In this document: positions 1 through 64,000 of the stretch, piece after piece
How positions within the stretch are numbered: position 1 is the stretch's first letter
Layout of the letters: every line of letters begins with the position of its first letter
Program-made: the position numbers and the translations under genes
Assembly: GCF_030863805.1 (NCBI RefSeq)
Contig: NZ_CP132957.1
Coordinates: 3,596,001-3,660,000 of the forward strand
DNA: 64,000 bases
Direction: 5' to 3'
Source: Kineothrix sp. MB12-C1
Lineage (GTDB): Bacteria > Bacillota > Clostridia > Lachnospirales > Lachnospiraceae
The notes under the pieces: generated by a model
What the model saw: only the letters and a program-made list of their open reading frames with translations
What the model was told of the DNA's origin: nothing
Database searches by the model: none

Positions 1-475
1 CGATTCGGGTCGGACTGCTCAGTTGATGAAAGCATTAGGCGGCGAAGGTAAATATGAGGTCACAGCCGATATGAAGGAACTTTTGGCAGACTTCTATGGC
101 GGTTATGCTTCGGAAAAAGAGACTGCGGATATGATTAAGGCCTTGTATGAAAAGACAGGCTATGTGATCGATACACATACGGCAGTAGCAGCGTGTGTTT
201 ATGAGAAATATAAAGAAGACAAAAAGGATGAAACGAAGACGGTAATCGCCTCCACAGCGAGCCCGTTTAAATTCACAAGAAGTGTAATGGATGCTATCGA
301 TGAGAAGTATGATAGTATGTCCGATTTTGAATTAGTGGATGAATTATCCGCTTTGGCGAATGTAGCTGTGCCGGAAGCGATTGAAGAGATTAAATCAGCG
401 CCGGTACTGCATGATCATGTCTGCGGAAATGACGAAATGCAAAAGACGGTAGAGGCATTCTTAAAGCTTAAGTAA
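1..475 (+). CDS. thrC: Threonine synthase, C-terminal part (5' end outside window)
   Basis: The reading frame is open from base 2 and runs to TAA at 473-475. It encodes the last ~157 residues of a PLP-dependent threonine synthase, which converts O-phosphohomoserine to threonine in the cytosol. The visible part contains the family's C-terminal pattern: a DTHTAVAACVYEKY-type stretch, then TVIASTASPFKF, then a helical end. The internal TTG-ATG at 23-28 is not the true start because homologous sequence (RTAQLMKALGG) reads through it. The PLP lysine lies upstream of the window. Assignment is by recognition of the C-terminal sequence; confidence is high. Confidence 0.9.
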   Translation, partial: DSGRTAQLMKALGGEGKYEVTADMKELLADFYGGYASEKETADMIKALYEKTGYVIDTHTAVAACVYEKYKEDKKDETKTVIASTASPFKFTRSVMDAIDEKYDSMSDFELVDELSALANVAVPEAIEEIKSAPVLHDHVCGNDEMQKTVEAFLKLK

Positions 476-525
476 GGGACAAAAAAAGATTACTGAACTG
501 TAACAGAGAAAGGCATGGACTCAAC

Positions 526-870
526 GTGGATACGAATATATTTGATTTTCTAATTATAATCAGTGGTGTTTATCTGATTTATACGGCAATCGTTATGAAG
601 ACTACCGGAAAGATTACGGGTGGAGCCATCGTTAGTAAGGATGTGGACGTAGATAATATTCGCGATAAGGAAGGCTTTATCCGGTATATGTTCCCCAAAT
701 CACTTTTTATGGGAATCCTTACATGTATTATCGGGTTGTTCGGAATTGTGTCAACGAGATTTAATGGGCCATCCTATTTATCCCTCGTTGCTGTCGGATG
801 TTTTATGGTAATATTAATTTTATTCGCGATATCTTCGAGCAGAGCGCGTAAAATGTTTATCGATGAGTAA
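526..870 (+). CDS. Small integral membrane protein, unknown function
   Basis: A 114-residue protein with three hydrophobic segments (about residues 7-25, 60-77 and 85-103) joined by short polar stretches, so probably a small inner-membrane protein. The start is GTG at 526, preceded by AGAAAGG at 507-513; the spacing of about 12 nt is slightly long. An ATG at 515 is out of frame. It follows thrC by 50 bp and may be cotranscribed. The stop codon TAA (868-870) falls inside the left arm of a palindromic repeat. I do not recognise a family and propose no function. Confidence 0.7.
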   Translation: MDTNIFDFLIIISGVYLIYTAIVMKTTGKITGGAIVSKDVDVDNIRDKEGFIRYMFPKSLFMGILTCIIGLFGIVSTRFNGPSYLSLVAVGCFMVILILFAISSSRARKMFIDE

Positions 871-893
871 CTGTGCGGGTGCTTGATAGTTGC
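867..893 (+). repeat. Palindromic repeat, GTAACTG family, copy 1
   Basis: The left arm GTAACTG (867-873) and right arm TAGTTGC (887-893) pair as RNA with G-U wobbles. Related copies lie at 5557-5583 (opposite strand), 29254-29280, 47398-47424 and 48116-48142. The TAA stop of the preceding gene is inside the left arm. Confidence 0.6.
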
Positions 894-901
894 ATAATAT
901 A

Positions 902-1056
902 ATGATACCTACGGATTGCTATGCACTTCGTACTCTCGCAATCCTAAAGCATTCGAAATCCGCCCTATTCGGGCTACTTTCTCATGCTTTGCGGGTCCCA
1001 AAGTCATGTTTTTTCATGCAAGCATGAAACGCATGACTTTGGGACCCTGGTATCAT
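902..1056 (+). repeat. 155-bp repeat element with terminal inverted repeats, copy 1
   Basis: The element starts ATGATACC (902-909) and ends GGTATCAT (1049-1056), a perfect 8-bp terminal inverted repeat. It contains a strong internal hairpin whose 16-nt arms begin GGGTCCCAAAGTCATG (from 996) and end in the complement before 1047. A second copy sits at 10627-10802. No convincing protein is encoded. The structure resembles a miniature inverted-repeat element, but no transposase relative is visible in the window. Confidence 0.75.
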
Positions 1057-1061
1057 AATAT

Positions 1062-1116
1062 AAAAGCCATGTATGGAAGGAAAAGTTGTTCCTTTTATAC
1101 ATGGCTTTTTGATTTT
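1062..1116. terminator. Bidirectional rho-independent terminator
   Basis: The arm AAAAGCCATGTAT (from 1063) pairs with ATACATGGCTTTT (to 1109), with further pairing inside (GGAAGGAA with TTCC) and T-runs on both strands. It lies just past the citrate synthase stop and would end that minus-strand gene. Confidence 0.8.
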
Positions 1117-1126
1117 AGTTTTTATT

Positions 1127-2500
1127 TTACCTTTTCGATATATCGGTATAGCAGCGATCCTCCCCGATTGCTTTGTAAGCCGGGCGGATGATTTTGCCGT
1201 TGTTGGCAAGTTCTTCCATGCGGTGTGCGCACCAGCCGGATATTCTGGCAATAGCGAAAATAGGAGTATAAAGTTCTAATGGTAAATCCAGCATATGGTA
1301 AACAAAGCCAGAGTAAAAGTCTACGTTAATACTTACGCCTTTATATATTTGCCGTTCCCTTTCGATGATTTCCGGTGCCAGCCGTTCAACGAGAGAATAA
1401 AGAGCGAATTCCTTCTGCAGTCCCTTTTCCTCAGATAACTTTTCGACAAAGGATTTGAAGATAACAGCACGCGGGTCTGATTTGGAATAAACGGCATGGC
1501 CAACACCGTAGATGAGACCGGCATGGTCGAAGGCTTCCTTGTGAAGCAGCCTGGTGAGATAATCGGATATTTGTTCTTCGTCTTCCCAATCGGAAATATT
1601 GTTTTTCATGTCTTCAAACATTTGTACCACTTTAATATTAGCACCGCCGTGTCTTGGTCCCTTTAAGGAGCCGATAGCAGCCGCGATAACGGAATAGGTA
1701 TCGGTCAAAGAAGAGGTGACTACATGGGTGGTAAAGGTGGAGTTGTTGCCTCCGCCATGTTCCATATGTAATACGAGAGCAATATCCAGAATCCGTGCCT
1801 CAAGAGGTGTGTAGGAGCTGTCCGGTCTAAGGATATGCAATATATTCTCTGCGGTGGATAATTCCGGCCTGTGGGGATGAATATACAGGCTCTTACCATC
1901 ATGATAGTGGCTATATGCTTGATAGCCATAAATAGAAAGCAGAGGAAAGAGGCTGATGAGTTGGAGACTCTGTCGCAGCACGTTAGGAAGAGAGGTATCA
2001 TCTGCCCTGTCATCATAGGAATATAAGGTGAGAACGCTTCTTGCTAAGGTATTCATCATATCACGGCTGGGCGCCTTCATAATAATATCACGAACAAAGC
2101 TGGTAGGAAGGCTGCGGTAATAGGAAAGCAGGGAAGAAAAGTCTTCCAATTCCTTATCGGTGGGCAGCTTATCGAATAGTAGAAGGTAGGTGGTTTCTTC
2201 GAAACCGAAACGGTTATCTTTTGTAAAACCGGTTACCAGGTCTTTGACGTTGTAACCGCGGTAGAATAAATCGCCGTGAATGGGAGTCTGTATGCCATCC
2301 ACCATTTTATTGGCACGTACATCGGAGATATGTGTAAGCCCGGCAAGTACGCCCCTGCCGCTTACATCTCGCAGTCCCCGCTTAACATCATATTGTGTAA
2401 ATAGTTCTGATTCGATGATGTCAGCCTGTTCACTTAATTTGGCGAGCTGAACGATCTCTGGAGTAACTTGGGAGTAAACATTATGGTCTATAGAAATCAC
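1127..2500 (-). CDS. gltA: Citrate synthase (Si-type family)
   Basis: Condenses oxaloacetate and acetyl-CoA to citrate in the cytosol. The protein is about 457 residues and shows the three catalytic positions of the family: His in HMEHGGGNNST (about residue 248), His in GVGHAVY (about 335) and Asp in NVDFYSG (about 394); KGPRHGGAN also matches. I place the start at GTG 2500, preceded by AAGAAAGGG. The frame extends to a TTG at 2536 but the extra 12 residues look unlike the family. It is transcribed alone, away from deoC, and ends at a bidirectional terminator. A second, unrelated citrate synthase candidate lies at 41608-43020. The 2-methylcitrate synthase alternative is unlikely without prp genes nearby. 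Confidence 0.92.
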   Translation of the reverse strand: MISIDHNVYSQVTPEIVQLAKLSEQADIIESELFTQYDVKRGLRDVSGRGVLAGLTHISDVRANKMVDGIQTPIHGDLFYRGYNVKDLVTGFTKDNRFGFEETTYLLLFDKLPTDKELEDFSSLLSYYRSLPTSFVRDIIMKAPSRDMMNTLARSVLTLYSYDDRADDTSLPNVLRQSLQLISLFPLLSIYGYQAYSHYHDGKSLYIHPHRPELSTAENILHILRPDSSYTPLEARILDIALVLHMEHGGGNNSTFTTHVVTSSLTDTYSVIAAAIGSLKGPRHGGANIKVVQMFEDMKNNISDWEDEEQISDYLTRLLHKEAFDHAGLIYGVGHAVYSKSDPRAVIFKSFVEKLSEEKGLQKEFALYSLVERLAPEIIERERQIYKGVSINVDFYSGFVYHMLDLPLELYTPIFAIARISGWCAHRMEELANNGKIIRPAYKAIGEDRCYTDISKR

Positions 2501-2564
2501 CTTCCCTTTCTTGCAGCTTGCACCCCCCAGTAACAAGCATAATGATCATTTTTGTTTATATAAA

Positions 2565-2659
2565 CTGTCAACAGATAAATAATAGCATAAAAATACTTAT
2601 AAAAATAGATATAGTTGAATGTTTTTTGTGAAATAGAGCAAAAAGATATCTGTTAACAG
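2565..2659. promoter_or_regulatory. Divergent gltA/deoC control region with two related palindromes
   Basis: The 255-bp AT-rich gap between the divergent gltA and deoC holds CTGTCAACAG (2565-2574) and the perfect palindrome CTGTTAACAG (2650-2659). Read outward on opposite strands, both fit TATCTGTTRACAG. On the minus strand TTGACA is part of the first site and could be a -35 for gltA. Paired, similar sites between divergent genes suggest operators. No regulator is identified. Confidence 0.4.
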
Positions 2660-2755
2660 TATATTGTATGGCTAAAAAACAAATGCCTCTTTCTTTTTTT
2701 ATCATTTCATATTAGAATAATCACAGGATGAAAAAAGAAAACGGAGGAAGAGATT

Positions 2756-3421
2756 ATGACGAACGAACAAATTTTACAGTATATAGACCACACGCAGTTA
2801 AAGGCATTTACCACATGGGAGGATATACAGGTATTGTGTGAAGAAGCGATGGAGTATCATACTGCTTCTGTATGTGTTCCTCCATCTTATATCAAACGCA
2901 TTCACGATACTTATGGAGAGAAGGTCAATATATGTACAGTAGTCGGTTTCCCATTAGGCTACAGTGTAACGCAGGCGAAAGTAGCTGAGGTGAATCAGGC
3001 GATAGAAGATGGCGCTTCCGAAATCGATATGGTGGTGAATATCGGCGATGTGAAAAATGGCGATTTCAGAAAAGTGGAAAATGAGATAAGAACGTTAAAG
3101 CAAGCTTGTGGTTCTCATATTCTAAAAGTCATTGTGGAGACTTGCTATTTAACGGAGGAAGAGAAAATTGCTCTGTGTAAAGCGGTAACTGCGGCAGGTG
3201 CTGATTATATTAAGACTTCTACGGGATTTGGGACAAACGGTGCTACATTAGAAGATGTGAAGTTGTTCAAAGAAAATATCGGCCCTAATGTGAAAATAAA
3301 AGCAGCAGGCGGAGTGAAGACGAAAGAAGACTTGGAAGTTTTCTTAGGAGAAGGCTGCAGCCGCATTGGCACGTCATCCGCAGTAAGCATACTAGGCGGC
3401 GGAAAGGCAGAAGGATATTGA
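2756..3421 (+). CDS. deoC: Deoxyribose-phosphate aldolase
   Basis: Reversibly cleaves 2-deoxyribose 5-phosphate to glyceraldehyde 3-phosphate and acetaldehyde, in deoxynucleoside salvage. The 221-residue class I aldolase has the usual length of the short bacterial form. The Schiff-base lysine lies in YIKTSTGF (K153), the second active-site lysine in KAAGGV (K182), and the conserved Asp in EIDMVVN (D91). ATG 2756 is preceded by ACGGAGGAAGAG. Its TGA stop overlaps the ATG of the next gene by one base (TGATG), implying translational coupling with the aminopeptidase. No other nucleoside catabolism genes are nearby. Confidence 0.96.
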   Translation: MTNEQILQYIDHTQLKAFTTWEDIQVLCEEAMEYHTASVCVPPSYIKRIHDTYGEKVNICTVVGFPLGYSVTQAKVAEVNQAIEDGASEIDMVVNIGDVKNGDFRKVENEIRTLKQACGSHILKVIVETCYLTEEEKIALCKAVTAAGADYIKTSTGFGTNGATLEDVKLFKENIGPNVKIKAAGGVKTKEDLEVFLGEGCSRIGTSSAVSILGGGKAEGY

Positions 3422-5223
3422 TGGCTCAGGGAATTCAGAGACGTCTTGCCGCTTTACGCAGTAAGATGGCAGAAAAGAAGATTGATTATTATATGATCCC
3501 CACTTCGGATTTTCATGGTTCCGAAAGTGTGGATGACCATTTTAAAGTGAGAGAATATTTTTCTAACTTCACAGGTTCGAACGGAACCCTCGTTATAGGA
3601 GCTGAAACGGCAGGGCTTTGGACGGACGGCAGATATTTCATTCAGGCAGAGAAAGAGCTGGCAGGAACAGGAATCACACTTTTTCGCATGTTCGAAGAAG
3701 GTGTACCGGATATTCCGGAGTTCTTGCAATCGAATATGGGAGATGGGCAGACGCTTGGATTCGATGGAAGGGTCGTAAGTACTAAAGAAGGAAAGTCGCT
3801 GGAAGAAAAACTAAAGGATAGGAATATTCGTTTCGCTTATGCGGAGGACGTGGCGGATGGATTATGGGAAGAAAGACCGGACTTACCGAAACATGAAGTG
3901 ATGGTACTTTCGGAGGAAATCAGCGGACAGAGCATGCAGGAAAAGCTTCGCGCAGTACGGGCGGCTATGAAGGCAGCAGGTACAGAATACCTAATGTTAA
4001 GTAAACTGGATGATTTGATGTGGCTCATAAATATCAGAGGAAAAGATGTGGCTTGCAATCCGGTGGCGTTATCCTATGGTTTTATTACACTTCATGAGTT
4101 TTACTTATTTATACAACAAGAGGAAGTGACAGAAGAGTTCGCGCGTTATGCGAAGGACAATCTGATTGAAATCAGAGATTATGAAGAAGTAACAGATTTC
4201 CTGCAAAGATATGATTATAAAGGCAGGGTATTTGTGGATGAAGGCAATTTAAATTATGCCTTATATAAGATTCTGACGCAGCGGGCCGAGTGCCAGGCTG
4301 GTGATAACCCTACAGAAAGCTTGAAAGCGGTAAAAAATCAGACAGAGCTTTCCCATATGGAAAAGGTGTACCTTAAGGATAGCGCTGCGGTTATTAAATT
4401 TATTTATTGGCTGAAGAAGAATGTGGGAAGAGAAGAGATAACTGAGCTTTCGGCAGCGGAATATATGGATGGTCTGCGAAGAGAAATCGATGGATTTCTC
4501 GATTTATCCTTTCCGACGATTAGCGCATATAAGGAAAATGCGGCAATGATGCACTACGATGCTTCGCCTGAGAGTGCGAAAAAAATCGAAGCGCTGGGAA
4601 TGCTGCTGCTGGATTCCGGCGGACAATATATGGGTGGAACGACCGATGTAACAAGAACCATAGTTCTCGGTGAAATCGATCCGGAGATAAAGAAACATTT
4701 TACGAAGGTGGCAGTAGGAATGCTGCAGCTTACGGCAGCTAAGTTCTTATATGGTTGTACAGGAAGAAATCTGGATATCCTGGCAAGGCAGCCCCTGTGG
4801 GATATAGGCATTGATTACAAATGCGGAACCGGACATGGCATCGGTTATATCTTGAATGTTCATGAAGGACCTCAAGGCATACGATGGAGGTATGCACCGG
4901 GAATGAAGGATGCAGTGCTCGAAGAGGGAATGGTGATTTCTAATGAACCGGGGGTTTATATCGAGGGCAGTCATGGTATCCGTACGGAAAATATAATCGT
5001 AGTGAGAAAGGGAGAGAAAAATACAGATGGGCAATTCATGTATTTCGATACCCTTACCTTCGTTCCTATCGATAGGGATGCTATTGATACGGCATATATG
5101 CAGCCGGCGGATATAGAAAGGCTGAACAGATACCATGAAGAAGTATATACAAGAACAAAGGAGTATCTGACAGAGGAAGAAAAGGAATGGTTAAAGGAAG
5201 TGACAAAGCCTTTAAAAATATAG
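3421..5223 (+). CDS. Xaa-Pro aminopeptidase (aminopeptidase P, M24 family, long form)
   Basis: A 600-residue metallopeptidase that removes N-terminal residues preceding proline. The length and layout match the three-domain form: two creatinase-like N-terminal domains (about residues 1-300) and a pita-bread catalytic domain. Visible metal ligands are Asp in LLLDSGGQY (about 397), Asp in TTDVTR (about 408), His in GTGHGIGY (about 471), Glu in ISNEPGVY (about 508) and Glu in IRTENII (about 522). No signal peptide, so cytosolic. ATG 3421 overlaps the deoC stop, with AGAAGGA 7 nt upstream; the TTG three bases earlier is an alternative start. Probably scavenges proline-containing peptides. Confidence 0.93.
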   Translation: MAQGIQRRLAALRSKMAEKKIDYYMIPTSDFHGSESVDDHFKVREYFSNFTGSNGTLVIGAETAGLWTDGRYFIQAEKELAGTGITLFRMFEEGVPDIPEFLQSNMGDGQTLGFDGRVVSTKEGKSLEEKLKDRNIRFAYAEDVADGLWEERPDLPKHEVMVLSEEISGQSMQEKLRAVRAAMKAAGTEYLMLSKLDDLMWLINIRGKDVACNPVALSYGFITLHEFYLFIQQEEVTEEFARYAKDNLIEIRDYEEVTDFLQRYDYKGRVFVDEGNLNYALYKILTQRAECQAGDNPTESLKAVKNQTELSHMEKVYLKDSAAVIKFIYWLKKNVGREEITELSAAEYMDGLRREIDGFLDLSFPTISAYKENAAMMHYDASPESAKKIEALGMLLLDSGGQYMGGTTDVTRTIVLGEIDPEIKKHFTKVAVGMLQLTAAKFLYGCTGRNLDILARQPLWDIGIDYKCGTGHGIGYILNVHEGPQGIRWRYAPGMKDAVLEEGMVISNEPGVYIEGSHGIRTENIIVVRKGEKNTDGQFMYFDTLTFVPIDRDAIDTAYMQPADIERLNRYHEEVYTRTKEYLTEEEKEWLKEVTKPLKI

Positions 5224-5273
5224 AAAAATCCATGCTTTCCATTATTTAGAAAAGTAAAATGGAAAATTAGCTG

Positions 5274-5302
5274 TTGTATTTTATGATTGGGTTGGATATA
5301 AT
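5274..5302 (+). promoter_or_regulatory. Promoter of the 6S RNA gene
   Basis: TTGTAT (5274-5279), a 17-nt spacer and a perfect TATAAT (5297-5302). The predicted start of transcription near 5309 coincides with the 5' side of the closing stem of the RNA below. It is the only clear promoter between the aminopeptidase stop and 5740. Confidence 0.65.
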
Positions 5303-5308
5303 ATTATT

Positions 5309-5490
5309 AACCTGAAATGTTCGACAACTCTTGTTATTTTGAACCTACAGATACTTTAAACGGGATTCCTACATCATCTTATAGCTGTCAAGCCCCCACT
5401 CGCAAGAGGATTGGAGGGGAAGGCAAAAGTAAGGTTGCGGTCACCCACCTAGCATTGCTAGGAGTCAAAGTACAAGAATCGGCATTTTGG
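5309..5490 (+). ncRNA. ssrS: 6S RNA (SsrS), regulator of sigma-70-type RNA polymerase
   Basis: An intergenic, non-coding segment of about 180 nt with its own promoter and a following terminator. The two ends pair: AACTCTTGTTATTTTGA (from 5326) with TCAAAGTACAAGAATCGG (to about 5482), the long closing stem expected of 6S RNA. Between them are blocks I associate with clostridial 6S RNAs: TTTAAACGGGATTCC, GCTGTCAAGC and GCGGTCACCCACCTAGC. 6S RNA mimics an open promoter and binds housekeeping RNA polymerase in stationary phase. Identification rests on remembered family features and structure, not a covariance search; another structured RNA is possible. Confidence 0.72.
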
Positions 5491-5515
5491 GGATAAATGT
5501 AGGATTCTACGAATG

Positions 5516-5544
5516 AAAAAAGCAGCCGTATTGGCTGCTTTTTT
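5516..5544. terminator. Bidirectional intrinsic terminator after 6S RNA
   Basis: AAAAAAGCAGCC (5516-5527), a 5-nt loop, then GGCTGCTTTTTT (5533-5544): a perfect 12-bp inverted repeat with a T-tract on both strands. It ends the 6S transcript and could also stop minus-strand transcription. Confidence 0.88.
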
Positions 5545-5556
5545 CCAATGCAGAAT

Positions 5557-5620
5557 GTAACTGTTCAGTACCCTCACAGCTACAAAAGCAAAGATTGCTT
5601 TGTGAAAATCCATTAAAATC
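5557..5620 (-). repeat. Composite repeat: 35-bp block plus GTAACTG palindrome, copy 2
   Basis: On the minus strand, 5620-5586 is identical over 35 bp to 47361-47395 upstream of rex. The block is followed by a GTAACTG-family hairpin whose arms (GTAACTG 5557-5563, CAGCTAC 5577-5583) pair with a wobble. Just upstream on the minus strand is GGAGGTGAT, a near-perfect ribosome binding site, before ATG 5613. A frame of 51 codons runs from there to 5458, but it crosses the terminator and the antisense of 6S RNA, so its translation is doubtful. Confidence 0.65.
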
Positions 5621-5742
5621 ACCTCCGGTGATGGGATTTTCATTTGCTATTCCGCGTTTTCTTACGGTCCGCGCAGTAAATGCGCAGACCTGCTGAATAG
5701 TTACTGCAGAATACATAATGGGTACTGGCCGGGAGATTTTTA

Positions 5743-8118
5743 ATGAATAAAAAGTTTTTAATGGATAAAAATAACAAGTTATTTCTAAAAACGCTGTTTT
5801 GTATTATAGGCATACTTATTGTCGGATACATATTAGTCGTTAGTTTATGCATCGGCATTGTCAGACAGCCTGAGGGAGAATATATAAGGTTGCAAGATGC
5901 CAGGATATTAGCTGAGGCACTATGGGAGGAAAATGCGGATTCGATAGATGAGAGGAATGCGGCAGGAGATGCCCTTTTAACATACGGACAGTTTTTAACG
6001 TTAGTTCAGGAAATATCCGTTAAGAAAGGGAGCGGTGAATGGAAAGATGAACAGGGAAATGTGATTGGGGATCTTACCAAATGGTGTGAAAAAGAATATA
6101 AAGGGAAGTATAAAGAGGAGATGTATGTTCTGAAAGAGGACTGGTATTCCTTTTATGAGCGACTTCTCATTGCCTATGAGATGAATTCTGAGATTATGCT
6201 TGTAACTTCAGTTGTGCTTGGGAGCGGCGAGGAAGTGACGGATCAGGATGGAAATACTTTTGGCAGCAGAGAAATGCTGACGGAAGAAGGGGCGTTTTCT
6301 TTTCGCTCCGATTCCTTTTTGCAGTATAAATATCAGACAGTGAAGGCTTATCGAAAAGACGATGTTTTTCTGACGGTTTATGAACCGGTGAGCCGGGGAT
6401 ATCAGTTGGTAAATGCGTGGATTATGGAGGCCAGGGAGAAGCAGTTAAGAGTATTTCTAAAAGGATATGAAGTTAAGATTGCCTATGAACGGGCAGAAGA
6501 ATCTGCCAGAGAGCAGGTTGCGGATTTAGAATTTGCGGATGGCAAGCTGCAGTCGGTGACGGTAAAAGAAGAGAAGCTAAGCGGAAAGCTATTAAGTGTT
6601 TCGGAAGAGGGAATTGAAATAGAAGGATACGGCAAGTATCCGGTTAGAGATGGGATGAAAATCTATAAGCTTTATGGAAAGCTCGAAGAATGGGAACAAA
6701 AGGATTTAAGCATTGGCTATAATTTTACGGATTTTGTTTTGGAAGATGGCTCCATTTGTGCAGGGCTTGTCACGAGACAGGAAGCCATGGAGAATATTCG
6801 TATTGTCATAAAGAATACCTCCTTTACCAATGCATATCATCAAAAGGTGGAGTTGACGGCGGATACGGATTTTGTAATTACCTATGGCGATTACAAGGAA
6901 CCGAAAAAGCAGGAGTATAAGGCAGGAGAAAAAGTACTTATCGAAGAAGGAAGCGAATACCTTGGAGGAGAGCGCATTTACGTAGAACCTCTGGCACTTA
7001 CGGGCAGAATCCGCTTGTTGTCCGTGGAACGGTCACAAGGAACGCCTTCCTATCGTGGGAAAATGGAAATAACAAAAGCGCCGGATGGGTTTGTTATCGT
7101 GAATGAAGTGCTGTTGGAGGAATACTTATATTCGGTCGTTCCCAGCGAGATGCCGGCCTCTTACCCGATAGAGGCATTAAAGGCTCAGGCAGTATGTGCC
7201 AGAACATATGCCTATCGACATATGTTAAGTTCCGGTATCGCCAGATTCGGTGCTCATGTGGACGATAGCGCCGGATACCAGGTATACAATAATATTTCGG
7301 AACATGCGGATACGACAAAAGCAGTAAAAGAGACCACAGGTCAGCTATTATATTATGGAGAAAGTTTATGTGGTTCTTATTATTATTCCACCTCCTGTGG
7401 CTTTGGTGCGGATAGCAATATATGGAAATCGGACACACCGGAAGACTTGTCTTATCTCGTACCCGTGCGAATAGGAAGGGAAGAGGGAACGTATACTGGA
7501 GAAGCGATGATGGATGAGGATACCTTTTCTTCTTTCATCGGTCAGACCTTCGATTCCGATTATGAAAGAGAAGAGGCTTGGTATCGATGGAATTATGAAG
7601 TGACGAAGATCGATACAGAGAAGATTCTGTCTATCCTCCAAAAACGTTATGAGGCCAATGAGAAACTTATTCTGACGAAGGAAAAGAGCGGGAGCTTTGT
7701 GGCACAGCCTGTAAAAAAACTGGGCGATATCAAAAATATATATATTGAGAAGAGAACATCGGGAGGTGCTGCCGATGAACTTATTATTGAGGGTACGAAA
7801 AATACATATAAAGTCATCTCGGAGCATAATATCCGTTATGTGCTCAATGATGGAGAGAGTATGGTGGTAAGACAGGATGGCAGCCAGATAGCATCGCCGA
7901 CCCTGCTTCCCAGCGCTTACATGGTTCTTACTATTGGCAAAGAGGACGGTATTGTGGTAGGATATAGCTTAATCGGTGGCGGCTATGGGCATGGAGTGGG
8001 TATGTCTCAGAATGGTGCCAAGGCCATGGCGAATGCAGGATTGGATGCGAAAGAAATTCTTTCCTTTTTCTATCAATCGTGCGAGATTCAGAATGCTTAC
8101 GATATATCCGGTGATTAA
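5743..8118 (+). CDS. Membrane-anchored SpoIID/LytB-domain protein
   Basis: A 791-residue protein, over twice the length of sporulation SpoIID (about 340). An N-terminal membrane segment (about residues 13-37) is followed by about 400 residues I cannot assign. The SpoIID/LytB domain then begins near residue 430: YRGKMEI, the catalytic-type Glu in VVPSEMPASYP (about E469), KAQAVCARTYA, a Cys-containing YYYSTSCGFGADSN segment and the C-terminal GGGYGHGVGMSQNGA (about 745-760). SpoIID proteins are lytic transglycosylases that cut peptidoglycan glycan strands lacking stem peptides. Here the enzyme would act outside the membrane. ATG 5743 follows GGGAG by 8 nt. No SpoIIQ or SpoIIIA genes are nearby, so a general cell-wall role is as likely as engulfment. 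Confidence 0.85.
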   Translation: MNKKFLMDKNNKLFLKTLFCIIGILIVGYILVVSLCIGIVRQPEGEYIRLQDARILAEALWEENADSIDERNAAGDALLTYGQFLTLVQEISVKKGSGEWKDEQGNVIGDLTKWCEKEYKGKYKEEMYVLKEDWYSFYERLLIAYEMNSEIMLVTSVVLGSGEEVTDQDGNTFGSREMLTEEGAFSFRSDSFLQYKYQTVKAYRKDDVFLTVYEPVSRGYQLVNAWIMEAREKQLRVFLKGYEVKIAYERAEESAREQVADLEFADGKLQSVTVKEEKLSGKLLSVSEEGIEIEGYGKYPVRDGMKIYKLYGKLEEWEQKDLSIGYNFTDFVLEDGSICAGLVTRQEAMENIRIVIKNTSFTNAYHQKVELTADTDFVITYGDYKEPKKQEYKAGEKVLIEEGSEYLGGERIYVEPLALTGRIRLLSVERSQGTPSYRGKMEITKAPDGFVIVNEVLLEEYLYSVVPSEMPASYPIEALKAQAVCARTYAYRHMLSSGIARFGAHVDDSAGYQVYNNISEHADTTKAVKETTGQLLYYGESLCGSYYYSTSCGFGADSNIWKSDTPEDLSYLVPVRIGREEGTYTGEAMMDEDTFSSFIGQTFDSDYEREEAWYRWNYEVTKIDTEKILSILQKRYEANEKLILTKEKSGSFVAQPVKKLGDIKNIYIEKRTSGGAADELIIEGTKNTYKVISEHNIRYVLNDGESMVVRQDGSQIASPTLLPSAYMVLTIGKEDGIVVGYSLIGGGYGHGVGMSQNGAKAMANAGLDAKEILSFFYQSCEIQNAYDISGD

Positions 8119-8135
8119 AAAACACCGGATATATC
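8101..8135. other. Perfect 13-bp hairpin spanning the SpoIID-protein stop codon
   Basis: GATATATCCGGTG (8101-8113) and CACCGGATATATC (8123-8135) flank a 9-nt A-rich loop that contains the TAA stop (8116-8118). The left arm encodes the last four or five residues. No T-tract follows, so it is not a classical terminator; it may protect the 3' end or block a ribosome at the stop. Confidence 0.6.
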
Positions 8136-8150
8136 GATGCCTCCGGCGGA

Positions 8151-8224
8151 TGCACACTCGCACGAAGTAGTGTTTTGTCGCAAAGCGACCGGGCTCGGTG
8201 CAGACGGCGATTAAATCGCCGTCT
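8151..8224 (-). repeat. Diverged copy of the CCGAGC/GCGAGTGTGCA repeat plus hairpin
   Basis: Read on the minus strand, CTGCACCGAGC (8203-8193) and GCGAGTGTGCA (8161-8151) match the core of the 79-bp repeats at 30683 and 40392. The two parts are separated by an extra 31 nt that forms two small hairpins. Immediately downstream on the plus strand is AGACGGCGAT / ATCGCCGTCT (8202-8224), a 10-bp stem with a 3-nt loop. Confidence 0.5.
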
Positions 8225-8235
8225 ATATAATAAGA

Positions 8236-9108
8236 TTGGCGGTAAATAAAAAGATGTTAAGAAGAGTTATTTATATTTGTAGAGATTTCAATCGACAGAC
8301 GAATAGGAAAAATATTAGTGCATTTGCATCCAGCACTGCATTTTTCTTATTTCTATCTTTAATTCCCATGCTGGTTTTGCTCTGTGCCATCATTCCGTAT
8401 ACTTCGATTACGGAGGCTGCTCTTATGAGATTTATTACGGAGATGACACCGGATATGGTGGATTCCCTCGTTGTATCGATTATTGGAGATGTATATGACC
8501 AGTCGGCAGGTGTAATTTCGATTGCGGCAATCGCTACGCTTTGGTCGGCGGCAAAAGGAATGCTGGCCCTCATTAGGGGATTGAATGAAATTAACGATGT
8601 GGATGAGAATAGAAGTTATGTGGTGCTCCGTGGAATTGCTTCTTTTTATACGATATTGATGCTTCTTGTTGTTCTATTGTCGCTTGTTGTGATGGTATTT
8701 GGTAACGCATTAGTAGCCGGTGTGATAAGAAGTATTCCCCAGAGCAAAAAGGTATTTGACTTTTTAATGCATTTTCGACTGCTGTTTTCCTTCTCCGTTA
8801 TGATTTTAGGATTTACGATGATTTATGCTTATATACCGAATAAAAAGCTGCGTTTTACCTGGCAGATTCCCGGTGCTGTATTTTCTGCGGTCGTGTGGAA
8901 TGTCTTTTCCTGGGCTTTTTCTATATATGTGACAAGAGTTAATGACTTCAATACCTATGGGAATCTGGCGACCATCGTTATTATTATGCTTTGGATGTAT
9001 ATGTGTATGTATATCATTATGATAGGGGCCTTTATCAATCGGTATTTTGGCCCGGCTTATCAGTTCTTGTTTGGCCCTTTGAAAAAGAAGGGACTTGACA
9101 ATCGCTGA
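8236..9108 (+). CDS. YihY/BrkB-family integral membrane protein
   Basis: A 290-residue polytopic protein with about six membrane segments. The conserved N-terminal motif (ISAFASSTAFFLFLSLIPM) and central ATLWSAAKGMLALIRGLNEI motif are typical of the YihY/BrkB family, formerly mis-annotated as RNase BN. The biochemical role of the family is unsettled; transport or envelope functions are proposed. The start is uncertain: TTG 8236 has a poor ribosome binding site, while ATG 8254 (GGCGG about 10 nt upstream) would give 284 residues. The promoter of the following pheST operon overlaps its last codons. Confidence 0.88.
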   Translation: MAVNKKMLRRVIYICRDFNRQTNRKNISAFASSTAFFLFLSLIPMLVLLCAIIPYTSITEAALMRFITEMTPDMVDSLVVSIIGDVYDQSAGVISIAAIATLWSAAKGMLALIRGLNEINDVDENRSYVVLRGIASFYTILMLLVVLLSLVVMVFGNALVAGVIRSIPQSKKVFDFLMHFRLLFSFSVMILGFTMIYAYIPNKKLRFTWQIPGAVFSAVVWNVFSWAFSIYVTRVNDFNTYGNLATIVIIMLWMYMCMYIIMIGAFINRYFGPAYQFLFGPLKKKGLDNR

Positions 9109-9123
9109 AAGATTCCATACAAT
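9095..9123 (+). promoter_or_regulatory. Promoter of the pheST T-box operon
   Basis: TTGACA (9095-9100), a 17-nt spacer and TACAAT (9118-9123). The -35 box lies within the last codons of the YihY gene. Predicted transcription start is near 9130, just ahead of the T-box stem I. Confidence 0.75.
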
Positions 9124-9129
9124 AAAAGG

Positions 9130-9441
9130 CAGTTAATTAGAGTGGTTGTAATAAAATAACAGTAGAAATGCTATGAAGGTGTTAGTAGAGTTACATTTTC
9201 TGTCAGAGAGAGGAAGTCATCGGCTGAAAGCTTCCCCCAGTTCAAATGTCACTTGAGATTCCCACCGGAGCAGCCTCATGAACAGCTATCTGTGATTGCC
9301 GTAGCAATCGAGATGGAAGTAGTGAAGGACGTTAATCACGCGTTATGTGAGAAGAGAGTCTGTGTTAACAGGAATTCGGGTGGTACCGCGGAATAATTTC
9401 GTCCCTGACATTACATTTAGTAGTGTTTGGGGACGTTTTTT
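9130..9441 (+). promoter_or_regulatory. T-box riboswitch leader (probable tRNA-Phe sensor) for pheST
   Basis: The invariant T-box sequence GGGTGGTACCGCGG is at 9378-9391, followed by a terminator (CGTCCC from 9400, GGGGACG then T6 ending 9441). An alternative pairing of the T-box would form the antiterminator. Stem I features upstream include AGAGAGGAAG...GGCTGAAAGCTTCC (about 9206-9235), the distal recognition arm. A TTC codon at 9241-9243, in the stem I 3' side, is a candidate specifier for Phe. Uncharged tRNA-Phe would promote read-through into pheS. The specifier position is inferred from context; the T-box class is certain from sequence. Confidence 0.93.
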
Positions 9442-9503
9442 ATGTAATGGGAAAGTGCTCCTATTACATAAGAATGCGCAGCTACGCGCATGGAACAAAA
9501 GGA
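9442..9503 (+). repeat. Palindromic repeat, GTAATAGGA family, copy 1
   Basis: ATGTAATGGGA (9442-9452) and TCCTATTACAT (9459-9469) form a hairpin with one G-T mismatch and a 6-nt loop. It is followed by a second palindrome, ATGCGC-AGCTAC-GCGCAT (9474-9491), then GGAACAAAAGG. It begins directly after the T-tract of the T-box terminator and sits between that terminator and pheS. Related copies are at 30171, 58291, 58355 and 62082. Confidence 0.75.
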
Positions 9504-9556
9504 TCAGGGCTAGGGTGCGCGACCACGCGGTAAATTGAATAGAGAAAGGAAAAATC

Positions 9557-10576
9557 ATGAGAGAGAGATTAGAACAAATTAAGGCAGAAGCCCTTAAACA
9601 AATTGAGTCAAGTGATGCACTGGAAAAGTTAAATGAGATTCGAGTGAGCTACCTTGGAAAGAAAGGTGAGCTTACCGCAGTTTTAAAAAGCCTAAAGGAC
9701 GTAGCCCCGGAAGAGAGGCCTAAGGTTGGACAGTTCGTCAATGAGGCAAGAGAAGAGATTGAAAAAGTATTAGAAGAATACAAAGTAAAAATGGAACGTA
9801 TGATTCGTGAATCTAAAATGAAAGAAGAAGTGATCGATGTGACGCTTCCTGCGAAGAAACAAAATGTGGGACATCGCCATCCGAATACGATCGCACTCGA
9901 GGAAGTGGAGCGAATCTTTGTGGGGATGGGTTATGAAGTGGTGGAAGGCCCTGAAATAGAAAGGGACTACTATAACTTCGAGGCTCTTAACATTCCTGAT
10001 GGACATCCGGCGAAGGATGAGCAGGATACCTTCTATATTACCGGAGATATTCTTTTAAGATCGCAGACTTCTCCTACGCAGGTACATGAAATGGAAAAAG
10101 GATACCTGCCTATTCGTATGTTGGCGCCGGGAAGAGTATTCCGTTCCGATGAGGTGGATGCTACCCATTCTCCTTCCTTCCATCAGATAGAGGGATTGGT
10201 TATTGATAGAAATATTACGTTCTCAGACTTAAAAGGAACCCTTGCAGAATTCGCAAAAGAGTTATTCGGAGAAAGCACAAAGGTGAAATTCAGACCCCAC
10301 CATTTCCCGTTTACAGAGCCCAGTGCGGAGATGGATGTTTCTTGTTATAAATGCGGAGGAAACGGATGCCGTTTCTGTAAAGGCTCCGGCTGGATTGAAA
10401 TCTTGGGCTGCGGCATGGTACATCCGCATGTTCTCGAAATGAGCGGTATTAATCCGGAAGAATATACAGGATTTGCATTCGGTGTAGGTCTGGAACGTAT
10501 TGCGTTGCTGAAATATGAGATCGATGATATGCGTCTGCTTTACGAGAACGACATCCGTTTCTTGAGGCAGTTCTAG
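9557..10576 (+). CDS. pheS: Phenylalanine-tRNA ligase alpha subunit
   Basis: Catalytic subunit of the (alpha-beta)2 enzyme that charges tRNA-Phe. It has 339 residues, the usual length. The N-terminal coiled-coil tRNA-binding arm spans about residues 1-90. The class II catalytic core follows: HPNTIALEEVERIF, motif 2 (LAPGRVFRSDEVDATHSPSFHQIEG) and motif 3 near the end (FAFGVGLERIALLKY). ATG 9557 follows AGAAAGGA. A CxxCGGxGCxxC-like stretch (residues about 260-275) adds four cysteines, often seen in clostridial PheS. Expression is governed by the T-box leader; pheT follows after a 246-bp gap that contains a repeat element. Confidence 0.97.
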   Translation: MRERLEQIKAEALKQIESSDALEKLNEIRVSYLGKKGELTAVLKSLKDVAPEERPKVGQFVNEAREEIEKVLEEYKVKMERMIRESKMKEEVIDVTLPAKKQNVGHRHPNTIALEEVERIFVGMGYEVVEGPEIERDYYNFEALNIPDGHPAKDEQDTFYITGDILLRSQTSPTQVHEMEKGYLPIRMLAPGRVFRSDEVDATHSPSFHQIEGLVIDRNITFSDLKGTLAEFAKELFGESTKVKFRPHHFPFTEPSAEMDVSCYKCGGNGCRFCKGSGWIEILGCGMVHPHVLEMSGINPEEYTGFAFGVGLERIALLKYEIDDMRLLYENDIRFLRQF

Positions 10577-10626
10577 TGTTACCTGGTACCCATAAAATAA
10601 TAGGGCGTCAAAAGGCATTTGGCCTC

Positions 10627-10802
10627 ATGATACCTACGGATTGCTACGCACTTTGTGCTCTCGCAATCCCAACCCTAACTCAAGTTAGGGTACAACATTC
10701 GAAATCTGCCCTATTCGGGCTACTTTCTCATGTTTTGCGGGTCACAAAGTCATGTTTTCTCATGCAAGCATGAGACATATGATCTTTTGACCCTAGTATC
10801 AT
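10627..10802 (+). repeat. 176-bp repeat element with terminal inverted repeats, copy 2
   Basis: Second copy of the element at 902-1056. It starts ATGATACC (10627) and ends GTATCAT (10796-10802). Shared internal blocks include CCTACGGATTGCT, GCCCTATTCGGGCTACTTTC and the terminal hairpin, here with mismatches between arms. It is about 21 bp longer than copy 1 because of a small insertion containing the palindrome CCCTAACTCAAGTTAGGG. It separates pheS from pheT, ending 20 bp before the pheT start, so it must be transcribed with the operon. Confidence 0.78.
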
Positions 10803-10822
10803 AAAATGAAGGAGAATAGAAG

Positions 10823-13243
10823 ATGAATACAGCATTATCATGGATTAAAGCATATGTACCGGAATTAGAATGCACCGATCAGGAATATTGTGATGCGATG
10901 ACATTGTCCGGAACAAAGGTAGAAGGCTATCAGCGGTTAGATAAGAACTTGGAAAAGATAATAGTGGGACAAATCGATAAGATTGAGAAGCATCCCGATG
11001 CGGATAAATTGATCGTATGTCAGGTAAATGTAGGAAATGAAGTTGTTCAAATTGTTACCGGTGCGCCCAACGTGAAGGAAGGCGATAAGGTACCGGTAGT
11101 TCTTGACGGAGGCAAGGTAGCAGGAGGACATGATGGAGGAGCTCTTCCGGCAGGTGGAATTGAAATTAAGGCGGGAAAGCTGCGTGGAATTCCTTCCTTC
11201 GGTATGATGTGTTCGATTGAAGAACTCGGAGCGACCAGGGAAATGTATCCGGAAGCGCCGGAATACGGTATTTATATATTCGAAGATGATGTGATTGTCG
11301 GGGCGGATGCTATCGAAGTCTTAGGCCTTAGAGATACCGTATTTGAATATGAGATTACATCCAATCGTGTAGATTGTTATAGTGTACTCGGTATTGCAAG
11401 AGAAGCGGCGGCTACCTACAGAAAGCCTTTCCTTATACCTGAAATCGTAGTGCAGGAGAATGGCGAAAAAGTAGAAGACTATATATCCGTTGAGGTGCAG
11501 GATCCTGACTTGTGTTCCCGCTATGTGGCGAGAGTCTGTACTAATATTAAAATAGGTCCCTCACCGAAATGGATGCAAAGACGTTTGGCAGCGAGCGGCA
11601 TTCGTCCCATTAATAATCTTGTGGATATTACGAACTATGTAATGGAAGAATACGGTCAGCCGATGCATGCTTTTGATCTGGATACCATTGCGGGACATAA
11701 AATTATTGTCCGCCGTGCGAAGGATGGAGATGAGTTCCAGACGTTGGACGGTCAAGTGAGAAAATTGGATAAAGAAGTGCTGATGATTTGTGACGCGGAG
11801 AAAGAAATAGGTATTGCCGGAATTATGGGAGGCGAGAACTCTAAAATTACGGATGAAGTGAAAACAGTTTTATTCGAGGCAGCTACTTTTAACGGCACCA
11901 ATATTCGTAAATCAGCCAAAAGGATCGGACTTCGCACCGATGCTTCCAGCAAATTTGAAAAAGGGCTTGACCCGAACAATGCAGAGGCTGCGATTAACAG
12001 GGCTTGTCAATTGATACAGGAGCTGGGCTGCGGAGAAGTGGTGAGCGGACTTGTGGACGTATGTGCGCCTGTCAAGGAAAAAGTACAGATTAAGTTTGAG
12101 CCGGAGAAAATTAACAAATTATTAGGCACTGATATTTCGAGGGAGGAAATGCTCCAGATTTTCGGGATGATTGAGCTTACCTACGTAGAAGAAACAGGAA
12201 TGCTTATAATTCCTTCCTTCCGTCAGGATATTTTAGGATTTGCAGATATCGCGGAAGAAGTGGCAAGGTTTTATGGATATGATAAGATTCCTGTATCTCT
12301 TCCCCGCGGTGAGGCTACAACCGGAAAGCTCCCCTTTAAATTACGCATTGAACAAAAAGCGAGAGATATTGCAGAATTCTGTGGTTTTTCGCAGGGAATG
12401 TGCTATTCCTTTGAAAGTCCGAAAGTATTCGATAAGTTATTAATTACACAGGACAGTGAGTTGAGAAGAGCAATTACCATAGCAAATCCTCTCGGTGAGG
12501 ACTTCTCGATTATGAGGACTGTTTCCTTAAATGGAATGCTGACCAGTCTTGCTACGAATTATAATAGAAGAAATAAAGATGTAAAATTATATGAGCTTGG
12601 TAATATTTATGTAGCGAAATCCCTTCCTCTGACGGAGCTTCCTGATGAGAGAATGCAATTTACACTCGGTATGTATGGCGAGGGTGATTTCTTTACGATG
12701 AAGGGTGTTGTAGAAGAGTTCTTTGACAGTATCGGCATGAATAAGAAGGTAGCTTATAATCCGGAAGCAGGAAAGTCCTTCCTTCATCCCGGACGTCAGG
12801 CAGAGATTGTCTATGAAGGAAAGATTGTGGGTTATCTGGGAGAGATACATCCGGAGGTATGCGATAACTACGATATTGGAACGAAGGTGTATGTGGCAGT
12901 GCTGGATATGCCCGAGGTAGTTCCCTTCGCAACATTTGATAGAAAATACGAAGGTATTGCGAAATATCCTGCCGTATCCCGCGATATCAGTATGGTAGTT
13001 CCGAAGAATATCCTGGTAGGACAGATTGAAGAAATGATTGAACAACGAGGCGGCAAGCTTCTGGAGTCATATCAGTTATTTGATATTTATGAAGGGGCAC
13101 AGATTAAAGAAGGCTTCAAGTCAGTGGCTTATTCCATTACGTTCCGTGCAAAGGACAGAACCTTAGAAGAGGGAGATGTGAGTGCGGCTATGAAGAAGAT
13201 ATTGAATGGACTTGAGGGCATGGGAATTGAGCTTCGTCAATAA
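10823..13243 (+). CDS. pheT: Phenylalanine-tRNA ligase beta subunit
   Basis: The 806-residue beta subunit binds tRNA and carries the editing site for mischarged Tyr. Domains in order: the N-terminal EMAP/OB-fold tRNA-binding domain (about residues 40-150, IVGQIDKIEKHPDADKL), B3/B4 editing domains (about 210-390, with NNLVDITNYVMEEYGQPMHAFD), B5 (about 400-470), the catalytic-like domain (about 480-680) and the C-terminal ferredoxin-fold anticodon-binding domain (about 710-806, KYPAVSRDISMVV). ATG 10823 follows GAAGGAGAAT. Length and domain order are standard. Confidence 0.97.
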   Translation: MNTALSWIKAYVPELECTDQEYCDAMTLSGTKVEGYQRLDKNLEKIIVGQIDKIEKHPDADKLIVCQVNVGNEVVQIVTGAPNVKEGDKVPVVLDGGKVAGGHDGGALPAGGIEIKAGKLRGIPSFGMMCSIEELGATREMYPEAPEYGIYIFEDDVIVGADAIEVLGLRDTVFEYEITSNRVDCYSVLGIAREAAATYRKPFLIPEIVVQENGEKVEDYISVEVQDPDLCSRYVARVCTNIKIGPSPKWMQRRLAASGIRPINNLVDITNYVMEEYGQPMHAFDLDTIAGHKIIVRRAKDGDEFQTLDGQVRKLDKEVLMICDAEKEIGIAGIMGGENSKITDEVKTVLFEAATFNGTNIRKSAKRIGLRTDASSKFEKGLDPNNAEAAINRACQLIQELGCGEVVSGLVDVCAPVKEKVQIKFEPEKINKLLGTDISREEMLQIFGMIELTYVEETGMLIIPSFRQDILGFADIAEEVARFYGYDKIPVSLPRGEATTGKLPFKLRIEQKARDIAEFCGFSQGMCYSFESPKVFDKLLITQDSELRRAITIANPLGEDFSIMRTVSLNGMLTSLATNYNRRNKDVKLYELGNIYVAKSLPLTELPDERMQFTLGMYGEGDFFTMKGVVEEFFDSIGMNKKVAYNPEAGKSFLHPGRQAEIVYEGKIVGYLGEIHPEVCDNYDIGTKVYVAVLDMPEVVPFATFDRKYEGIAKYPAVSRDISMVVPKNILVGQIEEMIEQRGGKLLESYQLFDIYEGAQIKEGFKSVAYSITFRAKDRTLEEGDVSAAMKKILNGLEGMGIELRQ

Positions 13244-13263
13244 ATAAGATGGATGATAAAAAT

Positions 13264-13330
13264 AGGTAATTACGAAACAGATAAGCTGCAAAAGTTTCAC
13301 ATATAATAAGTATAAGTTTCGTAATTACCT
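13264..13330. promoter_or_regulatory. 15-bp inverted repeat flanking a -10 box
   Basis: AGGTAATTACGAAAC (13264-13278) and its exact complement GTTTCGTAATTACCT (13316-13330) are 37 nt apart. A TATAAT lies between them (13302-13307), so transcription could start close to the second arm. It lies upstream of the M18 aminopeptidase. It may be a two-site operator or a remnant of an inverted-repeat element. No T-tract follows, so a terminator is unlikely. Confidence 0.55.
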
Positions 13331-13366
13331 AAAACAATACAAGAAAGAGAGGTATGGCAGCAATCG

Positions 13367-14803
13367 ATGCCATTACAGAATATGGAAAATAAGAATATTT
13401 GGGATACTTATAGTAAAGAGCAGTTAGAGGAATTAGAAGTTCATGCCAAAGAGTATATGGAATTTTTGGATAATGGAAAGACAGAGAGAGAATGTATCGA
13501 TACTATTGTAAATACCATTGAAAAGGATGGTTATCAAGAATTACAGTCTCTTATGAAGCAGAACAAAGAATTAAAGGCAGGAGATAAGGTTTACTCAGTG
13601 TGGATGAATAAGTCGATCGTTATGTTCCGTCTGGGAAATAAGCCGATGGCCGAGGGAATGAATATTCTCGGTGCACATCTGGATTCTCCGAGATTGGATA
13701 TTAAGCAGAATCCGCTTTATGAAGAAGGTGGTTTCGCTTATCTCGATACCCATTATTATGGTGGTGTTAAGAAGTATCAGTGGGTGACGATTCCCCTTTC
13801 CATCCATGGAGTTGTTGTGAAAAAGGATGGAACAACGGTGGAAATCAATGTGGGCGAAAATGAAGACGATCCTGTATTCTTCGTCTCCGACCTTTTAATT
13901 CATCTTGCGGCAGAGCAGCTTGAGAAAAAGGCATCCAGAGTAATTGAAGGAGAAGCTCTCGATATTATCATAGGAAATAAACCTCTTATTATTGATAAGA
14001 ACCAGGTGGAAAACGGCAAAGAGGAATCACGGCCGAAGGATGCGGTGAAACAGGGAATCTTGGCTATCTTGAAAGAAAATTATGATATGGAAGAAGAGGA
14101 TTTCATTTCTGCAGAACTTGAAGTGGTTCCTGCGGGTAAGGCAAGAGAAGCGGGCTTCGATAGAAGTATGATCTTAGCCTATGGTCAAGATGATAGAGTC
14201 TGCGCATTCTCTTCCCTTAAGGCAATGATGGAGGTGACGCAGTCAGATAGAACTGCTTGCTGTATTCTCGTGGACAAAGAAGAAATCGGCAGTGTAGGTG
14301 CTACCGGCATGCAGTCTCGGTTTTTTGAAAACGCAGTAGCAGAGGTGATGAACCTTGCGGGAGAATACAGTGAGCTGAATGTGAGAAGATGCCTGGCATC
14401 CTCTTGTATGCTTTCCTCCGATGTGAGCAGTGCCTTCGATCCTTCCTTTGCTTCCAGTTTCGATAAGAAGAATGTGGCATATTTAGGAAATGGTATGGTA
14501 TTCAATAAATTTACAGGTTCTCGTGGCAAGTCCGGATCCAACGATGCCAATGCGGAATATCTGGGACATATTAGAGCAATCTTCGACAAAGAAAAGGTGA
14601 ACTTCCAGACTGCGGAGCTTGGACGTGTAGACCTTGGCGGCGGTGGAACCATCGCTTACATACTCGCATTATATGGTATGAATGTTATCGATAGCGGCGT
14701 AGCTGTACTGAATATGCATGCGCCTTGGGAAGCTACGAGCAAGGCGGACGTATATGAAGCGAAACGAGGATATATAGCATTTCTTAACAATGCTTCCTTG
14801 TAA
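13367..14803 (+). CDS. M18-family aminopeptidase (aspartyl aminopeptidase family)
   Basis: A 478-residue zinc aminopeptidase, the usual M18 length. Motifs: the first metal ligand in GAHLDSPRLD (about H103/D105), TTHYYGG-like DTHYYGGVKKYQW (substrate-binding region), catalytic Glu pair in DKEEIGSVGATG (about residues 303-306), and the C-terminal metal-binding His in NMHAPWE. It probably removes N-terminal acidic or neutral residues from peptides in the cytosol. The start is not firmly set: ATG 13367 lies 14 nt after AGAGAGG, and an out-of-frame ATG at 13354 is closer. A later in-frame ATG exists at 13382. Confidence 0.93.
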   Translation: MPLQNMENKNIWDTYSKEQLEELEVHAKEYMEFLDNGKTERECIDTIVNTIEKDGYQELQSLMKQNKELKAGDKVYSVWMNKSIVMFRLGNKPMAEGMNILGAHLDSPRLDIKQNPLYEEGGFAYLDTHYYGGVKKYQWVTIPLSIHGVVVKKDGTTVEINVGENEDDPVFFVSDLLIHLAAEQLEKKASRVIEGEALDIIIGNKPLIIDKNQVENGKEESRPKDAVKQGILAILKENYDMEEEDFISAELEVVPAGKAREAGFDRSMILAYGQDDRVCAFSSLKAMMEVTQSDRTACCILVDKEEIGSVGATGMQSRFFENAVAEVMNLAGEYSELNVRRCLASSCMLSSDVSSAFDPSFASSFDKKNVAYLGNGMVFNKFTGSRGKSGSNDANAEYLGHIRAIFDKEKVNFQTAELGRVDLGGGGTIAYILALYGMNVIDSGVAVLNMHAPWEATSKADVYEAKRGYIAFLNNASL

Positions 14804-14830
14804 ACCTTTTAGAAAGAAATGTGAAAGTTT

Positions 14831-15865
14831 ATGAAAGATTTCAAGAAGTCTGATTTTCATTTTGAATTGCCGGAGGAACTGATTGCTCAGGATCCTCTGG
14901 AGGATCGTTCCGGCTCGAGACTCCTTTTACTGGATAAGAATACTGGAGAGATAAAGCATCAAATATTCCGGGAAGTTATTGACTGCCTGGAGCAGGGAGA
15001 CTGTCTGGTGCTCAATGATACGAAGGTGATACCGGCCAGATTGCTCGGCGTAAAAGCGGATACCGGTGCAGCAATAGAAGTTCTGCTTCTAAAAAGGCAG
15101 GAAAATGATATATGGGAAGCCTTGGTAAAGCCGGGCAAAAAGGCGAAGCCGGGAGCGATTATCAGCTTCGGTGATGGCATCCTGACCGGAGAAATCATGG
15201 ATGTGGTAGAGGAAGGCAATCGCCTCATTCAATTTCATTATGAAGGTATCTTTGAAGAGGTGTTGGACCGACTGGGGGAAATGCCTCTGCCCCCTTATAT
15301 CACGCATAAGCTTCAGGATAAGAGCCGCTACCAGACCGTCTATGCCAAATACGAAGGTTCTGCAGCGGCCCCCACAGCAGGACTTCATTTCACCAAGGAA
15401 CTTCTTAGTCTCATAGAGGGAAAAGGCGTAGATATCGCCTATGTGACCTTACATGTAGGACTTGGGACCTTCCGTCCTGTAAAAGCGGATAATATATTGG
15501 AGCATCATATGCATTCGGAATATTATCAGGTGACAAAGGAAGCCGCGGATAAAGTAAACGGGGCAAAGAAGAAGGGAAAACGAGTAATCTGCGTGGGCAC
15601 AACGAGTTGCCGCACGCTGGAGAGCGCTACCGATGAGAACGGAATACTCCGTGAAGGCTGTGGAAATACCGAAATATTCATTTATCCCGGTTATCGTTTC
15701 CGCATATTGGATGGACTCATTACCAATTTCCATCTCCCGGAATCCACTCTCGTGATGCTTGTATCCGCCCTCGCGGGCAGAGAAAATGTCCTTCATGCTT
15801 ATGAAGAAGCGATACGTGAAAGATATCGGTTTTTCAGCTTTGGAGATGCGATGTTTATCGGGTAA
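14831..15865 (+). CDS. queA: S-adenosylmethionine:tRNA ribosyltransferase-isomerase
   Basis: Transfers the ribosyl part of SAM to preQ1 at tRNA position 34, forming epoxyqueuosine. It has 344 residues, the normal length. Conserved segments include [24 protein letters not shown] at the N-terminus, [45 protein letters not shown] and [15 protein letters not shown] 14831 follows AGAAAGAAATG. No preQ1 riboswitch is visible in the 28-bp gap, and no tgt gene follows. A terminator ends the unit at 15894-15920. Confidence 0.96.
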
Positions 15866-15893
15866 TAAGCTAAATATTAATTTGTTGTATGAG

Positions 15894-15920
15894 AGGTTGT
15901 GCCTAAAGCACAGCCTTTTT
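15894..15920 (+). terminator. Intrinsic terminator after queA
   Basis: AGGTTGTGC (15894-15902), a 5-nt loop and GCACAGCCTTTTT (15908-15920). Compact stem with a T-run about 30 bp past the queA stop. Confidence 0.85.
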
Positions 15921-16066
15921 ACGTATATTTTACACAATATTAAGATAGGAGAGATAGTCGCGAAGAAAAATATACTTTACCATAAAAATAATATTGTATG
16001 TTGGGAAGAATATGGGAGATAGGTAACCCTTATGCTGATAGTACCGGATGGAGAGGCAGGACAGAA

Positions 16067-17803
16067 ATGGCAAATATGGAGAAAGAACTTAGAGATATTA
16101 TCGCGGAGGAAAGAATACGGCCGGTATTTCAGCCGATTGTTTCTCTCAGGGATGGCAATATTCTGGGATTTGAAGCATTGAGTCAGATAGAAGGAAGAAC
16201 GGATATTATCAGCGTAGCGGAATTGTTTGAACAGGCAGTCCTACAGGGGAGGATATGGGATCTGGAGCAGCTTTGCAGGACGAAAACTTTGAATATGTTT
16301 TTTGAAAACGGATGTTATAATAAAAAGCTTTTTTTAAACGTTAATCCGCTTGTGATGCATGATGCAAAGTTTAGACAGGGGTTTACGAAAGAGCATCTGG
16401 AGGTTTATCATGTTTCTCCTGATCAGGTGGCGATAGAAATAACGGAACAAAGTGCTGTTAAGGAAAGCGAAACATTTCAGGCGACGGTTACGCATTATAA
16501 GGAACAGGGATATGAGATTGCGCTGGATGATGTGGGCTCTTGTTATTCCGGATTGAATTTAATCTGTGATATTAAGCCGCATTACATAAAGATGGATATG
16601 AAGTTGGTTAGGAATATTCATAATGATAGTATGAAACGTGCTCTAGCTAAAAGCTTAGTAGGGCTTACCGATAGTTTGGGAATGTTTTTGATTGCAGAGG
16701 GGATTGAAGAAATAGAGGAATTAAACACTCTTATAGAGATTGGAGCCCATTATGGACAAGGATATCTGCTTGGGCGGCCTGGAGAAATAATAGGAAAGGT
16801 TGATGAGAGTGTTCTTTCGATTATAAAAAAATGTAATATGAAGAAAAATAGCGGAATCAGTCTCGGGGTTGAAAAGTATTACATAGATAATATTAGTACG
16901 AGAGGGAAGACAATTCCGGCACAGATGGTGGTAGTGGATGCTGCCATATTATTTGATAAAAATCCTGATATACAGGGAGTAACGGTACTTGATGGTAACA
17001 AGGTAGTAGGAATAGTGACAAAGGATAAGTTGAATCAGTGTTTGGGAGGCAGATATGGTTTCAGCCTCCATCAAAGAAAGAAAATAGGTTCCATCATGGA
17101 AAGAAGATTTCTGGAGGTGGATTATATGACGTCTATAAGTGTTGTTGCGAACACAGCTATGGAGAGAGAGAACGAGTGCCTCTATGACTTTATAGTGGTA
17201 ACTAACAAAGGGGAATATTCAGGAATTGTAACGGTGAAGGATCTTTTGCAGAAGACAATAGATATTGCGGTGACGGCAGCAAAGCTGCAAAATCCGCTGA
17301 CAGAACTACCGGGCAATATTTTGATAAAAGATGAAATCGAGAGGGTAATGCGTAACGAAGAAGAGTATACAGTTATATATTTTGACCTAGATAACTTTAA
17401 GGCTTTTAATGATGTCTATGGTTTTGGAAAGGGAGACTTAGTAATTAAAGAGTTTGCCAACATATTGAAGCTGAATACATCCGAGGAAGACTTCGTGGGT
17501 CACATTGGCGGAGATGATTTCGTGGCTATATTCAAACATTATAATTGTGAGTATCTTTGCACGAAGATTGTAAGAGACTATGAAGCAAGGGTACATAACT
17601 ATTACGCTTCGGAAGATAGAAGAAATGGCTACATTGAGGCAATGAATAGGCAGGGGGCAATGGAACGCTTTCCTTTATTATCAGTAACGGCAGCAATGGC
17701 GGATAACAGGGAAAAAGAGTATTTTTCAGCAGATGAGATAACAGAAGTATTGGCGGCCAGAAAGAAATATAAGAAAAATCAAAAAGGAAAATTAGTAATG
17801 TAA
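16067..17803 (+). CDS. EAL-CBS-GGDEF cyclic-di-GMP signalling protein
   Basis: A 578-residue cytosolic protein. The EAL phosphodiesterase domain is first (about residues 10-250): EAL at 36-38, Asn in LNVNP, EITE (about 124), DDVG (about 153), YIKMD, AEGIEE (about 211) and GQGYLLGRP, so the catalytic residues look intact. A CBS pair follows (about 275-410), then a GGDEF domain with signature GGDDF (about 480-484) and DLDNFKAFND. No RxxD inhibitory site precedes it, so the GGDEF part may be weakly active or a GTP sensor. ATG 16067 is preceded by GGAGAGG; upstream codons of the same frame lack a good site. It pairs with the PilZ gene 105 bp downstream. Confidence 0.92.
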   Translation: MANMEKELRDIIAEERIRPVFQPIVSLRDGNILGFEALSQIEGRTDIISVAELFEQAVLQGRIWDLEQLCRTKTLNMFFENGCYNKKLFLNVNPLVMHDAKFRQGFTKEHLEVYHVSPDQVAIEITEQSAVKESETFQATVTHYKEQGYEIALDDVGSCYSGLNLICDIKPHYIKMDMKLVRNIHNDSMKRALAKSLVGLTDSLGMFLIAEGIEEIEELNTLIEIGAHYGQGYLLGRPGEIIGKVDESVLSIIKKCNMKKNSGISLGVEKYYIDNISTRGKTIPAQMVVVDAAILFDKNPDIQGVTVLDGNKVVGIVTKDKLNQCLGGRYGFSLHQRKKIGSIMERRFLEVDYMTSISVVANTAMERENECLYDFIVVTNKGEYSGIVTVKDLLQKTIDIAVTAAKLQNPLTELPGNILIKDEIERVMRNEEEYTVIYFDLDNFKAFNDVYGFGKGDLVIKEFANILKLNTSEEDFVGHIGGDDFVAIFKHYNCEYLCTKIVRDYEARVHNYYASEDRRNGYIEAMNRQGAMERFPLLSVTAAMADNREKEYFSADEITEVLAARKKYKKNQKGKLVM

Positions 17804-17907
17804 GTATCAAAACATCCATATCAGCATAATCCTTTACAAAATTCAAATAATGATTTATTATAATATAGATTATACTTTAAGGACCTATTTATTCTACGAA
17901 GGGGAAA

Positions 17908-18303
17908 ATGTACCGGTATTTTGGGACAGAAGGATGGAAAGACATGGATGTTGAAAAGATGAGAAAGTATAGAAGACTGAATCTTAACTCCGAGCTTGTA
18001 GTGCAAAGAATCGATAATGCGCAGAATCAGATGATTTCTATTAATATCTTCGATATTTCTAAGGCGGGGATGGGATTTCATTGTGAGGAAGAGTTAGAAA
18101 TGGATTCTGTGTATGAATCTAATATTATGATTTGGACCAAAGAAGTGATTCATGTTCTTCTTAAAATTGTCCGGATTGAAGAGTTGGAAGATTGTTACGA
18201 ATACGGTGCTACTTTTATGGGGCTTTCAGATGTTGATGCATTTCGAATTGAAGTATGGGATGCGATGGAACAAGCAGGAAGTCAGAGGAACGAAGAGGTC
18301 TGA
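17908..18303 (+). CDS. PilZ-domain cyclic-di-GMP receptor
   Basis: A 131-residue single-domain protein. The c-di-GMP binding signature is visible: RxxxR at R19-R23 (RKYRR) and D/NxSxxG at D49-G54 (DISKAG), followed by beta strands. ATG 17908 has GAAGGGG just upstream. Its position after an EAL/GGDEF gene and beside a chemoreceptor suggests a role in motility or surface behaviour; the output partner is unknown. It ends at a strong bidirectional terminator. Confidence 0.88.
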   Translation: MYRYFGTEGWKDMDVEKMRKYRRLNLNSELVVQRIDNAQNQMISINIFDISKAGMGFHCEEELEMDSVYESNIMIWTKEVIHVLLKIVRIEELEDCYEYGATFMGLSDVDAFRIEVWDAMEQAGSQRNEEV

Positions 18304-18338
18304 TAGCAATCTGCCCTTACATATTTAATGCATAGAAT

Positions 18339-18382
18339 AAATCCCCCTATATGTCGATATCGTCCGACGTATAGGGGGATTT
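18339..18382. terminator. Bidirectional terminator between the PilZ gene and the chemoreceptor gene
   Basis: AAATCCCCCTATA (18339-18351) pairs exactly with TATAGGGGGATTT (18370-18382); the loop has extra pairing (TGTCG with CGACG). T-runs occur on both strands, serving the two convergent genes. Confidence 0.9.
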
Positions 18383-18395
18383 TAAAGCTTTGGTT

Positions 18396-20564
18396 TTACT
18401 CAGTATGTTTGTCCAGAGTGAAGTTATTCACCATCTCATTTAATTTCTCAGACTGAGCGAGTGTTGCTTCCACCATATGGTAAGTTTCGGTGGTGAGAGC
18501 AGCAGTTTGTGCATTGTTAGAAGCGACAATACTGACACCCTGGCTAGTTTCGCTGATTGCAATATTGATTTGATGAATGGAGTCTGCAATCTTAATCATT
18601 GTGCTATTCAGTCCATCGATGGATAGATCGATGTCGGACATAGTCTTGTTGATAAAGCCGGCATCTTCGGAATATTGTTCGCTGACAGTAACAAAACTTT
18701 CATAATCGGCAAGCACTGTCCGATTGAGAAAGTCCAAAGCCGCGGTTAAGCTGGATGTCATTTTGCCAATTGCGGTATTTACTTCGGCGACAATAGTAGT
18801 AATATTAGTCACTGTCTTGGAAGACTGGTCCGCAAGTTTACCTATCTCGCTTGCTACTACAGAGAAGCCCTTGCCTGCCTCGCCTGCCCTCGCTGCTTCG
18901 ATAGAAGCATTCAAGGAAAGAAGGCTAGTCTGGCTGGAGATTTCCATAATTGTTTCCGTCAACTCGTTGATTTTAGAAACAGATTTTGAACTGGCAATAG
19001 CAGATTCTGTCTCCGTCTTGACTGTTTCATACATTAACCTTGTCTTCTCGGTTGCAGCCAATGTACTTTTCTTAAGAGTAAGAGCACGTTTCATAATCTC
19101 ATCTGAGAATCCTACTCCCTGTGTTGCCTTTTCATTGATGGCAGAGGTATTCTCTCCCATAGACTGAATTTGTGTGCTAATGGCCTCCGTATTTTCAGCG
19201 GTGGATTCCATACTGGAAGAAAGCTGTTCCGCTGCGCTGGAAGTTGTATTGGCATTGTCATTCATTGTATTGGCTATTTCCAGCAGCCTTGAAGAGTTAT
19301 TGTTAATCACATCAGATGTTCCGGAGATATCATGCATCATACTGCTGAAAGCCTGGCGCATTTTGGATACTGCGCGTCCCATGGAACCTGTTTCATCTCT
19401 TTTCTTCAGAAGATAATGATAAGAATCATCTTGTGAAATATCGAGATCGGCAGTTTTGTTGACAATTCGGGTGATGACCTTAAGAGGCGTTGTGATGGTA
19501 GTGGCAAATATATATCCGAATGTTGATAGGATAATAACAATAATAATACTAATATTTACCGAGCTTTTACGCATCTCGTCGATAGGAGTCAGTACGGAAT
19601 CCTGATGGATGGCAATGCAAAGAATCCAATGGTTAAGGCTTGAAATCTTGTAAGCAATGTATTGACTTGTCTCGGAATCGGCAATTACCGTAGCTTCCGG
19701 AGTATTCTCTGACTTGATATCGGATACCAGACGATGAATGAAATCAGAGTCCGCACGTTTGCCAATGAGCTCTTTATCGGGATGATAAATATATACCCCG
19801 TTGGCATCGAGCAGATAAGCATAGCTGGTATCAGAATTAAATACTCTGATATCGGATAAGGTATCCGATAGGAGAGAGGCTTTCACATTGGTAAACATCA
19901 CCCCGGATAAAGTTCCTTCATCGATATGGCTGGATTGAGGAACTCCGATGGAAATCAGAGGCTCTCCCGTTATATCATCAGAAAAGACGTTGCTTTGGGC
20001 AGGTTCATGGTATTTCATTATGTAATTGATAAATTCCTTATCGGAGTAATCAGTTCCTTCCATATCAGCATCGGTACTTCCCAGAAGTGTTAATGTTTCT
20101 GCATCTACGAAGCTTATACTTTCATGGGTAGGATTCTGGTCGAGATACTTATTGAGGGTTGCATGGACTTCTTTATAATATTTTGTACCGTGATTGATAT
20201 TATAGGCATAGAAGTTTTCAGAGCCGTTCAAATAAGTAAGTGTGGAGTTGTATTTTTCGATGGATTGTTCAATATAATTATTCTGTGCTTCCACAATCTC
20301 CAATAAGGTAGCTTCCGTATAGCTCGTTAGCGTATCTTTCGACAATCTGCTAAGGTAATTGTAATTAATAAAGACGGCCAAAAGGATAAAGATAACGAGA
20401 ACGAAAGTAATTTTGGTTCTTATAGAGAGTAAAAAATCTCGTTTGCTTTTCTTGCTATTTAGTAGTTTTCCTTCCTTTGCTTGTTTTAGTTGTTTTGTTT
20501 GTTTGGATTGTTTTGCCTTTGAACTGTGTTTCCTTTCCTTATTTGCCTTTGTTTTGAGCTGCAT
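18396..20564 (-). CDS. Methyl-accepting chemotaxis protein with extracellular sensor domain
   Basis: A 722-residue chemoreceptor. Topology: a basic Lys/Gln-rich N-terminal tail of about 45 residues, TM1 (about 50-70), an extracellular dCache-like sensor (about 75-330), TM2 (about 340-362), HAMP (about 363-420) and a cytoplasmic signalling coiled coil. The hairpin tip is clear ([20 protein letters not shown], about 540-560). It presumably binds a small solute and controls a CheA kinase not in this window. ATG 20564 follows GGGGGT. The N-terminal tail, with repeats of SKQ/TKQ/LKQ, is unusually long for a chemoreceptor; an internal start at a later codon would shorten it, but I see no better ribosome site. 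Confidence 0.93.
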
Positions 20565-20640
20565 TTTTGTAGTACCCCCTGTTCTAAAATATGATCAAGT
20601 TGCCTACACCTATTATTGCGATTATTGTAGCATTTTCTGC

Positions 20641-20681
20641 AAAAAAATACAACCGGCCGGTATAAAATAGGCCAGTTGTAT
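20641..20681 (-). terminator. Intrinsic terminator of the aro operon
   Basis: On the minus strand ATACAACTGGCC (20681-20670) pairs with GGCCGGTTGTAT (20658-20647, one mismatch), followed by T7. It lies 73 bp past the aroA stop. The stretch between holds GAGCGTCAAAAG-CCTCAT, partly shared with 10604-10626. Confidence 0.75.
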
Positions 20682-20753
20682 ATGATAGTAAAAGAGCCTA
20701 TGTGCAAATTGACGAAGCCAAGTTGCGTATGAGGCTTTTGACGCTCTAATCCT

Positions 20754-22052
20754 TTAATATAATTTCTGCAAATCGGAGTAAAAAGAAGGATAACTAATAG
20801 AAACACAATCACTGTTTTTAATCTCGCTTTCCCCATGTGCGATAAGGGCGGCGATAGCAAAGCTCATGGCGATACGGTGATCGTCATAAGAGTCGATAAC
20901 GCTTCCGTTCAGGGGATTTCCGCCTTCAATTCTCATGCCGTCCTCAGTTCCTTCTATGGAGCACCCCATAGCGGATAGATTCTCTACCATAACGTCAATA
21001 CGGTTGGATTCTTTCACCTTAAGTTCTGCGGCATCCTTGATAAGGGTGGTTCCGCTGGCTGCAGCAGCCATCACGGCGATAATGGGAAGCTCGTCAATAA
21101 GAGTAGGAATAATATCTCCTTCAATCGTAATACCATGTAATTCACTGTAAGCAACATGGATATCTGCCCTGGGTTCTCCTTCGTAGTCTTCATTTAGTAA
21201 GGTAATCTTTCCCCCCATCGCTTTTGCTACTTTTAAGATACCGTCGCGGGTCGGATTGATGCCTACATTTTTAATAAGAATATCGGAACCGGGCACGATA
21301 AGTCCTGCGGCTATGAAGTAAGCGGCAGAGGAGATATCTCCCGGTACGTTAATCTTTTGCCCTTCCAGAGAGGGGTGCGGTTCCAAAATAGCGGTAGTGC
21401 CTTCGGTCCATACCTTTGCACCGAAGGTACGAAGCATAAGCTCTGAATGATTTCTACTGATGATAGGTTCTGTTACCTTTGTGATTCCATCGGAATAAAG
21501 ACCGGCAAGGAGAATTGCAGATTTCACTTGGGCAGAGGCAACTTTAGAGTGATAATGAATGCTGTGCAGCGGTTGTCCCATAATCCTAAGCGGTGCACAG
21601 TCGTTGCCTGATAAGCTTTTGACATCGGCACCCATCTCAGAGAGCGGTTCCATAATGCGTTTCATAGGGCGCTTTTGTATGGAAGCATCGCCGGTAAGCA
21701 CACTTTCAAAGGGTTGTGCAGCAAGAATACCGGAGATTAAACGGATCGTCGTGCCACTGTTTCCCACATCCAGAACATCAGAAGAGACGGATAGGCCATT
21801 CAAGCCTTTTCCATGAATTATGATCCTCTCGGGTTCGTTCTCGTTTCCGGTGAGATTATCAATTGTAATTCCTAGCTTTTGGAAGCAGGAGATAGTGGAC
21901 AGGCAATCGGCCCCTTGTAGGAAATTAGTAATTTCTGTTGTTCCAAGGGCAAGAGAGCCGAACATCACCGCTCGGTGGGAAATGGATTTATCGCCGGGAA
22001 TTGCAACTTCGCCCCGTAGCCCGGCCGCTTTATCAATTTGATGGAATCTCAT
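20754..22052 (-). CDS. aroA: 3-phosphoshikimate 1-carboxyvinyltransferase (EPSP synthase)
   Basis: Adds the enolpyruvyl group of PEP to shikimate 3-phosphate, the sixth shikimate-pathway step. The 432-residue protein has the two-domain family features: IPGDKSISHRA (PEP/S3P-binding Lys, near residue 22), DVGNSGTT (about 95-101), the GDASIQKRPM segment, and ESNRI near residue 345. ATG 22052 lies 14 bp after tyrA with AGGAGGA upstream. It is the last gene of aroF-tyrA-aroA. Active-site sequence details suggest neither clear class I nor class II; I did not classify it further. Confidence 0.96.
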   Translation of the reverse strand: MRFHQIDKAAGLRGEVAIPGDKSISHRAVMFGSLALGTTEITNFLQGADCLSTISCFQKLGITIDNLTGNENEPERIIIHGKGLNGLSVSSDVLDVGNSGTTIRLISGILAAQPFESVLTGDASIQKRPMKRIMEPLSEMGADVKSLSGNDCAPLRIMGQPLHSIHYHSKVASAQVKSAILLAGLYSDGITKVTEPIISRNHSELMLRTFGAKVWTEGTTAILEPHPSLEGQKINVPGDISSAAYFIAAGLIVPGSDILIKNVGINPTRDGILKVAKAMGGKITLLNEDYEGEPRADIHVAYSELHGITIEGDIIPTLIDELPIIAVMAAAASGTTLIKDAAELKVKESNRIDVMVENLSAMGCSIEGTEDGMRIEGGNPLNGSVIDSYDDHRIAMSFAIAALIAHGESEIKNSDCVSISYPSFYSDLQKLY

Positions 22053-22066
22053 AGATGAAATCCTCC

Positions 22067-23167
22067 TTATTTTTTCTCGTAGATGGTGTATCCTCGATTA
22101 GTCAATAGAGGTATTGCTGTATTAACGGCTGATTCCCCATAGAATTCGATGCGAAGGACACCTTCTGCAAGTTCCCTGTTGTGTACGATACCGATGTTCT
22201 TAATGCTGATATTGTTAAGGGCAAGCATCGTCGCAATAGAAGCGAGTGCACCAGCTTCATCCGCAATATCGATCGTAATGGAATAGGACTTCTTAATCGG
22301 GCCGCTGGAAGTCTCGATAAAGGAATCCCGGTAAACTCTTGCACTGTCAAAAAACTCGTAGAGAAAGTCTGCATCTTCTCGTATAAGCTGTTCTTTGATA
22401 CAGGAGAGCGCTTTAATATAATCATCCAAAAGAGACACGATATTCTCGGTGTTCGTCAGACAGATTTGCTGCCACATATCAGGAGAAGAGGACGCGATAC
22501 GCGTAATATCTTTGAAGCCGCCGGCAGCAATCATTTTCATAATACCATCTTCTGAGTCAGAATCCCTGACGAGATTGACGAGAGAAGAGGCAGTAATATG
22601 AGGGAGATGGCTGATGGCAGCGGTTACGTAATCATGTTTTTTAGCATCAAGAACAAGAGGGATCGCACCCATAGAGAGAACGAGACTTCGATATTCCTCC
22701 ACCCTTTCATTGGATACACAGCCTGAGGGAGTAAGAATATAATATGCATTTTCTAATAAAATGGGTTTGGAATTGCTGTAGCCGAATCGTTCGCTTCCCG
22801 TCATAGGATGACCGCCGATAAATTGAGCAGTCAGACCGAGTTCCTCTACATGACGGTGAATGCCGCTTTTTACGCTTCCGACATCTGTGAGAGTGCAGGA
22901 CGGTGACAGGAACTGTTTTAGCATTGTTAGATTTTCGTCATTTTTGGAGACCGGCGCGCATAAAAAGATATAGTCACACTTCGAAAAAGAAGCATCAATA
23001 AAAGAACAGGTGACATCCACAACCCCATCCGCTTGTGCCTGGGTCAGGGAGTCACCGTTTAAATCGTATGCGATAATAGTGGTATTAAGGCCGGAAGCCT
23101 TGAGCGCCTTAGCGATGGAGCCGCCAATTAGTCCAAGGCCGATAAAGCCCAGTGTTAAATGCTTCAT
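22067..23167 (-). CDS. tyrA: Prephenate dehydrogenase with C-terminal ACT domain
   Basis: Oxidatively decarboxylates prephenate to 4-hydroxyphenylpyruvate in tyrosine synthesis, using NAD(P). The 366-residue protein has an N-terminal Rossmann motif (GLGLIGGS, about residues 10-17), catalytic-region His in GGHPMTGSE (about 118) and SHLPH, and a C-terminal ACT domain (about 298-366) of the kind that binds tyrosine for feedback control. Its ATG overlaps the aroF stop by 4 bp (ATGA type), indicating coupling. The absence of a fused chorismate mutase domain is normal for Gram-positive TyrA. Confidence 0.95.
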   Translation of the reverse strand: MKHLTLGFIGLGLIGGSIAKALKASGLNTTIIAYDLNGDSLTQAQADGVVDVTCSFIDASFSKCDYIFLCAPVSKNDENLTMLKQFLSPSCTLTDVGSVKSGIHRHVEELGLTAQFIGGHPMTGSERFGYSNSKPILLENAYYILTPSGCVSNERVEEYRSLVLSMGAIPLVLDAKKHDYVTAAISHLPHITASSLVNLVRDSDSEDGIMKMIAAGGFKDITRIASSSPDMWQQICLTNTENIVSLLDDYIKALSCIKEQLIREDADFLYEFFDSARVYRDSFIETSSGPIKKSYSITIDIADEAGALASIATMLALNNISIKNIGIVHNRELAEGVLRIEFYGESAVNTAIPLLTNRGYTIYEKK

Positions 23168-24192
23168 AAAGAAATCTCCGCGAGTTTACGTCCCATTAAG
23201 TCACAAAGAGGTTTTAATTCCTTGGTCAGCTTATCGAAATTTCCAAAGGTTAAAGACTGAGGACCATCCGAAAGCGCGCAGGAAGGGTTATCATGTACTT
23301 CTATCATTAAGCCGTCTGCACCGCAGGCTACAGCCGCTTTTGCCATAGGAGGGACATACTTGTAAGCACCTGTGGAATGGGAAGGATCTGCAATTACCGG
23401 AAGATGGGTCTTTTCTTTTAAAACGGGAATAGCACTTAAATCCAGTGTATTCCTTGTAGCAGTCTCAAAGGTACGGATACCGCGCTCACACAGCACTACG
23501 TTAGGATTACCCTCTGCAATAATGTATTCGGCAGCGTTCAGCCATTCATCGATGGTAGCGCAAAGGCCTCTTTTTAAAAGTACAGGCAGGCCGGAGCGTC
23601 CGGCTTCTTTCAGCAGAATAAAGTTCTGCATATTTCTGGCACCGATTTGAATCATATCGACGTATTTTACGGCAGCTTCGATAGCTTCCTGGCTCACGAC
23701 TTCGCAAATAGTGGAAAGGCCGGTTTCCGCCTTGGCAGTCTGCATGTAGCGAAGACCATCCTCTTCAAGTCCCTGGAAGGAATAGGGGGAAGTTCTCGGC
23801 TTGTAAGCTCCTCCGCGGAGGATTGAGGCACCTGACTGCTTCACGGCACGAGCGATACACATAAGCTGTTCTTCAGATTCCACGGCACAGGGACCAGCCA
23901 TAATGGTCATGGTATCCGGACCGATATGAGTATTACCTACTTTGACAATGCTTGGATCGGGATGAAATTTCTTATTGGCGAGCTTGTAACTTTCCGTTAC
24001 GGAAACAATATGGTCCACATCTTTGAAGCTCATCAGATTTTCAGTGGGCAGTTTGGATTTATTACCAACGATACCGATAATAGTAACTTCTTCTCCTTGG
24101 GAGAGATGAGTCTGTAAGCCGTTCTTTTCAATATAGGAAATGACCGACCCGATACTTTTTTGAGCGGCATTTGGTTTCATTACAATAATCAT
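23164..24192 (-). CDS. aroF: 3-deoxy-7-phosphoheptulonate synthase (DAHP synthase, type I-beta)
   Basis: Condenses PEP and erythrose 4-phosphate, the first shikimate-pathway step. The 342-residue form has an N-terminal ferredoxin/ACT-like regulatory domain (about residues 1-70) and a TIM barrel with AGPCAVES (metal-binding Cys, about 94-101), KPRTSPYSFQG, IGARNMQN, DPSHSTG and IEVHD. It heads a minus-strand operon with tyrA and aroA behind a good promoter at 24261-24289. ATG 24192 is chosen; a second Met at codon 5 is also possible. I see no T-box or trp attenuator in the 5' region. Confidence 0.95.
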   Translation of the reverse strand: MIIVMKPNAAQKSIGSVISYIEKNGLQTHLSQGEEVTIIGIVGNKSKLPTENLMSFKDVDHIVSVTESYKLANKKFHPDPSIVKVGNTHIGPDTMTIMAGPCAVESEEQLMCIARAVKQSGASILRGGAYKPRTSPYSFQGLEEDGLRYMQTAKAETGLSTICEVVSQEAIEAAVKYVDMIQIGARNMQNFILLKEAGRSGLPVLLKRGLCATIDEWLNAAEYIIAEGNPNVVLCERGIRTFETATRNTLDLSAIPVLKEKTHLPVIADPSHSTGAYKYVPPMAKAAVACGADGLMIEVHDNPSCALSDGPQSLTFGNFDKLTKELKPLCDLMGRKLAEISL

Positions 24193-24260
24193 AGTTTATA
24201 CCTCTTTCTGCTAGCTATCGCATTTTTATAGAGAATTTGTCATAAGAAAATCACACTAAT

Positions 24261-24289
24261 AATATAGCAATTTAACGTGCGAAAGTCAA
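24261..24289 (-). promoter_or_regulatory. Promoter of the aroF-tyrA-aroA operon
   Basis: On the minus strand TTGACT (24289-24284), a 17-nt spacer and TATATT (24266-24261). It lies about 70 bp before the aroF ATG. The remaining 200 bp up to the divergent EF-G-like gene is AT-rich, with a weak plus-strand candidate (TTGTAA 24373, TAAAAT 24396). Confidence 0.7.
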
Positions 24290-24487
24290 CGTGGTATGAA
24301 AAGATAATAGGAGAAAGAAAAGAGGTGGTATATGAAGAGAATAAAAAACATGTGCAAAATGTTTAAATTGACTTGTAAAATATAGTTTGTTTTAGTAAAA
24401 TGTATGCATGGGAGTGAATGGGCAGTGAATACATAAAATACAGCCTAGATGAAATGCCCAAAAACTGCGAAAATTGGAGGAATTTAT

Positions 24488-26575
24488 ATGAATGTTTACA
24501 CAACTGACAAAATTAGAAATGTAGTATTGCTCGGACATGGGGGATGCGGTAAGACAAGTTTAGTTGAAGCAATGGCATATTTATCCGGTATTACCTCGAG
24601 AATGGGGAAAGTAACCGATGGCAATACTGTAAGCGATTTTGGCAAGGAAGAACAGAAAAGACAGATATCTATCTCTACATCAGTTGTTCCAATTGAGTGG
24701 GATGGGATTAAGATAAATATATTGGATTCACCGGGATTCTTTGATTTTGTAGGAGAAGTAGAAGAAGCAGTCAGTGCGGCGGATGCTGCCATTATTGTAG
24801 TATCCGGTAAGGCCGGTATGGAAGTCGGAACAGAGAAGGCATGGGAGATATGCGATAGATATAAATTGCCCCGCTTCGTGTTCGTAACAGATATGGATGT
24901 GGATAACGCTTCTTTCCGTCAGGTTGTGGAAGATATGACGAATACCTACGGCAAGAAGATGGCACCGTTCCATCTGCCTATTCGTGAGAACGAGAAATTT
25001 GTCGGATATGTTAACGTAATTACGGAAGCTGGTTACAGATGGCAGGGTAAGGACGTGGTGGATTGTGAGGTACCGGAATATAGTAAGGCTAATTTACAAC
25101 TTTATAAGGATACGCTGATGGAGACAGTAGCGGAGACGAGTGAAGAATTCATGGAACGCTACTTCGGAGGCGAGACTTTCTCTGAGGCGGAGATAAGAGC
25201 CGCTCTTCGTACGAACATCATCGATGGAACGATAGTACCTATGACGATGGGCTCCAGTGTTTTATGCCAAGGTATTTATACACTGCTCGATGATATTGTA
25301 AAATATATGCCAAACCCGGAGAGTAAAGAAATTGCGGGAATTAATTTGAAAACAAACGAAATTTTCCAGGCGAATTATGATTTCTCCAAGGCGAAATCAG
25401 CTTATATATTTAAAACGATTGTGGATCCTTTTATAGGAAAATATTCACTGGTAAAGATATGTTCCGGCGTATTTAAAACCGATGATCTCATCTATAACAG
25501 CGATAAAGATATCGAGGAGAAAATAGGCAAATTATATGTTCTTCAAGGAAATAAGCCGATAGAAGTGAGCGAACTTCATGCGGGAGATATCGGTGCAATT
25601 GCTAAGTTGACAGCGGCGCGCACGGGTAACACCCTCTCCACGAAGACAAGTCCGATCAAATACGGTAAAGCTGAGATATCCACTCCTTACACATATTTGA
25701 GATATCATGCGAAGAACAAGGGAGATATCGATAAGATATCCCAGTCCTTACAGAAAATGATGCATGAGGATCCGACCCTAAAGGTGGTGAACGATGCGGA
25801 AAATAGACAAATGCTGCTTTATGGTATGGGAGACTTGCATTTGGAAGTGGTGACGAGCAGGCTTCGCAATGAATATAAAGTGGAAATAGACTTAACACAG
25901 CCTAAAGTGGCGTTTCGGGAGACGATTAAGAAGACTTCCGATGTGGAATATAAATATAAGAAACAGTCGGGCGGACATGGACAATACGGTCACGTAAAGA
26001 TGAGATTCCTGCCTTCCGGAGATTTGGAGAAACCTTATGAATTCGCACAAGAAGTAGTAGGAGGTGCGGTACCCAAGAACTTCTTCCCTGCGGTAGAAAA
26101 GGGCTTACAGGAATCTGTATTAAAGGGGCCTCTCGCTGCTTATCCTGTTGTAGGAGTTAAGGGCGTGCTGTACGATGGTTCTTATCATGCGGTAGATTCC
26201 TCGGAAATGGCTTTCAAGATGGCAACGATTCAGGCGTTTAAAAAAGGATTTATGGAGGCAGGTCCTATCTTGCTCGAGCCGATCGCATCTTTGAAAGTAA
26301 CAATACCGGATGCTTATACCGGAGATGTTATGGGTGATTTGAATAAGAGAAGAGGACGTGTACTCGGTATGAATCCGTTAAATGGCAAGCAGGTAATCGA
26401 AGCTGATATTCCGATGACAGGATTATTCGGATACTGTACGGATCTTCGGTCCATGACTGGCGGAAGAGGTACTTATTCTTATGAATTCTCAAGATATGAG
26501 CAGGCACCAAGCGATATTCAGGAAAAAGAAGTGGCAGCGAGAGCAGCTAGTGTATCGGAGGGTGGTGAAGAATAA
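24488..26575 (+). CDS. EF-G-like translational GTPase paralogue
   Basis: A 695-residue protein with full EF-G domain order: GTPase domain, beta-barrel domain II, and domains III-V (domain IV GGHGQYGHVK; domain V AYTGDVMGDLNKRRGRVLGM). G1 is GHGGCGKTS (16-24), G3 is DSPG (80-83), but G4 reads TDMD (134-137) instead of NKMD, so guanine specificity may be altered. It is not next to rpsL/rpsG/tufA, so it is unlikely to be the main EF-G. It may act in ribosome recycling or a stress role like other EF-G2 proteins; TetM-type ribosomal protection is less likely. ATG 24488 has GGAGGA at ideal spacing; the frame's earlier ATG lacks one. Confidence 0.9.
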   Translation: MNVYTTDKIRNVVLLGHGGCGKTSLVEAMAYLSGITSRMGKVTDGNTVSDFGKEEQKRQISISTSVVPIEWDGIKINILDSPGFFDFVGEVEEAVSAADAAIIVVSGKAGMEVGTEKAWEICDRYKLPRFVFVTDMDVDNASFRQVVEDMTNTYGKKMAPFHLPIRENEKFVGYVNVITEAGYRWQGKDVVDCEVPEYSKANLQLYKDTLMETVAETSEEFMERYFGGETFSEAEIRAALRTNIIDGTIVPMTMGSSVLCQGIYTLLDDIVKYMPNPESKEIAGINLKTNEIFQANYDFSKAKSAYIFKTIVDPFIGKYSLVKICSGVFKTDDLIYNSDKDIEEKIGKLYVLQGNKPIEVSELHAGDIGAIAKLTAARTGNTLSTKTSPIKYGKAEISTPYTYLRYHAKNKGDIDKISQSLQKMMHEDPTLKVVNDAENRQMLLYGMGDLHLEVVTSRLRNEYKVEIDLTQPKVAFRETIKKTSDVEYKYKKQSGGHGQYGHVKMRFLPSGDLEKPYEFAQEVVGGAVPKNFFPAVEKGLQESVLKGPLAAYPVVGVKGVLYDGSYHAVDSSEMAFKMATIQAFKKGFMEAGPILLEPIASLKVTIPDAYTGDVMGDLNKRRGRVLGMNPLNGKQVIEADIPMTGLFGYCTDLRSMTGGRGTYSYEFSRYEQAPSDIQEKEVAARAASVSEGGEE

Positions 26576-26673
26576 GCGGAGATACCGATTGGCGGACGTA
26601 AATAGTGTATTGCCGGATGTAATGTAATAAATGCAACTAGGGTAAAATTTAAGAAAAGAGTGAGATAAGAATG

Positions 26674-26708
26674 GGATGTCTGAGTGCGTATGCATAAGAC
26701 ATCCTGTT
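26674..26708 (+). terminator. Probable terminator after the EF-G-like gene
   Basis: GGATGTCT (26674-26681) and AGACATCC (26697-26704), followed by TGTTTTG. The stem is 8 bp and the T-run interrupted, so efficiency is uncertain. Confidence 0.6.
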
Positions 26709-26836
26709 TTGTATCATAGAAAAAGGATAGAAAACAAGGCAAAACCTTGACAGAGTATGAGAAAAAGTATAGAATTATCGGTGTTTTATAACGTAAAATA
26801 TTGATGAAGTATTCTGAAAAATGTGAGGAAGAAAAG

Positions 26837-29257
26837 ATGGCACAACCGTATAACCACAAAGAGATTGAAGAAAAATGGCGTAAAGAATGGGCGAAAAATC
26901 CTGTTAATGTAGATGATGGAAAAAAGCCGAAATATTATTGCCTCGATATGTTTCCCTATCCTTCAGGAAATGGGCTTCATGTAGGACATTGGAGAGGATA
27001 TGTTATTTCTGATGTATGGAGCCGTTATAAGATGTTGAATGGAGGTCATTATATCATTCATCCGATGGGATGGGATGCGTTCGGTCTTCCGGCAGAGAAC
27101 TATGCGATTAAGATGGGTGTACATCCTGCCAAGTCCACACAGCAGAATGTAGATAATATTAAGGAGCAGATCGACCAGATTGCGGCTCTTTACGATTGGG
27201 ATATGGAAGTAAATACAACAGATCCTGATTTCTATAAATGGACACAGTGGATATTTGTGAAAATGTTCAAAGAAGGACTTGCTTATCAGAAGGAAATGCC
27301 GATTAACTGGTGCCCTTCCTGTAAGACAGGACTCGCGAACGAAGAAGTTGTGAATGGACAGTGCGAGCGCTGCAGTTCAGAGGTGACGAAGAAGAATTTG
27401 AAGCAGTGGATGCTTCGCATTACGAAATATGCGGACCGTCTTTTAGAAGATCTCGATAAGTTGGATTGGCCGGAAAAAGTGAAGAAAATGCAAGGTGAGT
27501 GGATTGGGCGTTCTTACGGTGCGGAAGTCGATTTCAAAGTGGATGGAAGTGATGATGCAATTACTGTCTACACTACAAGGCCGGATACTCTTTACGGAGC
27601 GACTTTCATGGTTCTTGCGCCGGAGCATGCTCTTGCAGCTAAGCTGGCAACGCCGGAGAATAAGGCCGCCGTGGATAAATATATTCAGGATGCATCCAAC
27701 AAATCGAATGTAGATAGATTGCAGGATAAGGAAAAGACCGGCGTATTTACCGGTTCCTACGCGATTAACCCGTTAAGCGGAGAAAAGACACCGATCTGGC
27801 TGTCCGACTATGTTCTTGCTGATTATGGTACAGGAGCGATTATGTGCGTACCGGCACATGATGACCGTGACTTTGAATTTGCCACGAAGTTCCAGATACC
27901 TATCGTGCAAGTAATTGCCAAAGATGGCAAGGAAATAGAAAATATGACAGAAGCCTATACCGAAGCTGCGGGAACGATGATTAATTCCGGCGACTGGAAC
28001 GGTATGGAATCATCGGTGCTTAAGCAAGAAGCACCTGCTTTTATTGAGAAGTTAGGATTTGGCCATAAGACGACGAATTACAAGCTTCGTGACTGGGTAT
28101 TTTCCCGTCAGCGTTACTGGGGAGAACCGATTCCTATTATACACTGTCCGAAATGTGGTTGTGTGCCGGTACCGGAAGAGCAGCTTCCTTTACTGCTTCC
28201 GGAAGTGGAATCTTATCAGCCCACAGGTACAGGAGAGTCTCCTTTGGCAGGTATTGATGAATGGGTGAATACTACCTGTCCGGTCTGTGGAGAAGCTTCT
28301 AAGAGAGAGACCAACACCATGCCTCAATGGGCAGGCTCTTCTTGGTATTTCCTGCGTTATGTAGACAGCAAGAATAAGGAGGAATTGGTGAGCAAAGAAA
28401 AGGCGGAGAAATATCTGCCGGTGGATATGTATATTGGCGGTGTAGAGCATGCGGTACTTCACCTGCTCTATTCCAGATTCTATACGAAATTCCTCTGCGA
28501 TATCGGGGTGATTGATTTCGATGAGCCTTTTATCAAGCTGTTTAACCAGGGAATGATCACAGGTAAGAATGGTATTAAGATGAGTAAGTCGAAAGGAAAC
28601 GTGGTATCCCCAGATGGTTTGGTAAATGATTATGGCTGCGATTCATTACGTCTTTACGAGCTATTCGTAGGCCCTCCGGAGCTCGATTCGGAATGGGATG
28701 ACAGAGGAATCGACGGAGTATATCGCTTTATGACACGTTTCTGGAACCTTGTAACGAATAATAAGGATAAGAATGTGGAAGCCACGAAGGAAATGCTGAA
28801 GGTACGCAATAAAATGATTGCTGATATTTCACATCGCCTGGAGAACTTTAGCTTGAATACGGTAGTGTCCGGATTCATGGAATACAATAACAAGATGTTG
28901 GATATAGCGAAAAAGGACGGTATCGATAAAGATACGTTGAAAACGGCCGTTATACTTTTGGCTCCCTTCGCACCGCATATCAGTGAAGAGTTGTGGCGTC
29001 AATTAGGAGAGAATGGTTCTGTCTTCCATCAAGTATGGCCGATAGCGGATGCAAGTGCCATGGTAGAAGAGGAGAAGGAAATTGCCGTACAGGTAAATGG
29101 TAAAACGAAGCTGGTAATTAGCGTTGCTACAGATATTACTAAGGATGCGGCGATTGCAGCCGGAAAAGAAGCGCTTGGAGCAAAGCTTGAGGGTGAAATT
29201 GTAAAAGAGATCTATGTCCCCGGAAAAATCGTGAATCTTGTAGTAAAAAATAAGTAA
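26837..29257 (+). CDS. leuS: Leucine-tRNA ligase
   Basis: Charges tRNA-Leu. The 806-residue bacterial-type class I synthetase has the HIGH-type motif PSGNGLHVGHWRGY (about residues 42-55), a zinc-type Cys cluster (CPSCKTG, CERCSSE), the CP1 editing domain (about 220-420, with TTRPDTLYGATFMVLAPEH), a second Cys set (CPKCGC, CPVCGE) and KMSKS (about 582). ATG 26837 follows GAGGAAGAAAAG; an ATG 33 bp upstream is less likely. No T-box leader precedes it. The TAA stop lies in a GTAACTG repeat. Confidence 0.97.
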   Translation: MAQPYNHKEIEEKWRKEWAKNPVNVDDGKKPKYYCLDMFPYPSGNGLHVGHWRGYVISDVWSRYKMLNGGHYIIHPMGWDAFGLPAENYAIKMGVHPAKSTQQNVDNIKEQIDQIAALYDWDMEVNTTDPDFYKWTQWIFVKMFKEGLAYQKEMPINWCPSCKTGLANEEVVNGQCERCSSEVTKKNLKQWMLRITKYADRLLEDLDKLDWPEKVKKMQGEWIGRSYGAEVDFKVDGSDDAITVYTTRPDTLYGATFMVLAPEHALAAKLATPENKAAVDKYIQDASNKSNVDRLQDKEKTGVFTGSYAINPLSGEKTPIWLSDYVLADYGTGAIMCVPAHDDRDFEFATKFQIPIVQVIAKDGKEIENMTEAYTEAAGTMINSGDWNGMESSVLKQEAPAFIEKLGFGHKTTNYKLRDWVFSRQRYWGEPIPIIHCPKCGCVPVPEEQLPLLLPEVESYQPTGTGESPLAGIDEWVNTTCPVCGEASKRETNTMPQWAGSSWYFLRYVDSKNKEELVSKEKAEKYLPVDMYIGGVEHAVLHLLYSRFYTKFLCDIGVIDFDEPFIKLFNQGMITGKNGIKMSKSKGNVVSPDGLVNDYGCDSLRLYELFVGPPELDSEWDDRGIDGVYRFMTRFWNLVTNNKDKNVEATKEMLKVRNKMIADISHRLENFSLNTVVSGFMEYNNKMLDIAKKDGIDKDTLKTAVILLAPFAPHISEELWRQLGENGSVFHQVWPIADASAMVEEEKEIAVQVNGKTKLVISVATDITKDAAIAAGKEALGAKLEGEIVKEIYVPGKIVNLVVKNK

Positions 29258-29280
29258 CTGTGAGGAAACTGGACAGTTAC
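29254..29280 (+). repeat. Palindromic repeat, GTAACTG family, copy 3
   Basis: GTAACTG (29254-29260) and CAGTTAC (29274-29280) are perfect complements around a 13-nt loop. The leuS TAA stop (29255-29257) is inside the left arm. Confidence 0.7.
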
Positions 29281-29300
29281 GGTAAAACAATAAATAATAA

Positions 29301-29330
29301 AAGAGCGTATGCGAAAATGCATACGCTCTT
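29301..29330 (-). terminator. Terminator of the minus-strand 29.3-30.1 kb genes
   Basis: AAGAGCGTATGC (29301-29312) and GCATACGCTCTT (29319-29330), a perfect 12-bp stem. The minus strand continues with TTATTATTTATTG, so it works best for the minus-strand genes; leuS transcripts from the other side may also stop here. Confidence 0.75.
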
Positions 29331-29333
29331 CGA

Positions 29334-29606
29334 TTATCGTTTCCGCTTCAGTGCCATCAGCCGATTAATTTTCTCCGCTTCTTCAGGAGAGGAATATTTA
29401 CGCAGTGCCGCAGCAATTGTGGCAATTTCACTATCATCAAAGGAAATATTGCTCGCTTTTCCTTTTTGCGAGACGGACATAAGAAAAGGAATCATCTGTT
29501 CGCGGGAAAGATTCTTGCTTTCAAATACGAGCATTTGTAAAAATTGAAGCTTATCTCTATCGATATGTGCAACGAGGGGATCGTTCATCCATTCATTCTG
29601 ACTCAT
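29334..29606 (-). CDS. Small protein of unknown function
   Basis: A 90-residue hydrophilic, mostly helical protein without membrane segments or known motifs. It has a central charged region (FDDSEIATIAAALRKYSSPEEAEKI) and a basic end (LMALKRKR). The start at ATG 29606 (MSQNEWMND) lies 6-7 nt after AAAGGTAGG; codons further upstream in frame have no site. It follows the 156-residue gene by 22 bp and shares its transcript. Both may act together; no function is proposed. Confidence 0.65.
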   Translation of the reverse strand: MSQNEWMNDPLVAHIDRDKLQFLQMLVFESKNLSREQMIPFLMSVSQKGKASNISFDDSEIATIAAALRKYSSPEEAEKINRLMALKRKR

Positions 29607-29628
29607 AATCATCCTACCTTTCTTTACG

Positions 29629-30099
29629 TTAAATTCCGCTAAACATTTCAAACATAGTCTTTTGTTCCGGGGAAAGCATATTCATAAGCATATCGGTATT
29701 TCCAAAACCTTCCCCGGAACCTTCTCCGAAGCCTTCCGGGAAAAAATCTTTCATCAGTTCAATCGTTTTACTCATCTCTTTATATTTTTCAATTGTATCG
29801 AATAAATTTATAATTTGTTCCGCTTTTTTCTTCTCTTCTTTTGTAAAGTAAGGAAGAAGAGAGTGATATATTTTAAAGATATCAAATTCTTCTTTTTGTA
29901 TGGAACAGCCCGATAACTCGAAGGAATGAGTCTTGTAATAGGAGATGGTATGCTGCAGTTCCAGATATTTTATGTAAATAGCTAACTGCTTTTGCATTTG
30001 GAAATCGAAGTAAGGGATCATGATTTTTAACATTTGGATATGGTTATTTGTAAACAGAACATCAAAGGCTGTTATGTTATTTTGTTCTTTTTCATCCAT
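29629..30099 (-). CDS. Hypothetical helical protein with Gly/Glu/Phe-rich segment
   Basis: A 156-residue protein, first of a two-gene minus-strand unit. The N-terminal 110 residues are predicted helical and acidic/amphipathic. A short Gly-rich hinge follows (FPEGFGEGSGEGFGN, about residues 119-133) and then a Met-rich end (MLMNMLSPEQKTMFEMF). The Met-rich end after a flexible linker recalls a self-interaction or partner-binding tail, but this is inference. ATG 30099 is preceded by a GGGATTC-type weak site. I do not recognise the family. Confidence 0.65.
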   Translation of the reverse strand: MDEKEQNNITAFDVLFTNNHIQMLKIMIPYFDFQMQKQLAIYIKYLELQHTISYYKTHSFELSGCSIQKEEFDIFKIYHSLLPYFTKEEKKKAEQIINLFDTIEKYKEMSKTIELMKDFFPEGFGEGSGEGFGNTDMLMNMLSPEQKTMFEMFSGI

Positions 30100-30170
30100 A
30101 GGAATCCCTTACCCTTCCATGTTATTATAAAATCTTATGTATAGAAAAGTTAAAATATGCGCATCCGTTT

Positions 30171-30230
30171 GTTCTGTAATAGGAACACTTTCCTGTTACA
30201 CAAGAGAAGATAGGCTCATATGAGCCTATC
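30171..30230. repeat. Palindromic repeat, GTAATAGGA family, copy 2, plus 22-bp palindrome
   Basis: GTTCTGTAATAGGA (30171-30184), a 6-nt loop and TCCTGTTACA (30191-30200). This is followed by a perfect palindrome of two 11-nt halves, GATAGGCTCAT at 30209-30219 and its complement to 30230. It lies between the 156-residue gene and the Gly/Cys-rich gene, both minus strand. Confidence 0.6.
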
Positions 30231-30260
30231 TCCAGCTATTTGTCTGTTCTGATGTAAGTG

Positions 30261-30491
30261 CTAGAAGAAGGAATTTCCTCCACAGCAGCAAAGAATAAGC
30301 AGGATAAAGATGATGCTATCGCAGCCACCATTAGAGCCGCCACCGAGAAGTCCATTACCGCCACAGCCGCTGTTGTTGTTGCCACCACAGATGCAAAGCA
30401 GAAGGATTATCCAGATGATAGAGTTACATCCGGAGTTTTCGTTACTTACTCCACCGCCACAGCCACATCCTGTTGCTGTTAAATCACTCAT
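30261..30491 (-). CDS. Small Gly/Cys/Asn-rich protein with two hydrophobic repeats
   Basis: A 76-residue protein with strong start signals: ATG 30491 is preceded by TTTGGAGG at good spacing. Composition is extreme (Gly, Cys, Asn, Ile, Leu). Two similar hydrophobic units, NSIIWIILLLCICGGN (about residues 22-37) and DSIIFILLILCCCGGN (about 58-73), are separated by a Gly/Asn loop, an internal duplication. The N-terminus has a GCGCGGG cluster. This could be a membrane or spore/envelope-associated peptide reminiscent of small Gly-rich sporulation proteins, or metal binding through its 11 or so cysteines. No family is confirmed. Confidence 0.7.
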   Translation of the reverse strand: MSDLTATGCGCGGGVSNENSGCNSIIWIILLLCICGGNNNSGCGGNGLLGGGSNGGCDSIIFILLILCCCGGNSFF

Positions 30492-30612
30492 AAATTTGCC
30501 TCCAAAAAAGTTTTTTTATTTATGGTTTATATTATGACGTATGGCTTGGTCTTGTTTCCACAATATGGGAAAAGAAATATAAAAAAAATAACACAATAAA
30601 TCGACAAAATAC

Positions 30613-30640
30613 TTGAATTAATTACAAGATATAGTAAAAT
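30613..30640 (+). promoter_or_regulatory. Candidate promoter of the sortase-LRR operon
   Basis: TTGAAT (30613-30618), a 16-nt spacer and TAAAAT (30635-30640). It lies before the tandem repeats, so these would be part of the srtB 5' leader of about 250 nt. Confidence 0.45.
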
Positions 30641-30682
30641 ATTAGTGTATGTTGTTTAATATAGGGTAAATATACCATCATC

Positions 30683-30852
30683 GACAAGGTATAATATTTT
30701 AACAATATTGTACTGCGCCGAGCAAAGCGAGTGTGCAAAAAACATACCGTGGCCGCTTGCGGACAAGGTATAATATTTTAACAGTATTATACTGCGCCGA
30801 GCAAAGCGAGTGTGCAAAAACATACCGTGGCCGCTTGCGGCTAAGGTATAAG
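30683..30852 (+). repeat. Two tandem 79-bp repeats plus partial third, upstream of sortase
   Basis: Units begin GACAAGGTATAATATTTT at 30683 and 30762, and a truncated third begins at 30840 (period 79 then 78 bp). Each holds an AT palindrome, the core CTGCGCCGAGC-AAA-GCGAGTGTGCA, ACATACCGTGG and CCGCTTGCGG (a 4-bp mini hairpin). A further copy is at 40392-40483 and a diverged one at 8151-8203. Each unit also contains TATAAT-like sequence. This 413-bp gap (30492-30903) has no gene; the frame across it on the minus strand is a by-product of the repeat. Confidence 0.85.
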
Positions 30853-30903
30853 ACCCAGCATTAATGGCGGCATAATTTAAAAAGATAACGAGGGAGAAAA
30901 TAG

Positions 30904-32085
30904 ATGGCAGCACAGCAGCATATAGTTGCGGGCAGGCAATTCCGTACGAAAGCAGATTATGAGGCTGCAGTAAGAGATAAGAAGAAGATCGATATTATCA
31001 AATCGAAGATAAATATGAATCAACCAAAAGAAGTAATACAGCTTTATGAACAGATGCAGCAAGGAGCCTATCACTTCGAGACGATGGTTGGTAATGATTT
31101 CGATGATGAGATATATGAATTGGTAGAATCATACAAAGAGCAGGGGAAGGGTGAAAAGGGGAGAAGGCAAAAAAATAAAACTGCCAATGAGAAAAAGAAG
31201 AGAAGTAAAAGCCATAAGGCGATAAAAGGTGGAAAGATAAGTTCCGTGGAAGATTTCGATGAAGATATGAAAAGGGAGATAGAAGCCCAGCTACGAGCCG
31301 CGGAAAGGCGCAGGAAATGGATTGTAGTCCTGTGTTCGTTATGTGCTATGGTGAGCTTCGGATACTTCTTCGTATATTATTTCTATGCCGAACGAACGAA
31401 TACGGATTATGAGAAGCTGGCCGGGCTGAAAGACAGCCAGATGCTGGCAGACGTGGGAGAAAGAATAATCGTCGTTCGCGGAGAAGAGGAAGAAATCGTA
31501 CTGCCCGATATACTGGATGAGTACAAAACTTTATATAATAAGAACAAAAAGCTAATCGGATGGCTGAAAATTGACGATACAATAATAGATTATCCAGTTA
31601 TGCAGACATCCAATAATGAATATTACCTTACATATAACTTCCATCAGGAGTATGACAAAAACGGTAGTATTTTTATGGATTTCCAGTGTAAAGCATATCC
31701 GCGTTCGCAGAATCTTATTTTATACGGACACCATATGAAGTCCGGTCAGATGTTCGGCGACCTGGAGAAGTACACTAAGAAGTCTTATTATGAATCTCAT
31801 AGTGTCATACAATTCGACACGATATATGAGAAGGGTACTTATCAAGTAATGTATGTATTTAGAGCAAAGGTTTTGAAGGAAAACGAGATTGCTTTTAAAT
31901 ATTATCAATTTATAAATGCGAACTCACCAGAGGAGTTCAATTCAAATATGAAGGAAATGGCGGCAATGTCACTGTACGATACCGGGGTGACGGCAGAATA
32001 CGGAGACGAACTGTTGACTTTATCGACCTGTGATAACTCACAGACGGACGGAAGATTCGCAGTAGTTGCCAAAAGGATTCAATAA
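30904..32085 (+). CDS. srtB: Class B sortase with long cytoplasmic N-terminal extension
   Basis: A 393-residue transpeptidase that would cleave a sorting signal and link the substrate to peptidoglycan. The catalytic triad is His276 (YGHHM), Cys376 (LSTCDN) and Arg384 (DGRFAVVAKR). It has one membrane segment (about 139-161) with the catalytic domain outside. The N-terminal ~135 residues are charged, with a Lys-rich linker (about 85-110), much longer than in typical class B sortases. ATG 30904 follows AACGAGGGAG. It lies 31 bp ahead of an LRR protein ending in a TPKTG sorting signal, which is the likely substrate. Confidence 0.92.
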   Translation: MAAQQHIVAGRQFRTKADYEAAVRDKKKIDIIKSKINMNQPKEVIQLYEQMQQGAYHFETMVGNDFDDEIYELVESYKEQGKGEKGRRQKNKTANEKKKRSKSHKAIKGGKISSVEDFDEDMKREIEAQLRAAERRRKWIVVLCSLCAMVSFGYFFVYYFYAERTNTDYEKLAGLKDSQMLADVGERIIVVRGEEEEIVLPDILDEYKTLYNKNKKLIGWLKIDDTIIDYPVMQTSNNEYYLTYNFHQEYDKNGSIFMDFQCKAYPRSQNLILYGHHMKSGQMFGDLEKYTKKSYYESHSVIQFDTIYEKGTYQVMYVFRAKVLKENEIAFKYYQFINANSPEEFNSNMKEMAAMSLYDTGVTAEYGDELLTLSTCDNSQTDGRFAVVAKRIQ

Positions 32086-32116
32086 AATTCGTTTTACAGC
32101 GGAGGAGAGTAGCAAT

Positions 32117-35100
32117 ATGGCTAAGGGTAAAGATACAAAAAAGAAAAATTGGAAGCTGCGCAGGCAACTGAGGAAGACACTTGGATGTTTGTTCATGATT
32201 TCAGCGATAATCGTGACGACGATACCGGTGCAGCCTGTAGAGGCGGCAAATAAATGGGATACAACAGTGTGGGCTACTTCACGGAGTGGCACAAGTAAAG
32301 GTGGGCTAATCCCTGATTTGGATAAAAATACTCCTATTTATCAGTCGGAAGATGGTACCTTCCAGTTTGCTTATGTGGATCAAAATGGCGATAGCAATAG
32401 TGCAAACTCTAATAAGTTTGCAGTTATTGTCGGTTATTTAAAGGAGCAGTCCTTGCCGGGTGGAAATCTAACTATCCGGGAAAAGATGGATGCTTATGTA
32501 AAATATACCGATACTCTGGGTACTACAGGAGGATATGCAGCAGCTAGTAGGAATGGAAAGCCCTTATACTATAAAAGTACCAAAATAGTATATGAAGACA
32601 AGTCGACCGGTGATATCTATCAGACAGATGGTACATGGGCCCCCGGTGTCGTAACGGTGAAAAAAACTGTATTCGATAAACTCAATCCGTGTAATCTCGA
32701 TTCTAAAGGGATATGGTGTCCGGATGGAAAGAATGATATCGATTTGTTCTATCATACTGCTTCAACTAATGGTATTCCGACAAATCCGGACGATTTAAAG
32801 GATGAAAGTAAATGGACACCTGCGTTGGGAAATGATTCGGGAAGAATTAAAGATGCCAAGGTATCTTATATTGGCAATCAATATGCAAAATATGATAGTA
32901 CTGCAAAAAATTGGAAGATTGCAGGCGATTCCACTAAACAGGAAAGTATATTTGGTGGTAGCGGAGTGGATGAAAGCGGAAAAGGAAGTGTAGCTGCAGC
33001 CAATATTATTAACTTAACGATTAGTAGCAGCCTGTTAGGAATCGGTGATTATGCCTTTTATAATTGCTTTAATATTCAGTCAGTTGTTTTTGCTGATGGT
33101 TTGAATACATTAGGAAATTGGTCGTTTGCTAATTGCGGAAACTTGACAATGGTTGAGATGCCGTTTAACGCAATGATCGATACGATAGGGGATCATGCGT
33201 TCTATAATTGCGGAAAATTGCAGGCTTTTGCGATGCCTACGGTTACAAGAGTGATAGGTGACTCTGCTTTTGAGAATTGTACAAGTTTAAGAACTATAGA
33301 TTTGATAAGGACAGAAGCAGGAGCGGATAAAAGCTCTAACTTGAAACAAATTGGCTATAAGGCCTTTAAAAACTGTTCTTCTTTGCAATATTTACGCCTT
33401 CCCAGTAGCTATGATGGTGCAGATGACAGTAATAAAAAAGTATTTCATTTATCAACTGTTCAAGGGTGCAGAAGTCTTCAATATATATCAACACAAAGTG
33501 AGGTCTTAGATTTTGTGACGGATAAATATGATTCTTCGGTAACTACTGATAACAAGGTAGATGGTACTTATGGATTCAGAGAGTTTAAGGCAGATGTTGG
33601 TGAGGCTTTTTATATCGAAGCTCCGGGATATGTAGCGGGAACAAATAATACGATAAAGACACCTGCTCATAAAACAGCAAATACCACGAAAACTGAAAAG
33701 GATACAGAAGATAAAGATATTAAAGTAAAACCGATAGCTTTTAAATATTATGGTGAAGATAAGTATGAAATTGTAGAACCTTCTACGGGAAAAAAGATTT
33801 CAGGTGGGGGGGAGCAAGCGATAGGGCTTGTTTATGCAGTGGACTCAGGCGGAAACCTCATTGTATTCCGAGTAGAGAATGAGAGTGGTGTGCCAATTTC
33901 AGGAGTAGCAGTTCCGGAACTTACTATGCCGGAACAAATTGGACCTTATGGAATTCAAACGATTGCATATGGTAGTTTTAATGATAATTGTTGGATAGAG
34001 AAAGTAACGATACCTGCATCAGTAAAAAGAATTAATAATGATGCATTTAAAGGTTCTCATAATCTAAAGCATGTTATCTTTACAAATGCAGCCAACATAG
34101 AAAGTATTGGAACGAATGCATTTGCAACACAGAAGATAAAGACTACTGCGCCTTCGCATGCGACAGGCGGTCAGGATGGTTTTGCATGTGGAGATGAGAC
34201 ATTTTTGGATGGGGCGCCTTTCCTCAGCTTCTCAGGAACTATTGAAAATGAAAAGGGAATAAATACAGAGCCTTTTAAATATGCAATGAAAGCTAGTGCA
34301 AGAATTAACGAGGGAAGACAGCCGATAACCTATATCACTTATTATAGTGGCTTCCCATCTAACTTAACGGTTCGGTATAATCATGACGAAAAAGTGCAGG
34401 CAGCGGAATTGATTGCGTTCCCTACAAAAGCAGAAGTAGAAAACGGATATGAGGTTGTTTTAGCAGGGACACCGACAGATCCAGATGACCCGACAGATCC
34501 AGATGATCCAGTAGATCCAATAACCCCTTCGACGACGGATAAATATCTATATCCTTATATTACCGATTCCATAAGTGCAGAAGCGAAGGCGGCTTTTACT
34601 AGTGGCAATCCGACGGAAAATCAGGTTAATATAAAAAACTCCGTATATCACATTGTAATACCGAAGGGTGTTACTGCGATTAAGGAAGGATTGTTCTCGG
34701 GCTTAGATACGAATGGGTATGTTTTAGGTGAAGGAAAAACACCTGAAGAATATGATAAAACTGCTGTTGATACTGAAAAATTTGCATCTCCTTCGGTGGA
34801 CATTCAAAGTATCACAGTAAAAAGTGTGAATAATATCCCTTCTTATGCCTTTGCAAGGATGCCGGAATTATTAAGAGCTTCTGTCGGTGGGGCATCGACT
34901 ATTGGTAGTTATGCATTCGACAAGAGTACGAAGTTGGCGGCAGCCGATATAGGACCGGATACTTCAGCACTCGGGTTACGTCCATTCAGCGATTGTACCG
35001 GTTTAACCGATGTGACTTTTACGGATAGTCCGTACTTTGCCTATGATAATGGTGTTATTTATGGGTTGACGAATGGTACGAAAACAAAGATTATGCAAGT

Positions 35101-37159
35101 ATTGCCGAGCAGAGGAAACTTGGTTGGATCTGGTATGGTGGGACCTGATGAATTCATAGGAATAAAAGAAATTGAAAAAGAAGCATTTATGAATTGTGAT
35201 GATATTGGTGAAGTAGATTTGAGTAAATCTTCAGTTGGTGAAATTCCTGAGAAGAGCTTTGCAGAATCCGATCGACTATATAAGGTTATTTTACCCGATA
35301 GTGCAAGAGCGATTAGAAATGGTGCATTCTGGAATACCCCTACGCTGAAGTTTGTGCAAATACCTAATAGTGTACAGCAGATAGCTCAAAACGCATTTGC
35401 TTATACACCACTTAAGGATGAACTCGGAAATTATAAAGGAGTTTATGGAGAGGACTTTGAGAAGGATCGCTCCAAGCTTGAATTCATTTGTCTTCCTGAC
35501 AGTAATGCGGCATTATATGCGGAAGATTACTCTTACATAGGTTGGACAACGAGTAATGATTTAAAAGTTAAATGGTCGGTAATGTTCTTTGATGCATCGG
35601 ATGAAAAGAATATTAAACTGATAAAGGAAGAAAGAGTTGTTCATGGAGAGAATGCTGAACTTCCTACACCACCTGATCATACCGAGGCTGGATTGATATT
35701 TGAACGTTGGTCACCGAGTGAGACTATTTTCAATCCGGTTACACAGGATAGAGAAGTCCTCGCTCTTTATAAGCCGAAGGATGTGACTACTCATACGGTA
35801 AGATTTTTCGACTATGCTAAAAAAGAGATGGCGGATTTCACGCAACAAGTCGTAGATGGCAAGGATGCAGTCCCGCCTTCTGCGGATAAGATGGTGCTAG
35901 ATGGTTTGGTATTTACCGGATGGGATAGATCATATGAAAAAATCAAGGCACCAATCGATATCTATGCTACCTATACGGCGAAGGAGGCTGATAAATTCAC
36001 AGTAACCTTCTGGACGGATACGGATATGACTAAGATGATAGGAAATCCTCAGCAAGTGGAGCCCGGAAAGAGTGCGGTAGAGCCTGCTCACCCTAAGAAG
36101 GAAGGCCATACATTTAGTGGCTGGTATCCGGCGACCTCATGGCAGAATGTAACGAAGGACTTGGATGTGGTCGCGATGTATACAGTAGGCGGTGGGGATG
36201 ACAATAACAACGGCAATAACAATGGTAACAACAATAATGGTAATAATAACGGTAACAATGGTGGAAATAATAACAATGGCAGCGACAGCAACAAGGATTC
36301 CGTATCTTCCAATAGTACAAAATATAAAGTTACAGTAAGCGGAGGAAGCGGAAGCGGAGATTATACGCCGGGTACGATTGTGAATATTAATGCGTATGCG
36401 ACCGCGGATGGTAAAGTATTCGATAAGTGGACCAGTTCCTCTGCAGGAGTTGGGTTCGTGAATGCCAGCGCTATCTCGACGACCTTTACGATGCCATCGA
36501 ATAATGTAGATATTACGGCGAACTTAAAGGATGGCGGAGGTTCCTCCACGGTTACAGGTAATTCGAGGAATCCGCTTCGCAACTCGACAACGACAGTGGA
36601 TATTACCAAGGGTGGTATCTCCAATTCGGACATAGCGTCAGCGAATGTAAACGGTTCTTCCGATGATTATGTGATTAAGATTACCGAAGATGCACAGGCT
36701 ACAGCGGCTGTGATTGCAGCTCTGGAAGCGAAATATGGGGATTTGAGCAATATCGCCTATCTGCCGATGGATATCAGTCTGTATGACTCCACAGGACAGA
36801 CGAAGATAACGGATGTAAGTGGAATTAGCGTGGATATTACGTTGCCTCTGCCGGATGAACTCATTCAATATGCGGGAAATAATAGAGCGGCAAGTGTGCT
36901 TAACGGGGAATTAGAAGAGTTAGGTGCTAAATTTACAACCATCGATGGTATTCCATGTATTCAGTTTACGGCAACTCATTTCTCTCCGTATACAATCTAT
37001 GTAGATAAAGGGAATCTTACGGAGGGCTTGCTGGATGCAACACCTAAGACCGGCGATCCCATACATCCGAAGTGGTTCCTGGCAATGGGACTTGCATGTA
37101 TCTCTATCATTTTATTTGCGAAAAAAGATAAAGGAATGCCAAGAGTAAAATCGGCTTAA
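32117..37159 (+). CDS. Large BspA-type leucine-rich-repeat surface protein with TPKTG sorting signal
   Basis: A 1680-residue secreted protein. A signal peptide (about residues 1-42, cleavage after VEA) is followed by LRR_5/BspA-type repeats in two blocks (about 290-500 and 600-1140; units such as IGDYAFYNCFNIQSVVF). A PTDPDDPTDPDDP linker lies between, then InlB-type B repeats (about 1150-1360, e.g. GHTFSGWYP), an Asn/Gly-rich spacer (about 1362-1395), another beta repeat, and a C-terminal domain shared with the next gene. The end is TPKTG (about residue 1644), a hydrophobic segment and KKDKG, a sortase signal. ATG 32117 follows GGAGGAGAG. A host-ligand or mucin/adhesion role is possible but unproven. 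Confidence 0.92.
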   Translation: MAKGKDTKKKNWKLRRQLRKTLGCLFMISAIIVTTIPVQPVEAANKWDTTVWATSRSGTSKGGLIPDLDKNTPIYQSEDGTFQFAYVDQNGDSNSANSNKFAVIVGYLKEQSLPGGNLTIREKMDAYVKYTDTLGTTGGYAAASRNGKPLYYKSTKIVYEDKSTGDIYQTDGTWAPGVVTVKKTVFDKLNPCNLDSKGIWCPDGKNDIDLFYHTASTNGIPTNPDDLKDESKWTPALGNDSGRIKDAKVSYIGNQYAKYDSTAKNWKIAGDSTKQESIFGGSGVDESGKGSVAAANIINLTISSSLLGIGDYAFYNCFNIQSVVFADGLNTLGNWSFANCGNLTMVEMPFNAMIDTIGDHAFYNCGKLQAFAMPTVTRVIGDSAFENCTSLRTIDLIRTEAGADKSSNLKQIGYKAFKNCSSLQYLRLPSSYDGADDSNKKVFHLSTVQGCRSLQYISTQSEVLDFVTDKYDSSVTTDNKVDGTYGFREFKADVGEAFYIEAPGYVAGTNNTIKTPAHKTANTTKTEKDTEDKDIKVKPIAFKYYGEDKYEIVEPSTGKKISGGGEQAIGLVYAVDSGGNLIVFRVENESGVPISGVAVPELTMPEQIGPYGIQTIAYGSFNDNCWIEKVTIPASVKRINNDAFKGSHNLKHVIFTNAANIESIGTNAFATQKIKTTAPSHATGGQDGFACGDETFLDGAPFLSFSGTIENEKGINTEPFKYAMKASARINEGRQPITYITYYSGFPSNLTVRYNHDEKVQAAELIAFPTKAEVENGYEVVLAGTPTDPDDPTDPDDPVDPITPSTTDKYLYPYITDSISAEAKAAFTSGNPTENQVNIKNSVYHIVIPKGVTAIKEGLFSGLDTNGYVLGEGKTPEEYDKTAVDTEKFASPSVDIQSITVKSVNNIPSYAFARMPELLRASVGGASTIGSYAFDKSTKLAAADIGPDTSALGLRPFSDCTGLTDVTFTDSPYFAYDNGVIYGLTNGTKTKIMQVLPSRGNLVGSGMVGPDEFIGIKEIEKEAFMNCDDIGEVDLSKSSVGEIPEKSFAESDRLYKVILPDSARAIRNGAFWNTPTLKFVQIPNSVQQIAQNAFAYTPLKDELGNYKGVYGEDFEKDRSKLEFICLPDSNAALYAEDYSYIGWTTSNDLKVKWSVMFFDASDEKNIKLIKEERVVHGENAELPTPPDHTEAGLIFERWSPSETIFNPVTQDREVLALYKPKDVTTHTVRFFDYAKKEMADFTQQVVDGKDAVPPSADKMVLDGLVFTGWDRSYEKIKAPIDIYATYTAKEADKFTVTFWTDTDMTKMIGNPQQVEPGKSAVEPAHPKKEGHTFSGWYPATSWQNVTKDLDVVAMYTVGGGDDNNNGNNNGNNNNGNNNGNNGGNNNNGSDSNKDSVSSNSTKYKVTVSGGSGSGDYTPGTIVNINAYATADGKVFDKWTSSSAGVGFVNASAISTTFTMPSNNVDITANLKDGGGSSTVTGNSRNPLRNSTTTVDITKGGISNSDIASANVNGSSDDYVIKITEDAQATAAVIAALEAKYGDLSNIAYLPMDISLYDSTGQTKITDVSGISVDITLPLPDELIQYAGNNRAASVLNGELEELGAKFTTIDGIPCIQFTATHFSPYTIYVDKGNLTEGLLDATPKTGDPIHPKWFLAMGLACISIILFAKKDKGMPRVKSA

Positions 37160-37174
37160 GCTTAGGGGGAGTCT

Positions 37175-39766
37175 ATGGATAATAGGAAAATTATGATTCT
37201 TGCGGGAATGCTGCTATGTATTGCGGCTGCAGCATTCCAGCTTTCGCCGTCGCAGGTGAAAGCGGAATCGGCGTCAGCCTCCGATTTTCAGATGAAGGGC
37301 GATACATTGGTAAAATATACGGGCACAGCTAGCGCTGTGTCCATTCCGGTATTTGTGAAGAATATCGGAAAAGAAGCATTTCAGGGACATACGGAACTTA
37401 TTAAGGTGGAGATACCGGGATATGTGGAAAGTATTGGTGCTAATGCATTCGAAGGTTGTACTTCTCTTGAGAAGATAGCAATTCCCGATACAGTGACGGA
37501 GCTTGGTGCGGGCGTATTCAGCAGTTGCAGTTCACTGAAAACAGTAACTCTGGGAAAGAAGCTTTCCAAGCTTGGAGATGGTGCTTTTGCGGACTGTACC
37601 TCTCTCGGTCAATTGAAAGTAAGTGCGGATAATACAGATTTTTCTTATGAATCCGGAGCAATTTATAACAAAGATAAGACAATCTTATATGGCCTTCTGC
37701 CGGGATACAGCCAGGAAGTATATAAGATGCCTGCCACAGTAAAGACAATAAGAAATAACGCTTTTTGGGGATGTGAGAATCTGACAAAGGTAGAAATAGG
37801 AAGCAATGTGAAAGCAATACCTGATTATGCATTTGCTAATTGTAGAAACTTAGAGAAGGTTAGGTTTTCCTATTCCGTATCCGGTATTGGTTTAAAAGCA
37901 TTTATGGATTGTATCAATTTGGGAGAGATTGAAATACCCGAATCAGTATCCAAGATACATGAAACGGCCTTTGATGGCTGCCCGAATCTTGTGATTTTGG
38001 CAAAGGAAGGTTCTTATGCGGCGAAGTATGAGGCGTCCCGTGATAAATCCCAGGTGTCCAGAAATGAATATGAGGATGTATTACATGATTCCGGAGAAGA
38101 GAGCATCGGACAAGGTGATGAGGATAGTTCAGAAGATTCTGCGAACTCAGCGAATACAGGTTCTCTTCTTGGACAAAGTAAGATTGTGGGTGGTAATGCA
38201 ATAGTATTTATAGACAATAACCGTTCCAAAGTGCTATCGGGAAATGAGCAGGGAGAAAGCGAAACGCAAAGCAGTACGAATTCCCCTGAGATTATAGGAG
38301 GGGAGACGGCGAGTAATAGCATTGCTAAATATACGATAGTTAATGATAAAATTGCAGATCAGGCGTATTATGGCAATGCAGGCTTGACATCATATGACAT
38401 ACCTCAGACTGTGAAAGCAATTGGCAGCTTTTCCTTTGCCCGCTCAGGATTGACTTCTATCGAGGTACCGGACGGAGTGGAATCAATCGGTTATGGTGCA
38501 TTTTATCATTGCGATAATCTGGCATCTATTACGATTCCTGATTCAGTGACAACGATAGAACCTTCTGCATTGAATAAGACGAAATGGATGGAAGAGCGTC
38601 TGACAGATAAGAAGAATCCGTTTGTCATTGTGGGAGATGGTATTCTGATTGCTTATACGGGCAGTTTGGAGAGTGTTGCAATACCGGAAGGCGTGAAGCA
38701 GATCGGTGCGGAAGCATTTATGGATAATCGAAAGATAACTGCGGTTACACTTCCCAGTACTTGTAAAGTGATCGGTGAAGATGCTTTTGCCGGATGCAGC
38801 AATCTAGTGAGTGTGGCTGGCGGCAGTTATGTGGAAGAAATTAGGGATAGAGCCTTTGTCGGATGTCCAATCAGTACGATTAAAATTCCTGCATCTGTGA
38901 AGTCGATAGGTTTACGGGCTTATGACATTACAGGGACCGGTAAAGACGATGGAAGCAAGATCGCTGTTTTTCTGGGAGGAAGCCTTCCTAAGATATCCTA
39001 TGAGAAAACGGCTACCCGATTGCCGAATGAAATACAAAGAGATGCGGTATTTAAAGATGTAAGAATCGCTATTGTCAGTGATGATATTACACCTGAAGAT
39101 GTGGTGGATACGGTATTAGACTATGATAAAGGTGGATTCCGCGGATTTGTCTGTACGGTGGAACAGACGGCGGAACAGGATACTCAGGGAAGACTTCGTA
39201 TCAAGTTCTGTATTATGAAGGAAGAAGATGTGGAAGTGACAACGGTTCCGAGACATGTGACAGTGTACGGTAAGACCTATAAGATATCTAATCCCAATGA
39301 AGCGGTAGTATATGCTTCCAACGAGGAAGATGCCGGCGAAGAGAAAGATATAACAGTAGAGATAAATAGTCAGACCTTACCAACAGTTCCTTCGGTTCAA
39401 GCGAAACTATCCGGAGCAGAAAATAACTATATTTTACAAATAAATGATAACCCTGATGCAGGTAAGGATATTGCTGCCGCGTATAAAAAAGCAGTGGCCG
39501 GCGGACGGATAGCGAGCATGCAAGCTTATGATATTGCGTTATATGATGGGAAAACTATGACTCCGATCAGCAAGGCGGGTAAGCAACAAATGACCATAAC
39601 GATTCCGAAGCCGAATGGCGTCATAGCCGAGGGACTTAAGGTGCTTTGTCTGGATGAAGATGGGCAATTGGAAAAAGTGAATGCACGGTTAATTGTAGTA
39701 AATGGAATTACATGCGTCCAGTTCGATGCAGAACGTTTTACTACTTATGTATTTTATAATAATTAA
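37175..39766 (+). CDS. Secreted BspA-type leucine-rich-repeat protein without sorting signal
   Basis: An 863-residue protein with a signal peptide (about 1-31, cleavage after VKA). BspA-type LRR units form two blocks (about residues 45-290 and 400-610; e.g. IGANAFEGCTSLEKIAIP), split by a Ser/Glu/Asn-rich low-complexity region (about 300-375). The last ~130 residues resemble the C-terminal domain of the upstream LRR protein (MQAYDIALYD and ITCVQFDAERFTTYVFY against the matching stretches). No LPXTG-like motif or membrane tail is present, so it is probably secreted or non-covalently bound. ATG 37175, AGGGGGAG upstream, 15 bp after the first LRR gene, so one operon with srtB. Confidence 0.9.
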   Translation: MDNRKIMILAGMLLCIAAAAFQLSPSQVKAESASASDFQMKGDTLVKYTGTASAVSIPVFVKNIGKEAFQGHTELIKVEIPGYVESIGANAFEGCTSLEKIAIPDTVTELGAGVFSSCSSLKTVTLGKKLSKLGDGAFADCTSLGQLKVSADNTDFSYESGAIYNKDKTILYGLLPGYSQEVYKMPATVKTIRNNAFWGCENLTKVEIGSNVKAIPDYAFANCRNLEKVRFSYSVSGIGLKAFMDCINLGEIEIPESVSKIHETAFDGCPNLVILAKEGSYAAKYEASRDKSQVSRNEYEDVLHDSGEESIGQGDEDSSEDSANSANTGSLLGQSKIVGGNAIVFIDNNRSKVLSGNEQGESETQSSTNSPEIIGGETASNSIAKYTIVNDKIADQAYYGNAGLTSYDIPQTVKAIGSFSFARSGLTSIEVPDGVESIGYGAFYHCDNLASITIPDSVTTIEPSALNKTKWMEERLTDKKNPFVIVGDGILIAYTGSLESVAIPEGVKQIGAEAFMDNRKITAVTLPSTCKVIGEDAFAGCSNLVSVAGGSYVEEIRDRAFVGCPISTIKIPASVKSIGLRAYDITGTGKDDGSKIAVFLGGSLPKISYEKTATRLPNEIQRDAVFKDVRIAIVSDDITPEDVVDTVLDYDKGGFRGFVCTVEQTAEQDTQGRLRIKFCIMKEEDVEVTTVPRHVTVYGKTYKISNPNEAVVYASNEEDAGEEKDITVEINSQTLPTVPSVQAKLSGAENNYILQINDNPDAGKDIAAAYKKAVAGGRIASMQAYDIALYDGKTMTPISKAGKQQMTITIPKPNGVIAEGLKVLCLDEDGQLEKVNARLIVVNGITCVQFDAERFTTYVFYNN

Positions 39767-39834
39767 AGATGATTATGAAAGAACCACCCGGTGGTATAAT
39801 AATATTATTATTTATTGGAAAAGAGGGGATGGTT

Positions 39835-40401
39835 ATGAAGAGTAAAGAGGATAAGATACGGCCGGAAGACCGCGAAGAACTGTTTAAAGTATGGAAATCC
39901 CGATTTGAGAAAAATAAGCACCGCCATAGGGACATATTATGGGAAGATGTGCAAAAGAAATTGGAAAACAACGAAGGAAAGCTATGGTCGCTGGAACAAA
40001 TGGAGGTGACCGGAGGTGAACCCGACGTTGTTGGATACGATGAGAAAACAGATGAGTATATCTTCTATGATTGTGCGGCAGAAAGCCCTAAGGAACGCAG
40101 AAGTCTTTGTTATGACCGCAGAGCATTGGACTCCCGCAAACAGGCGAAGCCGGCAAGCAGCGTTATGGATATGGCGCAGACCATGGGCATTGAACTGCTA
40201 ACGGAAGAAGAATACCGGGAACTGCAAAAGCTTGGTAAATTCGATCAAAAGACATCCAGCTGGGTAAAGACGCCGGATAATATTCGAGAACTGGGCGGTG
40301 CGATTTTCTGTGATTATCGCTATGGTACTGTCTTCGTTTATCATAACGGAGCTGAAAGCTACTACTCATCTAGAGGATTTCGAGGCGTATTGAAAGTATA
40401 A
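39835..40401 (+). CDS. DUF4256 family protein
   Basis: A 188-residue cytosolic protein matching the DUF4256 family. I recognise the conserved run FEKNKHRHRDILWEDVQKKL, the GGEPDVVGYDEKTDEYIFYD segment, SPKERRSLCYDR, MGIELLTEEEYR and YHNGAESYYSSRGFRG. The family has no established function. ATG 39835 follows AGAGGGG at good spacing; codons upstream in the frame (from 39769) are unlike the family. Upstream is ACCACC-C-GGTGGT (39783-39795) and TATAAT, a possible separate promoter. The stop TAA (40399-40401) lies in a repeat. Confidence 0.85.
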   Translation: MKSKEDKIRPEDREELFKVWKSRFEKNKHRHRDILWEDVQKKLENNEGKLWSLEQMEVTGGEPDVVGYDEKTDEYIFYDCAAESPKERRSLCYDRRALDSRKQAKPASSVMDMAQTMGIELLTEEEYRELQKLGKFDQKTSSWVKTPDNIRELGGAIFCDYRYGTVFVYHNGAESYYSSRGFRGVLKV

Positions 40402-40483
40402 TATTTTAATAATATATACTGCGCCGAGCAAAGCGAGTGTGCAAAAAGCATACCGCAGCCGCTTGCGGCTAAGGTATAAAAGA
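40392..40483 (+). repeat. 79-bp family repeat, single dispersed copy
   Basis: Copy of the unit at 30683, with the same order of blocks: GTATAATATTTT, CTGCGCCGAGC, GCGAGTGTGCA, CATACCG, CCGCTTGCGG. It overlaps the last codons and TAA stop of the DUF4256 gene. Confidence 0.8.
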
Positions 40484-40515
40484 AAAACAACCATCTGACA
40501 AAAAGTAACGAATAA

Positions 40516-40556
40516 CGACTCCCGGCATAAATTAATTAAAAAGCCGGGAGCGTTTT
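40516..40556 (+). promoter_or_regulatory. Hairpin covering the ribosome binding site of the subtilase gene
   Basis: CTCCCGGC (40519-40526) pairs with GCCGGGAG (40543-40550), extended by AACG with CGTT across one bulged base. The right arm contains GGGAG, the only plausible ribosome binding site for ATG 40557. It could be a terminator for upstream transcription (CG then T4) or a switch that hides the ribosome binding site. Confidence 0.6.
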
Positions 40557-41483
40557 ATGTTTCGGGTAAGACAACAGGTAGGTTGTACGGATGAATTAGT
40601 CGCCTCCTGCAACTGCAGAAATAGTGAAGATAATATCAGGGTGGCGGTACTTGATACAGGAATTGGGAATCATCCCGATTTTGAAGGTAGAGTGGACGCC
40701 TTTTATGATTTTCTGCATGGGGGAAGGAACGCCTACGATGATAGCGGCCATGGAACCCATGTGATTGGATGTATCGGAGGAAGCGGGAAGGCTTCCGGTG
40801 GGATGTACAAGGGAATTGCTCCCCATTGCCGCCTGGTAGTAGGAAAAGTTCTGGATGAGAACGGTGATGGCAATATAGATCATATGAAACAGGGGATTGA
40901 GTGGGTTCTGGATATTAAGGATAGATATAAGATAAGAGTGCTGAATATCTCCATTGGTATCGGATATATAGACAATAAAAATAGGATGGAGGAATTGGTG
41001 CGCGCAGTGGATGAAGCGTGGGACAGCGGCATTGTAGTGGTGTGTGCTGCGGGCAATATGGGGCCTAAGCCTATGACGATATCCCCGCTTGGGGCAAGTA
41101 AGAAGGTCATTACAGTAGGATGTCATGAAGGTGGTTATTTTGGAAAAAGGAGTTCTCTGTGCGAAGAATATTCAGGGAGAGGACCGTCGCCTTATGCGGT
41201 GAAGAAACCGGATGTGGTAGCTCCCGGAACAGATATTATTTCCTGTAATGTAGCTTGTCGCCAGTCATTTCGCGGTTACCGGAATGCTTATACGAAGAAG
41301 AGCGGTACATCGATGGCGACGCCGATTGTTTCGGGTGCAGTAGCCTTGCTCTTACAAAAGTATCCGTATCTTACGAATGAACAGGTAAAACGGAAACTCA
41401 GTTATAGTGCAACGGACTTGCAGGAGCCGTGGACGAAGCAAGGATGGGGCATGATAAATGTAAGAAGAATGCTTGCTCCCTGA
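40557..41483 (+). CDS. Subtilisin-family (S8) serine protease, probably intracellular
   Basis: A 308-residue subtilase with the full catalytic set: Asp33 (VLDTGIG), His65 (SGHGTHV), oxyanion Asn167 (AAGNMG) and Ser252 (GTSMATP). No signal peptide and no long propeptide (about 26 residues ahead of the domain), which resembles intracellular serine proteases. Several Cys residues (10, 18, 20, 72, 91) are unusual for the group. ATG 40557 is preceded by GGGAG embedded in a hairpin. A role in protein turnover or regulated proteolysis is inference. It is followed by the promoter of the next operon. Confidence 0.93.
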   Translation: MFRVRQQVGCTDELVASCNCRNSEDNIRVAVLDTGIGNHPDFEGRVDAFYDFLHGGRNAYDDSGHGTHVIGCIGGSGKASGGMYKGIAPHCRLVVGKVLDENGDGNIDHMKQGIEWVLDIKDRYKIRVLNISIGIGYIDNKNRMEELVRAVDEAWDSGIVVVCAAGNMGPKPMTISPLGASKKVITVGCHEGGYFGKRSSLCEEYSGRGPSPYAVKKPDVVAPGTDIISCNVACRQSFRGYRNAYTKKSGTSMATPIVSGAVALLLQKYPYLTNEQVKRKLSYSATDLQEPWTKQGWGMINVRRMLAP

Positions 41484-41498
41484 GAAATAAAATATGTA

Positions 41499-41527
41499 TT
41501 GACACAAATAGTATGATTGTATACAAT
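41499..41527 (+). promoter_or_regulatory. Promoter with palindromic operator, probable GntR/FCD target
   Basis: TTGACA (41499-41504), a 17-nt spacer and TACAAT (41522-41527). The perfect palindrome ATTGTATACAAT (41516-41527) covers the -10 box. TTGTATACAA-type sites are known operators of FCD-subfamily GntR regulators, and one is encoded two genes downstream (43050). A partial match, ACTGTGTACAAT, is at 43985-43996 before icd. Repression by occlusion of the -10 is inferred. Confidence 0.75.
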
Positions 41528-41607
41528 AATACTTAAAAATATGAGGAAAATATAAAATACCGATAAGAGACGCTATAAAATGTCCCGAAGGTAAAATGGG
41601 AGGTACC

Positions 41608-43020
41608 ATGAAAGATAATAACAGCGCATTTGAAAATCGTCCGGTGACGATGAATGAGAAGAACAATCTTCTTGCAATTGAGGAGCATATGTACATCTTA
41701 GACGATGTGGAGAAACCTAACGTGTTCCGTAATATGTTTCCATATTCGGAAGTGCCTAAGATTCCCTTCAATGACAGAATTGTTCCCCACAATATGCCAA
41801 AGGAAATATGGATTACAGATACAACATTTCGGGATGGACAGCAATCTAGAGCCCCTTACAGCACAGAACAGATAGTTACTATTTATGACTACCTGCATAA
41901 GCTGGGCGGCCCTAATGGTTTAATCCGTGCCAGCGAATTCTTCCTCTATAGCAAAAAAGACAGAGATGCGGTATATAAATGTATGGAGCGCGGCTATCAG
42001 TTTCCGGAGGTAACGAGCTGGATCCGTGCCAGCAAAGAAGACTTTAAGCTAGTGAAGGAAATTGGAATGAAAGAGACGGGTATTCTCGTAAGCTGTTCCG
42101 ATTATCATATTTTCCTGAAGCTTAAGATGACAAGAAGACAGGCGATGGAGCACTACTTAAGTGTGATTCGCGAATGTCTGGAAGAAGGAATTAGTCCCAG
42201 ATGTCATTTGGAAGATATTACAAGAGCTGATATTTATGGTTTCGTGGTACCATTTTGTGCAGAGCTTATGAAATTGATGGAGGAATATAATATTCCGGTT
42301 AAAATCCGTGCTTGCGATACGATGGGATATGGTGTAAACTATGCGGGGGCAGTAATTCCCCGAAGTGTACAGGGTATCATTTATGCGATACACACACATG
42401 CAGGTGTGCCTCATGGATTGATTGAATGGCACGGACATAATGATTTTTATAAAGCGGTATCCAACTCCACAACAGCATGGCTATACGGATGTGCGGGTGT
42501 GAATACTTCCCTCTTTGGAATTGGTGAACGTACAGGCAATACGCCTTTGGAAGCGATGGTATTTGAATATGCCCAGTTAAAAGGCAGTCTGGATGGTATG
42601 GATACGACAGTGATTACAGAGCTGGCTGAGTATTTTGAAAAAGAGATAGGATATGAAATCCCTCCGAGAACTCCTTTTGTAGGTAAGAATTTTAATGTGA
42701 CAAGGGCAGGAATTCATGCGGATGGATTACTAAAGAATGAGGAAATTTATAATATTTTCGATACGGAGAAGTTTTTAAACAGACCGGTACTTTGCTCAGT
42801 AAGCGATACTTCCGGTCTGGCAGGAATCGCTCATTGGATGAACACTTATTTCAAGCTGCGCGATGAGAAACAAGTGGACAAGAATTCTGAATTGGTAAAA
42901 GAAGTGAAAAAATGGGTGGATGAAGAATATGCGGATGGACGCATTACGGTGCTGACAGATGAGGAATTGGTTGCTCAGATCGATGCAGTATGTGAACGAC
43001 TTCAGACAACTCTTGTATAA
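41608..43020 (+). CDS. HMGL-family acyltransferase: probable Re-citrate synthase (or isopropylmalate/homocitrate synthase-like)
   Basis: A 470-residue TIM-barrel enzyme of the isopropylmalate/homocitrate synthase family. Visible motifs: DTTFRDGQQSRAPYST (catalytic Arg/Asp and metal Asp near residues 75-76), RCHLEDITRADIYGF, CDTMGYG, IHTHAG, WHGHNDF (metal-binding His), and GERTGNTPLEAMV. It resembles the clostridial proteins shown to be Re-citrate synthase, with the same SEFFLYSKKDRDAVYKCMERGY-type region. Adjacency to isocitrate dehydrogenase supports citrate formation for 2-oxoglutarate/glutamate. A true 2-isopropylmalate synthase role is less likely because no leuB/C/D genes are near. ATG 41608 follows GGGAGG; ATG 41596 is an alternative start. 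Confidence 0.72.
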   Translation: MKDNNSAFENRPVTMNEKNNLLAIEEHMYILDDVEKPNVFRNMFPYSEVPKIPFNDRIVPHNMPKEIWITDTTFRDGQQSRAPYSTEQIVTIYDYLHKLGGPNGLIRASEFFLYSKKDRDAVYKCMERGYQFPEVTSWIRASKEDFKLVKEIGMKETGILVSCSDYHIFLKLKMTRRQAMEHYLSVIRECLEEGISPRCHLEDITRADIYGFVVPFCAELMKLMEEYNIPVKIRACDTMGYGVNYAGAVIPRSVQGIIYAIHTHAGVPHGLIEWHGHNDFYKAVSNSTTAWLYGCAGVNTSLFGIGERTGNTPLEAMVFEYAQLKGSLDGMDTTVITELAEYFEKEIGYEIPPRTPFVGKNFNVTRAGIHADGLLKNEEIYNIFDTEKFLNRPVLCSVSDTSGLAGIAHWMNTYFKLRDEKQVDKNSELVKEVKKWVDEEYADGRITVLTDEELVAQIDAVCERLQTTLV

Positions 43021-43049
43021 TAAAAGCTTTTTTCCCGGGAAAGGTATGG

Positions 43050-43760
43050 TTGGATGCGATGGGAAGTTATGATGTAAAGCAAGAAGTGACGGATAAATAT
43101 TCTCTGCGTGGACGAGTATTTCATAAGATAAGAGAGGATATATTAAGCGGAAAATATAAGGATCATGAAGAACTTAAGGAAATTGCTATCGGCGAAGAAT
43201 TAGGCGTAAGCAGAACTCCTGTAAGGGAGGCCTTTCGCCAGCTCGAGCTTGAGGGATTAATTCAGATAGTGCCTAATAAGGGTGCTTATGTAACAGGTAT
43301 TACTGCTAAGGACGTCCAGGATATCTACATGATACGCTCCTTGCTGGAGGGGCTCTGCGCGCAATGGGCTACCGATCATATCACGAGGGAGCAACTGGAA
43401 GAGTTGGAGGAGAACGTATACCTGGCGGATTTCCACGCTTCCAAAGGCCATATGGACCAAATAGCAGAGTTGGATAATCGTTTTCATCATATTCTGTATG
43501 AAGCCTGCCACAGCAAACAATTAGAACGGTTGCTGGTTGATTTCCATGAATATGTACTCCGTGTGAGGAAAAAGACTCTTGCTAATGGAGGAAGAGGACA
43601 GACTTCCAATGATGAACACAGGCAGATTATGGAGGCCATTAAAGATAAGGATAAGGCGAAAGCACAGGAGCTTGCCAATCAACACATGATCAATGCTTAT
43701 GATAATATGGTGAAGAACGGTCTATATGATATCTACGGACCGGCACAGGAGCAAGAATAG
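43050..43760 (+). CDS. GntR-family transcriptional regulator, FCD subfamily
   Basis: A 236-residue regulator. The N-terminal winged helix-turn-helix (about residues 15-80) has ILSGKYKDHEELKEIAIGEELGVSRTPVREAFRQLELEGLI-type sequence in pieces typical of GntR. The C-terminal all-helical FCD domain (about 90-220) shows the metal-ligand Asp and His (ELDNRFHHILYEAC) and later His in DEHRQIMEAI. FCD domains bind small acids such as citrate or amino-acid derivatives. The start is TTG 43050 with AAAGG 6 nt upstream; ATG 43059 is less well placed. It sits between the Re-citrate synthase candidate and icd, so probably controls them; the inducer is unknown. Confidence 0.9.
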   Translation: MDAMGSYDVKQEVTDKYSLRGRVFHKIREDILSGKYKDHEELKEIAIGEELGVSRTPVREAFRQLELEGLIQIVPNKGAYVTGITAKDVQDIYMIRSLLEGLCAQWATDHITREQLEELEENVYLADFHASKGHMDQIAELDNRFHHILYEACHSKQLERLLVDFHEYVLRVRKKTLANGGRGQTSNDEHRQIMEAIKDKDKAKAQELANQHMINAYDNMVKNGLYDIYGPAQEQE

Positions 43761-43774
43761 GGCTGGCTACACTT

Positions 43775-43996
43775 CAGCCTCAAATCAACGCGAAGTTAAA
43801 ATTGTATCTCTATGCAATTTTGCGAGTGCTATAAGCGCCAAAATGCATTCTTCGGCAGTTTGTGTGCATTTTTGTTGCTGTTCACGGTATAGCCGTGAAT
43901 AGTAACTAGGGGTGTACAAAGAAGCGCCGGGATAGTAAGATAGTGGGTGTACAGTTACTGTTCGCGGCGGAATTGTAAACGGTAACTGTGTACAAT
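43775..43996 (+). repeat. Hairpin-rich gap between the GntR gene and icd
   Basis: The gap (43761-44020) has several stem-loops: AAAATTG/CAATTTT (43799-), AAAATGCA/TGCATTTT (43842-43874) and TTCACGG/CCGTGAA (43880-43898). Two related GTTACTGTTC(A/G)CGG-type units occur around 43876 and 43951. TGTACA is present three times, the last inside ACTGTGTACAAT (43985-43996), close to the GntR-type operator. Repeat decay and regulatory sites may be mixed here. Confidence 0.45.
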
Positions 43997-44020
43997 AAGT
44001 GGAAGGAGTATAGATATAAA

Positions 44021-45226
44021 ATGGATAAGATTAAGATGGTAACTCCCTTAGTGGAGATGGACGGAGATGAGATGACAAGGATTCTCTGGCAGATAATTAA
44101 AGAAGAATTACTGTTGCCGTTCATTGATTTGAAGACAGAATACTACGACCTCGGTTTGGAACACCGGAATGAAACGGATGATAAGGTGACTGCGGATTCT
44201 GCAGAGGCGACGAAGAAATACGGAGTGGCGGTGAAGTGTGCAACGATTACTCCTAATGCTGACCGTATGACAGAGTATAGCTTGAAGGAAATGTGGAAAA
44301 GCCCCAACGGAACGATTCGTTCTATTTTGGATGGAACTGTATTTCGCGCACCTATTGTAGTAAAGGGAATAGAACCTTGCGTAAGAAATTGGGAGAAGCC
44401 AATTACGATAGCGCGTCATGCTTACGGAGATATTTATAAAAATGTAGAGATTAAGGTGCCGGGCGCAGGCAAGGCAGAGCTTGTATACACGGCAGCAGAT
44501 GGTACCGTTACAAAAGAAACAATCCATGAATTCAAGGGAGAGGGTATCCTCCAAGGTGTACATAATACAGATGCTTCTATTGCAAGCTTTGCAAGAGCAT
44601 GCTTTAATTATGCGTTGGATACGAAGCAAGACCTGTGGTTTGGAGCAAAGGATACGATTTCGAAGAAATACGACCATAATTTTAAGGATATTTTCCAGGC
44701 AATATACGATGCGGAATATAAAGAGAAGTTTGAAACAGCAGGAATTGAGTATTTCTATAGTCTGATCGATGATATTGTAGCCCGCGTTATGAAAGCAAAA
44801 GGCGGCTTTATCTGGGCATGTAAGAACTATGATGGAGATGTGATGAGCGACATGGTATCATCAGCTTTTGGTTCTCTCGCTATGATGACTTCTGTACTCG
44901 TATCGCCTACCGGAGTTTATGAATACGAAGCGGCTCATGGAACGGTACAGCGTCACTATTATAAACATTTAAAAGGTGAGGAAACATCGACGAACTCTGT
45001 GGCTACTATTTTCGCATGGACAGGCGCTCTTCGTAAGCGCGGAGAGTTAGATGAGAGCAAGGAACTGGTTGAATTTGCCGATAAATTAGAAAAAGCAACC
45101 CTTTCTACCATCGAAGCTGGGAAAATGACGAAGGATCTTGCCCTTATTACCTCGCTAAAGGATGTAACGGTGCTTAATAGTGCAGATTTTATCCGTGAGA
45201 TTCGCAAGACATATGAAGCGATGTAA
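44021..45226 (+). CDS. icd: NADP-dependent isocitrate dehydrogenase (eukaryote-like type)
   Basis: Oxidatively decarboxylates isocitrate to 2-oxoglutarate, supplying glutamate synthesis. The 401-residue homodimeric form resembles eukaryotic IDH1/2 more than E. coli Icd. Visible residues: [13 protein letters not shown] at the N-terminus, isocitrate-binding [39 protein letters not shown] (metal Asp) and [12 protein letters not shown] (NADP region). ATG 44021 follows GGAAGGAG by 12 nt; a start at 43988 is less likely. It ends at a strong terminator. No aconitase gene is in the window, so the missing step must be elsewhere. Confidence 0.96.
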
Positions 45227-45246
45227 ATAGTTATATGAAAACATAG

Positions 45247-45302
45247 AAAAACCGCTGCGAACAAATATCAGGCACATTGTGCCATGGTTTGCAGCGGTTT
45301 TT
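45247..45302. terminator. Bidirectional terminator between icd and the ABC-F gene
   Basis: AAAAACCGCTGC (45247-45258) and GCAGCGGTTTTT (45291-45302), a perfect 12-bp stem with a nested GGCAC-GTGCC hairpin. It serves the convergent icd and ABC-F genes. Confidence 0.9.
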
Positions 45303-45316
45303 CTTTTTTGATACTC

Positions 45317-47233
45317 TTATTGTTCTTGTTCAGAACTTAGTTCTTCCCAACGGTTCATTAACTGCTCCAGTTCTTTTACAATGCTTTCTTTTTCCTTGGA
45401 GAGTTCCTGTAATTTGGGAACATTGGTACAGACATCAGAAGAAGCCATAAGCTCATCGAGCTCGATATCGCGGTTCTCCAGAACTTCGATACGATCTTCC
45501 ATTCGTTTTAGTTCGTTTTCTCTTTTTCGAAGTTTCGCTTGCTGTTCCTTTTTATCCTTCCAGTCTTGTTTGGAGGCGGAAGCAGTTCCTGAAACAGCTT
45601 CGGAGGAAGACTCTAAAGGAGCATTAAGCTGTGGTTTCTTTTCCAGATAATAGTCATAGTTACCGAGGTAATTGATTAAGTTACCGCCGGATAGTTCCAG
45701 AATACGAGTGGCAGTACGATTAATGAAATAACGGTCATGGGAGACATAAATAACCGTACCTGTGTAGCTGTTAAGCGCATCTTCCAATATTTCTTTTGAA
45801 GCGATATCCAAATGGTTCGTCGGTTCGTCGAGGATGAGTAGATTGGATTCCGATAGCATAAGCTTAGCAAGGGATACACGTCCCCTTTCACCGCCGCTTA
45901 AGTCTCCGATTCGTTTGAACACATCTTCACCGGTAAAGAGAAAAGCAGCGAGAGTATTTCGTATTTCTGTGTTATTTAAGGTCGGATAGTCATCGGAGAT
46001 TTCCTCGAATAAAGTTTTATCTTTATGCAGTACATTATGTTCTTGATCGTAGTAACCGATGTGCACATTGGTTCCTGTTTTTAAGGTGCCGGTATCGGCT
46101 GGAAGCAGGCCATTGATAATCTTTAGGATCGTGGTTTTCCCGGTGCCATTATCCCCTATAATTGCGATATGTTCTCCTCGCTTGATATCGAAGTTTATAT
46201 TTTCAAACAGAGTGAGATCCCCGAAGGATTTGGACAGGTTCTCGCAATGGAGAACATCGTTACCGCTTACATATTTTGGTTCCAGGTGAATATGCATATC
46301 AGCAGGTGTTTCTGTAGGCTTTTCGATTACCTCTATTTTATCCAGCATTTTTTCGCGGCTTTCGGCGCGGCGGATGGATTTTTCCCGGTTGAAGGCTTTT
46401 AACTTGGCAATAACTTCTTCCTGATGCTTGATTTCCTGCTGTTGATTCAGATAAGCCTTTAAAGCTGCCGTGCGAAGCTGTTCCTTTTTGACAGCATATT
46501 CACTGTAGTTACCGGAAAACACAGTGGATTTTGTTTGATCGAGTTCTATGATCTTATTAGAGATACGGTCTAGGAAATAACGGTCATGAGATACAATAAT
46601 GACCGCACCCTTATAATTTAAAAGATAGGTTTCCAACCAAGCGATGGAGGACATATCCAGGTGGTTGGTCGGCTCGTCCAGCATAATTAAGTCTGGTTTA
46701 AGAAGAAGCAGCTTGCCGAGAGCTACACGAGTCTTTTGCCCGCCGGAAAGGGTGGAAATGGATTTATCAAATTCACTCTCCGCGAAGCCAAGTCCTTTTA
46801 ATACACCGATAAGCTCGCTCCGGTAAGCATATCCTCCTCCCAGTTCAAATTGATGGGTGAGAAGGGAATAGGATTCCATTAGCTTTTCAAGGGCATCTCC
46901 CGTGGCAGATTTCATCGCCGCTTCGGTCTTTCGCAACTGTGTCTCCAGATGAATCAGATCCTGCTTAACAGAAAGTAGCTCGTCATAGATCGTATTGGCA
47001 CTGTTAACAGCCTGATGCTGGGATAGATAGCCGAAAGTTTTATCTTTGGAGAAGGCAATTACGCCCTCGTCAGCGGAGAGTTCTCCTACAATAATCCTGA
47101 GCAGCGTGGTTTTACCTGCACCATTAATGCCGACAATTGCTGCCTTATCGTAATCTTCTATGTGAAAAGATATATTTTTCAATATGCTTTTTTCATTGAA
47201 TGCTTTACTGATATTTTGACAAGATAACACCAT
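45317..47233 (-). CDS. ABC-F family ATPase
   Basis: A 638-residue protein with two ABC domains and no membrane segments. Walker A is GINGAGKTT (about 35-43) and GDNGTGKTT (about 350); signatures LSGGQKTRVALGK and LSGGERGRVSLAK; Walker B in LDEPTNHLD twice. A charged linker lies between the domains (about 250-310), and a C-terminal coiled coil (about 560-638) follows. ABC-F proteins bind the ribosomal E site and act in translation or antibiotic resistance; this resembles the YdiF/Uup housekeeping group, but resistance cannot be excluded. ATG 47233 follows GGAG. It is divergent from rex. Confidence 0.93.
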   Translation of the reverse strand: MVLSCQNISKAFNEKSILKNISFHIEDYDKAAIVGINGAGKTTLLRIIVGELSADEGVIAFSKDKTFGYLSQHQAVNSANTIYDELLSVKQDLIHLETQLRKTEAAMKSATGDALEKLMESYSLLTHQFELGGGYAYRSELIGVLKGLGFAESEFDKSISTLSGGQKTRVALGKLLLLKPDLIMLDEPTNHLDMSSIAWLETYLLNYKGAVIIVSHDRYFLDRISNKIIELDQTKSTVFSGNYSEYAVKKEQLRTAALKAYLNQQQEIKHQEEVIAKLKAFNREKSIRRAESREKMLDKIEVIEKPTETPADMHIHLEPKYVSGNDVLHCENLSKSFGDLTLFENINFDIKRGEHIAIIGDNGTGKTTILKIINGLLPADTGTLKTGTNVHIGYYDQEHNVLHKDKTLFEEISDDYPTLNNTEIRNTLAAFLFTGEDVFKRIGDLSGGERGRVSLAKLMLSESNLLILDEPTNHLDIASKEILEDALNSYTGTVIYVSHDRYFINRTATRILELSGGNLINYLGNYDYYLEKKPQLNAPLESSSEAVSGTASASKQDWKDKKEQQAKLRKRENELKRMEDRIEVLENRDIELDELMASSDVCTNVPKLQELSKEKESIVKELEQLMNRWEELSSEQEQ

Positions 47234-47305
47234 AATTAAGACTCCTTGTATGTAAACTGCCTAAAATGTGAACGGCAATCCCTATTTTACATAGGATAAA
47301 AGAGT

Positions 47306-47345
47306 CTGTCAATTCATTGACAGACTTTTAACAGTTTTATATAAT
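47306..47345 (+). promoter_or_regulatory. rex promoter with Rex-like operator over the -35 box
   Basis: TTGACA (47317-47322), a 17-nt spacer and TATAAT (47340-47345), a consensus promoter. The 18-bp palindrome CTGTCAATTCATTGACAG (47306-47323) overlaps the -35 and fits the clostridial Rex site (TTGTTAA-N4-TTAACAA) except for a symmetric T-to-C change and the outer base. Autoregulation by NADH/NAD ratio is inferred. The same palindrome would be in the leader region of the divergent ABC-F gene. Confidence 0.75.
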
Positions 47346-47360
47346 AGGATAATATAAGAT

Positions 47361-47424
47361 GATTTTAATGGATTTTCACAAAGCAATCTTTGCTTCTGTA
47401 ACAGTGAGGATGCCAAACTGTTAT
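47361..47424 (+). repeat. Composite repeat in the rex leader (35-bp block plus GTAACTG-family hairpin, copy 4)
   Basis: 47361-47395 is identical to the reverse complement of 5586-5620. The hairpin that follows has arms GTAACAG (47398-47404) and CTGTTAT (47418-47424), a compensatory change relative to GTAACTG/CAGTTAC of other copies. Confidence 0.75.
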
Positions 47425-47456
47425 GATATAGGAAATGCTGGAATAGGGGGAGCACT

Positions 47457-48113
47457 ATGGAAGAAAAAGAAATTTCCCAGGCGGTAATAAGCCGCCTGCC
47501 AAGATATTTTAGATATTTGGGTGAACTCAAGGATGGAGGAACTGAGAGAGTTTCTTCTCAGGAGTTAAGCGACATTATGAAAGTGACCGCATCTCAGATC
47601 CGGCAGGATTTCAATAATTTCGGCGGATTCGGTCAGCAGGGATATGGGTATAACGTAGAATTTCTCTATTATGAAATTGGGAAAATACTTGGTTTGAATA
47701 AGACTCACAATTTAATTATTATCGGTGCGGGTAATCTGGGACAAGCGCTTGCTAATTATGTGAACTTTGAGAGGCGGGGATTCTTGTTTAAGGGTATCTT
47801 TGATAGTAATCCGGCTCTTTATGGGAATAAGATACGGGATATCGAAGTACAGCCGATGGAGAATATGGAGATTTTTGTTAAGGACAACGATATCGATATG
47901 GCAGTTCTTACGATACCGAAGGGAGAAGCGACTAAGGTGGCTGAATTGCTGGTGGAGTATGGAATCAAAGGAATCTGGAATTTTGCGCATGTAGACTTAA
48001 GTGTGCCCGAAGATGTACAGGTGGAGAATGTCCATTTATCGGATAGCTTGATGAAGCTGTCTTATAATATTAATCGATTTGAAATGGATAATAAGGGTCA
48101 GCAGGATATTTAA
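47457..48113 (+). CDS. rex: Redox-sensing transcriptional repressor Rex
   Basis: A 218-residue NADH-responsive repressor of fermentation genes. The N-terminal winged helix-turn-helix (about 1-80) includes ISRLPRYFRYLGEL and the ASQIRQDFNNFGGFGQQGYGYNV region; the Rossmann domain (about 81-218) has IIGAGNLGQALANY (about 88-101). High NADH releases Rex from DNA. ATG 47457 follows TAGGGGGAGC. It is preceded by its own strong promoter with a Rex-like palindrome. Its length and motif set are standard for Firmicutes. Confidence 0.97.
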   Translation: MEEKEISQAVISRLPRYFRYLGELKDGGTERVSSQELSDIMKVTASQIRQDFNNFGGFGQQGYGYNVEFLYYEIGKILGLNKTHNLIIIGAGNLGQALANYVNFERRGFLFKGIFDSNPALYGNKIRDIEVQPMENMEIFVKDNDIDMAVLTIPKGEATKVAELLVEYGIKGIWNFAHVDLSVPEDVQVENVHLSDSLMKLSYNINRFEMDNKGQQDI

Positions 48114-48115
48114 AT

Positions 48116-48142
48116 GTAACTGCGAGGGTATGGAACAGTTAC
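48116..48142 (+). repeat. Palindromic repeat, GTAACTG family, copy 5
   Basis: GTAACTG (48116-48122) and CAGTTAC (48136-48142) are perfect complements around a 13-nt loop. It begins 3 bp after the rex TAA stop. Confidence 0.7.
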
Positions 48143-48177
48143 CATTTAATTACGAATGAGAAACAGGGGTGAAGGGT

Positions 48178-48870
48178 ATGGCACGTTCGGAAGATATATT
48201 TAAATCGGCGCTTGCCGGCAAGGAGATACCGCTTCTGACGTTGGATAATAAATGGCATCAGCTGTTTACACAGGCGCAGACGGAAGTATCCGGGGATATT
48301 AGGTATAATGAAGAGAAACTCAATGAATTAATTAAGCGTCAGGGAAAGTTGAATACGGAGTCAAAGGATATCAGGCGGTTAAAAAAGAAGCTAATGGGAG
48401 AGATTATGGATATGGCGGAAGATCTGAGAGATAATCCCGATAGCAAGACGCAGAAGAAGATGGAGGAGAATAAACGCCTGATTAACGAATGCAATGAGAA
48501 GCTGGATATTTATCAAGAGGAACTTAAGTTGTTGCCGGAAGAAATAAACCGTGTGAACCATAAGTTAATGCTGGATACAATGGAGATTTGTTATAGGAGG
48601 ATTGCGCAGAATACGAAGGATATCGATACGATTAACGAGTGGGTGAAGAATGTCCGCATTGAAATTAAGAAGAATCTCGTCCATAAAGAAGAGAGCGAGA
48701 AAGCGAATTTCGATTTGTATTCTTATATGCATGATATCTTTGGCGCAGAGGTCATTGAAATCTTCGATATGAAATATAATCCGGAGGAACGTAAGAAGGC
48801 AAGAGAGGAACGAGCAGCCAAAAAAAATGTGGATTCTTCAAAAACGGTGATTGTGGATAAAGAAGAATAA
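48178..48870 (+). CDS. Conserved coiled-coil protein, unknown function
   Basis: A 230-residue, highly charged protein predicted almost wholly helical, with coiled-coil heptads over about residues 45-170. No membrane segment or enzymatic motif is visible. The N-terminus (MARSEDIFKSALAGKEIPLLTLDNKWHQLF) is the most specific part and may be the conserved signature. ATG 48178 follows GAAGGGT; the GTG at 48169 is an alternative start. It lies 64 bp after rex and before nnr. Function is unknown; structural or partner-binding roles are possible. Confidence 0.8.
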   Translation: MARSEDIFKSALAGKEIPLLTLDNKWHQLFTQAQTEVSGDIRYNEEKLNELIKRQGKLNTESKDIRRLKKKLMGEIMDMAEDLRDNPDSKTQKKMEENKRLINECNEKLDIYQEELKLLPEEINRVNHKLMLDTMEICYRRIAQNTKDIDTINEWVKNVRIEIKKNLVHKEESEKANFDLYSYMHDIFGAEVIEIFDMKYNPEERKKAREERAAKKNVDSSKTVIVDKEE

Positions 48871-48892
48871 TAACTATTACGAAGAATAATAA

Positions 48893-48927
48893 AAATGCGT
48901 CAGAACAGCTTTGTTTTTGGCGCATTT
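48893..48927 (+). terminator. Possible weak terminator before nnr
   Basis: AAATGCG (48893-48899) and CGCATTT (48921-48927) around a 21-nt loop, with only two following Ts. The stem is short, so it may be a weak terminator or simple structure. Confidence 0.35.
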
Positions 48928-48950
48928 CTTAATAAAGGGAGAGGGGCGGT

Positions 48951-50519
48951 ATGGAAAAAAGATATTTTGTGTCCTCGAAGGAAATGAAGCAATATGATAT
49001 GGTGACCATCGAATATTTTCAGGTTCCATCCATGGTACTTATGGAGCGTGCCGCACTTGCCGTAGTGGAGGAAGTGGAGAAACGATTCCTCTCCGGCAGC
49101 AAGGTGCTTATCGTAGCCGGTAGTGGAAATAATGGGGGGGATGGTATTGCAATTGGAAGGATTCTTATGCAGCGGGGATATGAAGTGGACTTTACATTGA
49201 TCGGTGACCGAGACAGATGCAGTGAGCAGACGAGCGTCCAACTTACAATTATTGAAAAATATGAATGTCCTCTGCAAGCCAAAATAGGAGATGGGGAATA
49301 TGATATTATCATAGATGCATTGTTTGGTATCGGATTGTCGAAAGATGTGTCGGGTATTTATGCCGAGAGTATAGAAAAAGTGAATTCTCTTGGCGGTTTC
49401 GTATTCGCGGTCGATATTCCCTCCGGTATCAGTGCGGATACGGGAGAGGTGAAAGAAACGGCGGTAAAGGCAGATGTTACCGTCACCTTTGCATATGAAA
49501 AAATAGGGCATATTTTCTATCCGGGGTGTGAATACTGCGGAGAAGTAGTTTGTAAGGATATTGGTATTACGAAGGAAAGTTTCCGGGGAAAGGAACCTCT
49601 CGTTTATTCCTATGCTATAGATTATGAGAAAAAGGCAAGGCTCATGACTCATCTTTTACCGGAACGTAAAAAGTCCGGAAATAAAGGTACCTTCGGCAAA
49701 GTACTTACGATTGCAGGGAGCAGGAATATGAGCGGAGCCTGCGAGCTTTGTGTAAGGAGTGCATACCGCAGCGGAGCAGGAATGGTGAAAGCGGTGACTC
49801 CGGAGGAGAATAGGGAAATCATACAGAGGAATGTGCCGGAGGCGTTGCTTACGACTTACGAAACAGAAGGAAGGGAAGAAATGCTATTGGAGCAGCTTCG
49901 TGGGGATATAGAGTGGGCAGATAGCATAGTAATCGGTCCGGGAATGGGCAAAAGCCAGATGGCATATCGAATACTTTCTTATGTTATCGGGGAATCGGGG
50001 AAACCTCTGATTATCGATGCGGATGGATTGAACCTTATTGCAGAGTCGGAAGAGCTGAAGGCGGAACTGAAACAGTCCGGATATGAACGAAACAGGCAGG
50101 TGATTTTAACACCTCACGTAGCCGAGTTTGCCAGACTTTATGGATGTACACCGATTCAGGTGAAACGAGATATGTTTGGTAAGACGAAGGAACTTGCCAG
50201 GGAGCTTGGTTGTGTTGTCTTATGTAAGGATGCGCGGACGATAGTGGCTTCCTTTAAAGAAGAAGACCTGTTTCTGAATACAACAGGCAATGACGGTATG
50301 GCAACGGCTGGTTCCGGAGATGTGCTTGCCGGTATTTTGGGAGGGCTTGCAGCACAAGGACTGGAGGCGTTCGAAGCGGCAAAGCGAGGAGTGTTTCTTC
50401 ATGGAATGCTTGGAGATATGGCAGCTGAGAGGATGGGGCGCCATGCCTTAATGGCAGGAGATATGATCGAGCAGTTAAAATATATAACGAGCGAAGGAAG
50501 AGAAAGCTATGTATGTTAA
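48951..50519 (+). CDS. nnr: Bifunctional NAD(P)H-hydrate epimerase/dehydratase
   Basis: Repairs hydrated NAD(P)H. The 522-residue fusion has an N-terminal epimerase domain (about 1-215, with VAGSGNNGGDGIAIGR near residue 55) and a C-terminal ADP-dependent dehydratase domain (about 225-520, GTFGKVLTIAGSRNMSGA, SAYRSGAGMVKAV, NTTGNDGMATAGSGDVLAGI). ATG 48951 follows GGGAGAGGGG. Its end abuts or slightly overlaps the alr gene, so the two are coupled; the nnr-alr order is common in clostridia. Cytosolic. Confidence 0.95.
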   Translation: MEKRYFVSSKEMKQYDMVTIEYFQVPSMVLMERAALAVVEEVEKRFLSGSKVLIVAGSGNNGGDGIAIGRILMQRGYEVDFTLIGDRDRCSEQTSVQLTIIEKYECPLQAKIGDGEYDIIIDALFGIGLSKDVSGIYAESIEKVNSLGGFVFAVDIPSGISADTGEVKETAVKADVTVTFAYEKIGHIFYPGCEYCGEVVCKDIGITKESFRGKEPLVYSYAIDYEKKARLMTHLLPERKKSGNKGTFGKVLTIAGSRNMSGACELCVRSAYRSGAGMVKAVTPEENREIIQRNVPEALLTTYETEGREEMLLEQLRGDIEWADSIVIGPGMGKSQMAYRILSYVIGESGKPLIIDADGLNLIAESEELKAELKQSGYERNRQVILTPHVAEFARLYGCTPIQVKRDMFGKTKELARELGCVVLCKDARTIVASFKEEDLFLNTTGNDGMATAGSGDVLAGILGGLAAQGLEAFEAAKRGVFLHGMLGDMAAERMGRHALMAGDMIEQLKYITSEGRESYVC

Positions 50520-50541
50520 AGCACGCAGATGGGAGCCGAAG

Positions 50542-51717
50542 ATGGAAGAATACAGCAGAGTTTATGCATCTGTGAATCTGGATGCCATCCGTTCTAACGT
50601 GGAGCATATAAGAGAAAATATTGCGCCGCAGACGAAAATTATCAGTGTGATTAAGGCGGATGGATACGGACACGGAGCGATACCTATTGCAAGAGAATTA
50701 GAATCCCTGGATTGTCTATCCGGTTTCGCGGTAGCGACGGCAGAGGAAGCCATGATACTGCGCCGGAGCGGAATCAGAAAATCAATTTTGGTCTTGGGTT
50801 ATACTTTTCCGTATTGTTATGAAGATTTAGTAAAAGAGGAAATTACTCCTGCTGTATTTCGCTATGATGTTTTGGAACTTTTAGCAGCCTGTGTGAACGA
50901 TGGTCAGAGGCTTAAGGTTCATATCAAGGTGGATACCGGAATGTCCAGGATCGGAATAACGCCCGATGAAGAAGGGCTCGCTTTTGTCAGAAAGGTATTA
51001 GAGATACCTCAATTGGAGTTGGAAGGTATTTTTACTCATTTCGCCAGAGCTGATGAAGCGGATAAGACAGCGGTCAGACTTCAACTGAAGATATTTAAAG
51101 ATTTTATAGAGACCATTAAGCAGGAGACGGGATATGATATTCCTATATGCCATAGTTCCAACAGTGCCGGAATCATTGGTTTGCAGGAAGCGAATATGGA
51201 TGTAGTCCGTGCCGGAATTATTTTATATGGTTTATGGCCTTCTAACGAAGTCGCTCAGGATATTGTTACGTTAACACCGGCTTTGGAGTTGAAAAGCCAT
51301 ATTGTATATATAAAAGAAGTGGAGTCAGGGCGCGCAGTCAGTTACGGGGGAACCTTCTTAGCCAAAAGACTGACTAAAGTAGCGACCATACCGGTAGGGT
51401 ATGGAGATGGATATCCCAGAGGTCTTTCCAATCAGGGATATGTTTTGGTCAGAGGAAAGAGGGCTCCGATTCTAGGCAGGATCTGTATGGATCAATTCAT
51501 GGTGGATGTAACGGATATTTCGGGCGTTCAGGAGGGGGATGAAGTAATCCTAATCGGGCGTGACGGTAATGAATGTATTACGATGGAGCTGCTTGGAGAG
51601 CTATCCGGTCGGTTTAATTATGAACTCGCCTGCCTGATTGGGCAGAGAGTTCCCAGAGTTTATCTGAAGGCCGGGAAGGTGATTGGGTTGAAGGATAATT
51701 TTCGCGATTTCGAGTAG
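50542..51717 (+). CDS. alr: Alanine racemase
   Basis: A PLP enzyme interconverting L- and D-alanine for peptidoglycan. The 391-residue protein has the PLP Lys in VIKADGYGHG (about K38), the substrate-pocket Tyr in VSYGGTF (about 255-260), and GRICMDQFMVDVT in the C-terminal beta domain. ATG 50542 follows GGGAG by 6 nt; an earlier ATG at 50509 overlaps nnr by 11 bp and would add 11 residues. It is followed by mazF after 84 bp, as in many Firmicutes. Confidence 0.95.
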   Translation: MEEYSRVYASVNLDAIRSNVEHIRENIAPQTKIISVIKADGYGHGAIPIARELESLDCLSGFAVATAEEAMILRRSGIRKSILVLGYTFPYCYEDLVKEEITPAVFRYDVLELLAACVNDGQRLKVHIKVDTGMSRIGITPDEEGLAFVRKVLEIPQLELEGIFTHFARADEADKTAVRLQLKIFKDFIETIKQETGYDIPICHSSNSAGIIGLQEANMDVVRAGIILYGLWPSNEVAQDIVTLTPALELKSHIVYIKEVESGRAVSYGGTFLAKRLTKVATIPVGYGDGYPRGLSNQGYVLVRGKRAPILGRICMDQFMVDVTDISGVQEGDEVILIGRDGNECITMELLGELSGRFNYELACLIGQRVPRVYLKAGKVIGLKDNFRDFE

Positions 51718-51801
51718 CAATTGAATACCCTTAGATAAACTGGCAATAATGTAGACTATAAGAGGTTTGCCATAGAGAAGTTTAAATGAAGGGTGAGAAC
51801 G

Positions 51802-52143
51802 ATGAAACGTGGAGACATATATTATGCGGACCTAAGACCGGTAATCGGTTCCGAACAGGGCGGTGTAAGACCAGTACTTATTATACAAAATGATATCGGG
51901 AACAAATATAGCCCCACCGTGATTTGTGCGGCTATTACATCCAAGATGAATAAGGCGAAGCTGCCTACACATATCGAACTGAATGCGAAAACCTGCGATA
52001 TGATGAAAGATTCCGTTATTTTACTCGAACAGCTTAGAACGATAGATAAGAAACGCCTTAAGGACAAAGTAGGACACTTGGATGATGAGATTATGGATAA
52101 AGTAAATCAGGGCCTTCTTATTAGTCTTGAGTTAAACGTATAA
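51802..52143 (+). CDS. mazF: MazF-family mRNA interferase (type II toxin)
   Basis: A 113-residue EndoA/MazF toxin that cleaves specific mRNA sequences. The start [30 protein letters not shown] has the family's core Arg and Pro-Val-Leu pattern, and Thr in [15 protein letters not shown] matches the active-site Ser/Thr position. ATG 51802 follows GAAGGGTGAG. The 84-bp gap from alr is too short for an antitoxin (MazE) gene and I see none downstream. It may be an orphan, or the antitoxin lies elsewhere. A candidate promoter (TTGAAT 51721, AATAAT 51745) precedes it. Confidence 0.93.
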
Positions 52144-52175
52144 GACCGGAAGAATACATAAGGAAGGGCTTAATC

Positions 52176-52204
52176 TTGACGGTAAGAAGGTAAAATGATA
52201 TAGT
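52176..52204 (+). promoter_or_regulatory. Promoter of the CorC-type gene and yebC
   Basis: TTGACG (52176-52181), a 17-nt spacer and TATAGT (52199-52204), 40 bp before the ATG at 52245. Confidence 0.55.
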
Positions 52205-52244
52205 TTATTTTGAGATTTTATGAAGTACAAAAGGAGATGGAAAT

Positions 52245-53561
52245 ATGGACGATGCTGGGCCTACTGCCAGTATAATTTTCTTTGTCGCATTATTATTGAT
52301 TGATGTATTTTTTTATGGGTTTGGTTCGGCAATTGGTAACCTTAACATAAAAGAGGTAGAAAAGAAGGCAAAAGAAAACAATGATGCAAAGGCAGCACGA
52401 TTAAGTGCGATTATGAACAATCCTTCCAAATATGTGAACACGGTACAATTATTTTCTATTTTGATTCACTTATTAATGGGAGGTTTTTACCTTGGAATAT
52501 GGCAACAGGAAATAAGCCAATTCATGAATAACTATATCCTTTCTCTTATCATTACGACGGTGGCTTTGCTTTACATATTATTAACCTTCGGCATATTGCT
52601 TCCCAAGAGACTGGCAGCGAGATATCCCGAGAAATGGGCTTACTTATTCATTTATCCGGTTCACTATGTAACTCTTGTCTTAACCCCTTTTACGGAAATT
52701 GCCGCTCAGACTTCCAAAGCTCTTCTTCGGTTGTTCGGTATTAAAGAGGACAAGGATATTGCGGATGTGACAGAGGAAGAAATCATTTCCATGGTGAACG
52801 AAGGACAAGAACTCGGTGTTCTTCAACCGGCAGAAGCGGAGATGATTACGAACATTTTTGAATTCGGAGATAAAGAAGCACAGGATATTATGACACACCG
52901 CAAAAATATAGTGGCGGTGGATGGCAGCATGACGTTAAAGGAAGCGTTTCGCTTCATGATGGAAGCCAATAACAGCCGTTTTCCTGTATATGAGGAGAAT
53001 ATCGATAATATTATCGGAATCGTCCATATGAGGGATGTTATAAGGATGCACAATAGGGGCGGACGGATGGGGCTCCCTGTGAAGGATGTTGCCGGACTGC
53101 TGCGGGCACCGGTATTTATTCCGGAGACGAAGAATATTGATGTATTGTTCCAGATGATGCAGTCTACAAAGACCCAGATGGTCATTGTCGTAGATGAATA
53201 TGGACAGACAGCGGGACTTCTGGCGATGGAAGATATTCTGGAAGAAATTGTCGGCAATATTCTGGATGAATACGATGTAGATGAAGAATACATAGAGGCC
53301 ACAGACAATGAAGACGAGTATATTATAGATGGAAAGACACCTCTGGAAGAATTGGAGGAAAGATTTGATATTTCCTTTGAAGAAGAGGAATTCGAGACGC
53401 TCAACGGATTCCTGATATCGAAGCTGGATCATATCCCCGAGGAGAGAGAACAGTTCGATATCGATGTGGATGGATATAATTTCAGGATATTATCCGTGGA
53501 GAGTAAGATGATACTGAGAGTTTTGGTAACGAAGATTAAAGAACCGGAAGGAGAAAAATAA
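52245..53561 (+). CDS. CNNM/CorC-family transporter-associated protein (hemolysin family)
   Basis: A 438-residue membrane protein: an N-terminal DUF21/CNNM transmembrane domain (about 10-190, three or four segments), a CBS-domain pair (about 205-340, TGLAAMEDILEEIVG-type end) and a C-terminal CorC/HlyC domain (about 345-438). Homologues take part in magnesium or cobalt efflux, some in sodium-coupled transport. ATG 52245 follows AAGGAGATGG. The stop abuts the yebC start without a gap, indicating cotranscription. Confidence 0.92.
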   Translation: MDDAGPTASIIFFVALLLIDVFFYGFGSAIGNLNIKEVEKKAKENNDAKAARLSAIMNNPSKYVNTVQLFSILIHLLMGGFYLGIWQQEISQFMNNYILSLIITTVALLYILLTFGILLPKRLAARYPEKWAYLFIYPVHYVTLVLTPFTEIAAQTSKALLRLFGIKEDKDIADVTEEEIISMVNEGQELGVLQPAEAEMITNIFEFGDKEAQDIMTHRKNIVAVDGSMTLKEAFRFMMEANNSRFPVYEENIDNIIGIVHMRDVIRMHNRGGRMGLPVKDVAGLLRAPVFIPETKNIDVLFQMMQSTKTQMVIVVDEYGQTAGLLAMEDILEEIVGNILDEYDVDEEYIEATDNEDEYIIDGKTPLEELEERFDISFEEEEFETLNGFLISKLDHIPEEREQFDIDVDGYNFRILSVESKMILRVLVTKIKEPEGEK

Positions 53562-54290
53562 ATGTCAGGACATTCTAAGTTTGCTAACATTAAGCATAAA
53601 AAAGAAAAAAATGATGCAGCGAAGGGTAAAGTTTTCACCATCATAGGAAGAGAAATTGCAGTAGCAGTAAAAGAGGGGGGACCGGATCCATCCAATAACT
53701 TTAGGCTGGCACAGGTTATCACTAAGGCAAAAGCGAACAACATGCCGAATGATACGATCGAACGAGGAATTAAAAAGGCGGCAGGGGATGTTGGAAATGT
53801 AAACTATAAATATATTACTTATGAAGGATATGGCCCCAATGGTATTGCCATTATTGTGGATGCTCTTACCGATAATCAGAACCGTACAGCGGCGAACATA
53901 AGAAATGCCTTTACGAAGGGGCAGGGAAGTATTGGAACGCCGGGGTGTGTTTCTTTTATGTTCGATAAGAAGGGCCAGATTATTATCGATAAAGAAGAGT
54001 GTGAAATGGAAGCGGACGATTTGATGATGACAGCTCTGGATGCAGGAGCAGAGGATTTTGCAGAAGAAGCGGATAGTTATGAGGTTGTAACGGATCCGGA
54101 CAGCTTCGATGCAGTGAATCAGGCATTACAGGCTGCGCATATTCCTATGGTATCGGCGGAGGTGACAATGATTCCCCAGAATTATGTGGAACTTACGGAT
54201 GAGACAGCCCTTAAGAATTTGCAGAAGACGTTAGATTTGTTGGATGAGGATGATGACGTACAAGCTGTTTATCATAACTGGAGTGAATAA
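53562..54290 (+). CDS. yebC: YebC/PmpR/TACO1-family translational or transcriptional regulator
   Basis: A 242-residue cytosolic protein of usual family length with the N-terminal MSGHSKFANIKHKKEKNDAAKGKVFT signature (in part), then GIAIIVDALTDNQNRTA and FMFDKKGQI. YebC members were described as DNA-binding regulators; YebC paralogues are now reported to aid translation of proline-rich stretches. ATG 53562 directly follows the previous TAA. No ruvC/ruvA/ruvB genes accompany it, unlike many genomes. Confidence 0.95.
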   Translation: MSGHSKFANIKHKKEKNDAAKGKVFTIIGREIAVAVKEGGPDPSNNFRLAQVITKAKANNMPNDTIERGIKKAAGDVGNVNYKYITYEGYGPNGIAIIVDALTDNQNRTAANIRNAFTKGQGSIGTPGCVSFMFDKKGQIIIDKEECEMEADDLMMTALDAGAEDFAEEADSYEVVTDPDSFDAVNQALQAAHIPMVSAEVTMIPQNYVELTDETALKNLQKTLDLLDEDDDVQAVYHNWSE

Positions 54291-54306
54291 AAGTTTGTAC
54301 CAGGCA

Positions 54307-54324
54307 CAAAGTCTCCGGACTTTG
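54307..54324 (+). other. Small palindrome next to a ribosome binding site
   Basis: CAAAGTC-TCCG-GACTTTG (54307-54324), a 7-bp stem just upstream of AAAGGAG (54325-54331). It could modulate translation of the next gene or be a weak 3' end for yebC. Confidence 0.35.
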
Positions 54325-54345
54325 AAAGGAGCATGGTTATAAAGG

Positions 54346-55104
54346 ATGAATGAAACGCTTAAGAATGTAGCCCCTTTATTGGAGAATATGGAAGCACGGC
54401 TTCATGGATTTAAAAAAGATACTTATGCGGACTTTTTAAATTCCTATCTGGAAGGAAATCGCAATTTTTTTGATGAACTGAATCAACAGCTCGCAGTACA
54501 GGAAGAGGAATTCCTGAATGAATTCTCCGATTATTTTGTAGAATATGCAGCATCGCTGTTGGAACAAGAAACGAATAAGATTAAAAGGAATAATTTACAG
54601 CTTAATATGAATATGTTTATGGCGATTTATGTTATGCCTGCTATTTTGGAAGGGAAACAGGAAAAGTCCAAAGAACTTACAGACTTCATCTGTGAGAAAT
54701 GGGCGAAGAGGTTCAAAGGAAGTAATATTAAGAGTGCGGATGCTGCGAGCATTCAATCAGGATTTAAAACGAAGCTATGTTATGTAACAACGGCTGTTTG
54801 TAAGAGTCTGAATAAACCTGAAGACTGCTATGAGCTGAATCTTCTAAGAGATTATAGAGATAATTATCTGGCGGCGACGGAAGGCGGAGAAGAATTAGTA
54901 AAAAAATATTATGATATTGCTCCTACTATTGTAAAAAGAATTGATAAATCCGATTGTCCGAAGGAAAAGTATAAGTATATATGGGAGCAGTATTTAAAAC
55001 CATGCATCGCTTATATTGAGAATGGACAAAACGAGCTCTGCGGAGCAAAATATATTGAGATGATGGAAGAGTTACAATCTCAGTATCTTATAACGGCAAA
55101 ATAA
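54346..55104 (+). CDS. CFI-box-CTERM-type protein, unknown function
   Basis: A 252-residue cytosolic protein. The N-terminal ~135 residues are helical and not recognised. The C-terminal part has the pattern CYVTTAVCKSLNKPEDC then ELNLLRDYRD and YYDIAPTIVKRID (about residues 145-205), which I associate with the CFI-box C-terminal domain of unknown role. Three cysteines in that block may bind metal or form a disulfide. ATG 54346 has AAAGGAG 14 nt upstream (long). Neighbours (yebC, metY) do not suggest a function. Confidence 0.75.
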   Translation: MNETLKNVAPLLENMEARLHGFKKDTYADFLNSYLEGNRNFFDELNQQLAVQEEEFLNEFSDYFVEYAASLLEQETNKIKRNNLQLNMNMFMAIYVMPAILEGKQEKSKELTDFICEKWAKRFKGSNIKSADAASIQSGFKTKLCYVTTAVCKSLNKPEDCYELNLLRDYRDNYLAATEGGEELVKKYYDIAPTIVKRIDKSDCPKEKYKYIWEQYLKPCIAYIENGQNELCGAKYIEMMEELQSQYLITAK

Positions 55105-55161
55105 GGGGAAAGAAAATAATCAGATAAAAAGAACGAACGGCACATCAGTGGGAGGAGAAAG

Positions 55162-56445
55162 ATGAGCGGAGAATACGCGAAGGACACAATATGTATTCAG
55201 TCTGGCTGGAAGCCGAGGAACGGGGAACCGAGGGTACTTCCGATCTACCAGAGCACAACCTATAAATACGAGACCTCGGAGCAGATGGGCAGATTGTTCG
55301 ACTTGGAGGAAAGCGGCTTTTTCTATACGAGACTGCAAAATCCGACCAATGAATATGTGGCGCAGAAAATCTGTGAGCTCGAGGGCGGAGTAGCGGCGAT
55401 GTTAACGGCATCCGGCCAAGCGGCGAATTATTACGCGGTGTTTAACATATGTGAGGTCGGTTCCCATGTAGTTCTTTCTTCTACAGTATATGGGGGAACC
55501 TTTAATTTATTGACAGTCACTATGAAAAAGATGGGAATAGAATGCACCATTGTGGATCCCGATGCGCCGGAAGAGGAGTTAAACAAAGCCTTTCAGGAGA
55601 ATACTCGATGTGTATTGGCAGAGACGATCGCCAATCCTGCTCTGGTTGTCTTGGATATTGAGAAATTTGCCCGTATTGCCCATAATCATCAGGTACCTTT
55701 GATTGTGGATAATACTTTTGCTACTCCGATTAATTGTAATCCATTTGTATGGGGAGCGGATATTGTGACACATTCCACCAGCAAATATATGGATGGACAT
55801 GCGATGTGTGTCGGGGGAGCAATTGTAGATTCCGGCAATTTCGATTGGAGTCAATATCCGGATAAATATCCTGGTCTTTGTGAGCCGGATGAATCTTACC
55901 ATGGAATTCGTTACACGGAGAGATTCGGGAAGCTTGCTTATATTACGAAGGCAACAACGCAGTTAATGAGAGATTTAGGCTCCATACAGTCTCCTCAAAA
56001 TGCCTTTTTGTTAAATGTAGGACTTGAGACCTTGCATCTTCGGGTGCCGAGACATTGTGAGAACGCACAGAAGGTAGCGGAATACTTGGAAAGTCATGAG
56101 AAAGTGGCATGGGTAAATTATCCGGGACTTAAGAGCAGCAAATATTATAATCTGGCACAGAAATATATGCCGGCCGGAACTTGCGGTGTCATATCCTTTG
56201 GACTAAAGGCCGGAAGAGCTGCAGCCGGTGGAATGATGGATCATTTGAGGCTGGCAGCCATCGTGACTCACGTTGCGGATGCGAGAACTTGTGTGTTGCA
56301 TCCGGCCAGTCATACACACAGACAGATGTCGGATGAACAGTTATTATCCGCGGGAGTTGCTCCGGATTTAATCCGTTTCTCCGTAGGTATCGAGAATGTG
56401 GATGATATTATCGCGGATTTGGAACAGGCACTTTTGAAAATATAA
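55162..56445 (+). CDS. metY: O-acetylhomoserine sulfhydrylase (PLP-dependent)
   Basis: Makes homocysteine from O-acetylhomoserine and sulfide in direct sulfhydrylation. The 427-residue protein of the Cys/Met PLP-enzyme family has YTRLQNPTNEYVAQKICELEGG, SSTVYGGTF, VDNTFATPINC (PLP Asp) and PLP-lysine motif HSTSKYMDGH (about residue 211). The length fits MetY rather than the shorter (about 380) cystathionine enzymes. ATG 55162 follows GGGAGGAGAAAG. No SAM riboswitch or S-box is visible in the 57-bp upstream gap. Confidence 0.94.
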   Translation: MSGEYAKDTICIQSGWKPRNGEPRVLPIYQSTTYKYETSEQMGRLFDLEESGFFYTRLQNPTNEYVAQKICELEGGVAAMLTASGQAANYYAVFNICEVGSHVVLSSTVYGGTFNLLTVTMKKMGIECTIVDPDAPEEELNKAFQENTRCVLAETIANPALVVLDIEKFARIAHNHQVPLIVDNTFATPINCNPFVWGADIVTHSTSKYMDGHAMCVGGAIVDSGNFDWSQYPDKYPGLCEPDESYHGIRYTERFGKLAYITKATTQLMRDLGSIQSPQNAFLLNVGLETLHLRVPRHCENAQKVAEYLESHEKVAWVNYPGLKSSKYYNLAQKYMPAGTCGVISFGLKAGRAAAGGMMDHLRLAAIVTHVADARTCVLHPASHTHRQMSDEQLLSAGVAPDLIRFSVGIENVDDIIADLEQALLKI

Positions 56446-56503
56446 AGAATACCTGTTGGATAAAACGTATAGAATAGTAGAAACCGTAAGGGAATGAAAG
56501 AAC

Positions 56504-58222
56504 ATGAAGATGAAGAAAACATGGTTTAGCTACTTGCTATGGCTGTCCTATATGGTGATAACAGGTGTTTTACTTGCGACTTGTGCGATTACCATAAGCA
56601 TGTGTACATGGGAAATGGGCATCTACGGTGCGATAGTAGCAGTATGTATAACCTTTGCTTGCGTGGCCGGAGTATGGCTGGCGGGTGAAAGGGTGATACC
56701 GTATGTGCAAAACCGGTTTCCAAAGGATAAGCATTTTGCCGATATGTGGGAGTGCTTTCTTGGTATGTGTATTTTTGCAGCGGCTATCTTATACCGTATT
56801 TATTATTTGCGGCATTTGGATGGTATTGCCGGCGCAGAAAATGAGTTTTATCATTTGGCACAAGTTACGGGAGAGTCGATTCCGGGGATGGCACACGGTG
56901 CTTCTTATGTTTATACGGCACTTTTATCTACGGTATTTTCTTTCTTTGGGAATAAAGTGATGGTGGGAATTGTACTTCAGTTTTTCCTCCAGATGGGTGC
57001 GATGCTTTTTCTTTATTTCTCACTTCGGCTTCTGGCAGGAAGAGTAACCGCCTTGCTTACAGCAATATTTATGGCAGTTTCGCCGGTATTTATAACAGGA
57101 ATAAGCAGTTTAACTCCGCAAGTGATGTATTTACTTTTGTATGCGGTGGGACTTTGGCTTGTGAGTTTGTATCTTAAGGGACTTACCGCCGGATATCGAA
57201 AAGGCAGCAGCTATCTTGCTTTTTTATTACTGGGTCTCTATGCAGGCGTGATTTCTTATCTGGATGTACTCGGTCTTACCCTTCTCTTTTTTGCTGCGCT
57301 GGGATTCGTAGTGATAGATACAAAGGCAGTAAAGAATAAGAAAATCCCTGTAGGAATTCAGTTTGTAGTGATTATAGCAGCAGCCTTGTTAGGTGCCATA
57401 GCTCTATGCAGCGCAGCCTCGGCATATGCGGGACAAAGTTTTGTCGATATGTTATCCTTATGGACACGGCAATGGGGAGAGAGTGCTGACATTAGATATC
57501 TTCTACCATCGCCGGATGCCCGACCTATAATAAGCCTGATTATTTACTTTTTCGCAGCTTTGAACGCAGTAAGTTTTCTTATGCGGAGACGGCAGCGAAC
57601 GGATGCGTGGGTATTGTTGCTCCTTTTCCTAAGTACAATCTGTGTTATAGGAATCGAGAGAATGGATTATGGTATTTACATCACTTTTCTCTGGGGGACA
57701 TTAGCCTCTCTCGGCATTGCATCAATAGGTACCGGGAAAGATATGGCGGAAGCAACTGTAACAGTAACTGCAATAGAGAAGGGGCCATCTAAACAAGCGA
57801 TAAAAGAAGAAGTTGTAATCGAAGAGCCTATAATGGGAGAATCTATCATAGAAGAATCGATATCTGATATGGAAGGGACTGGGATAGAAGACCTTGGAAT
57901 CGAAGAAATTAAGGTAGAAGAAGCGCCTGCAATAGAGGGAACTAAGATAGAAGAGATTAAACTAGAAGAAGTGCCTGTGATAGCGGAAATTAAGATAGAA
58001 GGGACCATAATAGAAGAAATAAATAAACCGGCAGAACCGGGGCATGAAGAAGTCTCGTTAGAGCTGAAGGAAGAAAAAAAGGAAATTAAATACATAGAAA
58101 ATCCACTTCCCCTTCCGAAGAAGCATGTAAGAAAAGAAATGGATTATGGAATCGATGTTCCCGAGGCGGAGATGAATTATGACATAACTTCCGGCGAACA
58201 GGATGATTTCGATCTTAAATAA
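56504..58222 (+). CDS. Polytopic membrane protein (GT-C-like) with acidic repetitive cytoplasmic tail
   Basis: A 572-residue protein. Residues about 1-410 hold 10-12 membrane segments in an arrangement like GT-C glycosyltransferases (an extracellular loop with LRHLDGIAGAENEFYHLAQ after early segments), though no catalytic DxD/ExD motif is certain. Residues about 425-572 form a cytosolic acidic tail with degenerate repeats (IEEIKVEEAP, TKIEEIKLEEVP, AEIKIEGT), then a conserved-looking basic/Tyr end (PLPLPKKHVRKEMDYGIDVPEAE). ATG 56504 follows GGGAATGAAAG. It may transfer sugars to a lipid-linked or surface acceptor; no substrate is proposed. Confidence 0.72.
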   Translation: MKMKKTWFSYLLWLSYMVITGVLLATCAITISMCTWEMGIYGAIVAVCITFACVAGVWLAGERVIPYVQNRFPKDKHFADMWECFLGMCIFAAAILYRIYYLRHLDGIAGAENEFYHLAQVTGESIPGMAHGASYVYTALLSTVFSFFGNKVMVGIVLQFFLQMGAMLFLYFSLRLLAGRVTALLTAIFMAVSPVFITGISSLTPQVMYLLLYAVGLWLVSLYLKGLTAGYRKGSSYLAFLLLGLYAGVISYLDVLGLTLLFFAALGFVVIDTKAVKNKKIPVGIQFVVIIAAALLGAIALCSAASAYAGQSFVDMLSLWTRQWGESADIRYLLPSPDARPIISLIIYFFAALNAVSFLMRRRQRTDAWVLLLLFLSTICVIGIERMDYGIYITFLWGTLASLGIASIGTGKDMAEATVTVTAIEKGPSKQAIKEEVVIEEPIMGESIIEESISDMEGTGIEDLGIEEIKVEEAPAIEGTKIEEIKLEEVPVIAEIKIEGTIIEEINKPAEPGHEEVSLELKEEKKEIKYIENPLPLPKKHVRKEMDYGIDVPEAEMNYDITSGEQDDFDLK

Positions 58223-58290
58223 AACTAAGATATTGGAAAATGGCTGTTTGGTGCAACGCATGGATGTTGTACCTGACAGCTTTTTGATTT

Positions 58291-58480
58291 TGTAAGTAGG
58301 AAAGTGCTCCTATTACATAAAAATGAATGCACAGTTACACGGCAGCACACTTTTGTTCTTTAATAGGAAAGCGCTCCTATTAAAGAACCGATTAATGCGC
58401 AGCTACGCGCGCGGAACAAAAGTTGTGCTACTAAATAGTTTAAATCGTGAGAGTGGGCGAAGCACACTTTTGTTCTCTCA
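58291..58480 (+). repeat. Composite repeat region, GTAATAGGA family copies 3 and 4
   Basis: The 317-bp gap (58223-58539) has no gene. It holds hairpin TGTAAGTAGGA/TCCTATTACA (58291-58317), then GTTCTTTAATAGGA (58355-58368) with exact complement (58375-58388). These are flanked by inverted GCACACTTTTGTTC (58345-58358) and GGAACAAAAGTTGTGC (58413-58428), with GCGCAGCTACGCGC between. A third GCACACTTTTGTTC is at about 58462. It appears as nested insertions of one repeat family. Confidence 0.75.
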
Positions 58481-58539
58481 TGTATAAAAAGAACAATTCC
58501 ATGCAAACTAAGATAAAAAGCGTGAAAATGGAGGAAAAC

Positions 58540-59370
58540 ATGGGAAATCAGAAGGAAAAGGATAGCGATAATAAGAATGAAAGGGAAAATGAGGATAAGA
58601 AAAAATCTGCGAATAAACATGATAAAGAAAAAGAAGTGGATGAAAAAGTAGAAGGGGAAAAGCACCGTGACGAGAGAATTGAGAAGACCGGTCAGATGAC
58701 ACTCGATAAAAATAATAAGAAACATAGAATTCATCTTATAACGATTATCGGAGAAATCGAAGGACATGATAATTTGAATGGAACTTCCAAAACGACAAAA
58801 TATGAACACATTCTGCCGGAACTGGCGGCTATCGAGGATAGCAATGAAATCGATGGAGTTTTAGTCTTGCTGAATACTATGGGGGGAGACGTGGAAGCAG
58901 GACTTGCTATCGCAGAGATGATCGCATCTTTAAGTAAGCCCAGTGTATCGTTAGTATTGGGAGGAAGCCATTCCATCGGTGTGCCAATTTCTGTCAGTAC
59001 GGATTATTCTTATATTGTGCCGACAGGAACGATGGTGATTCATCCGGTCAGGATGAACGGTATGGTGATCGGTGTTCCGCAGACCTTTGATTACTTCAAA
59101 CAGATTCAGAATCGGATTACCGGATTCGTTTGCAATCACTGCAGAATAAGTAAGGCAAGGTTCGAAGAATTAATGATGGAGACGGGAATTCTTACGAAAG
59201 ATGTGGGAACTATTCTGGTAGGACAGGGAGCAGTGAATGAGGGAATTATCAATGATGTAGGTGGAATTAGAGAAGCCATGGAGTATCTTCACAATATGAT
59301 AGATAAAGAACGAAACAAAAATGGTGAAGTGCACGAGCAAGGAGATGAGAATAAAAAAAGAAAGGTATGA
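58540..59370 (+). CDS. tepA: TepA/ClpP-like serine protease
   Basis: A 276-residue cytosolic protein with a ClpP-fold domain (about 85-250). Catalytic Ser is in GGSHSIGVPI and His in MVIHPVRMNG; the strand TMGGDVEAGLAIAEMI precedes. The N-terminal ~60 residues are a highly charged Lys/Glu/Asp tail. ATG 58540 has GGAGG 5 nt upstream; upstream ATGs (58447 on) lie in the repeat and lack sites. In Bacillus the homologue TepA lies next to spoIIIE/ftsK, as here, and was linked to protein translocation; its real role is unclear. Confidence 0.85.
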   Translation: MGNQKEKDSDNKNERENEDKKKSANKHDKEKEVDEKVEGEKHRDERIEKTGQMTLDKNNKKHRIHLITIIGEIEGHDNLNGTSKTTKYEHILPELAAIEDSNEIDGVLVLLNTMGGDVEAGLAIAEMIASLSKPSVSLVLGGSHSIGVPISVSTDYSYIVPTGTMVIHPVRMNGMVIGVPQTFDYFKQIQNRITGFVCNHCRISKARFEELMMETGILTKDVGTILVGQGAVNEGIINDVGGIREAMEYLHNMIDKERNKNGEVHEQGDENKKRKV

Positions 59371-59444
59371 GGATGACAACTTTCACTTTAGATGCTATAC
59401 TATATGGGTTCAATAAATCTACATTTGCTTAGGGGGCATATAGT

Positions 59445-62090
59445 ATGGCATCCGGAAAGGGAAGCAGAAAGGGTACGAGTAAAAACAACTCATCCCGTAA
59501 TACGTCTTCAGGAAGGCGAAAAACGACGAACTCAAGATCGTCGAGACAAAGCGAACCTATGGATCGCGAAATTAAAAATGAAGTAATACTGATTGGTGTA
59601 TTCGCACTGGCAGTTTTTTTATTCTTATGTAATTTTGGTGTTGTCGGTGTGTTCGGCGATGCGATAAGTAGCATTATGTTTGGACTTTTCGGACTGACGA
59701 CATATATTGCGCCTGTATTATTATTTCTTGCAGTTGCTTTTGGCATTTCTAATAAAGGCAACTATATCGCCAAGAGAAAGCTCGTGGCAGCAGTAGTGCT
59801 TTTTATCCTTATCGGTATGTTCTGTGACCTGATGGCAGGTGAATGGAGCCAAGATTCAGCTTATAATATCGGAGAAATTTACAAAAGATGCAGCGAATAT
59901 AAAAACGGCGGCGGAGTTATCGCAGGCTCTCTTACCTTCTTAAGCTATCATTTCTTATCCTTGGTCGGTACGGTACTTATGATTATTGTACTGGCAGTAA
60001 TTTGTCTCGTTATACTTACGGAGAAGTCATTAGTGAGTAGTGTGAGAAACGGTGGACAGAGGGTTTACGAAAAGACAAGAGAAGATTCCTATGTGAGAAA
60101 AGAACGCATGCAGAGGCGGCGGGCGGAGCAAGAAGAACTTCGTAAAAAGAAAGAAGAAGAGCTTCGTGTAAGACAGGAAGAAAGCGAGAATGAGAAGATT
60201 CTTCGTATGGATAAAAAGGTGTCCGGCGTTATGCTGGATACAGCGATTACCTCTAAGGGAGAGGAAGCGGAAAGCTCTCTAAGTGATGATATCCATGAAA
60301 TTGTATGGAATGACTTTGATATGAATGATATCAAAGAAGTGGACGTCACTTTGAAAAATTCAGGGGAGAATATCCATGCTATTGATTTCGACAGCATACA
60401 TATCACATCAGCAAGCCAAATAGAAATGGAACCGGAGATAGAAAACAAAGAAGATATTGGTGTATGGGAGATGCCGGAGGAAGAAATAATTCCGGCACCT
60501 GTGGGAACTCCTGTAAATCGTCCGGTAGCAAAGAGTACGCAGACAAGTAAGGGTGAGGTACAAACGCCCACAGAACATAATATAAAAATCGGAGAAAAGC
60601 TGGCTTCAGGTAAGTATGTGTTTCCTCCGCTTACTTTGTTGCAAAAGAGTTCGGCAAAGGGAGCGGCGGATTCGACGCAGCAATTAAAAGAAACAGCTAT
60701 TCACCTACAGAAGACATTGGCGACCTTCGGTGTAAAAGTAACGATTACGGATATCAGTCAAGGTCCTTCTGTGACCAGATATGAGATGCAGCCGGAACAA
60801 GGCGTGAAGGTGAGCAAGATTGTAGGGCTTGCAGATGACATTAAATTGAATTTGGCAGCTACAGATATTCGTATTGAGGCACCGATTCCGGGAAAAGCGG
60901 CGGTAGGAATTGAGGTACCCAATAAGGAAAATGCTATGGTAATGCTGCGGGATCTATTGGAATCTAAGGAATTCAAGGAATTCCCATCTAAGCTGGCCTT
61001 TTCCGTAGGAAAGGATATCGGCGGCAAGACGGTAGTAACGGATATTGCTAGAATGCCTCATATGCTCATTGCGGGTTCCACAGGATCTGGTAAATCGGTA
61101 TGTATTAATACATTGATTATGAGTATTTTATATAAAGCTCATCCGGATGAGGTTAAGTTGATTATGATTGACCCCAAGGTGGTGGAGCTCAGTGTTTATA
61201 ATGGGATTCCCCATTTGCTCATTCCTGTGGTGACTGATCCGAAGAAAGCTGCGGCGGCACTTCATTGGGGAGTAGCTGAGATGACGGAAAGATATAAGCA
61301 GTTCGCAGATTATAATGTAAGAGATTTAAAAGGATTTAATAGAGTAGCACAAGAGAAGAAGGACCGGGGGGAAGCAGATGCTCCGGCTCTTATGCCGCAG
61401 ATTGTTATTATTGTGGACGAGCTTGCGGATTTGATGATGGTAGCACCGGGAGAAGTGGAAGAGTCTATCTGCCGTCTGGCACAGCTTGCCAGAGCTGCAG
61501 GCATTCATTTGATTATCGCTACTCAAAGACCTTCTGTTGATGTTATTACAGGATTGATTAAGGCTAATATGCCGAGCCGTGTCGCTTTTGCTGTATCCAG
61601 CGGTGTGGATTCCCGTACTATTCTGGATATGAATGGGGCAGAAAAGCTGCTCGGTAAGGGAGATATGTTATTCTATCCTCAAGGTTATCCGAAGCCGGCC
61701 AGGGTACAGGGCGCCTTTGTATCCGATAAAGAGGTATCCGATGTTGTAGATTATCTGAAGAATCAGGCAATCGGCAATGTATATAGTGAGGTCGTAGAGG
61801 AGAAGATTCAGAGCATAGGTACGGGAAGTGCATCGATGTCCGGCCCCGGTGAAGATGGTGCAGGCAGTAGAGATCAATATTTCGTGGATGCAGGAAAGTT
61901 CATTATCGATAAGGATAAGGCATCTATTGGAATGCTGCAGAGAGTTTTCAAGATTGGTTTTAACCGTGCTGCGCGTATTATGGATCAACTAAGCGAAGCC
62001 GGCGTGGTAGGAGAAGAAGAAGGTACCAAGCCGAGAAAGGTCCTGATGAGCATGGAACAATTTGAGCAGCTTATCGAGGAAGTTCTGTAA
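59445..62090 (+). CDS. ftsK: DNA translocase FtsK/SpoIIIE
   Basis: An 881-residue septal motor that pumps DNA to the daughter cell or forespore. The N-terminus has four membrane segments (about residues 43-205) after a basic Ser/Arg start, then a charged linker (about 215-390), the RecA-like motor with Walker A AGSTGSGKSV (about 542-551) and Walker B IIVDELADLMM (about 654-664), RASATQRPSV-type segment IATQRPSVDVI, and a C-terminal winged-helix gamma domain (about 815-881) that reads polarity sequences. ATG 59445 follows AGGGGG. The TAA stop is inside a palindromic repeat. Confidence 0.95.
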   Translation: MASGKGSRKGTSKNNSSRNTSSGRRKTTNSRSSRQSEPMDREIKNEVILIGVFALAVFLFLCNFGVVGVFGDAISSIMFGLFGLTTYIAPVLLFLAVAFGISNKGNYIAKRKLVAAVVLFILIGMFCDLMAGEWSQDSAYNIGEIYKRCSEYKNGGGVIAGSLTFLSYHFLSLVGTVLMIIVLAVICLVILTEKSLVSSVRNGGQRVYEKTREDSYVRKERMQRRRAEQEELRKKKEEELRVRQEESENEKILRMDKKVSGVMLDTAITSKGEEAESSLSDDIHEIVWNDFDMNDIKEVDVTLKNSGENIHAIDFDSIHITSASQIEMEPEIENKEDIGVWEMPEEEIIPAPVGTPVNRPVAKSTQTSKGEVQTPTEHNIKIGEKLASGKYVFPPLTLLQKSSAKGAADSTQQLKETAIHLQKTLATFGVKVTITDISQGPSVTRYEMQPEQGVKVSKIVGLADDIKLNLAATDIRIEAPIPGKAAVGIEVPNKENAMVMLRDLLESKEFKEFPSKLAFSVGKDIGGKTVVTDIARMPHMLIAGSTGSGKSVCINTLIMSILYKAHPDEVKLIMIDPKVVELSVYNGIPHLLIPVVTDPKKAAAALHWGVAEMTERYKQFADYNVRDLKGFNRVAQEKKDRGEADAPALMPQIVIIVDELADLMMVAPGEVEESICRLAQLARAAGIHLIIATQRPSVDVITGLIKANMPSRVAFAVSSGVDSRTILDMNGAEKLLGKGDMLFYPQGYPKPARVQGAFVSDKEVSDVVDYLKNQAIGNVYSEVVEEKIQSIGTGSASMSGPGEDGAGSRDQYFVDAGKFIIDKDKASIGMLQRVFKIGFNRAARIMDQLSEAGVVGEEEGTKPRKVLMSMEQFEQLIEEVL

Positions 62091-62115
62091 TAGGAAAGTC
62101 CTCCTATTACAGAAC
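62082..62115 (+). repeat. Palindromic repeat, GTAATAGGA family, copy 5
   Basis: GTTCTGTAATAGGA (62082-62095) and its exact complement (62102-62115) around a 6-nt loop. The ftsK stop TAA (62088-62090) is inside the left arm, so the last three codons of ftsK are repeat-derived or co-opted. Confidence 0.8.
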
Positions 62116-62160
62116 AATGGATGCACAGGTTAAATTACAGGAAAGGATAGGTCATTCAGG

Positions 62161-63831
62161 ATGAAAACAGACATTCAAATTGCGCAGGAGGCTTTAATGC
62201 AACCCATTGATACGGTAGCGAGGGCGCTTCACATCGATGTGGAAGAACTGGAATTCTATGGCAGATATAAGGCGAAAATATCAGAGGAATACTTAAGGAA
62301 AATAGAAGATAATCCGGAAGGAAAGCTAATTCTTGTAACGGCGATTAATCCTACACCGGCGGGAGAAGGCAAGACAACAACGAGCGTAGGATTGGGACAG
62401 GCTTTTGGGAAACTGGGAAAAAAGGCAATCATTGCTCTTCGTGAGCCGTCTCTTGGCCCATGTTTTGGTGTGAAAGGGGGAGCAGCCGGAGGGGGTTATG
62501 CGCAGGTTGTTCCTATGGAGGATCTTAATTTACACTTTACCGGCGATTTTCATGCGATTACTTCTGCGAATAACCTTTTAGCGGCTATGCTGGACAATCA
62601 TGTACAGCAGGGGAATGTGCTCGGTATCGATACGAGGCAGATCGTATGGAAGCGATGCCTGGATATGAATGACAGGGTACTTAGAAATATAGTGGTAGGG
62701 CTTGGAAGTAAGAACGATGGAACCGTAAGGGAGGATCATTTCGTAATTACTGTAGCTTCAGAGATTATGGCGGTACTTTGTCTTGCTCTTGATATGGAAG
62801 ATTTGAAGGTAAGGCTTGGAAGAATCGTAGTTGCTTATAATTTCCAGGGAGAACCGGTAACAGCAAAGGAATTGGGTGCAGTAGGAGCTATGGCAGCTTT
62901 GCTGAAGGATGCGATCAAGCCGAATTTAATTCAGACATTAGAGCATACGCCTGCCCTGATACATGGAGGCCCTTTTGCTAATATCGCTCATGGCTGTAAC
63001 TCGATCAGGGCTACGAAAGCAGCACTGAAAATAGCGGATTATGTTATTACGGAAGCAGGATTCGGTGCGGATCTGGGAGCGGAGAAGTTCTTCGACATCA
63101 AATGCCGGATAGGAGACTTGAAGCCGGATGCAGTCGTGTTGGTAGCGACCATAAGAGCGCTTAAGTACAACGGAGGAATTCCTAAGGCGGATTTAAGCGA
63201 AGAAAATATAGATGCACTCAAAAAAGGTATTGTAAACCTTGAGAAACATATAGAAAATTTACAGAAATACGGAGTACCCGTAGTAGTTACGCTCAACTCT
63301 TTTCTTACCGATACTCAGGCGGAGATTTCCTATGTGAAAGAATTTTGTGAGGAAAGAAACTGTGAGTTTGCCATTTCTGAAGTGTGGGAGAAGGGCGGAG
63401 AAGGCGGGATTGCCCTTGCCGGAAAAGTTCTGGATACCTTGGAGACGAAAGAGAGCCGTTTCAAAGTATTATATGAAGATGAACACTCTCTCTCAGAGAA
63501 AGTGGAAACCGTAGCAAAGGAAATTTACGGCGCAAAGGGAGTAAGCTACTCTCAGGCAGCGCTCAGGCAACTTGCACAACTTGAGAAACTCGGCTTTGGT
63601 AATTTGCCGGTATGCATGGCTAAGACACCGTATTCTCTATCGGATGATCCTCAGCTTTTAGGAAGACCGGAGGATTTCACGCTGCAGGTGAGAGAAGCAT
63701 ACGTGTCAGCGGGAGCAGGTTTCGTAGTTATTTTAACAGGATCGGTCATGACAATGCCCGGTCTCCCTAAGGAGCCGGCGGCTTGCCGTATCGATGTGAC
63801 GGAAGAGGGAATAATTACAGGTTTGTTTTAA
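62161..63831 (+). CDS. fhs: Formate-tetrahydrofolate ligase
   Basis: ATP-dependent formation of 10-formyl-THF from formate, for one-carbon metabolism or the acetogenic methyl branch. The 556-residue protein has P-loop [10 protein letters not shown] (about 64-73), [32 protein letters not shown] (in part), [10 protein letters not shown] and [13 protein letters not shown] 62161 follows AGGAAAGGATAGG. It is followed by folD after 23 bp, as in one-carbon operons. Its presence alone does not prove acetogenesis. Confidence 0.97.
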
Positions 63832-63854
63832 AAAAAGGAAAGGTAGGGTGCACA

Positions 63855-64000
63855 ATGCCGCAAATAATTGACGGGAAGATAATTTCTACTCAGATAAAAG
63901 AAGAAGTAAGAGAAAAAGTAGTGAAATTGAAGGCAGAAGGAATTGAAGTGACATTAGCGGTTATTCAAGTAGGTAATGACCCTGCCTCCAGCGTTTATGT
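63855..64000 (+). CDS. folD: FolD, N-terminal part (runs off window)
   Basis: The frame from ATG 63855 (AGGTAGGG upstream) encodes about 48 residues to the window end: MPQIIDGKIISTQIKEEV then a basic helix and VTLAVIQVGNDPASSVY. This matches the N-terminus of bifunctional methylene-THF dehydrogenase/cyclohydrolase, including the GNDPASSVYV substrate-binding region. Converts 5,10-methylene-THF to 10-formyl-THF, adjacent in pathway to fhs. The 3' part is missing only because of the window edge. Confidence 0.93.
   Translation, partial: MPQIIDGKIISTQIKEEVREKVVKLKAEGIEVTLAVIQVGNDPASSVY

Follow-up and report, generated by a model that had tools for sequence, protein, structure and literature searches.

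A Putative Dedicated Class B Sortase Locus for a Pair of LRR Surface Proteins, Conserved across Lachnospiraceae

Introduction

In Isd-type srtB loci, such as that of the S. aureus NPQTN sortase B, a class B sortase is found beside its own dedicated substrate. Adhesins of the BspA-type LRR class are secreted, and the HupY/LrrG proteins of streptococci are sortase-anchored. A different kind of processing is found in PIDD and Nup98, which self-cleave within the tripeptide H-F-S, between the F and the S. In C. difficile, SrtB cleaves SPKTG and PPKTG signals between T and G and links the surface protein CD2831 to diaminopimelic acid (PMC4155245, PMC4591827). Self-processing ZU5 domains have also been proposed for bacterial surface proteins (PMC3482391).

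Here we describe a three-gene locus found in a window of 64,000 nucleotides, positions 3,596,001-3,660,000 of the complete 3.94-Mb genome of Kineothrix sp. MB12-C1. It encodes a class B sortase (SrtB), a giant LRR protein (hereafter, the giant) and a second LRR protein (the partner). We found no description of this locus in the openly available literature searched, and it appears to be an undescribed, family-wide conserved dedicated class B sortase locus that probably serves an adhesive surface system. Our preferred reading, to which we assign a probability of roughly three in four, is that two LRR surface proteins with variable tips are displayed as a pair by a class B sortase dedicated to them, and that this arrangement is conserved across Lachnospiraceae.

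The Three-Gene Locus and Its Neighbors

A preliminary description of this DNA claimed that the three genes are tightly packed, with gaps of 15-31 bp. This is confirmed, as srtB and the giant gene are separated by 31 bp and the giant and partner genes by 15 bp. The genes and one frequent neighbor are:

30904..32085, + strand: srtB, class B sortase, 393 aa (TIGR03064, 154.0 bits; PF04203, E 1.1e-12)
32117..37159, + strand: giant BspA-type LRR surface protein, 1680 aa, signal peptide at residues 1-43 (LRR_5, Flg_new, Flg_new_2)
37175..39766, + strand: partner, the second LRR protein, 863 aa, secreted, without an anchor (LRR_5, E 1.3e-90; signal peptide)
40557..41483, + strand: S8 subtilase without a signal peptide, often downstream and a neighbor in most loci (PF00082, E 6.1e-51)

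The srtB open reading frame is preceded by a ribosome-binding site. Promoter and terminator scans of the locus gave scores at shuffle level, and it is consequently the short gaps that suggest a single transcription unit. The giant matches LRR_5 with an E value of 1.4e-66 in five stretches and also contains InlB-type repeats; its score against PF13306 (LRR_5) is 222.6 bits and that of the partner 300.3 bits, with a gathering score of 27.7. Within the complete genome, LRR_5 repeats are found only in these two proteins.

The S8 protease was considered as a member of the system and rejected; it is probably a bystander, because it sometimes lies on the opposite strand (at loci L125 and L139) and has no signal peptide. 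Likewise, the 79-bp repeats that flank the region were rejected as island borders, as the repeat unit occurs chromosome-wide with 98 matches.

SrtB and Its N-Terminal Domain

SrtB passes the class B family model only narrowly, the TIGR03064 cutoff being 153.75 bits. The catalytic residues H276, C376 (in TLSTC) and R384 are invariant in 43 relatives. An AlphaFold2 model built on a 43-row alignment finds its best Foldseek matches among solved SrtB structures, including B. anthracis SrtB (E 2.4e-18) and the S. aureus SrtB-substrate complex (E 3.3e-18). By family model, catalytic residues and modeled fold, SrtB is a class B sortase, with a predicted transpeptidase activity. A role of the locus in pilus assembly was rejected, as it has no class C sortase and the solved folds that were matched belong to class B.

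The preliminary description also pointed to a long charged extension of SrtB. This extension exists, as residues 1-135 at the N-terminus, ahead of the membrane helix, but it is not disordered throughout: the model folds residues 7-85 into a confident three-helix domain, with pLDDT values of 93-97 in most blocks. A linker follows, and after it a long helix (residues 120-175) that includes the membrane segment.

30904..31158, + strand: N-terminal cytoplasmic three-helix domain of SrtB, residues 1-85 (pLDDT 93-97 for residues 11-80)
31159..31236, + strand: Lys-rich disordered linker of SrtB, residues 86-111 (pLDDT <50)

Pfam scans of this N-domain returned only noise. It occurs in 94 of the 107 linked sortases, and a profile made from it (A6) also matches separate membrane proteins of about 190-225 aa, one of which is encoded in the Kineothrix genome itself (G000:C1:3808682, E 2e-5). 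The gene for the N-domain membrane protein adjoins one for an OmpR-type response regulator, both in this genome and in 10 of the 10 loci inspected elsewhere, and in most of these loci the start of a kinase follows next to it. A regulatory or scaffold role had been suggested for the extension, and such a putative role gains support because the domain is common to SrtB and to membrane proteins linked to two-component systems. The sequence relationships thus support a view of the N-domain as a candidate docking or regulatory module.

An Extended Sorting Signal with a Paired Rule

The giant has the usual features of a wall-anchored protein, namely a signal peptide, a PxTG motif, a hydrophobic stretch and a basic tail, and its C-terminus ends in DATPKTGDPIHPKWFLAMGLACISIILFAKKDKGMPRVKSA. 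The sorting signal is:

37040..37156, + strand: sorting signal TPKTGDPIHPKWFLAMGLACISIILFAKKDKGMPRVKSA (PxTG and PKWFL invariant in alignment A2)

The extended signal can be written as PxTGD-x-I-x-PKWFL or as PxTGD-(x)-I-x-PKWFL. A profile of 34 positions (A2), run on 397 Lachnospiraceae genomes, matches 73 of them, about 55 strongly, each genome contributing one or two proteins. The strong matches are nearly always to a protein of 1400-2000 aa, often accompanied by a match to a protein of about 950 aa some 3 kb further on. At class level, 3 of 391 genomes match, all of them Lachnospiraceae. The giant is the only match in its own genome (4.8e-24), and a pattern search of that genome for further wall-sorting signals yielded six P[KNDE]TGD matches in the DNA, of which only the one in the giant is part of a sorting signal.

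TPKTG had been likened in the preliminary description to the signals of clostridial class B sortases, and this likeness is borne out by the experimentally shown cleavage of SPKTG and PPKTG by C. difficile SrtB. Some observations speak against a dedicated sortase. The signal of the giant starts with T, whereas those of C. difficile SrtB substrates start with S or P; there are five loci with a giant but an unlinked sortase; and the tail of the giant scores 14.3 bits against the LPXTG anchor model TIGR01167, below its cutoff of 15.9. The same model gives 21.8 bits for the partner of another genus (L050).

Both proteins carry a signal in 65 loci. Of these giants, 60 have K at position x and the others T or Q, and every one of the 65 partners has D, N or E there. 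We know of no published paired-signal rule of this kind. One explanation would be that two sortases are at work, with the K-type signal of the giant being read by the linked SrtB and the D/N-type signal of the partner by another sortase, a second branch that Kineothrix would have lost. The separation of K from D/N/E in 65 of 65 loci is consistent with this idea, as is the presence of more than one class B sortase in several genomes. The rest of the motif (DxIHPKWFL) is, however, common to both signals, the two genes are adjacent, and sortase motifs usually tolerate variation at x, and we consider a second sortase unlikely.

Conservation across Lachnospiraceae

We collected 116 distinct Lachnospiraceae loci. 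The srtB gene is adjacent to the giant gene in 96 and near it in 11 (107 together), a partner is present in 106, and the median gaps are 26.5 and 11 bp. The three genes are therefore kept together in other genomes, contrary to the refuting outcome named in the preliminary description. When 40 loci were picked for their signal, without regard to the sortase, a sortase was found adjoining or near the giant in 31, with the remainder consisting of three contig ends, one sortase fragment at a contig edge (L120, genome G261) and five loci with the sortase elsewhere. A sortase scan of named genomes added another 80 loci, which keep this order as far as their contigs extend, except for a few with inserted or rearranged genes. 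All 11 searched genomes in which the locus is unlinked or cut by a contig end still possess the sortase. Of 15 congeners, 14 have a full-length sortase ortholog, as do a few other genera. The order srtB-giant-partner is seen in 14 of the 15, with one further genome contig-cut, and recurs in several other genera. The closest named relative is Kineothrix alysoides KNHs209 (locus L150). The conserved order, together with a signal that is nearly always confined to the giant and its neighbor, supports the earlier proposal of a dedicated sortase-substrate unit.

The chromosomal surroundings are conserved in many genomes as well, with leuS upstream and the S8 protease, a leuA-like gene, GntR and icd downstream; two small genes are also among the flanking genes in many of them. 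Because these flanks are retained, the locus is an old, vertically inherited core locus, and part of the conserved order can be attributed to plain vertical inheritance, since the chromosomal position is itself conserved. Taken to its extreme, inheritance of the neighborhood would be the only reason for the order, and SrtB would be a general class B sortase located there by chance. While the recurrence of the same flanking genes, including the two small ones, fits this notion, the internal gaps are short, the sortase is kept even when unlinked, and the signal is limited to the giant and its partner, the Kineothrix genome containing no further protein found to have a P[KNDE]TGD sorting signal. 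This extreme view is, in our judgment, quite improbable.

Conservation is unevenly distributed along the giant. Compared to relatives outside the genus, identity is mostly 12-39% in the blocks that run to residue 1363 and cover the LRRs, repeats and linkers, and the blocks of the C-terminal domain (C-domain) and signal reach 50%, 64% and 75%, the C-domain being the most conserved part. This rise toward the C-terminus fits an exposed and diversifying binding tip upon a conserved wall-proximal base.

Loss of the Anchor in the Kineothrix Partner

The third protein of the locus had been described as sharing a C-terminal domain with the giant while lacking its anchor. Both statements hold here: the two domains are 26% identical over 136 aa (E 4e-12), and the partner in the window has no sorting signal, ending in ...RFTTYVFYNN without a PxTG motif or a membrane segment. 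The absence of an anchor is, however, not a property of the system as a whole, as 67 partners outside Kineothrix have a PxTG motif, a membrane stretch and a basic tail, and PKWFL recurs in most of them, an example being DDTPDTGDPIHPKWFLALGLFAGSVALFFYKGK (L177). Eleven other non-Kineothrix partners have no PxTG, several of them retaining a membrane segment only, although this class is approximate because some members (L121, L125, L138) look truncated; seven more are truncated or split.

An anchor is missing from every one of the 14 Kineothrix partners. Given the 67 anchored partners elsewhere, the secreted form in Kineothrix is best viewed as a derived loss. In a tree of the sortases, the Kineothrix loci form a single clade (96*) that is nested in a larger one (97*) rich in anchored relatives, and the simplest reading of these sequences is that the anchor of the partner was lost once, on the branch leading to Kineothrix.

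The Shared C-Domain and Its H-F-S Tripeptide

The following features lie in the domain common to both LRR proteins:

36593..37012, + strand: C-domain of the giant, residues ~1493-1632 (similarity to the partner)
36977..36985, + strand: H1621-F1622-S1623 of the giant, a near-invariant tripeptide (HFS in 105/111 giants)
39353..39757, + strand: C-domain of the partner, residues ~727-861 (similarity to the giant; AF2 model)
39734-39742, + strand: R-F-T, residues 854-856, in place of H-F-S in the partner of the window (alignment)

Of the columns that giant and partner have in common, the six best conserved include H, F and S. Anchored partners have HFS in 62 of 66 cases, with the H present in all 66. 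The 14 unanchored Kineothrix partners have HFS (8), RFT (4, including that of the window) or GSG (2). The H-F-S of the giant has the same letters as the self-cleavage site of PIDD and Nup98.

An AF2 model of partner residues 623-863 (pLDDT 88) matches, by Foldseek, the ZU5 domain of ankyrin (4d8o, probability 1.00, E 1.6e-3, 20% identity) and the GAIN domains of BAI3, CELSR1 and CD97. The VIA Z scores are 6.5 for ZU5 and 4.9-5.7 for GAIN, but as the C-terminal sandwiches of dextranases, which are unrelated, reach equally high values (7.2), the assignment to a ZU5/GAIN fold is suggestive only. Judged from secondary structure, H-F-S precedes the last predicted strand, and the F-S pair coincides exactly with a break in the predicted strands. 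The Pfam profiles for ZU5, GAIN and GPS gave no match to the C-domain, the C-domain profile found no solved relative among PDB sequences, and the Nup98 autopeptidase profile (PF04096) matched one of 40 members below cutoff (E 0.0079, positions 122-148 of 148, at the HFS end).

The C-domain might be a ZU5/GAIN-like module that cleaves itself between the F and S of H-F-S, just before the anchor. The ectodomain would then be held by a single β-strand and could be released by force or by a ligand, and loss of the anchor in Kineothrix would have rendered the site useless and allowed it to decay. The structural matches, the conservation of H-F-S in giants and anchored partners, the strand break at the F-S pair and the Nup98 profile match of one member all point this way, as do the changes of H-F-S in 6 of 14 unanchored Kineothrix partners, 8 of which keep it, and the earlier proposal of bacterial ZU5 self-processing (PMC3482391). 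Against this stand the negative profile and PDB searches, the sub-cutoff nature of the one Nup98 match, and the dextranase scores, which indicate that the fold may be a common one; H-F-S may also be conserved for packing. We therefore regard self-cleavage as possible but doubtful. A fuller version would have a releasable pair with a dedicated sortase, oppositely charged signals, self-cleavage between F and S, a non-covalent hold and envelope signaling coupled to the N-domain. This combination is decidedly unlikely; if true, the releasable pair would be a bacterial counterpart to the GAIN arrangement of adhesion GPCRs.

A Model for Surface Display

Returning to the reading we prefer, that of a dedicated sortase displaying two LRR proteins, the giant and the partner would be exported via Sec, and a hydrophobic C-terminus would hold the exported LRR protein at the membrane. 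SrtB, a membrane protein whose catalytic domain would face outward, would recognize PxTGD-(x)-I-x-PKWFL and, by analogy with C. difficile SrtB, cut the TPKTG of the giant between T and G; a DATPKTGDPIHPK peptide is expected to be cleaved by the enzyme. The giant would subsequently be joined to the peptide stem of peptidoglycan, as for C. difficile CD2831 (PMC4591827). The partner would be a paralogous co-substrate, which in most lineages carries the same signal with D or N replacing K; in Kineothrix, with this signal lost, it would be secreted and perhaps be held by the giant. The LRR tips may bind other cells, a host surface or a polymer, an adhesive role that is likely by analogy with other BspA-LRR proteins, and we infer that the cytoplasmic N-domain of SrtB may act as a control point.

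Comparison with Known Systems

Lachnospiraceae are a major gut family, and the locus occurs in about one in seven of the family genomes sampled (~55/397 at a strict threshold). New here are an extended PxTGD-x-I-x-PKWFL signal with its own sortase, and a rule for paired substrates, K versus D/N. The genus-wide loss of an anchor amounts to a natural experiment, and the N-domain of the sortase is common to a two-component-linked protein.

With the autopeptidases of the ZU5 superfamily (PIDD, the FIIND of NLRP1/CARD8, Nup98 and GPS/GAIN), the C-domain has in common an H-F-S that ends a predicted β-sandwich, with suggestive structural matches to ZU5 and GAIN; it differs from them in having no match to ZU5/GAIN sequence profiles, and its self-cleavage is putative. 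C. difficile SrtB resembles the present enzyme in its class B fold, in P-x-T-G-D signals that often have K at x, and in the expected linkage to diaminopimelic acid (PMC4155245, PMC4591827). It is, however, a housekeeping enzyme that stands alone, its N-terminus is short and its substrates are scattered, whereas the present SrtB has a dedicated pair and an extra N-terminal domain, and the present signal differs from those of C. difficile in its initial T and its invariant PKWFL in the membrane segment. As in the Isd-type loci, a class B sortase gene adjoins the gene for a dedicated substrate, but the present locus contains no NEAT domains or iron genes, its signal is TPKTG and not NPQTN, and its substrates are LRR proteins. 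With BspA and HupY/LrrG these substrates have in common LRR_5 repeats and secretion; the HupY/LrrG model NF047961 (NCBIfam) gives 69.6 bits for the giant and 133.6 bits for the partner, both far below its cutoff of 1250. Unlike HupY/LrrG, they have a different C-domain and a different signal, and they come as a pair with a sortase of their own.

SrtB N-domain

The cytoplasmic three-helix domain of SrtB, encoded at 30904..31158, also forms the N-terminus of membrane proteins of about 200 residues (in the fetched loci L059, at 7674-8231 of that locus, L267-L273 and L275-L277), the genes of which adjoin that of an OmpR-type response regulator and usually that of a kinase as well. The SrtB N-domain is an unnamed cytoplasmic domain common to a sortase and a two-component locus.

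Surroundings of the locus

In certain lineages, an additional protein of 1360-1710 residues is encoded directly upstream of srtB (loci L191, L193, L198, L201, L203, L209, L213, L220, L221, L224, L225 and L229). Most of these proteins have an N-terminus resembling that of secreted proteins and all carry an MBG-like repeat at the C-terminus; a sorting signal was found at the C-terminal end of none of the proteins from these 12 loci. The following features lie on either side of the locus in the window:

30711-30852 and 40417-40479: 79-bp REP-like intergenic repeat, on both sides
39769-40401: DUF4256 gene (DUF4256 match, E 4.2e-90), between the partner LRR protein gene and the S8 protease
40557-41483: S8 subtilase without a signal peptide, with a mycosin-like score (TIGR03921, 142.8 of 278.75 bits)

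Across the family, the subtilase often neighbours the locus, and no match to the DUF4256 gene was seen at the corresponding place among the congener loci examined. The REP-like repeat, which is tandem at some places, is ruled out as an island border because its 98 matches are spread across the chromosome.

Other long repeats in the window, with 87% identity, are one pair at 945-1064 and 10691-10810 and an inverted pair at 5558-5624 and 47357-47423.

Other class B sortases

A sortase-B-like protein adjoins a LytR-CpsA-Psr-type gene (L058 8971-9810, at ~3.396 Mb of the same genome; L040 1-552). Read from its sequence, it keeps the conserved His and lacks the TLSTC cysteine, and it is probably a catalytically dead sortase. 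At L056 2135-8414, the Kineothrix sp. MB12-C1 genome encodes a second class B sortase directly 3' of the gene for an 1822-aa SpaA/DUF7601 protein, whose C-terminus consists of AKTGD, a hydrophobic stretch and a basic tail; the two are probably another dedicated pair in this genome.

Follow-up and report, generated by a model that had tools for sequence, protein, structure and literature searches.

The Shine-Dalgarno (SD) sequence of a gene encoding an S8-family subtilase in Kineothrix sp. MB12-C1 lies in the 3' arm of a G+C-rich hairpin whose loop carries a candidate mother-cell promoter, and we consider it likely that this hairpin acts as a one-way insulator with a nested developmental promoter, which would guard the protease from read-through. 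The gene was studied in a window of 64,000 nucleotides of contig NZ_CP132957.1, to which the coordinates below refer unless another contig position is given. The anatomy of the hairpin is well supported; its function is inferred from the comparisons set out here.

The left (5') arm comprises AACG (40514-40517), a bulged or unpaired A (40518) and CTCCCGGC (40519-40526). It is followed by the 16-nt A+T loop ATAAATTAATTAAAAA (40527-40542), later used as a search pattern in the genus, and by the right (3') arm, i.e. GCCGGGAG (40543-40550) with its extension CGTT, ending at 40554. All of these elements are read on the + strand, and both arms are defined by sequence, fold and covariation. The core stem CTCCCGGC/GCCGGGAG has 8 bp, 7 of them G-C, and is thus as G+C-rich as the stem of an intrinsic terminator. 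An SD search placed GGAG, the protease's only SD, at 40547-40550 (+) within the right arm; the sequence CGTTTT (40551-40556, +) leads from there to the ATG at 40557, which stands two bases past CGTT and is preceded by four T. This start is well placed, as 15/15 orthologues from the genus align from residue 1. In a fold of 40500-40600 the hairpin has a minimum free energy of -26.4 kcal/mol (z -3.59), equalled by 0/200 dinucleotide shuffles. Sequence and fold thus confirm what the sequence-only reading had claimed at the outset, namely that the SD is locked in an 8-bp GC-rich stem extended by AACG/CGTT. At 40500-40600 there is no Rfam match above the gathering score, which rules out a described Rfam element such as a riboswitch or leader. 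Four matches occur elsewhere in the window: two Clostridiales-1 RNAs (903-1055 and 10628-10801, - strand), 6S RNA (5306-5497, +) and a T-box leader (9164-9409, +).

The protease (40557-41483, + strand, 308 aa) matches Pfam Peptidase_S8 with residues 25-298 (E 6e-51), shows no signal peptide by eye, and has subtilisin-like serine proteases as its nearest solved chains. Judging from its distribution it is linked to sporulation, since its presence follows that of spoIVA: among 250 genomes of the family, searched for the protease (E <= 1e-60) and for spoIVA (TIGR02836), 135 have both, 6 only the protease, 26 only spoIVA and 83 neither. G013 (96% complete), the sole genus genome that yielded no protease, keeps spoIVA and a sigma-K-like gene, and the protease may therefore be dispensable for sporulation.

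Sixteen genomes, the window's included, were treated as Kineothrix, the nearest named relative being Kineothrix alysoides KNHs209, whose protease is 86% identical. The protease was found in 15 of the 16, and the hairpin stands directly 5' of it in 14 of these 15 orthologues; that of Kineothrix alysoides (L002/L185) is identical to the window's. The loop ATAAATTAATTAAAAA is unchanged in 11 of the 14 hairpin-bearing members and differs by one base in the other three, and in 7 of the 14 the stem grows to 13-14 bp, reaching within two bases of the AUG. The one genus orthologue without a left arm (L005) retains the right arm only and comes from a 65%-complete assembly, so that the loss is possibly a contig artefact. 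Searched with up to three mismatches, the loop with its closing pairs occurs as a single copy per genome in 14/16 genus genomes, which rules out a mobile repeat. For the chance expectation, a 464-kb sample of this genome was used, made up of the window and 20 stretches of 20 kb each. Among its 311 ORFs bearing an SD of at least 4 matches, the 8-bp stem, at -14.7 kcal/mol, comes second, and only two stems lie at or below -12 kcal/mol. The conservation in the genus, rather than these chance statistics, is the stronger evidence for the hairpin.

The loop is where we place the promoter. The nine-letter consensus of the sigma-K -10 element is CATANNNTA, and the window carries CATAAATTA at 40526-40534 (+), which takes in the final left-arm base and then the first half of the loop. 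A sigma-K-type -10 element running from the top of the left arm into the loop is present in 14/14 hairpin-bearing genus orthologues; the variants CATAATTTA and CATAGATTA vary at the N positions of CATANNNTA only, and GGC-ATAAATTA, GGC-ATAATTTA and GGC-ATAGATTA all fit it. At the usual distance from a -10 element, transcription is predicted to start in the A run just 5' of the right arm (40538-40542, +), and this zone is A-rich across 38 distinct hairpin loci. The predicted -35 element is the AC of GTAAC at 40508-40509 (+), 16 nt 5' of CATA, and the left arm falls in the spacer between the two elements. In Clostridium difficile, sigma-K promoters have a -10 element like CATATAAT, a sequence taken from one promoter, and at the -35 position AC marks sigma-K and ATA marks sigma-E (PMC3789822). 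The window thus has the AC of sigma-K, within the 16-17 nt spacing, and not the ATA of sigma-E. The AC column was not selected for in the comparison of loci: among the 38 distinct hairpin loci the -35 position has C in 33, and AC stands at the 16-nt spacer in 24 and at 17 nt in 4, together 28, while AC at 16 nt is also found in 20/54 loci without a hairpin. The assignment of the predicted promoter to sigma-K and not to sigma-E is drawn from this -35 element only. A match to the sigma-K family at or below 1e-82 was obtained in 15/16 genus genomes and one of only 1.5e-23 in the 81%-complete G014, all 16 lying below the NCBIfam cut-off. As control genes for sigma-K, yabG gave no match in 16/16 genus genomes, and dpaA gave matches in the genus that are all below the cut-off, with no usable promoter found.

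The co-occurrence of box and stem extends beyond the genus. The set comprised 155 orthologues, 15 from the genus and 140 from other genera, of which 154 were used in the SD-hairpin scoring (the start of L181 was not found), and 22 of 43 further relatives' loci were added, 16 being duplicates and L215, L217, L223, L224 and L226 having no placed start; L215 shows the hairpin by eye. In the 155 orthologues CATANNNTA peaks 21-40 nt 5' of the expected start, with 43 occurrences in this bin versus 0-5 for five control patterns. It lies within 150 nt of the start in 102/176 upstream regions, and a stem at or below -8 kcal/mol closes round it in 44 of the 176, against 0-1 when any of seven permuted motifs is used. 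The looser motif [AG]ATANNNTA gave 74 and 2 in these counts; a similar box without a hairpin is thus found in many relatives. One locus, L209, is missing from the 44 because a mismatch interrupts its stem. Of the twelve strong stems, L112 and L149 lack CATANNNTA between the arms; both are very stable SD hairpins, with a -10-like box in an arm or beside a tiny loop. Six relatives (L208, L209, L213, L214, L216 and L227) have the promoter-bearing hairpin at a greater distance 5' of the start; in L208, L216 and L227 hairpin and promoter are kept at 39-63 nt 5' of the start, and hence the SD is outside and not locked.

A promoter in the loop implies that the protease's own mRNA should start past the left arm and lack the hairpin, which read-through RNA can form. 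The predicted accessibility of the start differs accordingly between the two RNAs: in the window, opening the SD/AUG region costs 19.5 kcal/mol when both arms are present and 10.3 kcal/mol in the predicted own transcript, and the medians for 23 of the 44 hairpin loci are 20.7 kcal/mol in read-through RNA and 6.8 kcal/mol in own RNA, next to 6.6 kcal/mol at 131 loci without a hairpin. Occlusion of SD and AUG in both-arm transcripts, as known from phage T4, is therefore predicted here, and the computed cost upholds the earlier claim that the hairpin strongly limits translation of such RNA. A start 3' of the left arm, which the sequence-only reading had named as refuting its claim, is just what the promoter predicts for the protease's own mRNA; such a start does not leave the hairpin idle, since read-through RNA would still form it. 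We propose the following course of events. During sporulation, the mother-cell RNA polymerase would start 3' of the left arm, at about 40538-40542, and would yield a short-leader mRNA with a free SD that can be translated. RNA from the upstream gene, with both arms present, would fold and occlude SD and AUG; a T6-T7 tract, where relatives have one, would in addition terminate it. In vegetative cells the protease would thereby stay silent irrespective of the activity of the neighbouring gene. In Kineothrix the insulation is probably mainly translational, given the short T tract and the 13-14-bp stems in half of the species.

The main idea of the sequence-only reading, that the protease's own mRNA starts 5' of the left arm and that its SD is opened by heat or by an RNA-binding protein, appears very unlikely to us. 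It can draw on the very strong and conserved occlusion of the SD and on the conserved loop, which could serve as a protein site. However, the -10 box explains the conservation of the loop, whose variable positions are the N of CATANNNTA, and the arm sequence is not conserved beyond the genus. Heating lowers the opening cost in the window merely from 19.5 kcal/mol at 37 C to 16.2 kcal/mol at 50 C and 10.9 kcal/mol at 70 C; the structure is thus not marginally stable near growth temperature, and an RNA thermometer was rejected. Opening by temperature, one of the options then considered, is disfavoured by these values; a protein opener is not needed, although one could still take part; and the putative sigma-K-type -10 element common to the hairpin-bearing genus orthologues favours the third option, in which the transcript begins within the loop. 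Taken as a whole, that interpretation is partly supported, with its loop-start alternative preferred. In another explanation a dimeric regulator of the mother cell would straddle the promoter, with the inverted repeat as its operator in double-stranded DNA, and the near-perfect dyad centred on the -10 region in the genus is what such an operator would look like. Outside the genus, however, the arms differ (CTCCCAGC/GCTGGGGG, GCCCTGAC/GTCAGGGC, CTTTTTACT/AGTAAAAAG, CTTCTGAGC/GCTTAGGAG), and these half sites change across genera with their complementarity kept and with G-U pairs among them. In 28 distinct arm pairs, own partners pair at 9.79/10 positions and swapped partners at 7.29 (0/10000 permutations; kinship not removed). 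When 27 of the 44 hairpin loci are aligned, 92.6% of the cells are paired, versus at most 62.4% after sliding. In these 27 loci, kinship again not removed, changes on both sides affect 23 cells, compared with a shuffle mean of 6.9 (0/500) and at most 13 when slid, and 6 pairs carry double changes, compared with a shuffle mean of 3.4, reached by 12/500 shuffles, and at most 5 when slid. The loop varies from 8 to 21 nt, and many relatives have added a T tract. Sequence comparison indicates that the stem is maintained through base pairing and that the sequence of its arms is not conserved from one genus to another; on this ground the operator was rejected, and we give it hardly any chance.

The most serious competitor is that the hairpin is a mere intrinsic terminator of the upstream gene, the overlap with promoter and SD being a by-product of compact spacing; we consider this unlikely. 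In its favour, the stem is followed by 6 or 7 T in 21 of the 30 hairpin loci outside Kineothrix (by 4 or 5 in the other 9), three relatives have their hairpin away from the SD, and the upstream ORF is co-directional in 42/44 hairpin loci, as judged from mechanical ORFs. On the other hand, the longest T run is only 3-4 in the 14 Kineothrix loci versus a median of 6 (range 4-7) in the 30 others (tail score p 1e-6), yet in Kineothrix loop and arms are nearly invariant, and L047 keeps the hairpin behind a divergent upstream ORF. The tail of the window hairpin, CGTTTTATG, lacks the U tract of an intrinsic terminator, and weak termination there could still occur. The early suggestion that the hairpin may stop transcription accordingly fits the relatives with T6-T7 better than the window with its four T. 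The Kineothrix protease hairpin may have shifted from termination to translational locking. A mechanical terminator scan takes loops of 3-8 nt only and therefore could not list this 16-nt-loop hairpin; with this restriction on loop length, it reports three terminator-like sites near the upstream gene, all on the - strand.

That upstream gene encodes a DUF4256 protein (39835-40401, + strand; Pfam PF14066, E 3e-90), is co-directional with the protease and ends 155 bases 5' of its ATG; in the window it lies between a leucine-rich-repeat protein gene and the protease. The upstream gene is not constant in the genus: by eye, 11 of the 14 hairpin-bearing loci have an upstream ORF whose end resembles that of the window's leucine-rich-repeat protein, and the remaining three (the window, L002 and L011) do not. 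The window hairpin has thus stayed with the protease though its neighbour is not the usual repeat-protein gene, which also speaks against a mere terminator. The upstream proteins of L009 (genus) and L197 (another genus), the two tested, are of the BspA-type leucine-rich-repeat kind, that of L009 being LRR_5, and many upstream proteins outside the genus carry, by eye, a PDTGD motif followed by a membrane-like stretch at their end. The direction of the upstream gene, taken from mechanical ORFs of at least 60 aa in one locus per genus, is related to the presence of the stem: SD hairpins at or below -12 kcal/mol occur in 11/68 co-directional and 1/70 divergent loci (Fisher p 0.0019; kinship not removed), those at a cut-off of -8 in 17/68 and 3/70 (p 0.0005, likewise one locus per genus), and with upstream ORFs of at least 150 aa the counts are 10/50 and 1/46 (p 0.006). 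The exception is L047, with a divergent upstream ORF yet a strong stem. As 57/68 co-directional loci have no stem at or below -12, the insulation must be regarded as optional.

The same arrangement was met, unplanned, at spoIVA, which had been read as a promoter control, with its -10 box taken as CATANNNT and, in loci of other families, also AATANNNT. Starts could be placed in 14/16 Kineothrix and 17/20 family loci. The Kineothrix spoIVA loci (L268-L282, and L283 in this genome, in the region of G000:C1:3902306) show, for example, AGTTCCCC ... CATATATT ... GGGGAACT-TTTTTT-ATG, and an SD hairpin (p <= 0.05) is found in 12 of the 14 readable loci, all 12 with the CATANNNT box between the arms; in Kineothrix and other Lachnospiraceae genera these spoIVA hairpins often have a T tail. 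The locus L276, whose upstream gene (AraC family) is the only divergent one among the 14, lacks a real stem (-3.6), and L274, with a co-directional upstream gene, has only a weak one (-6.9, p 0.08). In this genome tyrS (TIGR00234) ends 73 nt 5' of spoIVA. Twenty further loci of the family (L338-L357), from 161 genomes with a match, were chosen as ten among the best scores and ten from genera inspected for the protease; all 17 readable ones have a co-directional upstream ORF, 13 have a hairpin and 10 have the box between its arms. Across 21 distinct pairs, spoIVA arms pair with their own partners at 7.81/8 positions versus 4.82 when swapped (0/10000 permutations, kinship not removed). In other families, represented by the best 30 of 139 genomes with a match (12 families, starts from match coordinates), a hairpin was found in only 2/30 loci, 1 of them with the box between the arms; the arrangement therefore looks like a trait of Lachnospiraceae and is not created by the method.

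A search of the genome for the pattern of SD, T5 and ATG returned 47 distinct places, 26 of them with an ORF of at least 50 aa, and the most stable hairpin of these 26 stands 5' of yabP (TIGR02892), with a CATATAAT box between the arms (L299 1462-1512 in G000:C1, start near 2142396). At 13 Kineothrix yabP loci the hairpin occurs in 6 and the box lies between the arms in 3 of these, i.e. the arrangement varies within the genus. In the 464-kb sample, 21 stems at or below -8 close round the 1720 CATANNNT sites, versus 6-18 for eight control motifs, and only at the window's own hairpin does such a stem stand with both a T run and the start of an ORF (controls 0-1). No other gene with the nested design was found in this sample, and the design is hence not a general one. 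We see about an even chance that a broader proposal is correct, according to which Lachnospiraceae insulate a part of the mother-cell programme, comprising at least spoIVA, yabP and the S8 protease, by placing a sigma-E or sigma-K promoter in a terminator-like, SD-locking hairpin. Housekeeping read-through, such as that from tyrS ahead of spoIVA, would be terminated and/or untranslatable, the developmental mRNA would be unlocked, and the protease copy of Kineothrix would by now be an almost purely translational lock.

Several known systems share elements of this design. In IS10-type fold-back inhibition and in lacI-lacZ read-through hairpins, only RNA entering from outside has its SD locked by the inverted repeat; unlike the protease hairpin, these cases have no developmental promoters, and we know of no fusion with a terminator in either. 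The hairpins described here resemble intrinsic (Rho-independent) terminators in their G+C-rich stem and in the T6-T7 run of most non-Kineothrix hairpin loci, and differ from them by the promoter in the loop, the SD in the 3' arm and, in Kineothrix, a tract of T3-T4 only. They share the CATATAAT-like -10 and the -35 AC with the sigma-K promoters of C. difficile (PMC3789822), and unlike these they lie within a hairpin and have their sigma dependence predicted from sequence. The closest parallel is found in phage T4 (PMC3014915), where the longer early transcripts of gene e are locked, while transcripts from the late promoter, which lack the 5' part of the hairpin, are translated well, and where late promoters need another sigma factor. 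As in T4 e, soc, 49 and I-TevI, SD and AUG would be occluded in read-through RNA, and a nested promoter would supply the unlocked mRNA. Unlike in T4, the arrangement resides on a bacterial chromosome, involves a predicted endospore mother-cell promoter, occurs in many genera of one family and is often fused with a terminator-like T tract in relatives; moreover, the T4 mechanism is experimental, whereas that of the protease hairpin is predicted. Among the listed titles and abstract openings of open-licence papers, no report was found of a sporulation gene whose promoter is nested in a terminator or SD hairpin, which is weak evidence of absence.

Developmental genes have permanently active genes as neighbours. 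To the testable question of how spore formers prevent read-through from producing potentially harmful developmental proteins, e.g. an intracellular subtilisin, the nested promoter, terminator and SD lock would, if true, give an answer in about 45 bp. Some of the "terminators" 5' of Lachnospiraceae sporulation genes would then double as promoters, and the nested hairpin suggests a compact design for leak-proof promoters. The design may extend to vegetative promoters, as at the PHP-domain gene of locus L310 (G000:C1:3297301), where an 11-bp stem contains the SD and its loop a TATAAT-like box. Near the contig start (G000:C1:5607-7068), this genome also contains another spoIVA-like stretch, which is degenerate and interrupted by many stops.
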